Shown here piece after piece: positions 1 to 35,143 of a DNA stretch of 35,143 nt. Made by a program: the position numbers and the translations under genes. The notes under the pieces were generated by a model. It saw nothing but the letters and a program-made list of their open reading frames with translations. It was not told where the DNA came from and did not search any database. The stretch is from Bacillota bacterium (lineage in GTDB: Bacteria > Bacillota > Bacilli > Alicyclobacillales > Alicyclobacillaceae): contig DAHWFY010000009.1 in NCBI GenBank assembly GCA_027336365.1, forward strand, positions 1 through 35,143, in the 5' to 3' direction. Positions within the stretch are counted from its first letter, which is position 1. Every line of letters starts with the position of its first letter.

Positions 1-595
1 TCCACTGGGGATGGGCCAATTCCACAAAATTGTTCACAACCCGCTCAATCTCCGCGACTTCTCCCTGCATTAAGGCAAGAAATTTGGGTGTAGCCTGAGG
101 CTGGCCTACCAGGAGTTGGACAAAGCCTTTCAGCGTGGTGAGGGGGTTGCGAATTTCATGGGCCACGCCAGCTGCCAACTGGCCGATGACCTCCAGTTTA
201 TCTGACCGATGACTCCACTCCCGTTCTTGATGAACCTCCGACAATTCTCGAGCCACCAATACGGCTCCCTGAAACTGTCCTGCGTCGTGAACCGGGATGG
301 CCTTAAAACCAATCGAGACCTCCTGGCCGGAACGGTGCACCATCACCAGGCTGGCATTGGTCCTCGGCTCCAGTCGCCTGCCCAGCAAAATGAACTGTCG
401 GCAAGCTCGATACCGTTGGAATGAGGGCAACATCTGGGCAAAAGAAAGACCGGCAATATCTTTCAGAGAATACCCGGTCAAGGCGGTGAAGGCGGGATTC
501 GCGTCAAAAATCCTCGCCTTGCGGTCCAGCACCCACATAGCTGCCGGATTCTGGTGGACGATTGCGTGGTACACCTGCTCAAGAGTCGGTTTCAT
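1..595 (-). CDS. PAS sensor histidine kinase (3' end outside window)
   Basis: The minus-strand frame stays open from an ATG at 595 to the window edge (198 codons). An N-terminal PAS-like domain (about residues 1-115) includes WVLDRKARIFDANPAF and TGYSLKDIAG. A HisKA domain follows, with the H-box GVAHEIRNPLTTLKGF (phospho-acceptor His near residue 148). The ATP-binding domain must lie beyond the edge. The H-box closely resembles that of the kinase at 3773-4867 and is the type found in KinB/KinE sporulation kinases, which feed phosphate into Spo0F/Spo0A. No membrane segment is visible and no response regulator adjoins, so this looks like an orphan cytosolic kinase. It lies 134 bp downstream of manC on the same strand; that gap shows only weak ribosome-site character (GGGTGG). 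Confidence 0.88.
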   Translation of the reverse strand, partial: MKPTLEQVYHAIVHQNPAAMWVLDRKARIFDANPAFTALTGYSLKDIAGLSFAQMLPSFQRYRACRQFILLGRRLEPRTNASLVMVHRSGQEVSIGFKAIPVHDAGQFQGAVLVARELSEVHQEREWSHRSDKLEVIGQLAAGVAHEIRNPLTTLKGFVQLLVGQPQATPKFLALMQGEVAEIERVVNNFVELAHPQW

Positions 596-729
596 CGCCT
601 GGCCACCCTGTTGACCCGCAAGCCCATCAAACCCTGACGAATACGACCTGACATCCAATTCCTTCACCCGCTTTGGCCCAGAATAACAACCAAAACAAAC
701 TTAGAGTTCATTGACCCTCTCGCCCCAGG

Positions 730-2136
730 CTAGCGAACAACCATCTTACAATGCTGCTCAATTTCCGGCCAAGTCATGTAGCGGCGAACAATATCCTCTT
801 CCGTCAACACGGTACCTCGCTGAACCTCCACCAGTTTCATCGGAGTCATGGCACGAATTGCATGCCACTGCTCCGCGTACACTCGGATTACGTCCCCTGC
901 AGCGACTCCCAAAAGACGTCCGTCCATGGCCATTTCTCCTTCCCCGGCGACGATGGTCCACACCTCACTGCGCCAAGCGTGTTTTTGATAACTCAAGTGG
1001 TGGCCGGGATTCAGTTCAATCCATTTGGTTAAAACTTCTGTGCCATCATCCAGTTTCTGATAATCCAAGACCCGGTAAGACCCCCACAGGCGTTCCTCAC
1101 ACATGGGCCGGGAGTCATAACTGCTAATCACTTCCTTCAACCCCGCAGAGGCCTCCTTGTCGGCCACGAGAATCCCATCCGGTGTGGCCACCACCATGGT
1201 ATTTTGTAAACCCATGGTCACCACGGGGATGCCCAGTTCATTGACCACATGGGTATTCTCACAAGACACGGCTTCTCCCGGCCCCACCAAGGTGTCATCC
1301 ATTTTCCCGGATAAGGCTCCCCAAGTCCCCAGATCCTCCCACATACCCTGGTAAGGGGAAACGGCGATGGCCGTCGCCTGCTCCACCACCTCATAATCGA
1401 AGCTGCGTTTGGGCAATTCTGCGAACTGTTGTACCAAGTCCGGGTAATTCATCGGGTATCCCTTGGCTGTCAGCACTTGTTCCAAATACCCCAGACGAAA
1501 GCAAAACACCCCGCAATTCCACAATGCTCCCTCCTTAATAAGCTGTGCAGCTCGTTGCGGATTTGGTTTTTCCTCGAATCCCACCACTGGCCACCAGGAG
1601 CCGCTTGACGCGTGCCTAGACGCTTGTTCCACCCGGATGTACCCGAATTTGCTGGTAGCTTCCGTAGGTTCCACCCCTAATAAAGCTAGGTCTGCCTCCG
1701 CCTCCTTCAGCACCTGTTCCAATCCGGCAATACGGACAAAATACTCGTCATCCACGTAGTGATCCACAGGCAGGACGGCCACCACCTCATCCGCCGCAGC
1801 CCCCGCTCGTTGACGCAAGTAGGTACAAGCCAGTGCGATGGCGGGGAAGGTATCCCGTCGCGTCGGCTCCTCAATCACCGGCACCTCTCCCAGTTGGGAA
1901 AGGATGATATCCTGCTGGGCGCGCGATGCGCAAACATAGCTGGCAGATTGCAGCCCAACCTGAGCCAACTGCCCCCACACCCGCTGCAGCATTGAAACAG
2001 GGGCCTGTGATAGAGAGTCAGACAAGGCGGATTGTCCCTCTGGTTTCAAAACCTTGAGGAACTGTTTTGACCGACTGTCATTGGACATAGGCCACAGGCG
2101 CTTGCCCGACCCTCCAGACAAGAGTACAATACGCAT
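730..2136 (-). CDS. manC: Mannose-1-phosphate guanylyltransferase with C-terminal cupin (ManC type)
   Basis: A 468-residue enzyme that makes GDP-mannose from mannose-1-phosphate and GTP. The nucleotidyltransferase half (about 1-290) has GGSGKRLWPMSND near the N-terminus, VLPVDHYV, FEEKPNP, WNCGVFCF, SFDYEVVEQ and MWEDLGTWGAL. The C-terminal part (about 325-460) is the mannose-6-phosphate isomerase type II cupin, with RLWGSYRVLD, LSYQKHAWRSEVW and EVQRGTVLTEEDIVR, so it may be bifunctional. Start: GTG 2145, ATG 2142 and ATG 2136 are in frame. GGGAGG lies 9 bp before ATG 2136, which also gives the standard N-terminus MRIVLLSGGSG, so 2136 is preferred. It is divergent from the glycosyltransferase at 2373, a likely user of GDP-mannose product. 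Confidence 0.93.
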   Translation of the reverse strand: MRIVLLSGGSGKRLWPMSNDSRSKQFLKVLKPEGQSALSDSLSQAPVSMLQRVWGQLAQVGLQSASYVCASRAQQDIILSQLGEVPVIEEPTRRDTFPAIALACTYLRQRAGAAADEVVAVLPVDHYVDDEYFVRIAGLEQVLKEAEADLALLGVEPTEATSKFGYIRVEQASRHASSGSWWPVVGFEEKPNPQRAAQLIKEGALWNCGVFCFRLGYLEQVLTAKGYPMNYPDLVQQFAELPKRSFDYEVVEQATAIAVSPYQGMWEDLGTWGALSGKMDDTLVGPGEAVSCENTHVVNELGIPVVTMGLQNTMVVATPDGILVADKEASAGLKEVISSYDSRPMCEERLWGSYRVLDYQKLDDGTEVLTKWIELNPGHHLSYQKHAWRSEVWTIVAGEGEMAMDGRLLGVAAGDVIRVYAEQWHAIRAMTPMKLVEVQRGTVLTEEDIVRRYMTWPEIEQHCKMVVR

Positions 2137-2180
2137 CGCCATCACCCTCCCAAACGATTATGGTGCAAAAGCTTCAATCC

Positions 2181-2209
2181 TTGACAGATTGCAAAATTGC
2201 ATGGATTCT
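2181..2209 (+). promoter_or_regulatory. Possible sigma-A promoter for the DPM1-like gene
   Basis: A perfect -35 hexamer TTGACA at 2181-2186 is followed after 17 bp by GATTCT, a weak -10. It lies in the 236-bp divergent gap between manC and the glycosyltransferase at 2373. Only the -35 is convincing. Nothing else was recognised in this gap. Confidence 0.3.
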
Positions 2210-2372
2210 CATCGTAAATTCATGCCCTGTCCTCATCAAACCATGGACGTGAGCGCAACACTTCATTAAAATAGACCTGTTGGAGAGCCTCCATGTATTG
2301 TATCGTCTGCGACCGCTGTCGCAAACCGCTGCGGCACGTGGCGGACAGTGCTGAAACCTGAGGATCTACGAA

Positions 2373-3512
2373 ATGGGGTCTACGTACATGATGCTGAGTA
2401 TTGTCATCCCGACCTATAATGAACGGGAAAACGTCCGCATCATCGCGGACAGAATTCAGTCCTCTCTCGCGGGTGAACCCTACGATTACGAGATTTGGTT
2501 CATTGATGACAGTCGAGATGATACTCCTATTATATTGGCGGAATTGGCAAAACAGCAACCTCAGGTCCATTATTTTCATCGGGACAACGGCTCCGGCTTA
2601 GCCTCCGCAGTGGTGGAGGGATTTGCCCACAGCCGCGGCGAGTATCTGGTTGTAATGGACGCCGACCTGCAGCACCCTCCGGAGCTGTTGCCTACCCTTG
2701 TCACGCGATTACAGAACAACATTGATATTGTCATTCCCAGCCGCTTTGTAGAAGGTGGCTCAGATGGAGGATTGAATGGCTTCCGAAAATTGGTCTCCTG
2801 GACAGCTCGAATGTTAGGTCAACTGGCCCTGCGACGGTTGCGCCAAGTATCGGATTGCACCGGTGGATACTTTGGCTTGCGCCGCAGTGTGATTGAACAA
2901 GCAAATCTTGACCCAATCGGCTGGAAAATTCTCATGGAAGTACTGGTTAAAGGAGAATACCAGCGGGTCCATGAAGTGCCATACGTATTTGCCGCTCGTC
3001 AAGCGGGTGAGTCGAAAATGAGTCTGCGTGAGCAGTGGAATTACCTGCATCACGTGGTTCGACTGGTGATGCAGAGCCCCGAGGACCGACGTTTTTACTT
3101 GTACTGCTTGGTGGGTGGGTTGGGTGTGCTGGTCAACCTAATTGTCATGAGTGCAGTGATGTACGGCTTGCACCTGCATCCTGTTCTTGCCTCCATCATC
3201 GCTTCCGTCGTGGCCATGGTCCACAACTTTTTATGGAATGACCGAGTCACCTGGAAGGAACGAACGGAGTCGGTACGGTGGCGTCGCATGCTGCAGATGC
3301 CTTTGTTTATGGCAGTCTCCGGTGTCGGCATTGGTGTCACCGCTCTATTTGTGGAGATCTTCCTACGCCTGCACTGGCCGGAATTGGTGGGCCAATTGGT
3401 GGGTATCGTCGTGTCTACAATATGGACCTTTACCGCCAACAACCGCTGGACCTGGACCGAGCGTGCCAGCCAAAGAAAGCTACGCCGCAAGGTGCGCGTG
3501 ACCCAAGAGTAA
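2373..3512 (+). CDS. DPM1-like GT2 glycosyltransferase fused to a GtrA membrane domain
   Basis: A 379-residue two-domain protein. Residues 5-230 are a GT2 fold: LSIVIPTYNERENV, FIDDSRDDTP, the metal-binding VVMDADLQHPPE, and TGGYFGLRRSV. This is the polyprenyl-phosphate mannose (or glucose) synthase type, which moves a sugar from GDP- or UDP-sugar to a lipid phosphate on the inner membrane face. Residues 240-370 hold about four hydrophobic segments of the GtrA/DPMS_2 type, thought to help flip the lipid-linked sugar. TGAGGATC at 2359-2366 lies close before ATG 2373; in-frame ATGs 2388 and 2391 are alternatives. The divergent neighbour makes GDP-mannose, which supports mannose as the sugar (inference). 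It ends 36 bp before repeat R copy A. Confidence 0.9.
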   Translation: MGSTYMMLSIVIPTYNERENVRIIADRIQSSLAGEPYDYEIWFIDDSRDDTPIILAELAKQQPQVHYFHRDNGSGLASAVVEGFAHSRGEYLVVMDADLQHPPELLPTLVTRLQNNIDIVIPSRFVEGGSDGGLNGFRKLVSWTARMLGQLALRRLRQVSDCTGGYFGLRRSVIEQANLDPIGWKILMEVLVKGEYQRVHEVPYVFAARQAGESKMSLREQWNYLHHVVRLVMQSPEDRRFYLYCLVGGLGVLVNLIVMSAVMYGLHLHPVLASIIASVVAMVHNFLWNDRVTWKERTESVRWRRMLQMPLFMAVSGVGIGVTALFVEIFLRLHWPELVGQLVGIVVSTIWTFTANNRWTWTERASQRKLRRKVRVTQE

Positions 3513-3546
3513 TGAGAAGTCCCTGCTCAGCGTACGACTAACTTCT

Positions 3547-3774
3547 AAATGTGCGTATCCCGGAAAAAGTTAGGTCAGACCCAAACAGCGCGAGGAGGCA
3601 AACCTAAAATGCGCACCGGGTCTGGCTTCACCCGTGGGGAGCAGTTAGACTGGTGTGGGGAGCGTTTAGACCAGTGGGAGTCCTGTGCTGTACGTTTTCG
3701 GTACATGAAGGAACATTTTGCGCGACGACGAAGCACTGCGCCGGGAAGCTCTGACCTCTTTCCGGGCAACCTCT
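3547..3774 (+). repeat. Repeat family R, copy A
   Basis: Copy A (228 bp) fills nearly all the space between the converging genes at 2373 and 3773. Its ends are inverted repeats: TCCCGGAAA..GGTCAGA on the left, read back as TCTGACC..TTTCCGGG on the right. Inside are the family signatures CCTAAAATGCGCAC, GTACGTTTTCGGTAC and GGAACATTTTGCGCGACGA. A local duplication (two copies of a GTGGGGAGC..TTAGAC unit at about 3636-3677) is absent from copy C. Its right end overlaps the stop codon of the kinase at 3773. It has no convincing coding content. Confidence 0.8.
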
Positions 3775-4867
3775 AAACCTGTTTTTGTAGCGTTACATCG
3801 ATGCAGGTGCCCTTCCCCGGCGTGCTGTGAATGTCCATGCGTCCGCCGTGAGAGCGAATGATTTTTTGGGTCACCAGCATACCCAAGCCAGTGCCCTGCT
3901 TTTTTGTCGTGTAAAAGGCTTGCCCCATCCGTTGCAATTGTTCCACCGTCATCCCCACACCCTCGTCACAGACTCGCACCGTGACCTGCGAATTATCTAG
4001 CTCGGTATGGATCCCAACTCGAATAGTCCCGCCTTTTGGCATGGCTTCAATGGCGTTTTTTAAGATGTTGATGAACACCTGTTTCAATTGGTTTTCGTCG
4101 CACGAGACCTGTACAGGTTGCAAGGAAGGAGTCATCTGAATGTCTGCATTGTACACGATGGCTTGGGTCTGCATGAGAGAGGATACCTGTTCCACCAGAC
4201 GGTTGAGGTCCTGGGGCTTGGATTGATACACATGAGGGCGAGCCAGGTCAAGAAACTCCGTGATGATAAACTCAATTCTTTGCAACTCAGATAGCATTAA
4301 GTCAAAGTAATCCTGATGACCCTCCACCCGCTCTCGCAAGAGTTGCACAAACCCCTTCAGCGCCGTCATCGGATTGCGAATTTCATGGGCAATCCCAGCG
4401 GCCATTTCTGCAACCAAAGACATCTTGCCAATTTCCCGCAAGTGAATCTCCGTTTGCCTTAAGTTTGTCACGTCCCTGCCAACCACAATGCGAACCCCTT
4501 GAGATTGCTCCTGAGGCTGTACTGAGTACTCGGTCCAGCGACAGATGCGCTGTTCCCCTTGCTCCACGGCCACGGATTTTTCGCCACCGCCCACAACCTC
4601 AGTCACCCACCCTTGCTCAATCCAGTCAGCCACCGCCTGAGCCGGGCCGGCATCCAAACCTAGATGAGTCAACAACCCGGTGATGGACAAACTGTCTTGG
4701 TGGGAATCACACTCCTCGGGGGAACAGAACAGTTTGCGTGCCTGCTGGTTGGCCACCAACCAGCCACCATTCGCTTCTTTCACAATAAAAACGTGTTCCA
4801 ATAAGTCCAGCAGTTGCTGGGCCCGTCCCAGGTTGACTGCTGTGCCGCTTGGGCCCTCATCCACCAC
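3773..4867 (-). CDS. Orphan PAS histidine kinase (KinB/KinE-like)
   Basis: A 364-residue soluble sensor kinase. A PAS-like domain occupies about 10-135 (VFIVKEANGGWLVANQQA, then IVVGRDVTNLRQTE). HisKA has the H-box GIAHEIRNPMTALKGF near residue 160. HATPase_c has an N-box (NILKNAIEAMPKGG), G1 (CDEGVGM), F-box (AFYTTKKQGTG) and G2 (GTGLGMLV). All catalytic motifs are present. The overall form matches Bacillota sporulation kinases that phosphorylate Spo0F; no response regulator adjoins. GTG 4867 follows a G-rich stretch (GGGGGGGATTGG); GTG 4864 is an alternative. The stop codon lies inside the terminal repeat of R copy A, so the last residues may have been reset by that insertion. Confidence 0.9.
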   Translation of the reverse strand: MVDEGPSGTAVNLGRAQQLLDLLEHVFIVKEANGGWLVANQQARKLFCSPEECDSHQDSLSITGLLTHLGLDAGPAQAVADWIEQGWVTEVVGGGEKSVAVEQGEQRICRWTEYSVQPQEQSQGVRIVVGRDVTNLRQTEIHLREIGKMSLVAEMAAGIAHEIRNPMTALKGFVQLLRERVEGHQDYFDLMLSELQRIEFIITEFLDLARPHVYQSKPQDLNRLVEQVSSLMQTQAIVYNADIQMTPSLQPVQVSCDENQLKQVFINILKNAIEAMPKGGTIRVGIHTELDNSQVTVRVCDEGVGMTVEQLQRMGQAFYTTKKQGTGLGMLVTQKIIRSHGGRMDIHSTPGKGTCIDVTLQKQV

Positions 4868-5473
4868 CCCAATCCCCCCCGTAAGCGCGCGTAACTACTA
4901 TGATTGTGTCGTTGATTGTACTCCACAAAGAACCAGGTTCCCGATTTACGGTATGACGTTAGACGACTAGCGTGGATCACAGGCGGACACATCTACCTCT
5001 CTCTACATCATTTTACAGTCCACATTTGAATAACACCACTCTGACGTCGAACCTGCAAGAAGAATATGGGGCATACTCATATCAGTGTTGGCAACCTTTC
5101 TGCGGCTTTCTCTATCGTGGCGTCCGATATGGTGGCGTTTGACGTGGAATTCCAACTAAGAATCAGAACAACTTTTTATCTGTAATCTGCCGTAATCTGC
5201 AGAAAACTCTTGAATAGTTCGACGTTCTCCGTCGGATCCCTGCCAAAATTGACGACATTTCGGGATACATACATGTCTTGACATTCACGGTGTGCAAAGA
5301 AAGAAGTCATTGAAGGATGGCAAATGCCGCAGAGAACTGTTTTCATCGCAGATTCCGTTGCAGTCATAGAACCCATTTCCGTCACACACAACACCCGCAG
5401 GAACAGAATATCTCCGAAATGGGGTCAACCTTTGTCTCGTTTGAATAGGCCCCCAAATTCCTCCCAAGTCCAT
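4868..5473. other. Non-coding stretch upstream of E5 and the riboswitch
   Basis: About 600 bp with no convincing gene. A 56-codon minus-strand frame (5176-5346) could encode a small Cys-rich peptide (CGIC near the start, HREC later), but it has no clear ribosome site or recognisable family. The motif GTAATCTGC occurs twice within 20 bp near 5182-5201. No terminator or strong promoter was recognised. Confidence 0.4.
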
Positions 5474-5536
5474 CCAGCAAATACTACTACTTGGATTTAC
5501 ATTCCTTGCCGGTGCCGCTATCAGCGACATAAGGAT
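5474..5536 (+). repeat. Dispersed 63-bp repeat E, copy E5 (diverged)
   Basis: It runs from CCAGCAAA through TTGGATTTAC, GGTGCCGCTATCAGCG and AAGGAT. It has the layout of the other E copies but more mismatches: the second hairpin is imperfect and the flanks (GTCCAT left, CTATT right) are no longer equal. It is probably an old insertion, about 90 bp upstream of the c-di-AMP riboswitch. Confidence 0.7.
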
Positions 5537-5621
5537 CTATTGGTAATATTTTTGCATGGTCAAGCCAGGATAGCCATGCTAAGCTGAGGCAGAATTGTCC
5601 CTGCTTCCAGTGGGACACATC

Positions 5622-5772
5622 AAGCCGAATCACCAGCCGACATTCGGCGGTGTACGGGGGATTTCGGTCCAATGTTGGCATTGGACTTGGGGTGAATCGG
5701 GACCCGGAAACGCAGTCCCGTAGGCCGCACTCGTCGGCCGAACCCGACAACTAACCCCGAAGGCGACACGAG
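5622..5772 (+). promoter_or_regulatory. c-di-AMP riboswitch (ydaO/yuaA type)
   Basis: The aptamer landmarks occur in order: AGCCGAATC (about 5623), GGTGTACGGGGGA (about 5649), TTGGGGTGAATCGG (about 5687), CCGGAAAC, and near the 3' side CGAACCCGACAACTAACCCCG followed by GAAGGCGACACG. This combination is typical of ydaO-class c-di-AMP riboswitches, which in Bacillota turn off cell-wall hydrolase and ion-transport genes when c-di-AMP is high. The aptamer ends about 15 nt before the ATG of the LysM/SleB gene. The ribosome site GAGGGG (5770-5775) abuts its closing stem, leaving no room for a terminator. Control is therefore probably at translation initiation (inference). Confidence 0.92.
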
Positions 5773-5786
5773 GGGATGAAAACTCC

Positions 5787-6872
5787 ATGTTCAATCGTCA
5801 GTCAATCTCGCCTCATGCGAACCAGGCCGAGGGAAATTCGACTCATTTTCACTTGGCGAAACCAGCGACCCGCCGCCTATTGGCTGCCACGATGGGTGCA
5901 ACACTCAGTGGCATACTGAGCACCACGCCAGCGTTTGCTGTAACCCAATCTACTCTCAGTACCCCATCATCCGCCGGCAACCAAACGGTCACCGTACAGG
6001 CAGGACAGAGCCTATGGTCCATCGCGCGCATTCATGGGATTCCATTGACAGACCTTGAGGCCGCAAATCCAGGGGTGCAACCTCTGAACCTGCAAATCGG
6101 TTCTATTTTACGACTCCCTTTGGGTTTATACCGAGTCCAATCGGGAGATACTTTTTGGAACATCGCGCAACGATTGCATGTGCCCGAAAATGCATTGATG
6201 ACTGCAAACCCCGGTATCCCGGCCGGTGACCTACAAGTGGGGCAAGTCCTTAACCTGCCTGCCGGACTGAGTCTGGGATTGGCGGAACAGACCTCAGCCA
6301 GCACATCGGTTGCACGACAGCGTCCATTCCCACAAAGAACTACCCCATCCATGGCAATCAGTGGGACAAGTCAGACCGCCCATTCCACTCAGACCACAAC
6401 GGCAAACTCGGGCGCATCATCCACATCGGCAGCCGTCCAACAGACTGTTTCGGCCTCTGCCAACGTTAGTAATATCACTCCGTCCCCCAATGGCACTCAA
6501 ATCCAGCAGAACCTGTACTGGTTGGCCAAGATTATTCACGCCGAGGCGGACGGAGAGCCAATGAACGCCCAGATTTCCGTGGGTGACGTGGTCTGGCACA
6601 GGGTGCTTTCGCCCGACTACCCAAACACCGTCGAGGGGGTTGTATTTCAAATCAGCAACGGTCACTACCAGTTCAGCAGTGTCACGCAGGGATTTTTCCA
6701 GTCGTCTCCCGGTGCGGACAACTTGGCCGCCGCGAGGGCTGTGCTGCAGCAACACGAGGACTTAGTGCCCGGCGCCTATGTATTTTACAACCCTGCCCAA
6801 ACTCCGTCTGGTAGTTGGGTGTGGAGCCAACCTACCATCGCTCACATCGGGGCATTTGTGTTCGCGCATTGA
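5787..6872 (+). CDS. Secreted LysM-SleB/CwlJ-type cell-wall hydrolase
   Basis: A 361-residue exported protein. The first 51 residues form a long signal peptide with likely cleavage after PAFA. Two LysM peptidoglycan-binding domains follow (about 67-111 and 114-158; QAGQSLWSIARIHG and QSGDTFWNIAQRLH). A Ser/Thr-rich linker spans about 165-235. The C-terminal Hydrolase_2 domain (about 242-361) has the likely catalytic Glu in IIHAEADGEP, plus VVWHRVLSPDYPNTVEGVV and HYQFSSV. SleB/CwlJ enzymes cleave cortex or wall peptidoglycan; the LysM pair anchors it to the wall. GAGGGG lies 11 bp before ATG 5787. The preceding riboswitch links its expression to c-di-AMP, a common pairing for such enzymes. 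A role in growth, lysis or germination cannot be told from sequence. Confidence 0.92.
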   Translation: MFNRQSISPHANQAEGNSTHFHLAKPATRRLLAATMGATLSGILSTTPAFAVTQSTLSTPSSAGNQTVTVQAGQSLWSIARIHGIPLTDLEAANPGVQPLNLQIGSILRLPLGLYRVQSGDTFWNIAQRLHVPENALMTANPGIPAGDLQVGQVLNLPAGLSLGLAEQTSASTSVARQRPFPQRTTPSMAISGTSQTAHSTQTTTANSGASSTSAAVQQTVSASANVSNITPSPNGTQIQQNLYWLAKIIHAEADGEPMNAQISVGDVVWHRVLSPDYPNTVEGVVFQISNGHYQFSSVTQGFFQSSPGADNLAAARAVLQQHEDLVPGAYVFYNPAQTPSGSWVWSQPTIAHIGAFVFAH

Positions 6873-6882
6873 CCTCTTCTTC

Positions 6883-6918
6883 ACGCGGATACTCTGCTCA
6901 ACGCGGATACTCTGCTCA
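6883..6918 (+). repeat. 18-bp perfect tandem duplication
   Basis: Two adjacent copies of ACGCGGATACTCTGCTCA, just after the stop of the LysM/SleB gene. Confidence 0.9.
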
Positions 6919-6988
6919 TGACCCATATCTCGATGACCTAAATCTCTAAGGAACAGCCCCCTGGTCACAATTTCCTTTATGATCATCT

Positions 6989-7040
6989 GGCTCGGAGTCT
7001 CTCATGCAATAGACCCTAATTGGTGTCTCCGAGCCTTTTT
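6989..7040 (+). terminator. Possible rho-independent terminator after the LysM/SleB gene
   Basis: GGCTCGGAG (6989-6997) pairs perfectly with CTCCGAGCC (7027-7035), followed directly by TTTTT. The 29-nt loop is long and the site is 117 bp past the stop codon, which lowers confidence. Confidence 0.5.
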
Positions 7041-7227
7041 ATCCCCATATTTCGAGCAGAAATGGAGCAATAGGGTACAAAATGAGACCGTCGATTCACG
7101 AGGTTTCGTAAGACTTGAACAAGATATAGAGAGTTTTATCTGCATGTCATACACTGATGGTGGCCGCAAGTCGTTCACCATCACATCGAATTCCCTGTGA
7201 TTCTCTTGCAGATTGAATCGGCGGTCT

Positions 7228-7369
7228 CAAATAAGGGTCCATAAGTCGCTAATAGCCCCTTTCAAGCCACGGATCGCCTAAACAAGCGTCCGCCAAGCTC
7301 TTATTCCGGCAAATTTCGCACAAACACGGGGGAAAAAGGTGCAATAGGCGACTTTCGACCTCTTATTTG
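7228..7369. repeat. 142-bp element with imperfect inverted ends
   Basis: The left arm at 7228-7255 (CAAATAAG, then AAGTCGC) is mirrored by the right arm at 7343-7369 (GCGACTT, then CTTATTTG). Eight outer bases and an inner heptamer match exactly at equal spacing. No coding frame is convincing. It could be a MITE-like remnant or a long hairpin. The rest of the 6919-7623 gap shows nothing else except the 12-bp repeats listed separately. Confidence 0.5.
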
Positions 7370-7508
7370 CGTTTCATTTCCCGTTATTGGATGATTTAAC
7401 GACTGGGGAACCCTTAATTCCAGAACCGTAATCATCTACCCTCCCCTTCCGTCAAAGATGGTCGCCCAACTAAAGGTGGCCTCTTCAGTCCGTCAAATAG
7501 GGTGCCCC

Positions 7509-7544
7509 GCTGTGGGTCCCGCTGTAAGTCCTGCTGTGGGTCCC
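7509..7544. repeat. 12-bp tandem repeat, three units
   Basis: GCTGTGGGTCCC, GCTGTAAGTCCT and GCTGTGGGTCCC in a row, in the non-coding stretch downstream of the DUF4870 gene. Confidence 0.75.
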
Positions 7545-7623
7545 CACCGGTGATCCCACTGAGGATCTTGCCAGTAAGTCACTCCACTGCCTTTCCCTCT
7601 TAATCTCCTCTCGATTGGAGAGA

Positions 7624-7962
7624 TCATCTGAAAAATCTGATAGTTAGTGGATAGCGATAATGTTCCCCATTGGAGGCTTTCACCGCAGCAACAATCACCA
7701 TGATTATCTGGAAAATCCCCAATCCAATGAGAAGGGGTAAGCCAATCAAAATTATAGTCAAGAGCGCTGCCACAACTCCATAAAGCAAAATCGAAATTTG
7801 GAAGTTGATAGCTTCCTTTCCGTGATAATTGACATATGAATACTCTTCCCGCTTAATGAGCCACACAACCAACGGACCCAGTATCCATCCTAAAGGAACA
7901 ATATACCCCACAAAAGCAGACAAATGACATGCGATTGCCCAATCTCGTTCGTGACGATTCAT
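7624..7962 (-). CDS. DUF4870 (Tic20-like) small membrane protein
   Basis: A 112-residue protein with the pattern of DUF4870: a short soluble N-terminus (MNRHERDWAIACHLSAF), a first membrane span (about 10-35), a polar turn (LIKREEYSYVNYHGKEAINFQ) and two further spans (about 52-95). A short charged tail follows. The conserved H/GKEAINFQ turn is the family hallmark. Function is unknown. GGAGGTG sits just before ATG 7962. It stands alone, between a non-coding stretch and repeat R copy B. Confidence 0.85.
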   Translation of the reverse strand: MNRHERDWAIACHLSAFVGYIVPLGWILGPLVVWLIKREEYSYVNYHGKEAINFQISILLYGVVAALLTIILIGLPLLIGLGIFQIIMVIVAAVKASNGEHYRYPLTIRFFR

Positions 7963-7986
7963 GAGTCACCTCCTGAAGTTATTATA

Positions 7987-8188
7987 AGTGCGTGTCTGGA
8001 AAAGTAGTTAGGTCCGATTCAAGCCATGTGAGGAAACCAGCCTAAAATACGCATAGGACCTGCTCCCCAGTGGGAAGCGTTTAGACTGCGAGAGCCCCGT
8101 GCCGTACGTTTTCGGTACGTGAAAGAGCATTTTGGGCGATGACGTGGCAATACGTTGGGAAGTTCTGACCCTTTCCCTGCACGCACTA
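7987..8188 (+). repeat. Repeat family R, copy B (diverged)
   Basis: Ends AGTGCGTG (left) and CACGCACT (right) are inverted. Internal landmarks match the family: CCTAAAATACGCA, CCCCAGTGG, GAGCATTTTGGGCGATGA and GTACGTTTTCGGTACGTGA. It lies just upstream of the DUF4870 gene, in the opposite direction. Confidence 0.75.
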
Positions 8189-8605
8189 GTATGAATAATT
8201 AAGGTTTACGACAGCCCCGCTGGCGGAGTGAGCGTCTCCGGATTGTATGTGTACTGATAGTTGGCCGTGGACATCACAGTCATAGAACTTACAGACTGAT
8301 CCAAGGCGGTCTTTCCAGAAACTGTACGTAAGGTATTTACAAATTATTTAAAAGAAACGAGTTGGTGTCGTGAGAACATTTGCATCTGCCTGAGGATAGA
8401 ACCCGCCTTACTTCCCTACACATCAGACGATGGGCGTCCAAGCAATGGCATCCTGTGATTTGATTACCGTCGAAGGAAACTGCCAAACCGCCGAGATATC
8501 TGCAGGAACTCGACGGATCTTGGCGAATAAGGTCCTGTTGAATCAGTGTACGGATGCACATCTTTGTACGGATGCACATCTTTCTTGCAAGGGGACGAAC
8601 TGGGG
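8189..8605. other. Gap before the prepilin peptidase, with an 18-bp duplication
   Basis: No gene, clear promoter or terminator was recognised. GTACGGATGCACATCTTT occurs twice in tandem at 8548-8583, right before the prepilin peptidase. It lengthens the apparent upstream reading frame and makes starts upstream of 8606 unlikely to be real. Confidence 0.5.
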
Positions 8606-9403
8606 TTGCAAAACGCCTGGACTGCTGTCACATACGGCTTCGTTGTGCGGGATGTTTTAGTATTCGCTTACGGATTGGCTTTCGGTTCGTTTCTCACTGT
8701 GGTAGGAGACCGAATTCCCCAGGGACTTTCCTTGATCCATCCACCTTCTCACTGTTCGGCTTGTGGACGCAGGCTTCACGCTTGGGAACTCATCCCGGTT
8801 TTCTCCTGGTTGGCTTTGAGAGGTCGGTGTCACACGTGTAAATCCCGCATCCCCTTACGTTACCCCATATTGGAACTGGCCACCGGAGTCTTGTGGGTGG
8901 TCACCCTGCACCAAGTGCCCATCTGGCCTGCTCGCTTAGCTTGGTTTGCCTTCTGGTTGGTGCTCTTGGCCGCCACGGCGACGGACCTGTCCACCATGCG
9001 AATTCCAAATCTTCTATCCCTGCCTGGTGCCGTCGGAGTATATGGACTATTTGTGTTGACTCACACGCGCACGTGGACCCATTCGTTATGGGGGGCTGGT
9101 GTAGGATTTGGTCTACTTTTTCTTATCCACCTTCTTTCCAAGGGCCGCATGGGCCTCGGAGACGCCAAACTATACCTAGCCATTGGTGCCGCTTTAGGAC
9201 CCTGGATGAGTTTGGAATCCTTTGTGCTCGCCTCCTTTTTTGGCACTCTGATTGGCCTGCCTCTGCGTTGGAGCGGTCGAATTGGTGCCGGCCAAGCCAT
9301 TCCCTTTGTCCCCTTCATTACCCTGGGGGTGGTGACCACTTTTTTATGGGGGCAACCCCTGTGGCAACTTTACTTGCAATGGACCGTTTACCGGGCAGTT
9401 TAA
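8606..9403 (+). CDS. Prepilin peptidase (type 4, A24 family)
   Basis: A 265-residue membrane aspartic protease that trims the leader of Flp-type prepilins. The cytosolic N-terminal domain has two Cys pairs, CSACG and CHTCK. The catalytic Asps are in ATATDLSTMRIPN and in the GxGD motif GRMGLGDAKL. About seven hydrophobic segments are present. With the Cys domain it resembles PilD/ComC more than the short CpaA/TadV form. Start is uncertain: TTG 8606 has AAGGGGA 10 bp upstream, while GTG 8645 gives a more usual N-terminus (VRDVLVFAYGLAFGSFL). It opens the pilus island and presumably processes Flp, TadE and the TadG-like protein encoded downstream; pilT follows after 44 bp. Confidence 0.92.
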   Translation: MQNAWTAVTYGFVVRDVLVFAYGLAFGSFLTVVGDRIPQGLSLIHPPSHCSACGRRLHAWELIPVFSWLALRGRCHTCKSRIPLRYPILELATGVLWVVTLHQVPIWPARLAWFAFWLVLLAATATDLSTMRIPNLLSLPGAVGVYGLFVLTHTRTWTHSLWGAGVGFGLLFLIHLLSKGRMGLGDAKLYLAIGAALGPWMSLESFVLASFFGTLIGLPLRWSGRIGAGQAIPFVPFITLGVVTTFLWGQPLWQLYLQWTVYRAV

Positions 9404-9447
9404 CAGTACATGGAATTGAACTTTCAACCTTTGCAAGGAGATGTGGA

Positions 9448-10470
9448 ATGGACAAACAAGTAGAATTACCCATCCACGTTTTGCTGCGACACGCCGTTGC
9501 AATGGGCGCCTCAGACTTACACCTGTCGGCGGGATGGCCTCCAGTGTACCGAATTCAAGGTGAACTGCAACCCATCGGCCAATCCCTGGCGGCCTCCGAT
9601 TTGACGGATGCCGCACGTTCCCTGATGACCGCACACCAGTGGGATGTCTTTGAACGCCAAAGAGACCTGGACTTTGCATATCATCTGCCTGAGTTATCTC
9701 GCTTTCGAGTGAATGTGTACAGGCAGAGTGGAAGGGTCAGTTTAGCCATCCGGATAATAAGAAACCAGGTGCTGAGTTTGGAGAATTTAGCTCTTCCTCC
9801 TGTACTGCGCACCTTTGCCGATGCGCCAGACGGTTTGATTGTGGTGGCTGGACCCACAGGCCACGGCAAGTCCACCACCCTAGCTGCCATGATTGATTAC
9901 ATGAACCACAATCAAAGACGACATATCATTACCCTGGAAGACCCGATTGAATACGTGTACACGAAGGGCACCTCCGTAATTGAACAAAGGGAAGTGGGTG
10001 AAGACAGTCTGAGTTTCGCTGCTGGACTACGAGCAGCCCTGCGCCAAGATCCAGACGTTCTATTGTTGGGTGAAATGAGAGACCTAGAAACCATGCAAAC
10101 GGCCCTCACAGCTGCGGAAACAGGCCATCTAGTGTTGACCACTCTGCACACCCGCAATACGGTGCAAACGGTGGAGCGAATGACGGATGCCTTTCCTTCA
10201 AGCCAGCAACGACAGGTCCGTCAACAACTGGCCTCGGTACTGCGAGGTGTGACTTGTCAACGCCTATTGCCCCGCAAGGATAATCATGGACGGGTAGCGG
10301 TCATGGAAGTCCTCGTCAACACCCCGGCTGTGGCTAATCTGATTCGCACAGAGCAAACCCACCAGTTGCAAACCGTGATGCAAACGGGTCGGAATCAAGG
10401 AATGCAAACATTGGATAGCCATTTGGCCGAACTGACGAGAATGGGTTTAATATCACAGAGGGATATATAG
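9448..10470 (+). CDS. pilT: PilT-type secretion/retraction ATPase
   Basis: A 340-residue hexameric motor ATPase. The N-terminal domain (1-110) has the PilT-like opening LRHAVAMGASDLHLSAG. Walker A is GPTGHGKSTT (135-144; most homologues have Ser where His stands). The Asp box is ITLEDPIEY (161-169), Walker B is LLLGEMRDLET (205-215), and the His box is HLVLTTLHT (227-235). The C-terminal region (AVMEVLVNTPAVANLIR, MQTLDSHLAEL) is PilT-like rather than PilB-like. ATG 9448 follows GGAG. PilT normally powers type IVa pilus retraction; here it lies in a Tad locus with no PilB or PilC in the window. GT87 follows after 33 bp, suggesting an operon. Confidence 0.9.
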   Translation: MDKQVELPIHVLLRHAVAMGASDLHLSAGWPPVYRIQGELQPIGQSLAASDLTDAARSLMTAHQWDVFERQRDLDFAYHLPELSRFRVNVYRQSGRVSLAIRIIRNQVLSLENLALPPVLRTFADAPDGLIVVAGPTGHGKSTTLAAMIDYMNHNQRRHIITLEDPIEYVYTKGTSVIEQREVGEDSLSFAAGLRAALRQDPDVLLLGEMRDLETMQTALTAAETGHLVLTTLHTRNTVQTVERMTDAFPSSQQRQVRQQLASVLRGVTCQRLLPRKDNHGRVAVMEVLVNTPAVANLIRTEQTHQLQTVMQTGRNQGMQTLDSHLAELTRMGLISQRDI

Positions 10471-10503
10471 CCATATGAAGGATAATATGGGGGATTTACA
10501 AAA

Positions 10504-11754
10504 ATGTCCACGATTTATAGTAACTCTGTGTGGAAGATTCACTCACTTTCAAGACAGGCCGTCGGTAGAATTTTCATTAAGACTTTCATTGTGTGCTTGT
10601 TTGCTTTCTCGGTAGGAATGGCTTTGTTCAGTTCATCTCACATTGATTTTGGGTTTTTCTACTATTCATTCCAATCTGTACTTCATCATCAGACCAATAT
10701 GATGTATGATTTTATTGCAGAACAGCAGTGGATGAGGGCTCATGGTTTCCCAGCAGCACCAAATTCCCAGTATGTCTATCCCCCACTGTTTGCCGCCGTC
10801 TGGAGTTGGTTGGGACGAATGCCGCTGCGCGTTGCCTGGGTGTGGTGGGCTATTCTGAGTATCACCTCGTATGTAATCTCTGTAGCATTGATTGCACGCG
10901 CGGTCCTCGCCTCCTCTTCAGGATGGCGCACGTACGCCTTCATATTCATTGCTGCGTCATTCACGCCCTATTTGTGGGACCTACTGATTCAAAATGACAA
11001 CTGGTTAGTCCTCTTTCTTGTTGCTTTAGGAATTTATTTTCATATTGGAAGAAGAGACGTTATTGCCGGGGTTTTGTTTGGACTCGCGGCACTGTTTAAG
11101 GTCACGCCGATAATACTCCTGCTGTATTTTGGACTGAGACGCGAGTGGCAAATGGTCATGAGTGGCATCATATCAATCCTTTCAGGTGTATTGATTACCG
11201 TTTTTTGGCTCGGAACAAAAGTTCTTGTTACCTACATCACATTATTTAAGAGCCTGGTCACCCGTAGCATGCAATACGGAGGAGCACCGTACAATTCATC
11301 CTTGAGAGGATTGATTCTCTGGTGGAACAAATCACACCATGATATGAGTATTCATTACGTCCATCTTGTATGGGTTGTATATTTGATATTACTAACATTA
11401 ACAATAATCTGGGCATCGCGACAGCATTTGTTGGATGAAAGTTATCACACAGCCGTAGCATCTTTAAGTGTTCTTCTGTATTCACCTCTAACGGAGATCC
11501 CTCACATGGTGCTCACTCTTCCAGCCGTGGCCTATCTTCTTACATCCCGTAAATCTCACATAACATTTAAGTTCCCGATGGTATCCACTGAACAAGAAGT
11601 CTTTCCACTTGCAAAATGCGTCCTTTACTGGGTGATGTTCACTGTTTTAGCCATCGCTCTGTCTCTATGCGGATGGATTCTTTTGAAACAAATGCCGTGG
11701 GAGTATGGACTGGTTTTGGTCGTCCTCACAGCTATGGTGATGACCCGAAAGTAA
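10504..11754 (+). CDS. GT87/DUF2029-like membrane glycosyltransferase
   Basis: A 416-residue polytopic membrane protein with about nine or ten hydrophobic spans. The pattern fits GT87 (DUF2029): an early acidic residue after span 1 (SSHIDFGFFYYSF), VYPPLFAAVW, LIQNDNWLVLFLVALGIYF and GVLFGLAALFKVTPIILLLYF, where the Lys after the Gly/Ala-rich span is typical. Characterised GT87 members transfer mannose from polyprenyl-phosphate-mannose on the outer membrane face. The gene is AT-richer than its neighbours, which suggests transfer. GGGGGAT precedes ATG 10504. Its position just upstream of flp suggests pilus or surface glycosylation, but that is inference. Confidence 0.75.
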   Translation: MSTIYSNSVWKIHSLSRQAVGRIFIKTFIVCLFAFSVGMALFSSSHIDFGFFYYSFQSVLHHQTNMMYDFIAEQQWMRAHGFPAAPNSQYVYPPLFAAVWSWLGRMPLRVAWVWWAILSITSYVISVALIARAVLASSSGWRTYAFIFIAASFTPYLWDLLIQNDNWLVLFLVALGIYFHIGRRDVIAGVLFGLAALFKVTPIILLLYFGLRREWQMVMSGIISILSGVLITVFWLGTKVLVTYITLFKSLVTRSMQYGGAPYNSSLRGLILWWNKSHHDMSIHYVHLVWVVYLILLTLTIIWASRQHLLDESYHTAVASLSVLLYSPLTEIPHMVLTLPAVAYLLTSRKSHITFKFPMVSTEQEVFPLAKCVLYWVMFTVLAIALSLCGWILLKQMPWEYGLVLVVLTAMVMTRK

Positions 11755-11913
11755 GATTCCTTCAATGTAAAAAAGCTGCACAAAACAGAAATAACAAAAT
11801 AACGAAAATCGCCATAAACACTACAGTTGTCGAATTTAGAAATCTATTGACGAAATATGTGCAACATGATGTAATACAGGAGAAATTACGTATTTTTATT
11901 AACCGGGGTAGTT
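11755..11913. other. AT-rich intergenic stretch before flp
   Basis: About 160 AT-rich bases with several A-runs and no convincing gene. Together with the palindrome and promoter listed next, it forms a 282-bp gap that separates the prepilin peptidase-pilT-GT87 unit from the flp-tad unit. Confidence 0.45.
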
Positions 11914-11939
11914 CATGATTGCAATCTATTGTAATCATG
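11914..11939. promoter_or_regulatory. 26-bp palindrome upstream of the flp promoter
   Basis: Outer arms CATGATT and AATCATG and inner arms CAAT and ATTG pair exactly. Only the centre and one base pair between the arms do not match. It lies about 40 bp upstream of the proposed -35 of flp. The size and position suit a dimeric regulator operator. A cruciform or hairpin is also possible; no T-tract follows. Confidence 0.5.
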
Positions 11940-11978
11940 TTGCCAGTTTGGTAGTAAATCAAGAAATCATTCCCTTAG

Positions 11979-12007
11979 TTGAACTTGCAGTATTTGAGTT
12001 TTATATG
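11979..12007 (+). promoter_or_regulatory. Probable sigma-A promoter for flp
   Basis: TTGAAC at 11979-11984 and TATATG at 12002-12007 are 17 bp apart. This is 30 bp before the start codon of flp and the only good promoter-like pair in the gap. Confidence 0.5.
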
Positions 12008-12036
12008 ACAACGTAAATTTGAAGGGGTGATGAAGA

Positions 12037-12231
12037 GTGAAAAAGTTGGCATTGCGAGCCTGGATGTATTGGGAGAATTTTAAACGTCGTGACAAAGGAC
12101 AAGGCATGGTGGAGTATGCATTGATTATCGCTCTGGTTGTCGTCATCATTATTGCTGCGTTCGCGCTCTTGAAGGGCCCAATTGAAGGCGCTTTTGGTAA
12201 CGTTGCCAATAACATCAACGCCGCTGCATAA
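12037..12231 (+). CDS. flp: Flp-family major prepilin
   Basis: A 64-residue Flp/Fap pilin, the subunit of the Tad pilus. It has a short basic leader (residues 1-21), then the processing site KG/QGMVEYALI, with Glu and Tyr at mature positions 5 and 6 (residues 26-27). A hydrophobic helix (about 28-45) and a short Gly/Asn/Ala-rich tail complete it. Cleavage is expected after Gly21 by the peptidase encoded at 8606. GTG 12037 has GAAGGGGTG upstream. It has its own probable promoter and a strong terminator 21 bp after the stop, suiting high pilin output relative to the machinery genes downstream. Confidence 0.95.
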   Translation: MKKLALRAWMYWENFKRRDKGQGMVEYALIIALVVVIIIAAFALLKGPIEGAFGNVANNINAAA

Positions 12232-12251
12232 TGCTTATCCTTGTACCAGAG

Positions 12252-12284
12252 CCTCGCTCGACGTTACGGGCGAGGTGTTTTTTT
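12252..12284 (+). terminator. Rho-independent terminator after flp
   Basis: CCTCGCTCG (12252-12260) pairs with CGGGCGAGG (12267-12275) around a 6-nt loop, with one G-T pair. TG and seven T residues follow. It lies between flp and cpaB, so it probably sets the pilin to machinery ratio by partial termination. Confidence 0.85.
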
Positions 12285-12291
12285 CGAATAG

Positions 12292-12354
12292 ACCCTCATG
12301 CCGCTGTTAGCGGAATCAACCAGGGGTGCAAATCCACATCATTGTATTTGCTGG
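12292..12354 (-). repeat. Dispersed 63-bp repeat E, copy E4, in the cpaB leader
   Basis: Read on the plus strand it begins ACCCTCATGCCGCTGTTAGCGG and ends ATTTGCTGG, the reverse of the other copies. The GTAAAT/ATTTAC stem of the other copies is here GCAAAT/ATTTGC, a paired change that keeps the helix. Flanks are AATAG (left) and GATAA (right). It separates the flp terminator from the ribosome site of cpaB and would be part of any read-through transcript. Confidence 0.85.
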
Positions 12355-12382
12355 GATAAATCAAATTCTGGGAGGGAGTGTC

Positions 12383-13111
12383 TTGGGCAAGTACTCGAAC
12401 GCCATACTGCTTGGAATCGCCATCCTCCTTGCCTTTCTTGCGACCGTACTGATAATGCGCGTACTTCCTTCCTCTGGCACACGCAACGAAGGCCCATTGG
12501 CGACAGTGGTAGTGGTGACAAAATCCGTACCTATAAATAGTCTGATTACAAAAGATGACATATCTACGAAACAGGTGGCAGTGACAGATTTGTCCCCAGG
12601 AGCTATTTCTTCCCCGTCAGTCATCATCGGCAAATACACATTAACTCAATGGTTGCCAGGCCAACAGGTCATTGCTGGGATGGCCGGAAATGCAAATAAC
12701 GCGAAATTTTCGTTAAAGATTCCCACAGATCTACGTGCCTTCACACTGCCGGACAGTAGCCTGATTGGTGTCGACCACTTAATCGTGGCTGGTGACAACG
12801 TGGACGTTCTGGCCTCCTATCCAGCGAAAAATGGTTCACCCACGCCTACAGTGAAAACCATTCTGCAAGACATTCTTGTACTGTTCGTAGATCAGCATCA
12901 GGGACCCACTCAAACGTCCACCCCGAGCAACACCAGCGGTGCACCATCTGGGTCAAACAACAGCGGTGACACCATCACGCTTGCCGTCACACCGAAGGAA
13001 GCCGAGGAATTGGCCTTCACAGAGGCTGTACAAGGCTCCATTAGCTTCACATTGCGCAATCCAAAAACAGAAGGAGCAGTCACCGTACCACCTCAGACCC
13101 AGGTGCCGTAA
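12383..13111 (+). CDS. cpaB: Flp pilus assembly protein CpaB (RcpC)
   Basis: A 242-residue membrane-anchored protein. An N-terminal span (about 6-28, NAILLGIAILLAFLATVLIM) is followed by a SAF domain (about 40-105) and the CpaB/RcpC domain (about 115-240), with VAGDNVDVLASYP, TILQDILVL and ITLAVTPKEAEELAFTEAVQGSISFTL split by a Thr/Ser/Gly-rich insert (about 180-200). CpaB is a periplasmic or extracytoplasmic assembly factor of Tad pili. TTG 12383 is chosen because GGGAGGGAG lies directly upstream; an earlier in-frame GTG at 12326 falls inside repeat E4. No secretin gene (cpaC) follows, as expected for a cell with one membrane. Confidence 0.9.
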   Translation: MGKYSNAILLGIAILLAFLATVLIMRVLPSSGTRNEGPLATVVVVTKSVPINSLITKDDISTKQVAVTDLSPGAISSPSVIIGKYTLTQWLPGQQVIAGMAGNANNAKFSLKIPTDLRAFTLPDSSLIGVDHLIVAGDNVDVLASYPAKNGSPTPTVKTILQDILVLFVDQHQGPTQTSTPSNTSGAPSGSNNSGDTITLAVTPKEAEELAFTEAVQGSISFTLRNPKTEGAVTVPPQTQVP

Positions 13112-13173
13112 ACATTCACTGAACGGACGCCCAGTTCTGCATGAACAGGGACAGACCCTAGGGAGTGACTTCT

Positions 13174-14334
13174 GTGAGTGACACCGTACGCTTGTTAATT
13201 CTTGACGGCTCCATGGAACGCCGTGAATCTATCAAGGCTTTACTACAAGTGATGCCGCGATTTCACATCGTCGGTGAAGGAGGGTTGGATAACAAGGCAC
13301 CCATGCGCGTCATGAGCGATAATCCGGACATTGTACTGGTCTCTATCGATCCTGGCGACAGCGAAAACAGCGTTATCTTAGAGCATATTTCTGCCCAGAG
13401 CCCGGACATAGGCATCATTGTCCTGTCTGAACACAAGGATTGGTATCTTGTGCGACAATACATGCGGGCCGGAGCCAAAGATTACTTATATATGCCGGTA
13501 ACCCCAGCGGTTTTAGAACGAACCATTGACGAAGTGATTCGTCTAATGAATGAAAAGAGCGTCATTGCGCCAGAGTTGGAAAAGCAGAGACAAGCAAGTG
13601 CACGCTGTAAGACTTATGCTTTTTTTAGCGGTAAAGGAGGGGTAGGTAGGACAACACTGAGTGTCAATGTTGCCACTGCCCTAGCGATGTCAGGCCACAG
13701 CACTGTTTTGGTGGACTTGGCCCTGTATGCAGGAGGCGACCACATCCTGTTGAACATTGTTCCATCATGGACCATCATGGATTTGCTACAGCAAACACAG
13801 GAGTTGGACCGAGAACTTTTACAACACTACCTGTCTTATCACCAGGATTCAGGGCTATGGCTGTTACCTGCACCTCACCAGGCGGAAGAGATGGAATTGC
13901 TTGTGGACTCCGACTTCCGGCTCATGATGAAGGCGCTCCAGCGCGAATTTGATTACGTCGTCGTCGACACCGCGTCCATGCAAGAATCATTGTTGCTCAC
14001 GACCCTGGAAGTAATCACGCGAGGGTTCCTAGTCAATATGCTAAACATCGCTGTTATCAAGAGCAATCAATCCATCCTCGATTTTGTGCGAAAATCCGGA
14101 TATGCGGGCAAGATTGCCACGGTGCTAAATAATGCGGACAGTCGTACAGGTGTCACTGCCCATGATGTCGAAAGGGTCCTGGGTGTGCCTTTGACATGGC
14201 AGTTCCCCAGCGACTACACGTTGGTTGAAACGGCTGCAAATGCAGGAGTTCCCTTTGTTTTAAAACACAAGCGCAACAGATTGGCCAGGAGCATAGACGG
14301 ATTTTCGCAGAAGCTTTTGCAAACAGACAATTGA
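13174..14334 (+). CDS. cpaE: CpaE/TadZ-like protein 1, altered ATPase motifs
   Basis: A 386-residue protein of CpaE/TadZ layout. Residues 1-125 are receiver-like but lack the phospho-acceptor Asp (DIVLVSIDPGD, Ser57 at the expected place), so it is probably a pseudo-receiver. Residues 145-385 are a ParA/MinD-like ATPase. Its deviant Walker A reads GKGGVGRTT (153-161): the signature Lys is kept but the P-loop Lys is Arg. The next motif is VDLAL where CpaE-2 has VDLDL. ATP turnover may be weak. TadZ proteins place Tad machinery at a cell pole or patch. GTG 13174 has GGGAG 8 bp upstream. It lies between cpaB and cpaF. Confidence 0.88.
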   Translation: MSDTVRLLILDGSMERRESIKALLQVMPRFHIVGEGGLDNKAPMRVMSDNPDIVLVSIDPGDSENSVILEHISAQSPDIGIIVLSEHKDWYLVRQYMRAGAKDYLYMPVTPAVLERTIDEVIRLMNEKSVIAPELEKQRQASARCKTYAFFSGKGGVGRTTLSVNVATALAMSGHSTVLVDLALYAGGDHILLNIVPSWTIMDLLQQTQELDRELLQHYLSYHQDSGLWLLPAPHQAEEMELLVDSDFRLMMKALQREFDYVVVDTASMQESLLLTTLEVITRGFLVNMLNIAVIKSNQSILDFVRKSGYAGKIATVLNNADSRTGVTAHDVERVLGVPLTWQFPSDYTLVETAANAGVPFVLKHKRNRLARSIDGFSQKLLQTDN

Positions 14335-14396
14335 CTCATCCATTGCCGCCATCTCTCATGTCATTGTATCCTTTCCACGTTAAAAGAGGTGCGAAC

Positions 14397-15866
14397 ATGT
14401 CACTGCTGGAACGGTTAGAGAGGGAAAAAAACAAACGGCAATCGGCAAATCATGCCATGCCTACCCCCACACATCCACAAGATCTTAACCTTGACCAGAT
14501 CATTGAGGAACGCCCTTCTCCCACTCGGGGTAAGGAACCCCTGTTACCCCAAAGAAATCCGTCCTCGATATCTACCAGTCGCTTGCGACCTCCCGAGGTC
14601 CAAAAGTCATCGTCAGTACTTTTTCTGGAGTGGAAAACCAAACTGCATGAAAAATTTGTTAATCAAGTTTTTGAACAGCCAGGATCTCCCAACTTAGAGC
14701 AGGCCATCCGCACACTAGTGCAGGGAGAGGACCTACCCCTGTCCCGTGCTGAGCGAGAACGCATGGTTGTAGAATTAAAAGCGGAAATCGAGGGTTATGG
14801 GCCGATTGATGACCTGCTACGAGATGATAGCGTGACTGAAATTATGGTCAATGGACCACGGCATGTGTACGTGGAACGCGCGGGGAAATTAGAATTGACC
14901 CCAGTTGCTTTCGCAAATGATAGTCATATCATGCGCATTATTGAAAAAATCGTGGCTCCATTGGGACGCCGCATCGATGAGGCATCTCCGATGGTGGACG
15001 CCCGCTTGCCGGACGGTTCTCGAGTCAATGCAATCATTCCTCCGCTGGCGGTGACTGGCCCCGCACTCACCATTCGCAAGTTTTCTCGTGACCCTTTGCA
15101 AGCCGAGGACTTGGTTCGCTTCAACACGCTCACAGAACCTATGGTGGAATTTCTTCGCGGTTGTGTAAAGGCTAGACTGAACATCCTTGTGTCTGGCGGA
15201 ACAGGGGCTGGCAAAACAACAACCTTGAATGTGATTTCTTCCTTTATTCCTGCGAACGAACGAGTTGTTACCATTGAAGATGCCGCTGAGTTGCAACTTC
15301 ATCAAGAACATGTTGTCACTCTGGAAACTCGACCGCCGAACATTGAGGGAAAAGGCACGGTGACCATTCGTGACCTGGTGCGAAACAGCTTGCGCATGCG
15401 ACCGGATAGGATTGTCGTCGGCGAGGTTCGCGGTGCCGAGGCGCTTGACATGCTGCAGGCCATGAATACAGGACATGATGGGTCACTGACAACGGTTCAT
15501 GCCAACAATCCTCGCGACGCGTTGCGCCGTCTGGAAGTTATGGTGTTGATGACGGGAATGGAATTACCCTTGCGCGCCATCCGTGAACAGATTTCCTCAG
15601 CCATTAACATTGTGGTCCAACAGGCGCGATTAAAAGACGGCACGCGTAAAATTGTGCAGATTTCTGAATTGGTCAACATGGAAGGAGACACCATCGTCCT
15701 CCAAGACCTGTTTACATTTCAAGAGCAAGGTCTGTCCGAGGATGGGACTGTACTCGGAGAACACCACCCGACGGGTGTGGTCCCGAGGGCCGTGGACCTA
15801 TTTAAAGCGCGGGGAATTCCAATCAATTATGAGTGGTTTCACACGGAGGTGGACTCATGGGGTTAA
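14397..15866 (+). CDS. cpaF: Tad secretion ATPase CpaF (TadA)
   Basis: A 489-residue hexameric ATPase that powers Flp pilus assembly. A disordered, charged N-terminus (1-75) leads to the N-terminal domain with [14 protein letters not shown] and [15 protein letters not shown]. Walker A is GGTGAGKTT (267-275). [11 protein letters not shown] (291-301) carries the Asp-box Glu. Walker B is RIVVGEVRG (338-346), followed by [16 protein letters not shown] (356-371). All catalytic motifs are intact. ATG 14397 follows AGAGGTG. The cpaE-1 stop is 62 bp upstream. Its end overlaps the start of tadB by 10 bp, implying translational coupling. Confidence 0.96.
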
Positions 15867-16798
15867 TAGCCTTATCTATATTTTTTACTTTTTTAATTCT
15901 CGTCTATATCGGTGGAAAGGTCGTGTTGCGAAATCGGCATCGCATGTCCATACGCCTCCGTGCATTGGCGGACAGTAATCCTGGCTTAGCCGACGTAGTG
16001 TATGAAGGCAAACGCAGCCGCGTTCACCGCGCATCCCTACGACTGATGGATGGACAGTTGATTATACGAATCGAGGCATGGCTCAAAAGTGCCGACCTCG
16101 CCATTGAACCCGCAGAATTTTTGTCCCGTTGGTTCCTTCTGGTGGCCATCGCAACGGCTCTCGCCGGAACATTTCGGGGCATATGGGGTGCCCTACTCAT
16201 CCTGGTGTTCTGCATCCTTGGAACCTATGGATACTTCCGTCTGAGCGCAAATCGCCGACAAAAGAGGTTTGATGCCTCTCTTGTGGACATGTTGACCATG
16301 TTGGTGAATTCTTTACGAGCTGGCTTCTCCCTACTGCAATCCATCAATGTCCTCAGAGACGATATGGAGGGCCCCATAAAGGAAGAAATGGGTCGGATTA
16401 TCGCCGAAACCCAAATTGGAATTTCCATCGAGGAGGCATTAGCACGATCCGTACAGCGGGTCAACAGTCCCGATTTCGAATTGGTTGTGACAGCCATTAA
16501 TATACAGCGGACCATTGGTGGAAACCTGTCAGAGGTGCTGGATCAAATTGCTGATACCATTCGCGAGCGAGTACATTTGAAGGCAGAAGTACGGACATTA
16601 ACGGCCCAAGGACGAATCACCACCATCATTTTTCTCGTCCTACCACCGACATTGGCCGCCATTATATCTTTTTTAAACCCAAGCTACATGGGAATTCTCA
16701 TCCAGACCGCCATTGGTAGAGGACTCATTGTCACTGGCTTGGTTTTGCAGGTGATTGGTTATTTCTTTGTGCGCCGTGTGACCTTCATTGAACTATGA
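15857..16798 (+). CDS. tadB: Tad inner-membrane platform protein TadB
   Basis: A 313-residue protein with an N-terminal span ([18 protein letters not shown]), a central pair of spans (about 95-140) and a C-terminal pair (about 255-310). The T2SSF domain (about 150-275) includes LVDMLTMLVNSLRAGFSLLQSI and TIGGNLSEVLDQIADTIRER. TadB and TadC form the membrane platform on which CpaF acts. GGAGG (15845-15849) lies inside the cpaF end, before ATG 15857. Confidence 0.93.
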   Translation: MGLIALSIFFTFLILVYIGGKVVLRNRHRMSIRLRALADSNPGLADVVYEGKRSRVHRASLRLMDGQLIIRIEAWLKSADLAIEPAEFLSRWFLLVAIATALAGTFRGIWGALLILVFCILGTYGYFRLSANRRQKRFDASLVDMLTMLVNSLRAGFSLLQSINVLRDDMEGPIKEEMGRIIAETQIGISIEEALARSVQRVNSPDFELVVTAINIQRTIGGNLSEVLDQIADTIRERVHLKAEVRTLTAQGRITTIIFLVLPPTLAAIISFLNPSYMGILIQTAIGRGLIVTGLVLQVIGYFFVRRVTFIEL

Positions 16799-16861
16799 AA
16801 ACCCTCATGAAGCTGAAAATGCGGCATGATACAACCCGACCCGAAAAGGGAGGCATAGTTT

Positions 16862-17770
16862 GTGAAATGGGCTATTTTCCTCATCATGGTCCCGATGTTT
16901 TATACCCTGCTGTTGGTGCTCACGGCACGCAGGCGTAAGACTTTAATTCGGTTAAATTCGCTGACAATGATTCGTACACCCACGGGCTCCTCTGCGACGC
17001 TATCCAAACCAAGCACCTCTGTATGGCGCAGATTTGTAAGTACCCTAACCACCAACTGGATTGGTCGCTGGTCACAGAATCGTATCAGAAAAGTTTACCT
17101 GCAGCTTCTACGAAGCGGAAATCCGCTCAACGTGACCGTTCCGGAGTGGATTGGCTTAAAGGTCCTCTCCGCGAGTCTCAGTGGGTTGGCGGGTGTGGGT
17201 TTGATCATCTTCAGTCAAGGGTCGTGGGCCGGACTGGTCCTCTTGTTTAGCCTCGTAGTACTAGGATGGATTTCCCCAGATTTCATGCTCTATAGGGCTG
17301 GTCAACGTCGAAGACGATCCCTCGAACGACAATTGCCGAATTTGTTGGATTTGCTCTCGGTCAGTGTGGAGGCAGGGTTGGGGTTTGAACAAGCTTTGAG
17401 TAGAATTGGACAAAAACTTCAGGACCCGATGGCCAAAGAAATTCATCGATTGCTTGGAGAAATTCAATATGGCAGTTCTCGAACGGAAGGGTTGAGAAGG
17501 TTTGCCGAACGCACCAATGTAGATTCCATTCGCAACTTCGTCTCCGCAACCATCCAGGCAGATAAACTGGGTATAGGCATGGCGCAGGTTTTGCGGGTAC
17601 AATCAAGAGAGGTGCGCCGCAAGCGGAGAATGGACGCTCAGGAGCAGGCGGCAAAGGCTCCGATAAGAATGCTTTTCCCAATCCTTTTGTTTATTTTCCC
17701 AGCTATTTTTATTGTGATTCTTGGTCCTGCATTGCTCCACATTATGCAGATGTTTAAGAACGGAATTTAA
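16862..17770 (+). CDS. tadC: Tad inner-membrane platform protein TadC
   Basis: A 302-residue partner of TadB. It has an N-terminal span (WAIFLIMVPMFYTLLLVL), a mid-protein pair (about 100-145), the T2SSF domain (about 155-275; LPNLLDLLSVSVEAGLGFEQA, LGIGMAQVLRVQSREVRRKRR) and a final span (MLFPILLFIFPAIFIVIL). GTG 16862 has GGGAGG 8 bp upstream. It sits 63 bp after tadB. Confidence 0.93.
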   Translation: MKWAIFLIMVPMFYTLLLVLTARRRKTLIRLNSLTMIRTPTGSSATLSKPSTSVWRRFVSTLTTNWIGRWSQNRIRKVYLQLLRSGNPLNVTVPEWIGLKVLSASLSGLAGVGLIIFSQGSWAGLVLLFSLVVLGWISPDFMLYRAGQRRRRSLERQLPNLLDLLSVSVEAGLGFEQALSRIGQKLQDPMAKEIHRLLGEIQYGSSRTEGLRRFAERTNVDSIRNFVSATIQADKLGIGMAQVLRVQSREVRRKRRMDAQEQAAKAPIRMLFPILLFIFPAIFIVILGPALLHIMQMFKNGI

Positions 17771-17805
17771 ATTAAGGTATTCAGTCAACGAGGGATGAGA
17801 GCCGG

Positions 17806-19035
17806 GTGAGTAACCAAGTACGTGTTCTGCTGATTACAGATGATCAAGTCATTCAAGAAAAGGTAGAGTTTTGGCTCACCACAGTAGGGATGTTCGAGTA
17901 TTTGGGATCTTTCCCGTCATTCCGAGCATTGCAATCTTCACAGCTTTATTTACCCGACTTGATTCTTGTCGCATTTGAAGATATCGACCCTGCTTTGCAG
18001 GCCATTTCGCAACTTTCCCTAACTTATCCTCGAGGTAGATTTGTCATCGTAACTGCAAATCCCAGCGTCCAAGCGGTTCGAGAAATGATGCGAGCCGATG
18101 TGCTCGACTACATTGATCTTGACCAAGACGTAGCACAAGCCGGCGTGGATTTGCTGCAAAGTTACCTCACGGACCGTGAACGCTATGAACGCCTCAGCAT
18201 GCAAATTCTTTCAGAACGGGTGGTTACCCAGGCTAGGTCATTGGTCTTCTTGGGAAACAAAGGTGGAGTCGGCAAGAGCACCATTGCTACAAATCTCGCT
18301 GCCGTATTTGCGCAGAGGGGCACAAAAACAGTACTTGTGGATTTGGACTTGCGTTCAGGAGTTGACCACCTATTCCTAGGCCTTAGTCCAGAGAGGACCT
18401 TGGGCGAACTTGCTAAAGAAGTCACGGATTTCGATTCCACTGTGATGGACCGCTATCTTTCTCATCATTCGTCAGGACTGGATGTATTATGTGCTCCCAG
18501 ATCACCTGAAGATGCCAATGAGGTAACACCAGGTCTCATCCGCACGGTCTTGCAGACGTTGCTCAGGCAATATGACTATGTGATTGTGGACACTTCTCCG
18601 CTTGTAGATGACATATTATTGGCCGCAGTAGATGTATCTCATGACTTCTTCCTTATATCCACAATGAATGTCAATGTGCTTCACAACGCACGGAGGTTGA
18701 TGGACCTATGGAATAAACTGGGATATTCAGAGTCGAATTTAAGACACATCTTGAACCGAGCAAACACCAAGCATGGGCTACGAGTGAGCGATGTCCATAG
18801 GATACTTAAATTCTCCGTTTTTTGGCAATTAGGAAACGATGAGAGAGCTGTGGACCGTGCTATCAATGATGGGGAATTGTTGGTGCTCAAACATCCCAAT
18901 AATCGAATTTCACGCGAAATTAATGGACTCGCCGACCGTCTCTTTGACCAGTACAGATACCGTCCAACCCGTCGTAACAGAGGAAAGACTAGACGATTTA
19001 GGAACTTTAAGCAAAAAACTACGGTTCAAGGGTGA
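17806..19035 (+). CDS. cpaE: CpaE/TadZ-like protein 2, intact ATPase motifs
   Basis: A 409-residue paralogue of the protein at 13174. Residues 1-120 are again receiver-like without the phospho-acceptor Asp (LILVAFEDID). The ATPase domain (about 143-385) has a standard deviant Walker A, GNKGGVGKST (150-159), and VLVDLDLRSG with both Asps. The C-terminal tail is very basic (RYRPTRRNRGKTRRFRNFKQK). The pattern fits an ATP-dependent localisation factor, perhaps pairing with the altered copy. GTG 17806 has GAGGGATGAGAG upstream, 36 bp after tadC. It precedes DUF192 by 62 bp. Confidence 0.9.
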   Translation: MSNQVRVLLITDDQVIQEKVEFWLTTVGMFEYLGSFPSFRALQSSQLYLPDLILVAFEDIDPALQAISQLSLTYPRGRFVIVTANPSVQAVREMMRADVLDYIDLDQDVAQAGVDLLQSYLTDRERYERLSMQILSERVVTQARSLVFLGNKGGVGKSTIATNLAAVFAQRGTKTVLVDLDLRSGVDHLFLGLSPERTLGELAKEVTDFDSTVMDRYLSHHSSGLDVLCAPRSPEDANEVTPGLIRTVLQTLLRQYDYVIVDTSPLVDDILLAAVDVSHDFFLISTMNVNVLHNARRLMDLWNKLGYSESNLRHILNRANTKHGLRVSDVHRILKFSVFWQLGNDERAVDRAINDGELLVLKHPNNRISREINGLADRLFDQYRYRPTRRNRGKTRRFRNFKQKTTVQG

Positions 19036-19097
19036 TTATTTTTCACGGTCCTTGCATCGTTCTGAGTATCTGTCATAACACGTGAAGGTGACCAACC

Positions 19098-19448
19098 ATG
19101 GAGCAATGCATGAAGTCAGATGGAACCCCCATTTTGTATGAAGTCAGACGAGCAAAGACACACTGGCAGAAGTTCAAAGGCCTCATGTTTAAGAAGTCCC
19201 TCGGTGAACATCAGGCCTTACTCCTGGAAAATTGCCGTTCTATTCACTCCTCATTTATGAGAATGAGCATCGATGTCATCTTTATGGACCCACAGGGAAC
19301 TATTGTTTACCTGATGGAAAACATGCGACCTTGGCGAATTTCCAAAATCGTAAGAGAAGGTCAATCTGTGCTGGAATGTCATTCAGGAACCATAAGAAAA
19401 CATGGGTTGAAGTTGCACGACACTCTGAAACTCATGAAGAGAGGCTGA
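19098..19448 (+). CDS. DUF192 family protein in the Tad locus
   Basis: A 116-residue protein matching the DUF192 pattern: an early KFKGLMFKKSLGEHQALLL stretch, then CRSIHSSFMRMSIDVIFMD, corresponding to the family core SFWM..LDvvFld, then a short beta-rich C-terminus. Function is unknown. It has no signal peptide. GAAGGTG precedes ATG 19098. Its position inside the tad operon suggests an accessory role in pilus assembly (inference). Confidence 0.85.
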   Translation: MEQCMKSDGTPILYEVRRAKTHWQKFKGLMFKKSLGEHQALLLENCRSIHSSFMRMSIDVIFMDPQGTIVYLMENMRPWRISKIVREGQSVLECHSGTIRKHGLKLHDTLKLMKRG

Positions 19449-19559
19449 CAAACATCATTTTTATTGGAAATAACTAGGATACGAAAATCTATAAAGAATT
19501 TCTTCATCTCTCCATACAAGTACAGAAGGAGTTGAACCCCCGGTGTCGAATGACGCCGT

Positions 19560-20843
19560 ATGAAAACAAAACGATTGTTGCGGCTAATGACTGCTTTGGG
19601 TAAAGACGACGGCCAATCCATGCTGTTATTTGTCATGCTGTTGCCTATTCTTTTAGGTACGGCAGGGCTGGGTGTGTCTCTTGGGATGGTGTACTTTCAA
19701 CAGGGACGGTTGCAGAATGCGGTTGACGCAGCCGCTCTTGCTGGTGCCAAGGCAGCCAGTCAAGGACAGTCACCTAATTCTCAGAGTTCCATAATCTTGC
19801 TCGATGCACCGAGCGCGATAAACCCCACGGTGAACCTCGACCCAACAAATCCACTCAATGTCGTCGCCCAAGCACATCAGCAGGTTTCTGGCGGGTTTGC
19901 CGCATTGTTCGGATTTCAGCACATCACCATTTATGCACGAGCAGTCGCAAGGTATGGCCCTGGGGAACAATTTAACTATGCTGTTTTTCAAGGTTCAAAA
20001 AACCGCACCAACCCCATGGTGTTTAACGGCAATGATAATATACATGGAAGTCAGCCGGGCGTGGTGGCCAGTGTACACTCCAATGGTGATATCTTGATCA
20101 ACGGTTCGGTGCGCATCACTGGTGTTGCCAGCGCCGATGGAAACGTGCAAACCAATGGAAATAATCAAATTGGTGAAATTCAGGACAATCAGCCATTTAT
20201 TTCTACTCCAGATTGGCCAATTCCCTCTCTCCCGTCAACAAGTGGGTGGCAGGTTGTCCAGAGCCTTCCTCAGAATACGACATTGACCGGTAACTACTTG
20301 GTTCAACAGGACACATTGAGTGTGCAAAATGATACTATTTATGGATCCATCATGGCCATCAATGGAGCCTCTATTCAGTTGAATGGCACATCCACCATGT
20401 ATGGTAACTTGTACACGGTCGGCGGTGGCAACATTTCGCTCAATGGTTCGAACACGGTGAATGGAAACATCCTTGCAACACAAAACGGTACGGGTACTCC
20501 GTCACAGATCACCCTGAACGGAGGGAGCACCATCTCTGGATTCATCGTATCCCAAGGCGGCAGTATTTTTCTGAACGGCAATGACTCCTCCGGAAGCGGC
20601 TCAGGATTGACCGTGGGTGCATTTGCCGAAAACGGAGTGGGCGGAAACATCACCGTGAACGGTGGCGTGTCTTTGACGGGTGTACTCTACGCACCCGACG
20701 GTAATTTAATTTTTAATGGCAATGATACAGTCACTGGTGCCGCGGTGGCACACCAGGTCACCTTAAACGGTTCGATAGATGTCGCATACAATCCCAGTGT
20801 CGTCCAAGCAGTGCCTTTTCAATCAATTGCTCTAATTCAATGA
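19560..20843 (+). CDS. TadG-like protein with Asn-Gly-rich repeat domain
   Basis: A 427-residue pilin-like protein. The N-terminus has GQSMLLFVMLLPILLGTAGLG followed by RLQNAVDAAALAGA, the TadE/TadG-like opening, with one membrane span (about 18-42). From about residue 150 onward short beta-type repeats carry NG at regular spacing (FNGND, INGSV, LNGTST, LNGSNT, LNGGST, FNGND). This suggests a beta-solenoid or right-handed helix outside the cell. It may be a minor pilin with a long surface domain, such as a tip or adhesive subunit (inference). ATG 19560 has no close ribosome site; AAGGAG lies about 28 bp upstream, and a short overlapping frame from ATG 19550 could couple translation. Confidence 0.8.
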   Translation: MKTKRLLRLMTALGKDDGQSMLLFVMLLPILLGTAGLGVSLGMVYFQQGRLQNAVDAAALAGAKAASQGQSPNSQSSIILLDAPSAINPTVNLDPTNPLNVVAQAHQQVSGGFAALFGFQHITIYARAVARYGPGEQFNYAVFQGSKNRTNPMVFNGNDNIHGSQPGVVASVHSNGDILINGSVRITGVASADGNVQTNGNNQIGEIQDNQPFISTPDWPIPSLPSTSGWQVVQSLPQNTTLTGNYLVQQDTLSVQNDTIYGSIMAINGASIQLNGTSTMYGNLYTVGGGNISLNGSNTVNGNILATQNGTGTPSQITLNGGSTISGFIVSQGGSIFLNGNDSSGSGSGLTVGAFAENGVGGNITVNGGVSLTGVLYAPDGNLIFNGNDTVTGAAVAHQVTLNGSIDVAYNPSVVQAVPFQSIALIQ

Positions 20844-20855
20844 AGGAGGCACATC

Positions 20856-21422
20856 ATGCGACCGTTTAAATCTCAATGCACGGATACCCGTGGTCAAGCC
20901 ATGGTTGAGTTTGCCTTGGTTCTGCCCATCTTATTACTGCTTGTCCTTGGAATTATCAGCTACGGGTTATACATCAACGCAAATGTAACCTTGCAACAAG
21001 CGGCCCGAATCGGAGCACGTGCAGCCTCCGTTGGAGATACCGTCGGATGTCCGGGCGACAGTGCCCAGCAGGAAATGAGTTCAGGACAACCCACAACCAT
21101 TTACGGAGTAGTGGATGATGAAGTGAACCAGGGCATGGGCCTCAACGTGGGTTCTGGATCGTCTGCCCAGTCCGTGTTAACCCCGCCACCCACTCTCCAA
21201 ACAACAGATCCGCAAAATCAGAGTTCTACTAATAGTTTGGTCACAGTGAGTGTCACTTTGCCCTATCATCCACTCGTTCCCTTTCCAGGCTTGCTGCCCA
21301 GTTCAATGACTCTCACACAATCTTACACCATGATGATTGAACAGCCCCAACCCTCTGATGCAATCACCCCTACCGGAAATACCGACGAATATACCCTTGT
21401 TCAGCCAGGTGGATGTCCGTAA
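20856..21422 (+). CDS. tadE: TadE-family minor pilin
   Basis: A 188-residue pseudopilin. The processing region RGQAMVEFALVLPILLLLVLG (residues 12-32) has the Glu after the cleavage site and a hydrophobic helix. QQAARIGARAAS follows, then a Ser/Thr/Pro-rich extracellular part (about 95-188). GGAGG precedes ATG 20856, 12 bp after the upstream gene. It is the last gene of the island; a hairpin follows at once. Confidence 0.9.
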   Translation: MRPFKSQCTDTRGQAMVEFALVLPILLLLVLGIISYGLYINANVTLQQAARIGARAASVGDTVGCPGDSAQQEMSSGQPTTIYGVVDDEVNQGMGLNVGSGSSAQSVLTPPPTLQTTDPQNQSSTNSLVTVSVTLPYHPLVPFPGLLPSSMTLTQSYTMMIEQPQPSDAITPTGNTDEYTLVQPGGCP

Positions 21423-21424
21423 AT

Positions 21425-21466
21425 GCGGTGACTGTCCATCTCGACCGCGTCACCGCCCTCTTTCTT
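21425..21466 (+). terminator. Probable terminator at the end of the tad operon
   Basis: GCGGTGAC (21425-21432) pairs exactly with GTCACCGC (21449-21456), followed by a pyrimidine run (CCTCTTTCTTCT). The T-run is interrupted, so efficiency is uncertain. It lies 3 bp after the tadE stop and between converging genes. Confidence 0.6.
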
Positions 21467-21494
21467 CTACTTGGCTAATCGCCTACCCCGCTAC

Positions 21495-21926
21495 CTACTT
21501 TACCACTAGCACTGGCATGGTGGCACGGTGTAGCACATGGTAACTGACGCTCCCGAGAATGGCGCGGTCCAGCGCTCCCTTGCCGTGACTGCCAATGACA
21601 ATCATCTGTGCGTCCTGCTCCTCGGCAATCTGACAAATGGTCCGAGCGGGATCCCCAATTTCGGTACGAAATTCCACGCGATTGTCGGTGTCCGCAAAAA
21701 TTTCTGTTCTTGCCTTGCGTTCCAATTCGTCAGCATAGGCATTGTCCTTCGAAATTTCGCCGGGCATCATGGCCCAATAAGGATATACGGAGTCCGGCAC
21801 AATGGCGGGCATCACGTACAGCATGATCAATCGTGCCTTGGGCCACGCCTGTAAAAAAGTATTGGCTACTTTCCCTGCGTGAATGGAAACTTCTGATCCG
21901 TCCGTCGCGTATAGAATGGTCTTCAT
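21495..21926 (-). CDS. Universal stress protein A family
   Basis: A 143-residue single UspA domain. It begins KTILYATDGSEVS (nucleotide-binding Asp near residue 9) and ends with the ATP-binding loop IGSHGKGALDRAILGSVS followed by PVLVVK, which indicates the ATP-binding subclass. These small cytosolic proteins protect cells under stress by unclear means. GGGCGGAGACC precedes ATG 21926. It reads in the same direction as rbsK but is separated by 240 bp that includes tandem repeats. Confidence 0.93.
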   Translation of the reverse strand: MKTILYATDGSEVSIHAGKVANTFLQAWPKARLIMLYVMPAIVPDSVYPYWAMMPGEISKDNAYADELERKARTEIFADTDNRVEFRTEIGDPARTICQIAEEQDAQMIVIGSHGKGALDRAILGSVSYHVLHRATMPVLVVK

Positions 21927-22068
21927 GGTCTCCGCCCTTTCCCTCCTGCCTCCTTACGGAGTTGTGCAGGTCTGTATGGCCTTTCCACCTATTCTTTCCC
22001 TCTGAGTTTAATCCTGCATCCTTTGCGGCGCAAACTCCAGCCAAGCCCTCCATCTAACGAACAAGCGA

Positions 22069-22184
22069 CCTTGGTCTTCATGCAGGACTCCATCCAACCT
22101 TGGTCTTCATGCAGGACTCCATCCAACCTTGGTCTTCATGCAGGACTCCATCCAGCCTTGGTCTTCATGCAGGACTCCATCCAA
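22069..22184. repeat. 29-bp tandem repeat, four units, overlapping the rbsK 3' end
   Basis: Four head-to-tail 29-bp units start at 22069, 22098, 22127 and 22156; each contains TTGGTCTTCATGCAGGACTC. Units differ by at most one base. A decayed partial unit lies just before the first. The stop codon of rbsK falls inside the last unit. There are no spacers, so it is not a CRISPR array. Nothing else was seen between 21927 and 22068. Confidence 0.95.
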
Positions 22185-23100
22185 CCTCGCCATCCAATAG
22201 CTGCTCTGTTTCTTGTCGGCTAGGAATGGCTTCCTGGGCTCCCTGACGAGTCACCGCCAACGCTGCGGCGGCCACGGCAAAGCGCAGGGCATCTTTGCGG
22301 CCTTCCATTCGTGCCACGGCAAACGCCCCCACAAACGTGTCTCCCGCCCCTGTGGTGTCTACCACAGGCACTGTGAATGCAGGTACAACTTCCATATTGC
22401 CGAACACGTCTGCATAAGCCACTCCTCCTGCGCCCAGGGTCACCACCACAATGGCTGGTCCCTTTCGGCACAGTTCCTTTGCGGCAACTTGGCCGCTGTC
22501 CCCATCGCTTACGGAATGGCCGACAAAGTGAGCGGCCTCCGTTTGGTTGACCACAAGAATATCTGTCAGCCCTAACATTCCCTCATCCACGCCCTCCAAG
22601 GGTGACGGGTTCCAGAGAACCCACACTCCGTTTTGTTGGGCGAGTTCCATGGCCCGCAAGGTAACCTCGCGTGGGATTTCGTTTTGCAGCACAATGGCAT
22701 CACATTGGACGAACACTGAGGCCATGGCCTCAATATGCGCTCTCGTCACTCCGGCGTTTGCCCCCGGCACCACCACAATGGTATTCTCCCCCGCCTCGTC
22801 CACCGTCACCACAGCCATTCCAGTGGTCTCATTGAGGGTAACCACCCCCTGTGTGTCGACTCCATTTACCTTCAACATTTCTAATAATTGGTTTCCCCAG
22901 AGGTCTGCCCCCACGGCACCCACCAATAAGGTCTGTCCCTCCTGACTGGCGCGGGCTGCGGCCACCGCTTGATTTGCCCCCTTGCCACCGGGGGCGTAAC
23001 GAGTTGTCGAAGCACGAACCGTTTGTCCGGGCAAAGGATGCTGTTGCACCCGGTTGATTAAATCCATATTCACACTACCCACGACACAAATATTTGGCAA
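22165..23100 (-). CDS. rbsK: Ribokinase-like PfkB-family sugar kinase
   Basis: A 311-residue kinase that phosphorylates ribose (or a related sugar) on the 5-OH. Motifs: VVGSVNMDLINRV at the N-terminus, the first PfkB signature region GGKGANQAVAAARA, the second signature VVDTTGAGDTFVGAFAVA with the catalytic Asp, and IVVTLGAGGVAY. TTG 23100 is chosen because GGAGAG lies 6 bp upstream; an earlier in-frame start at 23160 would overlap the oxidoreductase gene. The gene follows that oxidoreductase by 25 bp. No ribose transporter is nearby. The last six codons lie in the 29-bp repeat, so the native end may have been replaced. Confidence 0.92.
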   Translation of the reverse strand: MPNICVVGSVNMDLINRVQQHPLPGQTVRASTTRYAPGGKGANQAVAAARASQEGQTLLVGAVGADLWGNQLLEMLKVNGVDTQGVVTLNETTGMAVVTVDEAGENTIVVVPGANAGVTRAHIEAMASVFVQCDAIVLQNEIPREVTLRAMELAQQNGVWVLWNPSPLEGVDEGMLGLTDILVVNQTEAAHFVGHSVSDGDSGQVAAKELCRKGPAIVVVTLGAGGVAYADVFGNMEVVPAFTVPVVDTTGAGDTFVGAFAVARMEGRKDALRFAVAAAALAVTRQGAQEAIPSRQETEQLLDGEVGWSPA

Positions 23101-23125
23101 GTTGTTCTCTCCTAACAGACAGTGA

Positions 23126-24055
23126 TTACTTGACCGCCAAGACAATTTTACCTCTTGCATGTCCGGACTCGCTCAGTGCGTGAGCCTCCTGCACACTGGA
23201 CAAAGGGAAAACCCTTCCCACCACGGGTCGCAGTTTTCCTTGTTCAATCCATTTCCCTAACCGGATCAATTTTTTACCGTCAGGTTGCAAGAAAAAGTAC
23301 GAGATTTCCACTGGATGTTCTTCGATAAGTTCTGCAGAAGGAGGTTGCACAATGGAAACCAAGCGCCCGCCCGGTTTCAAGACGCGAAAACTATTTTCCT
23401 GCACAGATCCTCCTAACAAATCAAATACCAGGTCCAGGTCCCGTATCCTCAGGGCAAAGTTCTCCGTCTGGTAGTCAATGACCTCATCCGCTCCCAAGTC
23501 TTTCACAAAATTTACATTCCCTGCGCTGGTGGTTGTAACCACCCATGCTCCCAAGTTCTTGGCCAATTGGATGGCGTGCACTCCCACCCCACCAGCACCG
23601 GCGTGAATAAGTACTCGTTGACCTGACCGCAATTTGCCGTGCTCTACCAGACCTTCCCACGCGGTCAAGGCCGCCAGCGGAACAGAAGCCGCCTCCACAA
23701 AGGTAATGTTTCCCGGTTTGGGAGCCACCAAACTTTCATCCACAACCACATACTCCGCATAAGCCCCATTTCGCTCCGTGGCCGGGCGAGTAAAAACGGG
23801 ATCGCCAGGATGAAACTGGGTCACCTGACGGCCCACTTCTTTCACCACCCCGGCGGCATCCCAGCCTAAAATCAGGGGTAACGGATAGTCAATCCGGTGC
23901 CGCAGCCGACCTTCGCGAATTTTCCAGTCCACCGGATTCACCCCGGCGGCATGAACCTCAATCAACACGTCCAGAGGCCCCACGACTGGAACCGGCACCT
24001 CCGCCAACTTCAACTGTTCTCGACTTCCATAGTGATTAATAATGATGGCTCGCAA
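23126..24055 (-). CDS. NAD(P)H:quinone oxidoreductase (zinc-free MDR family)
   Basis: A 309-residue quinone oxidoreductase-like enzyme. The GroES-like N-terminal part has HAAGVNPVDWKIREG and LGWDAAGVVKEVG; the Rossmann part has VLIHAGAGGVGVHAIQLAK (about residues 145-163). Zinc-binding Cys residues of classic alcohol dehydrogenases are absent. The C-terminal LSSVQEAHALSESGHARGKIVLAV is typical of the family. It likely reduces quinones or enones with NADPH. It starts at ATG 24055 after a purine-rich GAAGGAAGGGT site. Confidence 0.9.
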   Translation of the reverse strand: MRAIIINHYGSREQLKLAEVPVPVVGPLDVLIEVHAAGVNPVDWKIREGRLRHRIDYPLPLILGWDAAGVVKEVGRQVTQFHPGDPVFTRPATERNGAYAEYVVVDESLVAPKPGNITFVEAASVPLAALTAWEGLVEHGKLRSGQRVLIHAGAGGVGVHAIQLAKNLGAWVVTTTSAGNVNFVKDLGADEVIDYQTENFALRIRDLDLVFDLLGGSVQENSFRVLKPGGRLVSIVQPPSAELIEEHPVEISYFFLQPDGKKLIRLGKWIEQGKLRPVVGRVFPLSSVQEAHALSESGHARGKIVLAVK

Positions 24056-24075
24056 TGCACCCTTCCTTCTTTCTT

Positions 24076-24207
24076 TTAAAATTTTTGCTGAATGTGATAG
24101 ATGAGCCCATTTTTTATGGTTGAATCACCCCCTGCGCTCCCATCCACGGCCATAAAGTCATGACGAACTTGGCGTTGAACCGCTAGATCCGCATCAGAAT
24201 ATTCCAC
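24076..24207 (-). CDS. Small hypothetical ORF, 43 codons
   Basis: GTG 24207 to TAA 24078 encodes a 43-residue peptide with a plausible composition (VEYSDADLAVQRQVRHDF, then GGDSTIKNGLIYHI). No family is recognised. The frame continues upstream only into repeat E1, where it meets a stop, so it could be a tail left when E1 inserted. It lies 20 bp before the oxidoreductase start. A convincing ribosome site is lacking. Confidence 0.3.
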   Translation of the reverse strand: MEYSDADLAVQRQVRHDFMAVDGSAGGDSTIKNGLIYHIQQKF

Positions 24208-24213
24208 CCTATC

Positions 24214-24276
24214 CCAGTAAATTCAGGTACGTGGATTTACCTTCCCTGCTGGTGCCGCTAACAGCGGCATGAGGGT
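24214..24276 (+). repeat. Dispersed 63-bp repeat E, copy E1
   Basis: It runs from CCAGTAAATT to GAGGGT. Hairpin one uses CCAG/CTGG and GTAAAT/ATTTAC; hairpin two is TGCCGCTAACAGCGGCA. The direct repeat CTATC(C) flanks both sides (24209-24213 and 24277-24281), as expected for a target duplication. It sits at the truncated end of the IS607 tnpB fragment. Confidence 0.9.
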
Positions 24277-24633
24277 CTATCCGCATAAAATGTGATGGGC
24301 TCGTTGGGTTGGCCTAGTTGTGACAGACGTTTCTTGCGGTCGGTAGCTTCCCACAATTTGCGCAGACTGTTCCGCGATTTTACTTTTCCAACGGTGAACT
24401 GCTTTCTTCGCGTCCAGCACGGCTAAATGCCCGACGAAGAATTCCATGTAAAATGCAATCGTTTGGTTGTATAGTTCTTGTGTCGCCAAGATAGCCTGCC
24501 GTTTGGCGGCATGAACTTCTTTATGAATGCCGATCTTCACCGTTTTCACCAGTATGGCCACCCGTTTCGCCTCCCTCCATGTCATCCATGAGCTTTTTTG
24601 CTTTCTGGCGAAACTCTTATGATCGTTTCCCAT
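24277..24633 (-). pseudogene. Truncated IS607-family tnpB (N-terminal part only)
   Basis: About 118 codons remain of a gene that is normally near 400. The N-terminus overlaps the end of tnpA as usual in IS607 elements, and the segment AKRVAILVKTVKIGIHKEV with ELYNQTIAFYMEFF is the TnpB wedge-domain opening. No RuvC motifs or zinc finger remain. The frame ends at the TAG formed by the CTATC flank of repeat E1, so this remnant cannot encode a nuclease. Confidence 0.75.
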
Positions 24634-25159
24634 ACAAACAAGCTGAAAACACAGTCACAATCGTTAATAAGTCTTGTACCAATTCTTCCTGTGAGGCTTT
24701 GGGCTCTGTTTTATGGGTCACTTCCACCGTCACACCGTGACTACTTAAATGTCGTTCGAGATATCGATAGCCGAACCGTGCCAAGCGGTCAGGGAATTCA
24801 ATCAGTACCCGTTGAATCTCATGATGTTCAGCCATTTGCAGCAGTTGATGAAGTTGCTTCCGGTTCTCGTTGATACCAGAAGCCTGTTCCTGAAAGACAC
24901 GGGTTACCTCATAGCCATGATCTTGTGCATATTGCTTCAAACGTTGCACTTGCCGTTCTAAGTTGCTATCTGCTTTTTGCTTTGCTGACGACACTCTGGC
25001 ATAAATCGCGACTTGTTCCTGCGTGCGCACTCCCATAATCCGATTCACTTCACGAACACTGTACAAGCGCCGATCCGTCGGTGAACGTGTTTCTTGGATT
25101 TTCCCTTCTTTCTGCCACCTGCGAATGGTTTGGGGTGTGACACCGAGTCGTTTAGCCAC
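24617..25159 (-). CDS. tnpA: IS607-family serine recombinase TnpA
   Basis: A 180-residue protein. The N-terminal MerR-like helix-turn-helix is RLGVTPQTIRRWQKEGKI; the serine recombinase domain starts IYARVSSAKQK (catalytic Ser near residue 57) and continues with LERQVQRLKQYA, FQEQASGINENRK and LIEFPDRLARFG. The end DLLTIVTVFSACLYGKR is the family C-terminus. The sequence upstream of GTG 25159 still reads R-NIGKVAKRLGV in frame with a stop before it, so the original ATG may have mutated to AGA, leaving a start five codons later. The element's tnpB is truncated, so mobility is doubtful, though TnpA itself may work. Confidence 0.85.
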   Translation of the reverse strand: MAKRLGVTPQTIRRWQKEGKIQETRSPTDRRLYSVREVNRIMGVRTQEQVAIYARVSSAKQKADSNLERQVQRLKQYAQDHGYEVTRVFQEQASGINENRKQLHQLLQMAEHHEIQRVLIEFPDRLARFGYRYLERHLSSHGVTVEVTHKTEPKASQEELVQDLLTIVTVFSACLYGKRS

Positions 25160-25251
25160 CTTGCCAATATTTCTTTAACCCCCGATCCCGTCCTTCCAAC
25201 TCACCATTATTTTCGTGTGTTGAATAGTCAGCATTGATTATTCTGTATGCG

Positions 25252-25280
25252 ATTATACTGTGGTTGACGATACTAGTCAA
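25252..25280 (-). promoter_or_regulatory. Strong promoter driving IS607 tnpA
   Basis: On the minus strand, TTGACT (25280-25275) and a perfect TATAAT (25257-25252) are exactly 17 bp apart. It lies about 95 bp upstream of the tnpA start. Confidence 0.75.
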
Positions 25281-25294
25281 TGACACTATAGTCA
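25264..25294 (+). promoter_or_regulatory. Divergent promoter overlapping two TGAC-N-GTCA dyads
   Basis: TTGACG (25264-25269), 17 bp, TATAGT (25287-25292) reads outwards from IS607 and overlaps the tnpA promoter. Two adjacent dyads, TGACGATACTAGTCA (25265-25279) and TGACACTATAGTCA (25281-25294), cover it. They may be TnpA binding sites at the left end of the element (inference). Confidence 0.5.
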
Positions 25295-25366
25295 TCTCAC
25301 GGAAAAGGGAATGAATCGCGACTTCTCGTTGTGTGGTTGAGCAGGATGATGTAAAAATTCGTGAGT

Positions 25367-25517
25367 TCATATTTTTACGACATCCGGCGGATTCCATCCC
25401 AACAAGCGTTGTGCTTCTGGATTCAAGTACTGCAACACACCCTCATGGTCAAAAAGCAACATGCCTTCCGCTTAGGAATCGGTCAACGCCTACAATTGAC
25501 TTTCGCTTTCCTGAATT
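25367..25517 (-). pseudogene. PAS-domain sensor kinase remnant
   Basis: Minus-strand frame from about 25517: IQESESQL, stop (TAG), ALTDS, stop (TAA), AEGMLLFDHEGVLQYLNPEA, then QRLLGWNPPDVVKI and stop. The AEGMLLFD..LNPEA..LLGW segment is a clear PAS start with a linker before it, as in KinB/PilS-type kinases. Two in-frame stops and loss of the rest mark it as a pseudogene. It is cut by a GTAAAAAT/ATTTTTAC hairpin (25351-25378). Confidence 0.65.
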
Positions 25518-25541
25518 CAGCCAGCCCTGAATTCAGCCAGC
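25510..25541. repeat. 16-bp perfect tandem duplication
   Basis: CCTGAATTCAGCCAGC occurs twice in tandem at the upstream edge of the PAS remnant. It contains the palindrome CTGAATTCAG. The following 25542-25768 stretch shows no gene or clear site. Confidence 0.85.
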
Positions 25542-25768
25542 AACGATCAATTCCTTTCAGTACAAAATTCACCACTACGTTCCTTTCAAATTGTGACTCC
25601 AACAAACCAATCTCAGCTAGAATTCATATGAAATAAGTGTAAGTTTCATGGACTCCATGCCAAATCCAAAATCCAGAATGGGGTATGTATTTGCAACTAG
25701 ATGACTGTATGACATAATGCAGGTAAAATGAGTGCCTATGAATGACTTTTCATACTGAAATACCTTAT

Positions 25769-25966
25769 AGAGCGTGTCCGGAAAGGGGTCCGGTCAGACC
25801 CAAGCAGTGCGAGGAGGCCAGCCCAAAATGCGCACTGGGTCTGCTCCCCAGTGGAGAGCGTTTAGACCGGCGTAACGTTCCGTACGTTTTCGGACCGTGA
25901 AGGAGCATTTTGGGCGACGATGCGGCAATGCGCCGAGGAGTTCTGTCCCCTTTTCGGACAACCTCT
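25769..25966 (+). repeat. Repeat family R, copy C (best conserved)
   Basis: 198 bp with inverted ends TGTCCGGAAAGGGG (left) and CCCCTTTTCGGACA (right). An inner pair, CCCAAAATGC and GCATTTTGGGC, makes a nested inverted structure. Other landmarks are GGTCAGACCCAAGCAGTGCG and GGCAATGCGCCGAGGAG. No transposase is encoded. Confidence 0.85.
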
Positions 25967-26147
25967 TACAGAGGAGCAGATCCTGTATGGATTTAGTCCT
26001 TTGGATGGATCAATAAGGAGGCTGATTGGCTCACAGCAGCAGCGGATGAGAGCAAGATGTACTAAGCGCTACGACATCCTCGGGTGCTTTCGTCTGCAGG
26101 TTGACCCTTGCAAAAAGGGGATTCGTGTTTTGAGGGGACATTAGTGA
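25967..26147. other. Leader upstream of the cellulose-synthase-like gene
   Basis: 181 bp between repeat R-C and the synthase start. A frame that begins inside the repeat runs through it and stops 3 bp before the next ATG, but its start in repeat DNA and lack of a ribosome site make it doubtful. I could not match this leader to a c-di-GMP riboswitch. GAGGGG sits 10 bp before ATG 26148. Confidence 0.4.
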
Positions 26148-28229
26148 ATGTTGCACTGGGATAAAACTCTTGAATTGAGGATTCTTGATGGTCCTGTGAG
26201 TAGATTATTCAAATATCCTGTTCATTATGAGATATATTTCCTTTCTGTTTTATTGCTTGTCACACTCCTTTACTATCTCTTTCATTGGATGCGCGTCCTG
26301 TTACTAATTGTGTCTTTTTTTCTTGTGGCTGTATACATGGAATGGAGAACCTTTGATACGCTGACATGGTCAACTTGGGCAGATCTGATAGCTTCGATTA
26401 CATTGCTGGTCTCCGAATACCTTGGTTTTATCCAGCAGGGAATTTTTTATTTTCTTATGGCTTCCGGAACAAAAGAGAGACAGAATCCTGAACGTCCACA
26501 GCAGTATTATCCAAGTGTGGATGTGTTTGTACCAACTTTTAATGAACCAGTCCAGGTATTGCGTCGGACACTGGTTGCCTGTACCTATTTGGATTATCCA
26601 AAAAATAAACTGGATATCTACGTTTTAGATGACGGGGAGAGAAACGAGGTTGAGAATTTAGCAAAAGAGTTACAGATTCATTATATTCGACGGAAAGAAC
26701 ATGCACATGCAAAGGCAGGTAATTTAAACCACGCCCTAGACTGTACTCAAGGTGAATTAATTCTCACGTTGGATGCAGACATGGTCCCTAAGTCTAACTT
26801 TCTGATGAAAACCGTGGGGTATTTCAATAAGAGACGGGTTGGTTTTGTGCAAGCCCCACAGTTATTTTTTAATCCAGATCCATTTCAACACAACCTGTCA
26901 AGTAGTCGTCAGGTTTCCAATGAACAAGACTTTTTCATGATTGAAATGGAGGCTGCAAAGGATCACTACAATGCGCCCATGTATGTCGGGAGCAATTGCA
27001 TTTTCTCTAGGCAAGCCTTGAACCAAATTGGAGGATTTGCAACTGGAAGCATCACTGAAGATGTAGCGACGGGAATGCTGTTGCAAGCCAAGGGATATCG
27101 TACCTATTTTGTAAAAGAAGTTTTGGCAAAAGGACTTGCACCTGAATCCTTCTCTGAACTCCTACATCAAAGAGAGCGATGGGCGCGGGGAAATTTGCAG
27201 GCGTTCCGTAAATGGAACCCACTTATATTTCGGGGTTTGTCCTTTCCTCAGCGTTTATTTTATTTTTCGGGAGCGATGTATTGGTACTTTGGCGTACAAA
27301 AAATGATTTATATTTTAGCTCCTATTGTATTTCTTGATTTTCAAGTACAGACACTCCATGCGAATTTATACTTTTTACTAATTTACTGGTTTCCGCAGTT
27401 CTATGCCAGTATGTTAACGTTTCGTGCACTTGCAAAAGGGCATAGAACTGCATTCTGGAGCCATATTTATGAAACCGCTATGGCACCTTCGCTGGCAAAA
27501 GCCGCTATTCAAGAAACCTTCCGAATTCATGCACATCAGAAATTTCGTGTGACACGTAAGGGGTTTATAAGTGAAGGGGTCAGAGTAGTTTGGTCTACAT
27601 TCCTTACACACCTGTGTTTAGGCAGTGCCACAATTTATGGTTTGGAAAGGCAAGTTGTCCTTCTTAAACAGCGCATTCCTGTGAGTTCCTTTTACTGGGT
27701 TAATGATTTTTGGGCTGTTTACAACCTGATTGCCATTATGATGAGCCTTTATGTGAGTATTGAGTTGCCAAGAAGAAGATTATCTGAAAGAGTTCCATTA
27801 CGGCGCTGCTGTCGTCTTCAAATTGGGAAAAACACGTATCAAGGTGAATCCTTAGATATCAGTGAAACCGGACTACGCGCGGTATTTTCAGAAACCGTTC
27901 CAGGATTTTATGAGGCTGGAAGATTGATCTTGGACGGTGTGCCTGGAGAGTTGCGAGTCGATACTGTATTTGTTCCAGGTCAGGATAGATTTGAACGACG
28001 TTTGCATTGGGGAGAGTTACCCTTATCACAATACCGTCCACTCGTTCAACTTCTGTATGATCAACCCGAAAACATCATGCAGAGTTTCTATTTAAAAGGA
28101 CATTATGGAGCTGGCTTTACTCTTTTACGAGCAACAAGGGGAATCATTCACAACTTTAGTGGGCGTCCCCATATCAGGCGGACGTCGAGAAAAATCACGC
28201 ATAGTTCTCACTTATCAAATGCGCCGTAA
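26148..28229 (+). CDS. BcsA-like GT2 polysaccharide synthase with PilZ domain
   Basis: A 693-residue inner-membrane glycosyltransferase. Four N-terminal spans (about 28-105) precede a GT2 domain with all processive synthase motifs: DDG (161-163), LDADMV (208-213), TED (303-305) and QRERW (341-345). C-terminal spans follow (about 365-420 and 480-545). The PilZ domain (about 570-680) has RVPLRR (RxxxR) and DISETG ([D/N]xSxxG), the c-di-GMP-binding pair. It probably makes cellulose or a related beta-glucan when c-di-GMP is high. No bcsB, bcsZ or diguanylate cyclase gene is in the window. The gene is markedly AT-rich, suggesting transfer, and its stop lies only 3 bp from the left end of an IS element. 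Confidence 0.88.
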   Translation: MLHWDKTLELRILDGPVSRLFKYPVHYEIYFLSVLLLVTLLYYLFHWMRVLLLIVSFFLVAVYMEWRTFDTLTWSTWADLIASITLLVSEYLGFIQQGIFYFLMASGTKERQNPERPQQYYPSVDVFVPTFNEPVQVLRRTLVACTYLDYPKNKLDIYVLDDGERNEVENLAKELQIHYIRRKEHAHAKAGNLNHALDCTQGELILTLDADMVPKSNFLMKTVGYFNKRRVGFVQAPQLFFNPDPFQHNLSSSRQVSNEQDFFMIEMEAAKDHYNAPMYVGSNCIFSRQALNQIGGFATGSITEDVATGMLLQAKGYRTYFVKEVLAKGLAPESFSELLHQRERWARGNLQAFRKWNPLIFRGLSFPQRLFYFSGAMYWYFGVQKMIYILAPIVFLDFQVQTLHANLYFLLIYWFPQFYASMLTFRALAKGHRTAFWSHIYETAMAPSLAKAAIQETFRIHAHQKFRVTRKGFISEGVRVVWSTFLTHLCLGSATIYGLERQVVLLKQRIPVSSFYWVNDFWAVYNLIAIMMSLYVSIELPRRRLSERVPLRRCCRLQIGKNTYQGESLDISETGLRAVFSETVPGFYEAGRLILDGVPGELRVDTVFVPGQDRFERRLHWGELPLSQYRPLVQLLYDQPENIMQSFYLKGHYGAGFTLLRATRGIIHNFSGRPHIRRTSRKITHSSHLSNAP

Positions 28230-28303
28230 AACCCTTTGCTTTAGCAATAGGGATATAAGGCGTTCGCCGTGAGACGAATCTTTTCTATTTACACATCGTC
28301 TGC

Positions 28304-28309
28304 TATAAT
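28304..28309 (+). promoter_or_regulatory. TATAAT box directly before tnpB; likely leaderless mRNA
   Basis: A perfect -10, TATAAT, ends 6 bp before ATG 28316, with a weak TTTTCT 17 bp upstream of it. Transcription would begin near the start codon, and there is no ribosome site. Confidence 0.5.
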
Positions 28310-28315
28310 GTAACT

Positions 28316-29488
28316 ATGAAAACATCCAAAGCGTATCGATTTCGCTTCTACCCGACAGCAGAACAAGCGCAATTGCTCTCCCAAACCTTCGGGTGTGTTC
28401 GCTATGTCTACAATTGGGCACTGAAGGCGAAAACGGATGCCTACTACAACGAGGGTAAACGCATCTATTACAAGGACATGTCCGCCCAACTGACGGTATT
28501 GAAGCAACAACCGGAAACGGTCTGGCTCAACGAAGTGTCTAGTGTGGCTTTGCAACAAGAATTGCGACATTTAGACCGAGCCTTCATCAACTTTTTTGCA
28601 GGGCGTGCTCGATATCCGCAATTCCACAAAAAGCATGGAAAATAGTCAGCTACCTTTGCATCTTCGGCGTTCAAGTGGGAGGGTCAACATATCACACTGG
28701 CGAAAACGAAAGAACCGCTCAATATTCGCTGGTCGAGAAAACTAAACGGGATTCCCACTTCACTGACGATTACCAAAGATACTGCGGGACGCTACTTTGT
28801 TTCGCTCACCATAGAAGAAGACATCACGCCATTGCCTGAGATCAATCAGCAAGTTGGCGTTGACTTAGGACTTCTGGATGTTGTCATTCTCTCCACTGGG
28901 GAGAAGGTGGGAAATCCACGATTCTTCCGCAAGGATGAGAAACGACTTGCCAAGGCTCAAAAACGTCTGTCTAAAAAACAAAAAGGCTCCAAGAACCGCG
29001 ACAAGGCAAGAGTGAAAGTCGCGAGGATTCACGCCAAGATTGCAGACCGCCGTCAAGACTTCTTGCACAAGCTCACTACCAGACTGATTCGCGAGAACCA
29101 AGTCATCAGTTTGGAGAGTTTGCAGGTCAAGAACATGATTCAAAATCATCCCCTGGCCAAGTCCATTGCCGATGTGGGCTGGGGGGAACTTGTCAGGCAA
29201 CTCGAATACAAAGCAACGTGGTACGGGAGAACGGTGGTCAAGATCGACAAGTTCTACCCCTCCAGTAAGCGTTGCTACGATTGTGGTCACATCATGCCAA
29301 AGATGTCACTTCACATTCGCAAGTGGACGTGTCCTGAATGTGGAGAAACGCATGACCGTGACATCAATGCCGCACAGAACATCTTAGCCGCTGGATTAGC
29401 GGTGTTAGCCTGTGGAGAGGCCGTAAGACCAGGGCGCAAGCCATCCTCGCGTCACGGCAAGCTTCAACGAAGCAGGAAAGCCAACTAG
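28316..29488 (+). pseudogene. tnpB: tnpB with one in-frame TAG (codon 110)
   Basis: A 391-codon TnpB frame, intact except for TAG at 28643-28645, where the surrounding HGK-?-SATFASSAFKW suggests a lost Gln (CAG to TAG). Everything past it is well kept: RuvC Asp in GVDLGL (about residue 183), Glu in ISLESL (about 267), zinc-finger Cys pairs CYDCG and CPECG (320, 323, 339, 342) and the last RuvC Asp in DRDINAAQN (about 349). TnpB is an omega-RNA-guided nuclease that helps retain the element. Possible outcomes are inactivation, amber read-through, or restart at TTG 28832 to give a RuvC-containing fragment. It looks like a recent loss. Confidence 0.88.
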
Positions 29489-29562
29489 TGATGGTTGGAA
29501 TCCCCCGGATTTATCCGTGGGGAGGATATCAATCTCAGTCTTTTCAATCCGGACGCATTCGC

Positions 29563-29934
29563 CTAAAGCTCATCCCGCCAACGTTCAAGCGTTACGGAAA
29601 CATTTTCTAGCACCCCGGCCACGGGAGCGCCGGGTTTTTCCACTTCCACGCGCACACCCTGTACCCGTACAAACTGTCGCAACAACTCTTGTGCAATATG
29701 TTCCGCTAAGGCCTCAATCAAGCGAAACGGTTTGCCCTCCACAATCTCTTTTACACGGTCATAGACCCGCGCATAATTCACCGTGTCTTTAACTCGGTCA
29801 CTGAGTCCAGCCTCCTTAAAGCTGAGATACAATTCAAGGTTGACAATGAATCGCTGACCTAAAGACCGCTCCTCTTCCATCACCCCGTGATAAGCATAAA
29901 AAGGCATTTTGGTAAGAGTAATTTTATCCACCAT
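29563..29934 (-). CDS. folB: Dihydroneopterin aldolase
   Basis: A 123-residue FolB, which cleaves 7,8-dihydroneopterin to 6-hydroxymethyl-dihydropterin in folate synthesis. Family marks: DKITLTKMPFYAYHGVMEEER at the N-terminus, TVNYARVYDRVKEIVEG in the middle (Tyr of the active site) and VEVEKPGAPVAGVLENVSV near the end, with the catalytic Lys in EKPGAP. ATG 29934 (MVDKI) is chosen for its typical N-terminus and AAGGG 9 bp upstream; ATG 29943 is possible. The start overlaps the end of the glycosyltransferase gene by 11 bp. No other folate genes are present. Confidence 0.93.
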   Translation of the reverse strand: MVDKITLTKMPFYAYHGVMEEERSLGQRFIVNLELYLSFKEAGLSDRVKDTVNYARVYDRVKEIVEGKPFRLIEALAEHIAQELLRQFVRVQGVRVEVEKPGAPVAGVLENVSVTLERWRDEL

Positions 29935-30793
29935 TCTCTTCATCCCTTATGTCATTCCAGATATCCGGCGTGCCATCCCACACCCGACGAGTGTTGGCTC
30001 GCCATTTTGCTAGTTCTGGATCTTGTAGCATCAGTGAGAAATTGCTGGACGGCAGGTCCGGCAGTCCGTGTTTGGCCACCAATCGCTCTAAATCTGCCCG
30101 CATCATTGAAGGTTGTGCCGAGGCGTTACTCCCTTCCGCATCTACGCCGTACAAGGTGAGGCATGCAGCTACCCGTGCAAATTCCCCCAGGTGAGTCATT
30201 CTCAATAAAAAATCCCAATCCCAATAGTGCCCCACGGATTCATCAAAGTATCCTACTTTTTGATGAGCCTCTCGTCTATACAACCAACTGGAAGGAACCA
30301 CAGGATTTGTCCGCTCCAGCAATTCCTTCGCCTGGGTCCAGGCAAAATTTTGCCTATCTGACACCCGCCAATTGCCGAAATTTCGCCGCAAGGTCACCAA
30401 CTCCGTATCCGTATACACGAGGGCAAGGCTCTTTTTCTCCACAGAACGGCGATAAACCGCGATGCACTGATCCAGTCGCTGAGGTAGCCAACGGTCATCA
30501 TCGTCACACCAAGCCACAAACTCCCCCGTCGCTAAGGCCAAGGCCTGATTTCTGGCCGCCACCTGACCGTTGGAATAGGGTAAATCCAGCCACCGTACCG
30601 TCCACCCACGAGTTGCAACAGCGTTTTGCACCCACCACTGCAACCCGGGCAGCTTCTCGCCACCATCGTTGACCACACATAGTTCAACCCCTCCCTGTAG
30701 GGACTGACTCAACACAGCAGTCAAACTTGCTGCCAAATGATGAGGTCGATTTCTGGTCACCATGAGTACACTGACCAAGGGTTGAATATTCAC
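29924..30793 (-). CDS. GT2 family glycosyltransferase
   Basis: A 289-residue soluble GT-A enzyme. Motifs: VSVLMVTRNRPHHLAASL, ELCVVNDGGEKLPG, NGQVAARNQALALATGEFVAWCDDDD (metal-binding DDDD near residue 100), PSSWLYRREAHQKVGYFDES and HYWDWDFLLRM with a likely base. It resembles spore-coat or surface polysaccharide transferases (SpsA-like); donor and acceptor are unknown. GTG 30793 has GGGGG 7 bp upstream and gives the best N-terminus. Its end overlaps folB by 11 bp. Confidence 0.85.
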   Translation of the reverse strand: MNIQPLVSVLMVTRNRPHHLAASLTAVLSQSLQGGVELCVVNDGGEKLPGLQWWVQNAVATRGWTVRWLDLPYSNGQVAARNQALALATGEFVAWCDDDDRWLPQRLDQCIAVYRRSVEKKSLALVYTDTELVTLRRNFGNWRVSDRQNFAWTQAKELLERTNPVVPSSWLYRREAHQKVGYFDESVGHYWDWDFLLRMTHLGEFARVAACLTLYGVDAEGSNASAQPSMMRADLERLVAKHGLPDLPSSNFSLMLQDPELAKWRANTRRVWDGTPDIWNDIRDEENGG

Positions 30794-30829
30794 TGTCAAA
30801 CCCCCATTCAGACACATTCCGCTTCCAAC

Positions 30830-31681
30830 CTATGTTACTGCGGTAACTTGTTCCAGAGCCACGGCGACCTCCGCACCAAACAGCATCAAAATGCTGCCAA
30901 TATACATCCACAAAATGACCAACATCACCGCCGTCAAACCACCATAAATAACCTGGTACTTAAATAGATGAGCCACATACCAGGCAAACGCCACTCGTCC
31001 CACATCCAGAGCAGCTGTGGCTACCAGGGCTCCCGGAATCAGGAAATCCCAGTGGGTCCGCCGGGATGGTAAATAACGAAACCCGATAAGAAAGCCTAAA
31101 AACAAAGATAAAGGAAATAAAATTCGCGATACTCCGTGTACCACGGAAATAGCGTGGACCAATGGTTTGGCTACTCCCAAACGATGAATGCTGGGATAAA
31201 TAGCCATAACAAAAGATGAACTCAATGTGAGTAACAATAAAAGCAGCAGCATGAAATAGGAGACCAAGCGGCGAGTCCAATAGGAACGTTGCTCCGGCAC
31301 GGCCCAAATTACGTCCAACGCCTGTTGTAAGGCTAAAAACCCACTGGTAGCAGACCACGTCAACACCACTGCACTGAGCAGGCCCACCCTGGCGCCTCCC
31401 GACAGTTGTTCAATATTAGATGAAATGACGGCGCGTGCCTCTGGTAGATTGGGGAAATAGGGTCGCAAAACTGTCAACATCACCTGCTGAATATGAGCCT
31501 CGGGGAGAAATGTGGACAAGGCGTAAATCGCCAACAGAAGCAAAGGAAACAGCGAAAAAAAAGCATAAAAAGCTATCACCGCCGCCAAAGAAAAAATATC
31601 GTGGCGGATGACAGCAGTTGAAAGTACCCAAATGAAGTGCCCTGTCCGCCGCCAACCGTGCCGATGCGATGACTCCTCCAC
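30830..31681 (-). CDS. YihY/BrkB family membrane protein
   Basis: A 283-residue protein with six or so hydrophobic spans. It shows the family opening HDIFSLAAVIAFYAFFSLFPLLLLAIYAL, a conserved LTWSATSGFLALQQALDVIW loop, FRYLPSRRTHWDFLIPGALVATAALDVGR and the end YGGLTAVMLVILWMYIGSILMLFGAEVAVALEQ. Function is uncertain; the family was once misnamed ribonuclease BN. GTG 31681 (7 bp after GAGG) is preferred, with GTG 31687 as an alternative. It follows rluA by 14 bp. Confidence 0.9.
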   Translation of the reverse strand: MEESSHRHGWRRTGHFIWVLSTAVIRHDIFSLAAVIAFYAFFSLFPLLLLAIYALSTFLPEAHIQQVMLTVLRPYFPNLPEARAVISSNIEQLSGGARVGLLSAVVLTWSATSGFLALQQALDVIWAVPEQRSYWTRRLVSYFMLLLLLLLTLSSSFVMAIYPSIHRLGVAKPLVHAISVVHGVSRILFPLSLFLGFLIGFRYLPSRRTHWDFLIPGALVATAALDVGRVAFAWYVAHLFKYQVIYGGLTAVMLVILWMYIGSILMLFGAEVAVALEQVTAVT

Positions 31682-31695
31682 ATTCACACCTCGCC

Positions 31696-32691
31696 CTAGT
31701 CTTTCTGCACCAAAGCGGCCAATTTCAAAAAAGACAACCACTGCGAAAAAATCCCCGATGGCGCAGACACCACCTCCATGCTTCTGCCCGCATAAGGGTG
31801 GTACCACTCCAGTCGCCAGGCATGGAGCGCATGCCCCTCCCATTTTGGGAGACCAAACAATTGTGGGTCTGTGCCAGACTCGTTGCCCGCCCCGTATAAG
31901 TTATCGCCCACCACGGGACAACCGATACTCGCCAGGTGAACGCGGATTTGATGAGTCCTTCCGGTATCCAATCGACACTTCAACAGAGACCAGCGCTGGT
32001 TCCCCACCCTGGCCGTACCTAAGGTGTTGTAGTGGGTGAAAGCAGGCTTACCGCCCACGTGGACCCGATAACGGCCCGCCATATGACGGTCCCGACCGAT
32101 GGCTGTGTCGATTGTCCCCGTGGCCTGAATGGGTCTGCCATGAACCAGAGCGAGATAGGTTCGAGACACTTGTTTTTGTCGAATCAGAGTATCAAGGGTC
32201 CGCCCACTGTAAGCATGCTTCGCATAAAGAACCAGTCCGCTGGTGCATTTATCCAAACGGTGGGCATGTAAAACCCGACGTTGGACCCCCTGCTTTTCAT
32301 AATGAGCCGCCACGCGAGCGTCCAAAGTATCCGGATCTCTTCCCGCCTCTCCATGAATCAACAAACCACTGGGTTTGTCCACCACGAGCAGATGTTCATC
32401 CTCAAACAAAGAGACAATATCTGACGCCCACTCCGGTGCCGATAGGACTCCAGGGTTAACCACGATATCGCCTGTCAAATGGAAGCCTTGACCAGGTCTC
32501 ATCAGGTCCTGTTTATGCCCAACATGGTGGCCGACAATCACCCGCTGCTCATCAAACAGGCGGGCCACAAATCCAGTAGGCAGATAAAACACTCGCTGTA
32601 ACCAGCTTGTCAATCCCTCACCTGGCTGAACATCCCTAGACCTCGGATTCACATACAAGCTGTCTCCCTCAATGCGCACATCCACAGACAT
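31696..32691 (-). CDS. RluA-family pseudouridine synthase
   Basis: A 331-residue enzyme that isomerises uridine to pseudouridine in rRNA or tRNA. Residues 15-85 are a basic N-terminal region with possible S4-like character (LTSWLQRVFYLPTGFVARLF). The catalytic domain has LLVVDKPSGLLIHG, the signature HRLDKCTSGLVLYAK with catalytic Asp (about residue 145), and LDTGRTHQIRVHLASIGCPVVGDNLYG. ATG 32691 has GGGAG 5 bp upstream; GTG 32703 is an earlier option. The target base cannot be told. Confidence 0.92.
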   Translation of the reverse strand: MSVDVRIEGDSLYVNPRSRDVQPGEGLTSWLQRVFYLPTGFVARLFDEQRVIVGHHVGHKQDLMRPGQGFHLTGDIVVNPGVLSAPEWASDIVSLFEDEHLLVVDKPSGLLIHGEAGRDPDTLDARVAAHYEKQGVQRRVLHAHRLDKCTSGLVLYAKHAYSGRTLDTLIRQKQVSRTYLALVHGRPIQATGTIDTAIGRDRHMAGRYRVHVGGKPAFTHYNTLGTARVGNQRWSLLKCRLDTGRTHQIRVHLASIGCPVVGDNLYGAGNESGTDPQLFGLPKWEGHALHAWRLEWYHPYAGRSMEVVSAPSGIFSQWLSFLKLAALVQKD

Positions 32692-32767
32692 AACCACTCC
32701 CACAATGCCATACCAAAACGGTTTGAGCCAGCGAGTGCTGCCTGAAACAACCTTGATTGAACCTTTA

Positions 32768-32991
32768 AGAGGTTGTCCAGAAAGGGGTCAGATCACCCTG
32801 GCGCATTGCTGCGTCGTCGCCCAAAATGCTCCCTCGCATACCAGAAACATACGCTTGGTGCACATTTAGGGCTGGTCTCCTCGTACTTCTTGGGTCTGAC
32901 CTAACCAGTAAATACAATCCCGTGGATTTACATTCCCTGCTGGTGCCGCTCTCAGCGGCATGAAGGTCTAACCCCTTTCCGGACACACACT
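32768..32991 (-). repeat. Repeat family R, copy D, carrying E3
   Basis: The right-hand family end reads in reverse first (GGTTGTCCAGAAAGGGGTCAG at 32771-32791), followed by CGCCCAAAATGCTCCCTCG. The left end, with TTTCCGGACACACAC, lies at 32977-32990. Between CTGACCTAA and CCCCTTTCC, where copies A and C are continuous, sits the 63-bp repeat E3. Confidence 0.85.
32905..32967 (+). repeat. Dispersed 63-bp repeat E, copy E3, nested in R-D
   Basis: It runs from CCAGTAAATA to GAAGGT, with hairpin TGCCGCTCTCAGCGGCA. CTAA(CC) occurs on both sides (32901-32904 and 32968-32971). Other R copies have that sequence once, so E3 inserted and duplicated it. Confidence 0.92.
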
Positions 32992-33019
32992 TTCAGCACA
33001 GCCAGAGACTTGTGGCGAA

Positions 33020-33262
33020 TTACTCATACGCCTCTACCGCAGCAACCTCAGGAATGCGAGACTTCACAGCCCGTTCAACCCCCATTTTCAGAGTCATGGT
33101 GCTGGCTGGGCACCCAACACAACTGCCCATGAGGGCAACGTAGACAACTTTTGTCAAATCATCGTAAGACACAAATTCCACATCCCCGCCATCCCCTTGA
33201 ATGGCTCCCCGTATTTCCTCTAAAACCTGTTCGACTCGATTCTGAACCGAATTTTCCATCAC
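33020..33262 (-). CDS. NifU C-terminal domain (Nfu) iron-sulfur carrier
   Basis: An 80-residue single NifU domain. It has the pattern RVEQVLEEIRGAIQGDGGDVEFV and the metal-binding CVGCPAS (Cys pair 48 and 51), which holds a bridging 4Fe-4S cluster for delivery to target proteins. GGAGG lies 9 bp before GTG 33262; ATG 33259 is equally possible. Confidence 0.93.
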   Translation of the reverse strand: MMENSVQNRVEQVLEEIRGAIQGDGGDVEFVSYDDLTKVVYVALMGSCVGCPASTMTLKMGVERAVKSRIPEVAAVEAYE

Positions 33263-33301
33263 TCATTCATTCCTCCACAACTAGGATAAAATGATCTTTA
33301 C

Positions 33302-33410
33302 GGGCTTGCCGAAAAAAGATTGGCACTCCTCGACGCACAGCGATGTCTTCACTCAATATGCTCCTTCACGTACCGAAAACATTTGCTCAGTGCAGTACGG
33401 AAAAGCCTGA
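33302..33410 (-). repeat. Repeat family R, copy F (partial, decayed)
   Basis: In reverse it reads GTTTTCGGTACGTGAAGGAG, then GCAT, CGAGGAGT and TTTTTTCGGCAAG, matching the right half of family R. It overlaps the last codons of tag. Confidence 0.6.
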
Positions 33411-33905
33411 TAAAAAGCACTCCGGGTCATGCACGGGTGCCATCAACCCTGTGGCAAACATGAAGCTTTCTGCGGTCGTCCGACCCACTTGCGCGAAATC
33501 GTCCTGCAGTTGCTGTAGTGGATCAGAACTACCCGGCAATACATACATAAAATAGGCATTCAAAGAGCCGTATTGGACAGATAAGTCCTTGGCCCTACGG
33601 GCGTTGAAAAATACGGATTCCAATTTTCTGCGATTTCTTATCAATCCCGGATTTCTCAGCAGTTCTGTCAATTGCCCCGGTCCCCAATCGGCCAACACTC
33701 GCCAATCAAAACCAGCCAGTGCTACCCTCATTTCCGCCCGCTTGTGTAGCACCGTGCGCCAACTGAGTCCTGCCTGAAATGTCTCCAGAACCAACATTTC
33801 GAACCAGTCCACATCGGTGACAGGCGCATGTCCCCACTGATGGTCATGGTAGTCCACTAATAATTCATCTTGTCCCACCCAAGAACAGCGTTTGACAACC
33901 GCCAT
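33387..33905 (-). CDS. tag: 3-methyladenine DNA glycosylase I
   Basis: A 172-residue enzyme that removes 3-methyladenine from DNA. Marks: VKRCSWVGQDELLVDYHDHQWG (zinc Cys and His), WFEMLVLETFQAGLSWRTVLHKR, then LIRNRRKLESVFFNARR and the C-terminal VHDPEC with the second zinc His and Cys. All four zinc ligands are present. ATG 33905 has GGAGG upstream and gives the family N-terminus. The last residues (SGFSVLH and stop) come from repeat R copy F, so the natural tail is replaced; the core is complete. Confidence 0.92.
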   Translation of the reverse strand: MAVVKRCSWVGQDELLVDYHDHQWGHAPVTDVDWFEMLVLETFQAGLSWRTVLHKRAEMRVALAGFDWRVLADWGPGQLTELLRNPGLIRNRRKLESVFFNARRAKDLSVQYGSLNAYFMYVLPGSSDPLQQLQDDFAQVGRTTAESFMFATGLMAPVHDPECFLSGFSVLH

Positions 33906-33999
33906 GATCAAGGTTCCCTCCAAAGTGAAAGTGATGCCAGCGGGGATTAGCGGACATGGACCGGCGGAAGAACATGAACGCCGGTCTGCCGCTTTGCAG

Positions 34000-34845
34000 C
34001 TACACCAAAGGCCCCTCCGGATTCCAAGGTACAGCAAATGGGGCGCTTGGCCCAAGATAAGGATTGAGTAATCCTTCCGGTGCAACAGGCACAGAAACAT
34101 TCCATTCCCGATTCATTCCCTGCGTCCAGTAATTTCCAGGAAAGTACGGGGTTCTTGGAACCATGCCAGGAACGGGTGAGCCCGAAGAACCCCCTCCTGG
34201 AACGGGTGTGGATGCTCCGCGGGATTGACTGGTCCCATTGGGTCCAAGCACAGTCGTAGGCTTGGTAGCTCCCTTTTTTCCCTCTTGTGCACCCGTCTGC
34301 GTCACCGCTTTACGAAAACAAATGGAGTTAGGCGGCACCCGATAAGCTTCAATAAAGCCTAATTCCCGCGTGAATGCCAAACTCTTCGCGTTGTTGTCTT
34401 GCACGAAGACTTCCATCACTCGAACTCCCAATTCGCGAGCCTGTTCTTCCAAATGGTTCATTACCTTGCGCCCGAGTCCCTGAGCCTGATGCGCCGAGTC
34501 GAGCACAAGAGCGCTGACATGCATGCTCAGATCCGGTCCAATCAAGTAAGAATAGTAACCAATCCGCTGTCCGTTCTTTTCCACCACCACCGTCGGCGCC
34601 CCCGACTGCAAATACCGCAGAAAGGGTTCCCGCGGAAAAGATTGACCAAACGCCTCCTGATGGATTCGGCCCAACTCTTGCTCGGTTAGATCCAAAATAT
34701 ACTTTTCGTCCTCTCCGGTATGGGGTCGAAAGTGCAGGGTATCCACGGCTTCCGTGGCCTTGGTATGAGACTTTCGACGCGATTGCGCCACTCCGGAACG
34801 ACGAGCTGGACGATGACGAGCTGGTGCCTGCGTCCGTACACGCAT
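34000..34845 (-). CDS. GNAT acetyltransferase with Pro/Gly-rich C-terminal tail
   Basis: A 281-residue protein. A basic N-terminus (1-35, RVRTQAPARHRPARRSG) leads to a GNAT domain (about 40-180) with HVSALVLDSAHQAQGLGRKVM, whose QAQGLG is the acetyl-CoA loop, and VQDNNAKSLAFTRELGF. Residues 190-281 are low complexity, rich in Pro, Gly and Ser, with Tyr and Trp residues near the end. Substrate is unknown. The tail is unusual for GNATs and could be a localisation or coat-like segment (inference). ATG 34845 has GGGGGT about 8 bp upstream, next to the E2 flank. Confidence 0.82.
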   Translation of the reverse strand: MRVRTQAPARHRPARRSGVAQSRRKSHTKATEAVDTLHFRPHTGEDEKYILDLTEQELGRIHQEAFGQSFPREPFLRYLQSGAPTVVVEKNGQRIGYYSYLIGPDLSMHVSALVLDSAHQAQGLGRKVMNHLEEQARELGVRVMEVFVQDNNAKSLAFTRELGFIEAYRVPPNSICFRKAVTQTGAQEGKKGATKPTTVLGPNGTSQSRGASTPVPGGGSSGSPVPGMVPRTPYFPGNYWTQGMNREWNVSVPVAPEGLLNPYLGPSAPFAVPWNPEGPLV

Positions 34846-34862
34846 GACTGATACCCCCTATC

Positions 34863-34926
34863 CCAGTAAATACAGTTGCGTGGATTTACCTTCCCTTGCT
34901 GGTGCCGCTAACAGCGGCATGGCGGT
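34863..34926 (+). repeat. Dispersed repeat E, copy E2
   Basis: 64 bp, from CCAGTAAATA to GGCGGT, with perfect hairpin TGCCGCTAACAGCGGCA. CTATC flanks both sides (34858-34862 and 34927-34931). It lies 17 bp upstream of the GNAT start, in its leader. Confidence 0.92.
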
Positions 34927-35066
34927 CTATCCTCAAGTTAAATCGAGGGCTGGTTCCCCCTCGACTCAACCTGCACTCAACTCAGCATATGCAACCCCAT
35001 GGGCGATGGCGCATGTTGGGAAGTGAGTGGACAGGCAACCTCCAGCCTGAGTGGACACGCACTTTA

Positions 35067-35143
35067 AGAGGGTGTCCGGAAAGGGGTCAGAACTCCCCAG
35101 CGCATTGCTGCGTCATCGCCCAAAATGCTCTCTCACGGGCCAA
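35067..35143 (-). repeat. Repeat family R, copy G (cut by window edge)
   Basis: It begins AGAGGGTGTCCGGAAAGGGG and continues to CGCATTGCTGCGTCATCGCC and AAAATGCTCTCTCACGGG, matching the right half of family R in reverse. Just before it, 35053-35063 (GGACACGCACT) matches a left R end, so a second broken copy may adjoin. The 34932-35052 gap shows nothing else. Confidence 0.75.

What the first reader, a model, noticed from the sequence alone, without database searches (positions are those of the whole stretch)
32768..32991. Repeat E inserted inside repeat R gives a direct before/after view of insertion
In R copies A and C the sequence corresponding to CTGACCTAAC..CTTTCC is continuous (with small differences). 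In copy D it is split by the 63-bp E3, with CTAA(CC) present on both sides. This fixes the E ends to within two bases and shows R is older than this E insertion.
Basis: seen in the sequence. Interest (0 to 1): 0.55.

Follow-up and report, generated by a model that had tools for sequence, protein, structure and literature searches.

The report
Tiny IS110-derived hopper inside another repeat
A 67-letter mobile repeat sits inside an older mobile repeat; its two ends match those of IS110 jumping elements, which choose insertion sites with an RNA guide, so it looks like a natural miniature passenger of that machinery with hundreds of copies in one bacterial genome.

Summary
In detail: repeat copy D (32769-32989) is split by E3, 63 bp between two CTAA words (67 bp added). 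E is a large family: 234 pattern matches (0 in the reversed control), 65 model matches in 427,543 sampled bases. R is a separate inverted-repeat element with 6-bp target duplications; 9 of 33 full-length R copies held for this genome carry E, always at one site, and 0 of 9 held for a sister species. An AU test rejects one clade for the nine (p 0.002). A covariance model of E, built without prior idea, hit left ends of IS110-family elements in related genomes; E's other end matches their right end. Those IS110 elements carry a bridge-RNA-like segment whose guide letters track their insertion sites (9 guides, 0 of 20,000 permutations as high). Best reading: E is a miniature, non-autonomous IS110 derivative moved in trans by an IS110 recombinase and bridge RNA. 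No partner was found in the held genome (83% complete); a decayed bridge-RNA relic lies in the sister species, and its guide fits E's targets best of ten. D itself is not a before/after site: its orthologue lacks R too. Movement is inferred, not observed.

The parts
32763..32768 (.). left target duplication of R copy D (CTTTAA)
   Evidence: 41 R copies average 5.12 of 6 flank matches, shuffles average 3.48, maximum 3.98 in 2000
32769..32901 (+). R copy D, part left of E (inverted-repeat element, start GAGGTTGTCC)
32901..32904 (+). CTAA at the left junction (core CT/CTA)
32905..32971 (+). E3, 67-bp mini-element (63 bp plus its right CTAA); its minus strand reads like an IS110 left end followed by the right end
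32908..32931 (+). hairpin 1 of E3, GTAAAT/ATTTAC; corresponds to IS110 subterminal GAAAAT (left end) and ATTTTC (right end)
32944..32960 (+). hairpin 2 of E3, TGCCGCT/AGCGGCA; matches the IS110 left-end hairpin
32968..32971 (+). CTAA at the right junction
32972..32989 (+). R copy D, part right of E (CCCCTTTCCGGACACACA)
32990..32995 (.). right target duplication of R copy D (CTTTCA)
5468..5541 (+). E copy (diverged)
12287..12360 (-). E copy
24209..24281 (+). E copy beside an IS607-type remnant
34858..34931 (+). E copy; the G001 orthologue lacks it and reads CCCCCTATC at the left junction
3553..3774 (-). R copy without E; site reads CTGACCTAAC
8001..8188 (-). R copy without E; site reads CGGACCTAAC
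25764..25971 (-). R copy without E; site reads CTGACCGGACCCC
35062..35141 (+). R copy, cut by the window end

Best explanation
E3 is one of several hundred copies of a 67-bp non-autonomous element that is, by its ends, an internally deleted IS110-family insertion sequence: about 46-50 bp of the left end, with its hairpin, joined to about 16-20 bp of the right end. It codes for neither the recombinase nor the bridge RNA. It is inferred to move in trans: an IS110 recombinase loaded with a bridge RNA recognises the circular junction ...GGATAG/ACC... as donor and a short target such as G(G/A)ATAG (CTAT(C/T)C on the strand of E), exchanges at the shared core, and leaves core letters on both sides without a longer target duplication. 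The R element can offer such a target (GGGGTTAG on the minus strand, CTAACCCC on the plus strand), so E entered R at the same site more than once; some R+E composites may then have been copied as a unit. Shown by sequence: the family, both end matches, no duplication beyond the core, repeated use of one site, guide/target agreement in the related IS110 elements. Inferred: the trans partner, the circular form and the movement.
For:: the E model R1, built before any link was suspected, hit IS110 left ends in G047 (24 matches) and G045 (4); the adjacent ORF is an IS110 transposase (PF01548 E 5e-39, PF02371 E 9.5e-26). E against the G047 IS110 ends, left end median 35 of 45 identical (D: 36), median score 21 against a maximum of 9 in 3000 window controls; right end 89 of 125 copies with 11 or 12 of 14 allowing one gap, against 2 of 3000 controls (D: 11); both ends of the IS110 read from 12 insertions; the letters after the left and right CTA of 46 single copies are uncorrelated (26 matches, 24.9 expected), so no ordinary target duplication; the copy at 34858 has an empty orthologue in G001 with CTATC present; one R site used repeatedly; one-clade AU p 0.0022; nearest relatives of D's E lie outside R; nine distinct guide segments in IS110 left ends match their own insertion sites at 3.35 of 5 letters, 1.59 by permutation, 0 of 20,000 as high; decayed bridge-RNA relic in G001 with guide TGGAA before TAG, 12th of 1024 five-letter words and best of ten guides for 53 E targets; hairpins kept by compensatory changes across genera (11 cells with both sides changed, shuffles 3.8, 0 of 500 as many). 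Passages read: a mini-IS with 29-bp left and 16-bp right ends moves with recombinase and RNA supplied in trans (PMC11187229); a 22-bp donor works with bridge RNA in trans (PMC11208160).
Against: No autonomous partner with E-like ends was found in the held genome: five IS110-domain matches without E-like ends, no match to the related transposase at 1e-20, no bridge-RNA match. The genome is 83% complete in 366 contigs, and multicopy elements often fail to assemble. Pre-insertion R with CTAW at the site is rare here (0 of 24 full-length empty copies). E targets are only weakly conserved outside the core, and the relic guide fit is modest. Within the family alone the hairpins show no covariation.
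Confidence: 0.82

Rival explanations
1. E is an IS200/IS605-type or REP-type mini-element, moved as single strand by a Y1 transposase that recognises the hairpins and a tetranucleotide next to them.
For: Two hairpins, no target duplication, constant CTAW at the left and CTA at the right, tandem arrays of period 67-68; three Y1 matches exist in the genome.
Against: The Y1 loci read have other ends (L098 is itself interrupted by E). The E model found IS110 ends and not Y1 elements; both E ends match IS110.
Confidence: 0.05
2. E entered R once and all R+E copies are descendants spread by R's own transposition.
For: Same site in all copies; part of the copies share a derived CTGACTTAT junction; R-located E copies are nearest to one another more often than by chance (6.0 of 14, permutation mean 1.4, 12 of 2000 as high).
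Against: One clade rejected, p-AU 0.0022, though in a poorly resolved tree; the E of D and the E of L022 (the L002 R copy) have non-R E copies as nearest relatives.
Confidence: 0.15
3. E is a conserved functional DNA or RNA element of the host (terminator, regulatory hairpin, protein-binding site) and not a mobile element.
For: Conserved hairpins.
Against: E interrupts other mobile DNA (R, a tnpB in L098), is missing at an orthologous site, forms tandem arrays, and differs in number between two species of a genus (84 scored, a ceiling of the search, against 12).
Confidence: 0.04

Closest known systems
IS110-family insertion sequences with bridge RNA / seekRNA (IS621, ISEc21; PMC11208160, PMC11187229, passages read)
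   Same: Both termini, a left-end hairpin, a short shared core without longer target duplication, site-specific insertion; the related elements here carry guide letters that match their targets.
   Different: E is 67 bp, has no recombinase gene and no room for a bridge RNA; its targets are short and loosely conserved; copy number is in the hundreds.
Laboratory mini-IS of ISEc21 with LE 29 bp and RE 16 bp moved in trans (PMC11187229, passages read)
   Same: Two short ends suffice when recombinase and RNA come in trans.
   Different: E is natural and widespread in its genome, and carries no cargo; its mobilisation was not tested.
Bacterial MITEs (review PMC10969869, passages read)
   Same: Short, non-coding, many copies, presumed to depend on a transposase in trans.
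   Different: E has no terminal inverted repeats and no ordinary target duplication; IS110 has 0 occurrences in that review's held text.
QMITE2/IS1111 in Coxiella burnetii (PMC5896051, passages read)
   Same: An IS110-superfamily insertion nested with a small repeat.
   Different: There the small repeat is the target of IS1111; here the small repeat is the inserted IS110 derivative and a different repeat, R, is the target.

Membership tests
miniature IS110-family element (E) | left terminus matches an IS110 left end | tested here: met
   median 35 of 45 identical, controls far lower
miniature IS110-family element (E) | right terminus matches the same element's right end | tested here: met
   89 of 125 copies with 11 or more of 14 (one gap allowed), controls 2 of 3000
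miniature IS110-family element (E) | no target duplication beyond the core | tested here: met
   26 of 46 against 24.9 expected; one orthologous empty site
miniature IS110-family element (E) | constant target motif | tested here: met
   CTA followed by T, C/T, C enriched in 52 single copies; same site in R. Weak outside these letters
miniature IS110-family element (E) | autonomous partner with the same ends in the same genome | tested here: inconclusive
   none found, but the genome is 83% complete in 366 contigs; filed as IS110-derived by its ends, living partner unknown
miniature IS110-family element (E) | movement by an IS110 recombinase and bridge RNA in trans | not testable with these tools
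   needs an assay
IS110 family (related elements in G047, G045, G003) | DEDD plus transposase_20 domains | tested here: met
   for the L156 protein; others by homology
IS110 family (related elements) | left-end RNA segment whose target guide matches the insertion site | tested here: met
   nine distinct guides; the fold has weak covariation
IS110 family (related elements) | donor guide that matches the element's own end | tested here: inconclusive
   a GCAGGATAGA word lies downstream in several left ends, seen by eye, no control run
IS200/IS605 or REP | Y1 element with the same ends | tested here: not met
MITE with inverted repeats (R) | terminal inverted repeats and target duplication | tested here: met
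   5.12 of 6 against 3.48
MITE with inverted repeats (R) | autonomous partner | tested here: inconclusive
   no long element with these ends and equal flanks, in the held loci only

The most novel reading that the evidence does not exclude
E is a natural bridge-RNA-dependent mini-transposon: a pair of IS110 ends too short to encode its own guide, spread to several hundred copies by guides made elsewhere. Its insertion sites, including repeated hits of one site in R, are a natural record of what a bridge RNA accepts as target (for example G or A at the second position before the core, as expected if a guide G tolerates wobble).
Probability: 0.65. Interest if true: 0.72.

Novelty: new variant of a known kind. 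Interest (0 to 1): 0.6.

Why it matters
IS110 elements are the source of programmable bridge-RNA recombinases. A natural 67-bp substrate family in hundreds of copies would show that short ends alone can be mobilised in trans in nature, and would give a large natural data set of donor ends and accepted targets. The related full-length elements here also give nine guide/target pairs. In five full-text searches of an open-licence library I saw no title or abstract start that describes an IS110-derived miniature element; most listed papers were not read (for example PMC11578231, which holds both IS110 and non-autonomous), and subscription papers and preprints were not covered.

Tried and rejected
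IS200/IS605 (Y1) origin: favoured at first because of hairpins and CTAW; dropped after the Y1 loci showed other ends and the E model hit IS110. Target duplication of CTAW: rejected by the lack of left/right correlation. Covariation inside the family: none, so the hairpin support comes from other genera. An autonomous IS110 in this genome: not found, 131 of 135 E-type left ends in the held loci had an E-type right end close by, and I saw no transposase-bearing element in the four exceptions. D orthologues with R but without E: none seen; G001 lacks both. An early count of E in G001 (0 in 260,968 bases) does not mean absence: one search lists 12 matches in that genome. Genome and virus collections: E pattern 1 contig in genome contigs (Alicyclobacillaceae bacterium I2511), 0 in viral contigs. 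The scan found no relative. In one search the script labelled 11 R copies as carrying E; two (L218, L018) have E next to R and were recounted as empty. In one search an ungapped comparison in a wrong register gave low identities; one search replaced it. In one search, L160, L161, L162 and L163 come from genomes whose handles I did not trace, and L163 fits poorly (2 of 5) but was kept.

Full report
What is there. R copy D spans 32769-32989 and is split after GGGTCTGACCTAA by 63 bp followed by a second CTAA. R is a ~150-bp element with inverted ends GAGGTTGTCCGGAAAGGGG / CCCCTTTCCGGACACGCA and 6-bp target duplications (41 copies, 5.12 of 6 matching, shuffles 3.48); D has CTTTAA/CTTTCA. R occurs in 9 of 41 genomes searched.

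E is its own family. The right half of E matches 234 places of the 3.14-Mb genome with up to 3 mismatches, 119 and 115 per strand, 0 for the reversed control. A profile of E finds 65 matches (56 full length) in 427,543 bases of sampled stretches plus window, which would be about 480 per genome if the sample is fair; the contigs were picked partly because they hold E or R. E stands alone, in R, and in tandem with period 67-68 sharing one CTAW (of 125 copies 36 tandem-associated, 21 in or at R ends, 68 elsewhere).

E in R. Of 33 full-length R copies held for this genome 9 carry E, all at the same place; of 9 for G001 none does. Trees of R reject one clade of the nine (p-AU 0.0022, tree otherwise poorly resolved). 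Fourteen E copies have R on both sides; their nearest E is also in R more often than by chance (6.0 against 1.4), but the E of D and that of L022 have nearest relatives outside R. I read this as several insertions at one preferred site, with some copying of the composite. A result against a simple picture: none of the 24 empty full-length R copies here has the CTAW word at the site; it is present in two diverged window copies and in L066 of G003.

Ends and target. Among 46 single copies outside R with a readable left core (of 61), the letter after the left CTA and after the right CTA agree 26 times, 24.9 expected: no duplicated target. The logo of 52 copies (of 68) gives (C/T)CTA on the left and CTA-T-(C/T)-C on the right, fading after three letters. 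The copy at 34858 has an orthologous empty site in G001 that already reads CCCCCTATC. D's orthologue in G001 lacks R and E.

The link to IS110. A covariance model of E (R1) searched in 59 genomes of the order matched 14. In G047 and G045 the matches are the left ends of ~1.57-kb elements with an IS110 transposase. Read on the minus strand, E is TAGACC..CATGCCGCT-AGCGGCACCAGCAG..., as in the IS110 left end TAGACTCCCATGCCGCCGGGGCGGCACCAGCAG..., and ends TATTTACTGGATAG or ..CTGGGATAG, as the IS110 right end TATTTTCAGGATAG. Measured on 125 E copies: left end median 35 of 45 identical, right end 11 or 12 of 14 (one gap allowed) in 89 copies, with 3000 random window positions far lower. In g20 genomes (G030, G033, G034) E-like elements keep both hairpins through compensatory changes (99.4% of cells paired, 11 cells with both sides changed, 0 of 500 shuffles as many); I chose six g20 and seven g1 rows for that count.

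Bridge RNA. The left ends of the related IS110 elements contain a conserved segment whose letters just before TAGAC (or TAAGAC, TAAAC) vary between lineages together with the letters before the element itself: CTGAT, CTCAA, CCGAA, ACGAT, AGAGT, TGAAA, GTGCA, CTGTG, ACTTC. Mean agreement 3.35 of 5, permuted 1.59, 0 of 20,000 permutations as high; one of the nine, that of L163, fits poorly (24 insertions in all). The motif was noticed by eye on part of these elements before the test, so the test is not blind. The consensus fold has a stem-flanked internal loop there, with little covariation. This is what bridge RNA or seekRNA predicts (PMC11208160, PMC11187229, passages).

Partner. The held genome has five IS110-domain matches, none with E-like ends, no match to the G047-type transposase and no bridge-RNA match. 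The sister genome G001 has one decayed left end with a bridge-RNA match (E 4.5e-9) and no transposase ORF next to it. Its guide, TGGAA before TAG, ranks 12 of 1024 words and first of ten guides against 53 E targets of the window's genome. G001 appears to be Alicyclobacillaceae bacterium I2511: its E copy in L166 has the same letters as L146 from that record (comparison by eye). So the window's organism is very likely in that family.

Mechanism. Shown: an inserted, repeated, IS110-ended mini-element. Inferred: circle formation, recombinase and bridge RNA in trans, exchange at the core. Support from print: in ISEc21 a mini-IS with 29-bp left and 16-bp right ends moves when recombinase and RNA are supplied; in IS621 a 22-bp donor recombines with bridge RNA in trans.

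Novelty. Miniature elements are known and IS110 elements are known; I saw no title or abstract start of an IS110-derived miniature family, and the 2024 prokaryote MITE review has no mention of IS110 in its held text. I read passages of five papers only (PMC11208160, PMC11187229, PMC5896051, PMC3718332, PMC10969869); other papers were seen as listings.

Noticed in passing
window 7199-7431: A ~233-bp repeat with about 40 listed matches in the sister genome G001; not studied.
   Followed up: no
window 5613-5779: c-di-AMP riboswitch (RF00379, 64.6 bits) upstream of a LysM/hydrolase-like ORF at 5787 (the ORF label is recalled from its sequence, not searched).
   Followed up: no
window 22068-22183: 29-bp tandem repeat, about four near-identical units, at the end of the ORF at 22165-23160.
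   Followed up: no
window 24277-25159: IS607-type recombinase and truncated TnpB remnant (labels recalled, not searched) with an E copy abutting the truncated end.
   Followed up: partly
window 28316-29488: TnpB-like gene broken into two ORFs (label recalled).
   Followed up: no
L116 17086-17124: A perfect 39-bp palindrome made of two E/IS110-type left ends head to head, flanked by TTGA/TCAA.
   Followed up: no
L171 1704-1962; L190, L206: Some G047 IS110 copies have their terminal ~128-131 bp of the right end duplicated.
   Followed up: no
L098 1150-2010: A Y1/TnpB element whose tnpB is cut by two tandem E copies.
   Followed up: partly
L096 minus strand near 1623: A second, E-like sequence with a CTAAAC end resembling the G018 IS110 left end.
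   Followed up: no
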